This document shows positions 1 through 9,940 of a DNA stretch of 9,940 nt, in pieces. A model generated the notes under the pieces. It saw only the letters and a program-made list of their open reading frames with translations, did no database searches and was not told where the DNA came from. Both the position numbers and the translations under genes were made by a program. This DNA is from Promethearchaeota archaeon (lineage in GTDB: Archaea > Asgardarchaeota > Lokiarchaeia > Sigynarchaeales > SOKP01), in the NCBI GenBank assembly GCA_019894875.1, contig JAGXNR010000096.1, positions 1 to 9,940 on the forward strand, given 5' to 3'. The number at the start of each line of letters is the position of its first letter. Position 1 is the first letter of the stretch.

Positions 1-77
1 GCTTTGAAGTAAAAGTTCCTTCTGAAATTGCCACACGAGCTTTAGAACCAATAAATAAAATGCTAGATTATTCATAA
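1..77 (+). CDS. nadA: Probable quinolinate synthase, C-terminal end only (partial)
   Basis: An open frame enters from the left edge (first full codon at 3) and stops at TAA 75-77. It reads FEVKVPSEIATRALEPINKML followed by DYS. The pattern (V-P-x-E-I-A-x-x-A-L-x-P-I-x-K-M-L) matches the extreme C-terminus I know from quinolinate synthase NadA, the [4Fe-4S] enzyme that condenses iminoaspartate with dihydroxyacetone phosphate in NAD synthesis. Only 24 residues are visible, so none of the cluster-binding cysteines or substrate residues can be checked. The gene converges on the LRR gene with only 18 bp between the stops. The identification rests on one short motif; another enzyme with a similar tail is possible. 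Confidence 0.55.
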   Translation, partial: FEVKVPSEIATRALEPINKMLDYS

Positions 78-95
78 AGTACAATTTTTAATATT

Positions 96-1619
96 TTAAA
101 AGAAATCAGTAATTTTCATTTGCTGCTTGTCATCAAGGTATTTTATAAAAGCTATTGTAGGTTTTCCTGAATGTATTGCTTTTAATCCAGATTTTTTTTC
201 GAAATTTGTGATATCAATATAGTTAAAATTAAAGATTCTCATATTTGATCTTAATCTAAACAACCATCTTACAAAGTTTTTGTAAAGTCTGTCGTTAATA
301 CTTGCTCTTGAAGCATGGTTTACTTCATACATTTTTACGTCATCATCTGTATAATTAGGATAATATCTAAAATTTTGTCCCATCCAAAAAAACTGTGATA
401 CGGACTCAGAAAAGTTTTTAATTCTACAACCCGTTAATTTAACAGTTTTTAGGTTTGACAAACTACTTAAAATATCAGGTATTTCTTGAATACTAACATT
501 TCCTGATAGATCTAGAAGCTCTAATCTATTGAGATTTTCCAAACCTTCAATTTTTTCTATATAATTATTTTTAAGATTTAGTTTTTTTAAATTTGTGAAG
601 TTTTTTAATCCTTGTATCTTGCTTATTCTGTTATTACTTAAATCAATTTCCTCTAACTCGTTAGAAAATTCTTCTATTCCTTTAATATCTTCTATTTTTT
701 CTATCATTTTATTTTTTAAATTAATCTTTTTATCTAAAATGATACCAACTAATCGTTCATTATACGAGATGATTTTTATGTCCAAACTATTAAAATTGAC
801 TTGAGCCTTATTTAGAAATTTTAAAATAGGAAAACTTCTATTGCCCTTATATCTATTATAAATTATTTCAATAAATTTCTGTCTTTTTAATTCGGGTATA
901 TTCTCTATTGTCTTAAGAAGTATTAAATATTTATACTTAAAGCGAAACCTGTTTACAAAACCTGTGGTTTGTTGCTTTATTTGCTTAATGGATTCAGGAT
1001 CTTCAAGGTTTTGTAAGAAGGGCAAAATTTTTCTAGAATATTCATCGATACTCGGGAAATCTATATCGATTAACATGCTTTCGAACTCGTCTTCCGTTAA
1101 ATAATGTAAATAACCATTTTGTGTTAAAAATCTTATAACTGTAGGATGGCCTGTTGCATATCTCATAGCTATTTCTTCCTTAAATTTTCGTTTTGCAATA
1201 GGATCACCCGCATCAACAAGGGCTTTTAATAAAGGAAATGCTAGATTTCTATGCAAAATCCTTGTATCATATTGATTATCTGCCCAGGCTTGTAGATTTG
1301 AGCAATGCCCCCAGAATTCTGTCTCGGGGGGAACTTTACGGTGATTTCTTTCCATAGAACGATCCAATTTTACCGCAGCTTCATCAATGGAACTAACCTC
1401 ATCGTAATCTTCAATTTGATTAACCGGGATATTCAGTAATAAGTACATGCATTGTATGAATCGTCGATTATTTACATAGATGTACGTTCTACCACCTTCA
1501 AGCTTTAATTTGAGGTATTGGTTAATTTTAAATTCGTTTGTCTGGTTTGAATGCCTAATAGCAAGGAATAAGAGGGTGATTGAAAAAATTGACAATATAA
1601 TTATCTGATATTCAAACAT
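96..1619 (-). CDS. Membrane-anchored leucine-rich-repeat protein, Asgard-type
   Basis: 507 residues. Residues 5-22 are a hydrophobic segment near the N-terminus, so the protein is probably a single-pass or signal-anchored membrane protein. Residues 30-175 form a domain with the run FWGHCSNLQAWADNQYDTR (102-120) and a helical HRNLAFPLLKALVDAGDP stretch (123-140); from memory this block recurs at the N-terminus of LRR proteins in Lokiarchaeia-like genomes, but I know no assigned function. Residues 200-300 are helical and basic. Leucine-rich repeats occupy about 300-405, with units such as LEEIDLSNNRISKI and LKKLNLKNNYIEKI, typical of protein-protein interaction surfaces. Residues 410-507 are aromatic and basic, with no motif I recognise. 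The ATG at 1617-1619 is preferred because the next Met is residue 58, inside the conserved domain. No Shine-Dalgarno is evident. Partner and role are unknown. Confidence 0.8.
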   Translation of the reverse strand: MFEYQIIILSIFSITLLFLAIRHSNQTNEFKINQYLKLKLEGGRTYIYVNNRRFIQCMYLLLNIPVNQIEDYDEVSSIDEAAVKLDRSMERNHRKVPPETEFWGHCSNLQAWADNQYDTRILHRNLAFPLLKALVDAGDPIAKRKFKEEIAMRYATGHPTVIRFLTQNGYLHYLTEDEFESMLIDIDFPSIDEYSRKILPFLQNLEDPESIKQIKQQTTGFVNRFRFKYKYLILLKTIENIPELKRQKFIEIIYNRYKGNRSFPILKFLNKAQVNFNSLDIKIISYNERLVGIILDKKINLKNKMIEKIEDIKGIEEFSNELEEIDLSNNRISKIQGLKNFTNLKKLNLKNNYIEKIEGLENLNRLELLDLSGNVSIQEIPDILSSLSNLKTVKLTGCRIKNFSESVSQFFWMGQNFRYYPNYTDDDVKMYEVNHASRASINDRLYKNFVRWLFRLRSNMRIFNFNYIDITNFEKKSGLKAIHSGKPTIAFIKYLDDKQQMKITDFF

Positions 1620-1756
1620 ACTACAGATAAGTCAGGATTTTTAATAGTTAAGTTAAAGATGCATTTGTTTTTCAATATTAAAACCCCTTAGATTTTACAA
1701 TTTTTCAAATATTTGTTGAATTCTACGAATATATTTCTTTCTTCTGATAATCAATC

Positions 1757-2743
1757 TTAAGGATTTAGTGTTAAAGTAAACCCATCATATAAAAAGCCCA
1801 TTAGTATAGCGTTTTTAATAACTTGAGTTAATACTAATAATTGAAATTGTTCTTGAATTGCATCCCAGATTAAACCCATCTCTTTCAACTGATTGGTTAT
1901 ATCTTTAGCTACAGTGTCTAAATCATAAACTTCCTCATAAATCCCTTCTTGAAGATTTATGATTTCATCAATTAACTTATCTCTAATGAGTCTGAGTGTT
2001 GTTGTTCCTAGCAAATCTTCCTCATGAAAAAAGAAATCAGTATTTTCTCGTTGAATTAAATAAAAACCGAAATCACTCTTTAATAATTTGTATTTTGCTA
2101 AATAATTAATTGCTTCTCTTGAAACATCAAAAATCTCACAAAATTGATCTAAATTCAATTTATATCCAACAAATTTTTGAGAACTAGATTCATCAAAATG
2201 CCAGTATTTTTTTGCAAAAGCACCTTGACCGAGAATGGAATTATAGAAGATGTAAAAAAGTGATAAATACAGATCTCTATCTTGTTGTAATTCAAAAAAG
2301 TTATCTCCTATTTTAGAGATAATTCTAACAATATGAATTATAAATGGAGCCTCAACATTAATTTCCTTGTAAAAGTCTATTAAATCTTCGAGTTTTCTAA
2401 CATTTTCTTTTAATTCGTTAACTATAAATAACTCATCCTTCAACTTTAGGGGTTCTTCTCCAAGTTTTTCAATACCTCTTTCGGTAATTACATAACCACG
2501 ATATTGTTTATTCGTTTGCTTTTCAGTAAATATTCTCTGTTCTATGTTTTTGTTTTTTCTATGAATATTGAGATATTTAGAGACTGTAGATCTGCTTAAG
2601 TTTGAATATTTTATTAAATTAGTAAATCTTTGTGGACCCAGATTCCTAAGAATAAATAAGATTCTCCTACGATTATCTTCAATATTACTAGATTTTATCA
2701 ATAATTCGTTCTTTAACTTTTTTGAAATATTCCAACTTTCCAT
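1757..2743 (-). CDS. Winged helix-turn-helix transcriptional regulator
   Basis: 328 residues. Residues 22-95 form a winged HTH: helix RRRILFILRNLG (25-36), then FTNLIKYSNLSRSTVSKYLN (40-59) containing the turn and recognition helix, and a wing with the strand YRGYVITERGIEKL (81-94), as in MarR/ArsR-like archaeal regulators. Residues 100-328 are helical with no ligand domain I recognise; about 200-240 includes a second possible HTH-like helix pair (LDQFCEIFDVSREAINYLAKYKLL). The length is well above a plain MarR or ArsR protein (about 100-150), so the C-terminal part probably senses a ligand or mediates oligomerisation. It is transcribed away from the coiled-coil/ubiquitin-like pair across a 194-bp gap, so it could control itself, those genes, or both; this is inference from position. 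The ATG at 2741-2743 sits about 23 nt from a TATA-like element, suggesting a leaderless start. Confidence 0.75.
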   Translation of the reverse strand: MESWNISKKLKNELLIKSSNIEDNRRRILFILRNLGPQRFTNLIKYSNLSRSTVSKYLNIHRKNKNIEQRIFTEKQTNKQYRGYVITERGIEKLGEEPLKLKDELFIVNELKENVRKLEDLIDFYKEINVEAPFIIHIVRIISKIGDNFFELQQDRDLYLSLFYIFYNSILGQGAFAKKYWHFDESSSQKFVGYKLNLDQFCEIFDVSREAINYLAKYKLLKSDFGFYLIQRENTDFFFHEEDLLGTTTLRLIRDKLIDEIINLQEGIYEEVYDLDTVAKDITNQLKEMGLIWDAIQEQFQLLVLTQVIKNAILMGFLYDGFTLTLNP

Positions 2744-2760
2744 ATTAATATATTATCAGG

Positions 2761-2771
2761 CTTTATATAAA
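2761..2771 (-). promoter_or_regulatory. Candidate TATA box of the wHTH gene
   Basis: On the minus strand the sequence reads TTTATATAAAG, centred about 23 nt before the ATG at 2743. Archaeal TATA boxes lie about 26 nt before the transcription start, so a leaderless or nearly leaderless mRNA is implied. The region is very AT-rich, so this is only a candidate. The element is almost symmetric and could also be read on the plus strand. Confidence 0.35.
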
Positions 2772-2937
2772 AAAATATACTTTTTTATTATACTTGGACT
2801 AAAAAAATATAATATACCCATAATCTAAAAATTAGTATAATTATCTTATAAATATTCAAATATAAAATTTTAAAAACATAGGAATTAATTTTAGAACTTG
2901 GAATTAAATTCAAAATTAATAAAAAAGATTTAGGCAG

Positions 2938-3144
2938 ATGTCAATTGAAGATCCCAATATACTAAAAAAGATGAAAAAGATTGAAGAAAGGTTAGAAAGA
3001 ATCGAACAACGACTTTCTTATATAGAAAATAGACTAGGAAGATTTCCATCTCACCCACCACCGCAACCAGGACCTTTACCTCCACCAAATCCACCAGGTC
3101 CACCAGGGCACCCTCCAGAACCTTTCAGAATTAGGAAAAACTGA
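2938..3144 (+). CDS. Small coiled-coil protein with polyproline tail
   Basis: 68 residues from ATG 2938; not a family I recognise. Residues 5-34 form a strict heptad coiled coil: hydrophobics at I8, M12, I15, L19, I22, L26, I29 and L33 follow 4-3 spacing without a break, between charged K/E/R positions. With a = M/L and d = I, the core resembles the GCN4-LI pattern known to favour tetramers. Residues 37-61 are Pro/Gly-rich (PSHPPPQPGPLPPPNPPGPP, then GHPPEP), with three PPP or PP-rich clusters, followed by a basic end, FRIRKN. The tail should be extended and polyproline-II-like. Translating PPP normally needs aIF5A. The proline-coding stretch is locally GC-rich against AT-rich surroundings. 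It precedes the ubiquitin-like gene on the same strand by about 150 bp, so separate transcription is as likely as an operon. Clear codon structure supports a real gene; a scaffold or adaptor role is inference. Confidence 0.7.
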   Translation: MSIEDPNILKKMKKIEERLERIEQRLSYIENRLGRFPSHPPPQPGPLPPPNPPGPPGHPPEPFRIRKN

Positions 3145-3180
3145 ATCTTACCAATTAGAAATATTAATCGGTTTACAATA

Positions 3181-3226
3181 ACCAAAGTAAACTTAAGTCT
3201 AATTTTAAGTACCAAAGACCTTAAGT
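3181..3226 (+). repeat. Direct repeat in the leader of the ubiquitin-like gene
   Basis: ACCAAAGTAAACTTAAGT (3181-3198) is repeated as ACCAAAGACCTTAAGT (3211-3226). Both carry ACCAAAG and CTTAAGT, separated by 4 or 2 nt, and the copies start 30 bp apart. A third TTAAGT (3205-3210) lies between them. The pair sits about 70 bp before the ATG at 3296 and about 35 bp upstream of the TATA candidate, where an activator or repressor could bind. The role is inference; the repeat is directly visible. Confidence 0.45.
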
Positions 3227-3260
3227 AGAAATTTACCTAATATCATTTTAATAATAAATT

Positions 3261-3270
3261 AGTATAAATT
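3261..3270 (+). promoter_or_regulatory. Candidate TATA box of the ubiquitin-like gene
   Basis: AGTATAAATT is centred about 30 nt before the ATG at 3296. With archaeal spacing, transcription would begin near 3291-3293, just upstream of that ATG and downstream of the alternative TTG at 3284. This supports the ATG as the start. Local A/T richness limits confidence. Confidence 0.4.
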
Positions 3271-3295
3271 AAAAAAAAAAGAGTTGGTTGAAAAT

Positions 3296-3547
3296 ATGAC
3301 TCAATATAGATTTAGACTTACTGGTGTACCCCCTGATCAAGCAATTAAACTGGTTGAATTAGATCCGAATAACTCAATTGCAGAAATTAAGAAAACTGTA
3401 CAAAGGGAATATAAATTAAACCCAATTCTCGCAATTCAGTTTATATTTAAGGGAAAAGTTTTACCCGATCAATTGAAGTTTGCTAAAATAGGAATCCACC
3501 CTAAAAAAGATGTAATAACAGTTATGGCGACTCAAGCAGGCGGTTAA
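3296..3547 (+). CDS. Ubiquitin-like protein with a free C-terminal Gly-Gly
   Basis: 83 residues from the ATG; a TTG at 3284 would add four (MVEN) but would lie upstream of the predicted transcription start. The beta-grasp layout is clear: strand YRFRLTG (4-10), strand AIKLVEL (16-22), helix SIAEIKKTVQREYK (27-40), strand IQFIFKGKVL (47-56), then KIGIHPKKDVITVMATQAGG (64-83). By eye the second half aligns with ubiquitin: IFKGK matches IFAGK, so K54 falls at K48, K70 at K63 and I50 at I44. The chain ends exactly at GG followed by tandem TAA TAA, so no protease processing is needed before activation. The residue at ubiquitin's Arg72 is Thr79, so a cognate E1 would have to differ from canonical Ub-E1 specificity. 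It could be a protein modifier or a URM1/SAMP-type sulfur carrier; helix-strand spacing and the FxGK motif favour ubiquitin. No E1, E2, RING or Rpn11 gene is in the window. Fold high confidence; function inferred. Confidence 0.85.
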   Translation: MTQYRFRLTGVPPDQAIKLVELDPNNSIAEIKKTVQREYKLNPILAIQFIFKGKVLPDQLKFAKIGIHPKKDVITVMATQAGG

Positions 3548-3566
3548 TAAGTTAACGGGATTATTA

Positions 3567-3609
3567 AGAGAAAAAAGCCGGCTTATTTTTCTCTGTTTAC
3601 TTTTTTTTT
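3567..3609 (+). terminator. Hairpin plus T-tract terminator after the ubiquitin-like gene
   Basis: AGAGAAAAA (3567-3575) pairs with TTTTTCTCT (3586-3594) around a loop containing AGCCGGCT. It is followed by GTTTAC and nine T residues (3601-3609). It starts 19 nt past the stop and lies in the convergent gap with the longin-like gene, so it should end the ubiquitin-like transcript. The hairpin could act in either direction, but the T-tract serves only the plus strand. Confidence 0.65.
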
Positions 3610-3619
3610 AAGAAAATGA

Positions 3620-4030
3620 TTAGTGTTCTAAAATCTGATAATTATTAGACTTTGTAATATCTGTTAAATCAGCAGTGAAAGATTTGAATTGGGAGATTTC
3701 TCCATTGAATTCCACAAGATGATTACGAAATTTTTCGAGGAATTTATCTATGATGTTTTCTGAAATTAATTCTAATGTTTTCTTAACATAATTTCCATTC
3801 TTACACTTTAGAACTAAATGGTATCGAGATTTATGGGTATAAAAGAAAAAGATGAAACTATCTAACATCAACATTTTCAAGCTTTCTTTAAAATTTCGTT
3901 TTGTAAATCGGCAGATTATATCAAAATAACTTGCTAATGATTGTTCATCGCCTAATTTATCTTCTTCATTGAAATTATGGTAAAATAAGGCTAAACCTGC
4001 TTGATTTATTATCATTAATTCAAGTATCAT
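3620..4030 (-). CDS. Longin/SNARE-like fold protein
   Basis: 136 residues. The predicted order is strand-strand (LELMIINQAGLALFYHNF, 3-20), helix (QSLASYFDIICRF, 30-42), a three-strand block (SLKMLMLDSFIFFFYTHKSR 50-69, then YHLVLKCK 70-77), a helix (KKTLELISENIIDKFLEKF, 83-101) and the terminal helix region FNGEISQFKSFTADLTDI (108-125). This beta-beta-alpha-beta-beta-beta-alpha-alpha order, opening with a short I-I-N-x-x-G-L-A-L hairpin, is that of longin-like domains, which in Asgard archaea occur in many small proteins often linked to GTPase or trafficking-like modules. No membrane helix or GTPase is adjacent. It converges on the ubiquitin-like gene across 72 bp. Fold assignment is by pattern only; roadblock/LC7 is the main alternative. 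The first Met is used; Met6 is possible. Confidence 0.55.
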   Translation of the reverse strand: MILELMIINQAGLALFYHNFNEEDKLGDEQSLASYFDIICRFTKRNFKESLKMLMLDSFIFFFYTHKSRYHLVLKCKNGNYVKKTLELISENIIDKFLEKFRNHLVEFNGEISQFKSFTADLTDITKSNNYQILEH

Positions 4031-4058
4031 ATTGATATAATCTTCCTTATTAATTCTC

Positions 4059-4066
4059 GGTTTAAA
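4059..4066 (-). promoter_or_regulatory. Candidate TATA-like element of the longin-like gene
   Basis: On the minus strand TTTAAACC ends 28 nt before the ATG at 4030. The same octamer precedes the nitronate monooxygenase start (5370-5377) at a similar distance from its GTG at 5339. Spacing agrees with archaeal TATA elements and a near-leaderless mRNA. AT-rich sequence makes single matches weak; the repeat of the octamer is what supports it. Confidence 0.3.
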
Positions 4067-4247
4067 ATGAATTCTCTTTACAATTTAATATGTTCTTGTT
4101 GATTGAATTAATTTATACTTGGGAAATTTTCAACTAACAAATAGAACAAATTATTTTTAAACTTTTATTTTATAATTGATAGGATTTTCTAAATTTCAAT
4201 TCTATTAGCATAAATTGCACATATCAAGTATATAAATGATAATATTC

Positions 4248-4267
4248 AAAAAAAGTTGTTAAAAAAA
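4248..4267 (-). terminator. T-rich terminator after the nitronate monooxygenase gene
   Basis: Two runs of seven A on the plus strand (4248-4254 and 4261-4267), read as T runs on the minus strand, lie 23-42 nt past the stop at 4290. Paired T-tracts are typical intrinsic archaeal terminators. No stable hairpin is needed or seen. Confidence 0.45.
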
Positions 4268-4289
4268 GAGATAATACTTCAATTTTTCT

Positions 4290-5351
4290 TTAAGCTAATT
4301 GTACGATCGGAATTTTCTTAATATTGTTGTAAGCTTCGGTTAAACATCTTTCTGCGTCGTTCATTATAGAATTTATGATATCTGATACACTTTCTACACT
4401 GTCAATAAGTTCAGCGCTTTGACCTAAATAAGCTATACCTTCCTCAATTTTTCCTTCATAAGTTTTTTCTAATTCTGCTAATTCTTGTTCTACCTTCGAC
4501 ATTGAAGTCTCAGCAGCTTGCTTTTCTTTTTTAGTTTCAACTAGGTTATGATTTTCAGCCATTTTATTTTTCCACACTCTAGCAGGCCCAAAAATTCCTG
4601 TTTTTAGTTCAGTATCCGATGCAGATGATTCAACAACGATCTTTTTATAATTATCGTGAAATTCACATTCTTTGGTTGAAATAAATCTAGTACCCATTGC
4701 TATAGCGCCTACACCCATAGATAAAGCAGATGCTAATCCTTCACCTGTAGCAAAACCTCCCGAAGCGATTATCGGAACATCTGGTAAACTTTTCCTTATT
4801 TGCTGCAATAAAACTAAGGTGCTTATATTTTCATATGACTGGTGTCCTCCACCTTCAGTCCCAGTAATAACTAACCCATCGATACCACTCTTAACAAGTT
4901 TTTGAGCTAGATAAAGTGAAGGTGCAACATGAAAATGCTTGATATTTGAACCACTTTCTTTTAATTTTTCAAAGTGTTTATTATATATCAATCTCGGAGA
5001 TCCTGCACTTGTAATTAAATAAACACATTGTTCTTTTATCTTTGGATTTTCCATAATAAATCGTGGGAGCTGTCTGCAAAGTTTTATAGCATCTGGTTGC
5101 AACCTTGCCGTCCTTATGTTAAATCCAAAAGGTTTATCAGTATGTTCAACAACGTATTCCATACTTTTTTTCATTTCATCTATAGTTACAGTTCCGTGTA
5201 CCGTGACATGACTTAGAACTCCTAATCCTCCAGCTTCTGAAACTGCCACTGTTAATTTTGTTGTATAAAAAGGACCCATTGGAGCACTTAAAATTGGATG
5301 TTTAATCCCTAACATTTTTGTTATATTTGTTTCAATCACTATGTTAATCAC
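4290..5351 (-). CDS. FMN-dependent nitronate monooxygenase family protein (2-nitropropane dioxygenase-like)
   Basis: 353 residues from the GTG at 5351. A TIM-barrel flavoenzyme: family opening LGIKHPILSAPMG (14-26), ITGTEGGGHQS (162-172) with the family's conserved His at 170, phosphate-binding ASGGFATGEGLASALSMG (196-213) and GVGAIAMGTRF (213-223), and C-terminal GIAYLGQSAELI (305-316), which fits the family's usual end. Relatives oxidise nitronates with O2 via FMN, but many archaeal members are uncharacterised and the fold is shared with FabK-type enoyl-ACP reductases, so the substrate is uncertain; an anaerobe would need another acceptor. Residues 265-300 are a charged, helical linker. Starts are ambiguous: GTG 5351, GTG 5339 and ATG 5315 are all in frame. 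GTG 5339 gives the usual family N-terminal length and fits the TATA-like element spacing. It appears to be transcribed alone. Confidence 0.85.
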   Translation of the reverse strand: MINIVIETNITKMLGIKHPILSAPMGPFYTTKLTVAVSEAGGLGVLSHVTVHGTVTIDEMKKSMEYVVEHTDKPFGFNIRTARLQPDAIKLCRQLPRFIMENPKIKEQCVYLITSAGSPRLIYNKHFEKLKESGSNIKHFHVAPSLYLAQKLVKSGIDGLVITGTEGGGHQSYENISTLVLLQQIRKSLPDVPIIASGGFATGEGLASALSMGVGAIAMGTRFISTKECEFHDNYKKIVVESSASDTELKTGIFGPARVWKNKMAENHNLVETKKEKQAAETSMSKVEQELAELEKTYEGKIEEGIAYLGQSAELIDSVESVSDIINSIMNDAERCLTEAYNNIKKIPIVQLA

Positions 5352-5369
5352 ATTTTTTTTAGAGTTTCT

Positions 5370-5377
5370 GGTTTAAA
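5370..5377 (-). promoter_or_regulatory. Candidate TATA-like element of the nitronate monooxygenase gene
   Basis: Minus-strand TTTAAACC, identical to the element before the longin-like gene. It ends 18 nt before GTG 5351 and 30 nt before GTG 5339; the 28-30 nt spacing shared by the two genes favours GTG 5339. An inverted repeat abuts it on the upstream side. Confidence 0.3.
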
Positions 5378-5379
5378 GG

Positions 5380-5403
5380 TAATAATTAAATCCCTAATTA
5401 TTA
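5380..5403. promoter_or_regulatory. Inverted repeat abutting the monooxygenase promoter (candidate operator)
   Basis: TAATAATTA (5380-5388) and TAATTATTA (5395-5403) are exact reverse complements around the spacer AATCCC, ending 2 nt from the TATA-like element. This is where an archaeal regulator could help or block TBP/TFB binding. All arm bases are A/T, so chance is a serious alternative. Confidence 0.35.
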
Positions 5404-5611
5404 AGTTAAACGATTAGTTATTTTTATCAAAAGTTAATTTATAAAATTTTTACATGGAAACACACTATCAAAAGTAGTATATTCTTCATGTTCTTATTAA
5501 AATTTCAGCACTTTTTTATTAAATTCTATAGTTGAGACCTTTATGCTAAGAAAAGCTTAAGCTTATCAAAGGCTATTGAAATAATAGGTGAATATAGGTC
5601 TTTAACCTCAG

Positions 5612-5619
5612 AAAAAAAA
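5612..5619 (-). terminator. T-tract terminator after the hydrogenase maturation protease gene
   Basis: Eight consecutive A on the plus strand, read as T8 on the minus strand, begin 11 nt beyond the stop at 5630. A simple T-tract is enough for intrinsic termination in archaea. Confidence 0.4.
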
Positions 5620-5629
5620 GATTGAAACC

Positions 5630-6199
5630 TTAGATCTTTTGCAAAATTTCTTTGATAATTGTTATTATCTGATTCGCTACATTTTGAATTGTTTCTGATA
5701 AATGAAACGCGAAGAATGGCAAATCTTGATTTTCATTTCTCTCCTCAAGCGAGTATTCATCTTCTTTATAGAATGATAACTCTGTAAACCCTTCTAGGCT
5801 TTTTGGAACAAAACCAATCATGAAAACATTTATACCTGGTAATTTTTCAAGTAGTAAATCAACAACTACATGAAGAGGAATTGTATGGGTTGAAATTGGT
5901 ACAAATTCTTTGATGTTTTCACGTTCAATTATAGCAACAGTGCCAGGTGGTTTGTTTAGTGTGCAAGTATCTAATAGGACAAGATCTGTAGCTTTAAAAT
6001 CGATAATTTCATCAATCCGACTCATCGGAGTAACTCCTGCATTAATGAATAGAAATCTTTCACTTGAATAAGTTAAAAGCTCACTAATAATATAGGGACC
6101 AACGCCATCATCACTAAGCTTCTCTTCACCTATTCCCATAAAGACAACTTTATTGGCATCCTCTAATCTAGAAATAAGCCTTTCTAACAGTTCTCTCAT
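5630..6199 (-). CDS. [NiFe]-hydrogenase maturation endopeptidase (HycI/HyaD family)
   Basis: 189 residues. Members of this family cut the C-terminal tail from the [NiFe]-hydrogenase large subunit after nickel insertion. The fold starts with VVFMGIGEEKLSDDGVG (18-34), the family's G-x-G-N-x-L-x-x-D-D-G-x-G motif with the usual Asn replaced by Glu25. The three nickel-sensing ligands known from E. coli HybD (Glu16, Asp62, His93) have plausible counterparts: Asp31, Asp77 in LVLLDTC, and His105 in STHTIPL. The enzyme therefore looks active. An acidic insert (about 145-160) and a helical end (170-189) make it slightly longer than the usual 150-180. Only the ATG at 6197-6199 fits. No hydrogenase structural or hyp gene is next to it, so its target must be elsewhere. 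It is divergent from the EndA-like gene. Confidence 0.85.
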   Translation of the reverse strand: MRELLERLISRLEDANKVVFMGIGEEKLSDDGVGPYIISELLTYSSERFLFINAGVTPMSRIDEIIDFKATDLVLLDTCTLNKPPGTVAIIERENIKEFVPISTHTIPLHVVVDLLLEKLPGINVFMIGFVPKSLEGFTELSFYKEDEYSLEERNENQDLPFFAFHLSETIQNVANQIITIIKEILQKI

Positions 6200-6224
6200 A
6201 AGAATATAAATTTTATAAAAATAC

Positions 6225-6258
6225 TTAGGTAGACCTAATTTTAGACTATACTAAAATT
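6225..6258. promoter_or_regulatory. Two overlapping dyads in the divergent promoter region
   Basis: TTAGGT (6225-6230) and ACCTAA (6233-6238) form one dyad with a 2-nt centre. AATTTTAG (6237-6244) and CTAAAATT (6251-6258) form another with a 6-nt centre, and the two overlap by 2 bp. They sit in the 118-bp gap between the hydrogenase protease and EndA-like starts, where a regulator could control both. No regulator can be named. Confidence 0.35.
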
Positions 6259-6317
6259 TTATCTTAAATTAACACAGAAAAATTCATTTATTATAGTACA
6301 TTTATATTTTATGATTT

Positions 6318-6923
6318 ATGACAGAAGATACGACTGAGAAACCAGAGAAAGTCCAAATAGAAGGAATAATTGAAAAAGATAAAGTAAAACTTTTCGATGA
6401 GAGAGCAATTGAAGAATTTTATAATACTTCATATATTGGGACGTTAGAAGAAAATAATGATTCTCAATCAATTTTAGTTTTTGATCCTATAGAAGTATTA
6501 CTTCTAAGCGAAAGAAGTAGAATATTAATATGGGAAGATAACGATAAGAGTAAGCAATTATATGATTTTGAGAGTTTAATGACTTATTTTACTCAATTTG
6601 ATGATCGTTTATGGCATAAATATATAATATATATGGATCTAAGGAAAAGAGGATATATTGTCCGCACGGGGTATGGTGATGGAATAGAGTTTCGTGTTTA
6701 TAAGAGAGGAGCTGATTTTGAAAATGATTCTGCGAAGTATTTAATATATCCTGTATTCGAAGGGAGCCCTATAGAATTAAGAGATTTAGACAAAATGTCC
6801 CGAGTAGCTTTAGGTTCACGTAAAGACTTAATCGTTGCAACTGTAGATAGATTGAGTAAACCAATTTATTACAGTGTTAAGAAATTTCAATTATTAAACA
6901 AAGAAGAGAGTAATGAACAGTGA
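6318..6923 (+). CDS. endA: tRNA-intron endonuclease (EndA/SEN) fold protein, catalytic His apparently missing
   Basis: 201 residues, the length of a single-unit archaeal EndA. N-terminal domain: VQIEGIIEKDKVKLFD (12-27), FYNTSYIGTL (34-43), the helix-forming FDPIEVLLLSERSRILIWE (55-73) at the position of the usual LSLVEALYLLE. The C-terminal nuclease-fold domain is textbook: WHKYIIYMDLRKRGYIVRTG (99-118), IEFRVYKRG (123-131), AKYLIYPVFEG (139-149), SRVALGSRKDLIVATVD (161-177), YYSVKKF (184-190). EndA enzymes use Tyr, His and Lys to cut bulge-helix-bulge introns. Here Tyr128 and Lys169 are in place, but the His of the H-x-K-Y-L motif aligns with Ser138, with no His nearby. It may be a structural subunit of a heteromeric splicing endonuclease, a paralogue with a new role, or an active variant. 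The start ATG 6318 follows a possible TATA (6286-6295), implying a short or no leader. It overlaps the PIN-ATPase gene by 4 nt. Confidence 0.8.
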   Translation: MTEDTTEKPEKVQIEGIIEKDKVKLFDERAIEEFYNTSYIGTLEENNDSQSILVFDPIEVLLLSERSRILIWEDNDKSKQLYDFESLMTYFTQFDDRLWHKYIIYMDLRKRGYIVRTGYGDGIEFRVYKRGADFENDSAKYLIYPVFEGSPIELRDLDKMSRVALGSRKDLIVATVDRLSKPIYYSVKKFQLLNKEESNEQ

Positions 6924-8578
6924 CAGATAAATTTGTATGCGATACTTCAGTGATATTCAATGGTCTCATTCTCGAGCTAATCGAAGATGGAGAATTAGGT
7001 GAAAATCCCGAAATTTTAATTCCTAATGTTGTCATTGCTGAAATTGAATATAGAACTAATATTCAGAAAGAAATTGGATTTTTTGGTTTAAACGTTCTAA
7101 AAACCTTACGCGAGTTAAATAACGCCAAAAAAATTTCGCTGCAAATAGCAGGTAAGCGTCCAACGAGAGAAGAAATAAAAATGGCGCCTGGAGGAGAACT
7201 TGACGCTTTAATAAGAGAAATTACGCTACAAAATAATGCTTCCTTAATAACTGCTGATAGAATTCAAGGTGATATTGGAATTTTCGAAGGATTAGACGTT
7301 TTTTTTGTGAAGGAGAGAGGAATCCATAAACCAGAAGGACCCCTTTCTCTTAAATTACTGGAATATTTTGATGATAAAACAATGAGTGTACATCTCAAAA
7401 GAAATCTACCTGCCTATGCAAAGAGGGGATCACCCGGAAATTGGCGCTTAGAAAAGATTGATAATGAAGTTATTACCCCTAAGCTCATTGAAGATATTGC
7501 TCTTGAAATTATTGAAAATGTAAGGGAAGATGATCGCTCCTTTATTGAAATTGAGAAAATTGGGGCGGTAGTTGCTCAATTAAGAGAATTTAGAATAGTA
7601 ATTACAAGACCTCCATTTTCTAATGATGTTGAGATTACAGCTGTTCGACCACTTGTGAGTTTGAAATTGGTTGACTATTCAATTGATGCAAAATTACAAA
7701 ATAGGTTAGAAAAAGCAGAGGGTATTTTAGTTTGTGGATCTCCTGGAGCGGGAAAGAGTACTTTTTGCGCAGCATTAGCAAACTTTTATTTAGGTCAAAA
7801 TAAAGTAGTGAAAACATTAGAAAGTGTGAGAGATCTACAAGTAAGCCCAGAGATTACTCAATATACAAAATTAGAAGGAAATCTTGAAAATTCTGCAGAT
7901 ATCCTTCTACTCGTTAGACCAGACTTTACAATTTTTGATGAGGTAAGAACTACCAAAGATTTTGAAGTCTATGCGGATTTTCGCTTGTCTGGCGTAGGAA
8001 TGGTCGGCGTTGTTCACTCCTCTTCTGCAATAAATGCAATTCAAAGGTTTATTGGTCGAATAGAACTTGGCATGTTGCCTTCAATAATAGACACAATAAT
8101 CTTTATCGAGGGTGGGGATATTTCATCAGTTTTAGTTATAAAAATGACTGTTAAAGTTCCTTCTGGATTTAGGGATAAAGATTTAGCTCGTCCGGTAGTT
8201 GAAGTACGTAATTATAAGACTCATCAACTAGAGTTTGAAGTCTATTCTTTTGGACAAGACGTTGTAATTAATCCTGTAGGCCCTAAAAAACCACAATATA
8301 AACCAGATCAAAATAAAGGGTTCCAATCTTATAGAAAAAGCAAATCTAGGGAAGAAAGAATCAATCTTGAGTACGATGTTACAAAAGATAGAGTAGTTTT
8401 AAAGGCTTCTCCTCAATATGCTAGCGAAAATGTTGTAGTATTTGCAGACCAAAGCGAGATTTTTACAGGCTCATTAAGTAGAAAAAGTGAAATAAACTTA
8501 TCATTATCAAATAAAGAGGGAAGGAGAATCCTTAAAGAAATTGATAGAAATAAAGATGTCTATGCGAGGATAAAATAA
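6920..8578 (+). CDS. pina: PINA: PIN-domain (PilT N-terminus) ATPase
   Basis: 552 residues. The GTG start overlaps the previous stop as GTGA, so translation is probably coupled; AAGAGAG about 10 nt upstream could be the ribosome site. N-terminal PIN nuclease domain (3-130) keeps the acidic set: Asp8 (VCDTS), Glu41 (VIAEIEYRTN), Asp95 (GGELDALI), Asp113 and Asp118 (ITADRIQGD). A linker (130-245) leads to a PilT/VirB11-type RecA ATPase: Walker A GSPGAGKST (273-281), Walker B TIFDEVR (337-343) preceded by LLLVRPDF, and a His box GVVHSSSAINAIQRFIGRIE (363-382, His366). A basic linker (455-480) precedes a C-terminal beta-rich domain (482-552), where family members have a KH-like nucleic-acid-binding module. 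In Sulfolobus islandicus PINA drives Holliday-junction branch migration and works with the resolvase Hjc. Neither Hjc nor Hel308 is seen here; the partner gene is an EndA-fold protein instead. All motifs are intact. Confidence 0.92.
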   Translation: MTDKFVCDTSVIFNGLILELIEDGELGENPEILIPNVVIAEIEYRTNIQKEIGFFGLNVLKTLRELNNAKKISLQIAGKRPTREEIKMAPGGELDALIREITLQNNASLITADRIQGDIGIFEGLDVFFVKERGIHKPEGPLSLKLLEYFDDKTMSVHLKRNLPAYAKRGSPGNWRLEKIDNEVITPKLIEDIALEIIENVREDDRSFIEIEKIGAVVAQLREFRIVITRPPFSNDVEITAVRPLVSLKLVDYSIDAKLQNRLEKAEGILVCGSPGAGKSTFCAALANFYLGQNKVVKTLESVRDLQVSPEITQYTKLEGNLENSADILLLVRPDFTIFDEVRTTKDFEVYADFRLSGVGMVGVVHSSSAINAIQRFIGRIELGMLPSIIDTIIFIEGGDISSVLVIKMTVKVPSGFRDKDLARPVVEVRNYKTHQLEFEVYSFGQDVVINPVGPKKPQYKPDQNKGFQSYRKSKSREERINLEYDVTKDRVVLKASPQYASENVVVFADQSEIFTGSLSRKSEINLSLSNKEGRRILKEIDRNKDVYARIK

Positions 8579-8581
8579 GAT

Positions 8582-8773
8582 CTAAGAATTAATTATATTC
8601 CCTGATATTATTCTATATTCATTAATTCTTTTACTTTTTTTATTTTTATTTACCATTTCTCTTACTTTTTCCATTATTGGTTTATACGATTCATTTACAA
8701 TATATTTTAATACTGCTGGAATCTGTACTGGTGGTTGATAGATATGAAATAAAAAAGCAAAATAGACTACCAT
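8582..8773 (-). pseudogene. 5' remnant of a glycoside hydrolase family 57 gene
   Basis: From the ATG at 8771-8773 the frame reads MVVYFAFLFHIYQPPVQIP then AVLKYIVNESYKPIMEKVRE. This is the GH57 N-terminus: F-H-x-Y/H-Q-P-P-x-Q, followed by N-E-S-Y-x-P-(I/L). GH57 enzymes are amylase/branching/amylopullulanase-type glycosidases several hundred residues long. Here the frame ends after 63 residues, and its last 20 or so (NKNKKSKRINEYRIISGNI) bear no family resemblance and overlap the terminator of the opposite operon. The catalytic Glu and Asp lie much further on and are absent. The open frame extends upstream to 8851, but residues before the GH57 Met look like leader (AGGAT lies 8 nt before that ATG and a TATA-like run lies near 8805-8815). 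It is either a decayed gene start or, less likely, a short expressed protein. Confidence 0.6.
8584..8651 (+). terminator. Stem-loop and T-rich terminator of the EndA-like/PINA operon
   Basis: AAGAATTAAT (8584-8593) pairs exactly with ATTAATTCTT (8621-8630) around a 27-nt loop. A T-rich tract follows (8631-8651, mostly T with single A or C). It begins 6 nt past the PINA stop. It also underlies the 3' part of the GH57 remnant on the other strand, which explains why that part of the remnant lacks GH57 character. Confidence 0.55.
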
Positions 8774-8965
8774 AATCAATCCTACGTTTTTATTTGAATT
8801 TGCTAATATATTATTATTAAAAATCCTATTTCTAAAATTTTTCCTCCACATTTCTTTAAAATTTAGTGTCTATTTATTAAATTACCAATAAATTTAATAA
8901 GAAATAATTTAGTGAATTTTATTTTGAATATTCTTCTTTATGAAGGGAAAATAAAAATAATCCAA

Positions 8966-8990
8966 CAAAAAAAGAAGAAAAAAAAAGAAA
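8966..8990 (-). terminator. T-rich terminator after the anchored surface protein gene
   Basis: The plus strand has 25 nt that are A apart from three G. On the minus strand this is a long T-rich tract 25-49 nt past the stop at 9015. It fits intrinsic archaeal termination, and no hairpin is obvious. Confidence 0.5.
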
Positions 8991-9014
8991 TTAAGACTTA
9001 AAAGTTAATAGATC

Positions 9015-9940
9015 TTACTTTTTCGATTTTTTAAAATATATTAGGCCAATAAGTGAAATGATCAATACTCCAATAACAAAAGGTGTATTGTAACCTGGAA
9101 CTGATGAAGCATTATCATCACTAGGAGCACCTTCAGTATAATAGTGGACCAATTGATATGAGAAACCTTCATCTGGTTCAATATTTTGTATAAAGAGACC
9201 CCATGAAAATTTATGGTCCATCCAATCATTAGCATCGGAGATACATGCAACTGTACCCTCGTATGTCATACTTTCACCATAAGTGACTTTATTGGCCCAA
9301 GCACAACCAAAACCTACACTTATATCAAGTCCAAAGCCTCCTGCTTGTATACCCGCTGAGAAAATTAATTCCATTGAATGTTCCTTTTCAACAGAAACCG
9401 CATTTTCCCTTGTATATTTTAATGTACTTCCGCAGGCGGTACCAGTCCCCTGTGGTACTTCTATCGTGTCAATAATCTTCACAACACCTTCTAATGCATT
9501 TACTTCTTCTCGAGTAGGATAAGTTCCAGGTTTTCCTGGTGTATGAATATATGTTTCAGAACCAATAGAATTTGTAGAATTAGCACTATTGTATAAAGAC
9601 TCTGTCATACTATAGATAGAGACTTTTAGAGGTATATCTATTGATATATTTTTTCCTATCATTTCTGACTTTGGATGCTTTATTACCGTGTATACATAAG
9701 ATTCATAATCAACCGTATCACAAATAATCTGATTTTCCATATGACCAGATGAATATCGTACACCTATCGTTTCGGTTTGTGTAGTAGTTTGAGTTTGAGA
9801 AAATTGATAATTGGCTTCTAAGCTAGCTTTAACTTTAAACCCTGTGCCAAATAATTCAAATCCGGTTTCAAAAGAAACTCTAATTCCCGCCATAACACTA
9901 AATCTTTCTGTCACATCTATCGAAGTAGACTCTTCTTTTG
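9015..9940 (-). CDS. Secreted beta-rich protein with C-terminal membrane anchor (partial, 5' end outside window)
   Basis: The frame is open to the right edge (first full codon at 9936-9938, reading KEESTSIDVTERF), so the in-frame GTG at 9914 is probably not the start; 307 residues are visible. Residues 13-45 alternate polar and nonpolar residues (IRVSFETGFELFGTGFKV), followed by Thr/Gln-rich FSQTQTTTQTET (46-57), and a second such sheet lies at 188-215 (MELIFSAGIQAGGFGLDISV). Four Cys (73, 169, 212, 232) suggest an extracytoplasmic protein. The end is VPGYN (280-284), a hydrophobic helix TPFVIGVLIISLIGLIYF (285-302) and KKSKK. This P-G-[FY]/helix/basic layout resembles archaeal PGF-CTERM-like surface anchors. 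The amphipathic, Thr-rich pattern recalls ETX/MTX2-type beta-pore-forming proteins, but this is only a visual impression. A signal peptide would lie outside the window. Confidence 0.75.
   Translation of the reverse strand, partial: KEESTSIDVTERFSVMAGIRVSFETGFELFGTGFKVKASLEANYQFSQTQTTTQTETIGVRYSSGHMENQIICDTVDYESYVYTVIKHPKSEMIGKNISIDIPLKVSIYSMTESLYNSANSTNSIGSETYIHTPGKPGTYPTREEVNALEGVVKIIDTIEVPQGTGTACGSTLKYTRENAVSVEKEHSMELIFSAGIQAGGFGLDISVGFGCAWANKVTYGESMTYEGTVACISDANDWMDHKFSWGLFIQNIEPDEGFSYQLVHYYTEGAPSDDNASSVPGYNTPFVIGVLIISLIGLIYFKKSKK

Follow-up and report, generated by a model that had tools for sequence, protein, structure and literature searches.

A Gly-Gly-tailed protein of predicted ubiquitin fold in Lokiarchaeia, its likely E1 and E2 partners and candidate introns in genes of relatives

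The locus and its ubiquitin-like protein

The window, by which we mean the whole stretch of 9,940 nucleotides analysed here, carries a gene for a small ubiquitin-like protein (Ubl) in the setting given below; the fractions are counts over those loci of relatives that reach the position concerned.

1757..2743, minus strand: winged-HTH protein (HTH_5, 8.6e-06), divergent from Ubl and its most constant neighbour (41/55)
2938..3144, plus strand: coiled-coil/proline-rich protein of 68 aa, co-directional and upstream, a neighbour only (21/62)
3296..3547, plus strand: gene for the ubiquitin-fold protein, a putative modifier of 83 aa with the C-terminus ATQAGG
3518..3519, plus strand: site, between the first and second bases of codon 75, of a 30-nt insert in two relatives (L036 and L055); the window copy is uninterrupted
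3620..4030, minus strand: convergent protein of 136 aa, called a longin protein in the first-pass annotation, with no Pfam family over the cut-off (11/65)
6318..6923, plus strand: EndA, the tRNA-splicing endonuclease (PF01974, 7e-19), a neighbour within the conserved block (24/44)
6920-8578, plus strand: protein with a PIN domain and a P-loop ATPase, adjoining EndA in the conserved block
9015-9914, minus strand: protein whose C-terminal stretch is hydrophobic; its ETX/MTX2 match is weak (E 0.0032) and falls short of the cut-off

The product of the gene at 3296..3547 is of ubiquitin type, and its Gly-Gly tail is conserved. The last Lys is 12 residues away from the C-terminus, so that trypsin would leave a remnant of ~12 residues on any conjugate. 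It matches the Pfam ubiquitin family PF00240 with 36.9 bits against a curated cut-off of 25.4, and its predicted structure has the ubiquitin fold, with 21% identity to eukaryotic ubiquitin in the structural alignment. The first-pass annotation, made by eye from the DNA, had described a free-standing ubiquitin-like protein ending at Gly-Gly, and this description is confirmed; it had also held that a fold other than β-grasp, a closer similarity to sulfur carriers, or homologues without the terminal glycines would speak against it. As stated, the predicted fold is that of ubiquitin; the ThiS, MoaD and Urm1 families are absent among the Pfam matches of the protein up to E<=1; and Gly-Gly is kept in the homologues, the rare exceptions among the metagenomic proteins listed as matches being P0116 and P0038, which end in GV.

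In all, 190 homologues were found, some of them already named ubiquitin-like in databases, together with 68 loci in the genomes of relatives labelled Lokiarchaeota, Lokiarchaeia, Sigynarchaeota, Helarchaeota, Prometheoarchaeum, Sigynarchaeum or Harpocratesius; it is to such relatives of the window's organism that all our genome-level statements refer. One of the homologues, P0076, belongs to Lokiarchaeum ossiferum. Across 227 Asgard genomes, Ubl is present in 65/83 of one class, the Lokiarchaeia (some of these matches being fragments at contig ends), and in 0/144 of the others. An alignment of 34 sequences has 15 invariant columns, and AGG is kept in 60/60 distinct full-length genes, a count from which nine partial or interrupted loci are excluded. 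The stop codon directly follows the glycines in 19/60 of these genes, whereas the other 41/60 encode a tail of 1–14 residues (one residue, n=35; two, n=4; 7, n=1; 14, n=1). Such tails imply a protease, and the fact that the residues behind Gly-Gly vary between relatives is as expected if a protease trims them. Additionally, 16/60 distinct genes (L002, L008 and L021, for example) appear to start with ATT or ACG, there being an in-frame stop upstream and no ATG, GTG or TTG in between, which suggests non-standard initiation.

The neighbourhood of Ubl is conserved. Beyond the features listed, NadA and HycI recur in 29/45 and 30/48 of the loci that reach, and a ThiF-like protein (PF00899, ~245 aa) lies ~8 kb upstream in 20/36, with several other genes standing between it and Ubl. 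No match to UQ_con, JAB or RING was found among the 10 window proteins scanned, and thus no operon of the Caldiarchaeum type is seen. We have set the neighbourhood aside as a clue to function, as it is conserved and yet lacks an E1-E2 cascade; the block of HTH, NadA, ThiF-like, HycI and EndA genes looks like ordinary synteny. The coiled-coil and longin neighbours, to which the first-pass annotation attached some meaning, stand beside Ubl in only the minority of loci given above and are not upheld as meaningful partners.

Candidate E1 and E2 partners

The search for E1, E2 and JAMM genes that the first-pass annotation had proposed was productive in relatives, since PF00240, UQ_con, ThiF and JAB each occur in 11/11 class genomes scanned. 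In genome G001, the loci of which were read, there are three enzyme sets: operon A, comprising ubiquitin, E1a, E2a and a JAMM protein; set C, comprising a JAMM protein, E1c, E2c and a divergent 85-aa protein that ends in IGGS and matches nothing in Pfam at E<=0.01; and pair B, comprising an E1b of 530 aa and an E2b of 173 aa. The operon-type ubiquitins of this genome (L163, and a second cluster at L165:3504-3836) belong to PF00240 and occur in the same genomes as Ubl, but they differ from it in their length (108–110 aa), their N-terminal extension, their AG end in place of GG, and their position beside E1, E2 and JAMM genes. The earlier view, in which an Asgard genome has Ubl as an orphan modifier of ubiquitin type, holds in that Ubl is distinct from the ubiquitin of the E1-E2-JAMM operon in such relatives.

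Pair B is a characteristic of the class. E1b was found in 69/83 class genomes and 0/144 others (E<=1e-50), and, among the matches listed, proteins of the E2b type (>=65% identity) occur in at least 63/83 class genomes, whereas E2s outside the class have at most 47% identity to E2b. Again among the matches listed, the two genes lie ~6 kb or less apart in 46/59 genomes with both, and no ubiquitin frame was found in 24 E1b/E2b loci searched with the Ubl family profile and the operon ubiquitin. The solved chain closest to E1b is UBA1 (8.9e-42), whereas for E1a it is a SUMO E1 subunit (1.3e-38). All 17 E1b sequences compared keep GxGALGC, two CxxC pairs and ACT-x-KGxP unchanged; the last of these we take, from eukaryotic E1s, to be the site of the catalytic Cys. 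The AlphaFold model of E1b is middling (pLDDT 74.5, pTM 0.47) and was therefore used only for broad structural matches; it aligns with E1 chains (the SUMO E1, UBA1 and UBA6) up to the C-terminal end. In contrast to UBA1 and UBA3, E1b has one adenylation domain in ~530 aa. A related protein of 883 aa in the Sigynarchaeum genome G080 (L276:1856-4504, minus strand) combines a SAE1-like half (residues 173-372) with a UBA3-like half (461-846) in one chain, which is the two-domain plan of eukaryotic UBA1. In Helarchaeota, a cluster at L262:1859-6702 brings together E1b, E2b, a JAMM protein and an E2/RWD-like protein whose end is rich in Cys, but it contains no gene for ubiquitin.

Ubl is probably served by an E1 and an E2 encoded elsewhere in the genome, and its likeliest partners are E1b and E2b, which have the same class range. 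Two genomes bear on this. Harpocratesius repetitus (G007) has one PF00240 match, which is Ubl, one UQ_con match, which is E2b, and one E1b, all on a single 4.36-Mb contig; we had also considered a single JAMM protein as a further tie in this genome, but HxHx7SxxD, presumably the JAMM pattern, is intact in two of the three JAB proteins there, and the idea was discarded. In Lokiarchaeota Bin_342 (L043), a single cluster of genes read in the same direction encodes Ubl, a 379-aa protein that carries a second Ubl domain, and E2b; the last two genes overlap, and E2b is the only member of the E1/E2/JAMM/RING set there. For the most part, Ubl lies far from E1b and E2b in genomes.

The shared range is itself confounded by kinship, as all three families are common to one class. 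Within the class, 56 of the 83 genomes have both Ubl and E1b, 9 have Ubl only, 13 have E1b only and 5 have neither; this co-occurrence is not significant (Fisher p 0.17), which may reflect incomplete assemblies, and since it lends the pairing no support we have dropped it as proof. Furthermore, both E1b and E2b are missing from five genomes with Ubl (G005, G026, G043, G051 and G075), so that the pairing is likely, not proven. The first-pass annotation had argued for a dedicated E1 from Thr79, which Ubl has at the place of Arg72 of eukaryotic ubiquitin: a class-restricted E1b/E2b pair without a ubiquitin of its own does exist, and its pairing with Ubl is drawn from distribution and a few genomes.

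On balance, we regard it as probable that Ubl is a conjugated ubiquitin-type modifier of the Lokiarchaeia served by E1b and E2b, and that the inserts in the genes of relatives, described below, are introns. We infer the action of E1b and E2b on Ubl, its conjugation and the identity of the JAMM protein that acts upon it. In such a cascade, a JAMM metalloprotease would trim tailed Ubl precursors to ATQAGG, whereupon the UBA1-like E1b (~530 aa) would adenylate the terminal Gly and move Ubl onto its catalytic Cys; E2b, with its HPN motif and Cys, would then take Ubl and hand it on to lysines, whether or not an E3 takes part, and a JAMM protease would remove it again. Where relatives have inserts in the Ubl, E1b or E2b genes, EndA would cut the transcript at a bulge-helix-bulge (BHB) and an RNA ligase would join the ends.

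Conjugation might instead proceed through the classical Lokiarchaeal operon enzymes E1a and E2a, alone or alongside E1b and E2b. This would suit G005, which has two Ubl genes as well as an operon-A type E1 and E2, and for which E1b and E2b are, as noted, missing; moreover, given the AG end of the operon ubiquitin in G001, a protein ending in GG might be the better substrate. It fits poorly with G007, which has no second UQ_con or PF00240 match to go with its Ubl, E1b and E2b, and with G003, which likewise has Ubl and E1b/E2b, with one PF00240 match and, above the cut-off, no further UQ_con match. We therefore consider this route unlikely, although a serious contender.

Another option is that Ubl is never conjugated, and acts as a free adaptor in the manner of the Ubl domains of GET5/MDY2 or RAD23. 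Indeed, the best matches of the single sequence in the PDB are the MDY2/GET5 Ubl domains (7.2e-05); however, the family profile places polyubiquitin on top (1e-11, a score for a four-repeat chain, each repeat of which scores low), and a free-standing protein with invariant glycines and variable residues behind them has the pattern of a processed modifier, making an adaptor very improbable. Least probable of all is a role for Ubl in carrying sulfur, like MoaD, ThiS, Urm1 or SAMP, with the ThiF-like protein ~8 kb upstream as the charging enzyme, for, despite the recurrence of that protein at the same place, several genes separate it from Ubl, G001 has no ThiF match near Ubl, and Ubl ranks with ubiquitin by sequence and structure and has no ThiS/MoaD/Urm1 match in Pfam up to E 1 (the 50 structural matches listed also hold no ThiS/MoaD/Urm1 chain, a listing that excludes nothing).

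Short inserts in the genes of relatives

Enzymes of the EndA class, tRNA-splicing endonucleases, cut bulge-helix-bulge motifs. In L036, the Ubl gene is interrupted between DVI and TVM by 30 nt with an in-frame TAG, the removal of which brings back DVITV; L055 has a different 30 nt at the same point. Of the 120 metagenomic proteins listed, 14 have 10–12 variable residues there, P0052 stops at this point, and P0010 and P0013 diverge after Q80. Insert-tolerant protein-to-DNA alignment found 12 internal inserts of 29–32 nt in 10/50 distinct E2b genes, near codons 60-62, 69, 131, 134 and 150 (one gene carries three), and one insert in 61 Ubl genes, L055 being outside the coverage limit. Six of the 12 in E2b (29, 31 or 32 nt) break the frame. 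For E1b, a 30-nt insert at codon 44 is present in 4/10 loci aligned. Expressed per genome, inserts occur in at least 9/63 for E2b (leaving out G056, the gene of which is broken), at least 4/69 for E1b and at least 2/65 for Ubl; these are lower bounds, as stops alone miss in-frame inserts.

The usual layout is an exon 4-mer, a 3-nt bulge, a hairpin, a complementary intron 4-mer and a further 3-nt bulge. With borders set by protein homology and equivalent shifts allowed, all four exon–intron pairs form in 11/13 inserts, compared with 2.4% of 8008 shifted placements, although the 13 are not all independent, some being from related genomes. The poor fits are L243 at codon 131 (1 of 4) and L246 (2 of 4, register chosen); the E1b inserts reach 3 or 4 of 4 pairs (register searched). 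The pairing 4-mers covary at codon 134 (ACGT:GCGT, ATAT:GTGT and ATGT:GCAT), and the hairpins differ. The minimum-energy free fold displays the motif for L242 and L247, whereas in those of L036 and L255 the hairpin and the outer helix form but the internal loops are larger. These features lead us to read the 29–32-nt inserts in the Ubl, E1b and E2b genes of relatives as putative BHB introns cut by EndA. In the Ubl genes concerned the insert precedes the Gly-Gly tail, which, if it is an intron, would be made only after splicing.

Might the inserts be assembly errors, decaying copies or translated insertions? The data come from MAGs, some inserts are in frame and free of stops, and two pair poorly, as noted. 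Nevertheless, identical sites recur across genomes with different hairpins, the pairing far exceeds that of shifted placements, and both E2b exons remain near-perfect protein sequence despite the broken frames. As partial controls, E2a and cbf5 of the same genomes are free of internal stops (46 class E2a-type sequences, among the matches listed; the matched part of cbf5 in the 80/83 class genomes with a match). We thus think such origins improbable. On our reading, several E2b genes merely seem disrupted, the insert having been taken for coding sequence.

When 55 families were scanned across the collected loci, BHB-like inserts of 25–40 nt turned up in E2b, E1b, Ubl and one hexapeptide transferase. 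The scan was uneven in depth, and most interrupted loci had been chosen for showing stops, so that its rates give no prevalence and a concentration of inserts in the ubiquitin cascade is a lead only. The hexapeptide transferase gene, ~6.8 kb upstream of Ubl in L001 and L009, has at codon 87 an insert of 31 nt that breaks the frame and shows BHB-like pairing, which rules out a confinement of such inserts to the cascade. A number of candidates were set aside: inserts within the first 8 codons, where starts are uncertain (10 in E2b and 1 in JABa in one alignment); a 23-nt insert in the E2a gene of L121 (one of 6 E2a genes) and a 16-nt insert at codon 387 of E1b in L251, neither of them BHB-like; the E2b gene of L245, broken at a contig end; the Ubl copy of L068/L259, with an apparent break at codon 31, the 5' part of which is unalignable and which we take as decayed; and five 57-nt in-frame gaps in the HTH family, which met a loose pairing rule and are taken as ordinary indels between distant sequences.

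Comparison with described systems and possible significance

No known relatives of eukaryotes are closer than the Asgard archaea. Should a ubiquitin specific to one of their classes prove to have an E1 and E2 of its own, unlinked from it in the genome, parallel cascades would already have arisen in archaea. In the Ubl loci read, the head-to-tail poly-ubiquitin genes of eukaryotes are not seen. Asgard ubiquitin systems are already in print (PMC6043591, PMC5654768, PMC11188069). The ubiquitin of Caldiarchaeum subterraneum, which has an operon with E1, E2, RING and Rpn11 genes, is reported to be made in a precursor form that a JAMM enzyme of the Rpn11 type cleaves behind Gly-Gly (PMC6043591, PMC5654768), and by analogy an Rpn11-type enzyme may trim the tails of Ubl. 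Genomes with Ubl resemble Caldiarchaeum in having E1 and E2 homologues, but Ubl differs in lying outside any E1/E2/JAMM operon and in its tails of 0–2 residues in 58/60 genes. No pairing of Ubl with an E1 or E2 was found in the titles and abstract openings searched, which took in no bioRxiv and few subscription papers.

Archaeal mRNA introns are reported to have been first shown in cbf5 (PMC2738675). The inserts described here resemble that intron in having a protein-coding host gene and a predicted BHB motif in the pre-mRNA (PMC2738675, PMC6379350), and differ from it in their length (29–32 nt), in interrupting ubiquitin-cascade genes at several sites per family, and in occurring in Asgard archaea; a literature search of the same scope found nothing on introns in Asgard protein genes. 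The broader proposition, that Ubl, E1b and E2b form a separate Lokiarchaeial cascade, the core genes of which have repeatedly gained BHB introns of ~30 nt, so that the making of modifier or enzyme depends on splicing in several lineages, is in our judgement evenly balanced between true and false. Were it correct, the splicing of mRNA by the tRNA-splicing machinery would be a possible control point for protein conjugation. Short inserts of this kind also hide real genes from annotation. Lastly, several genomes (G077, G035, G078, G022 and others) have Ubl-related domains embedded in much longer open frames, of 389 to 4221 aa.
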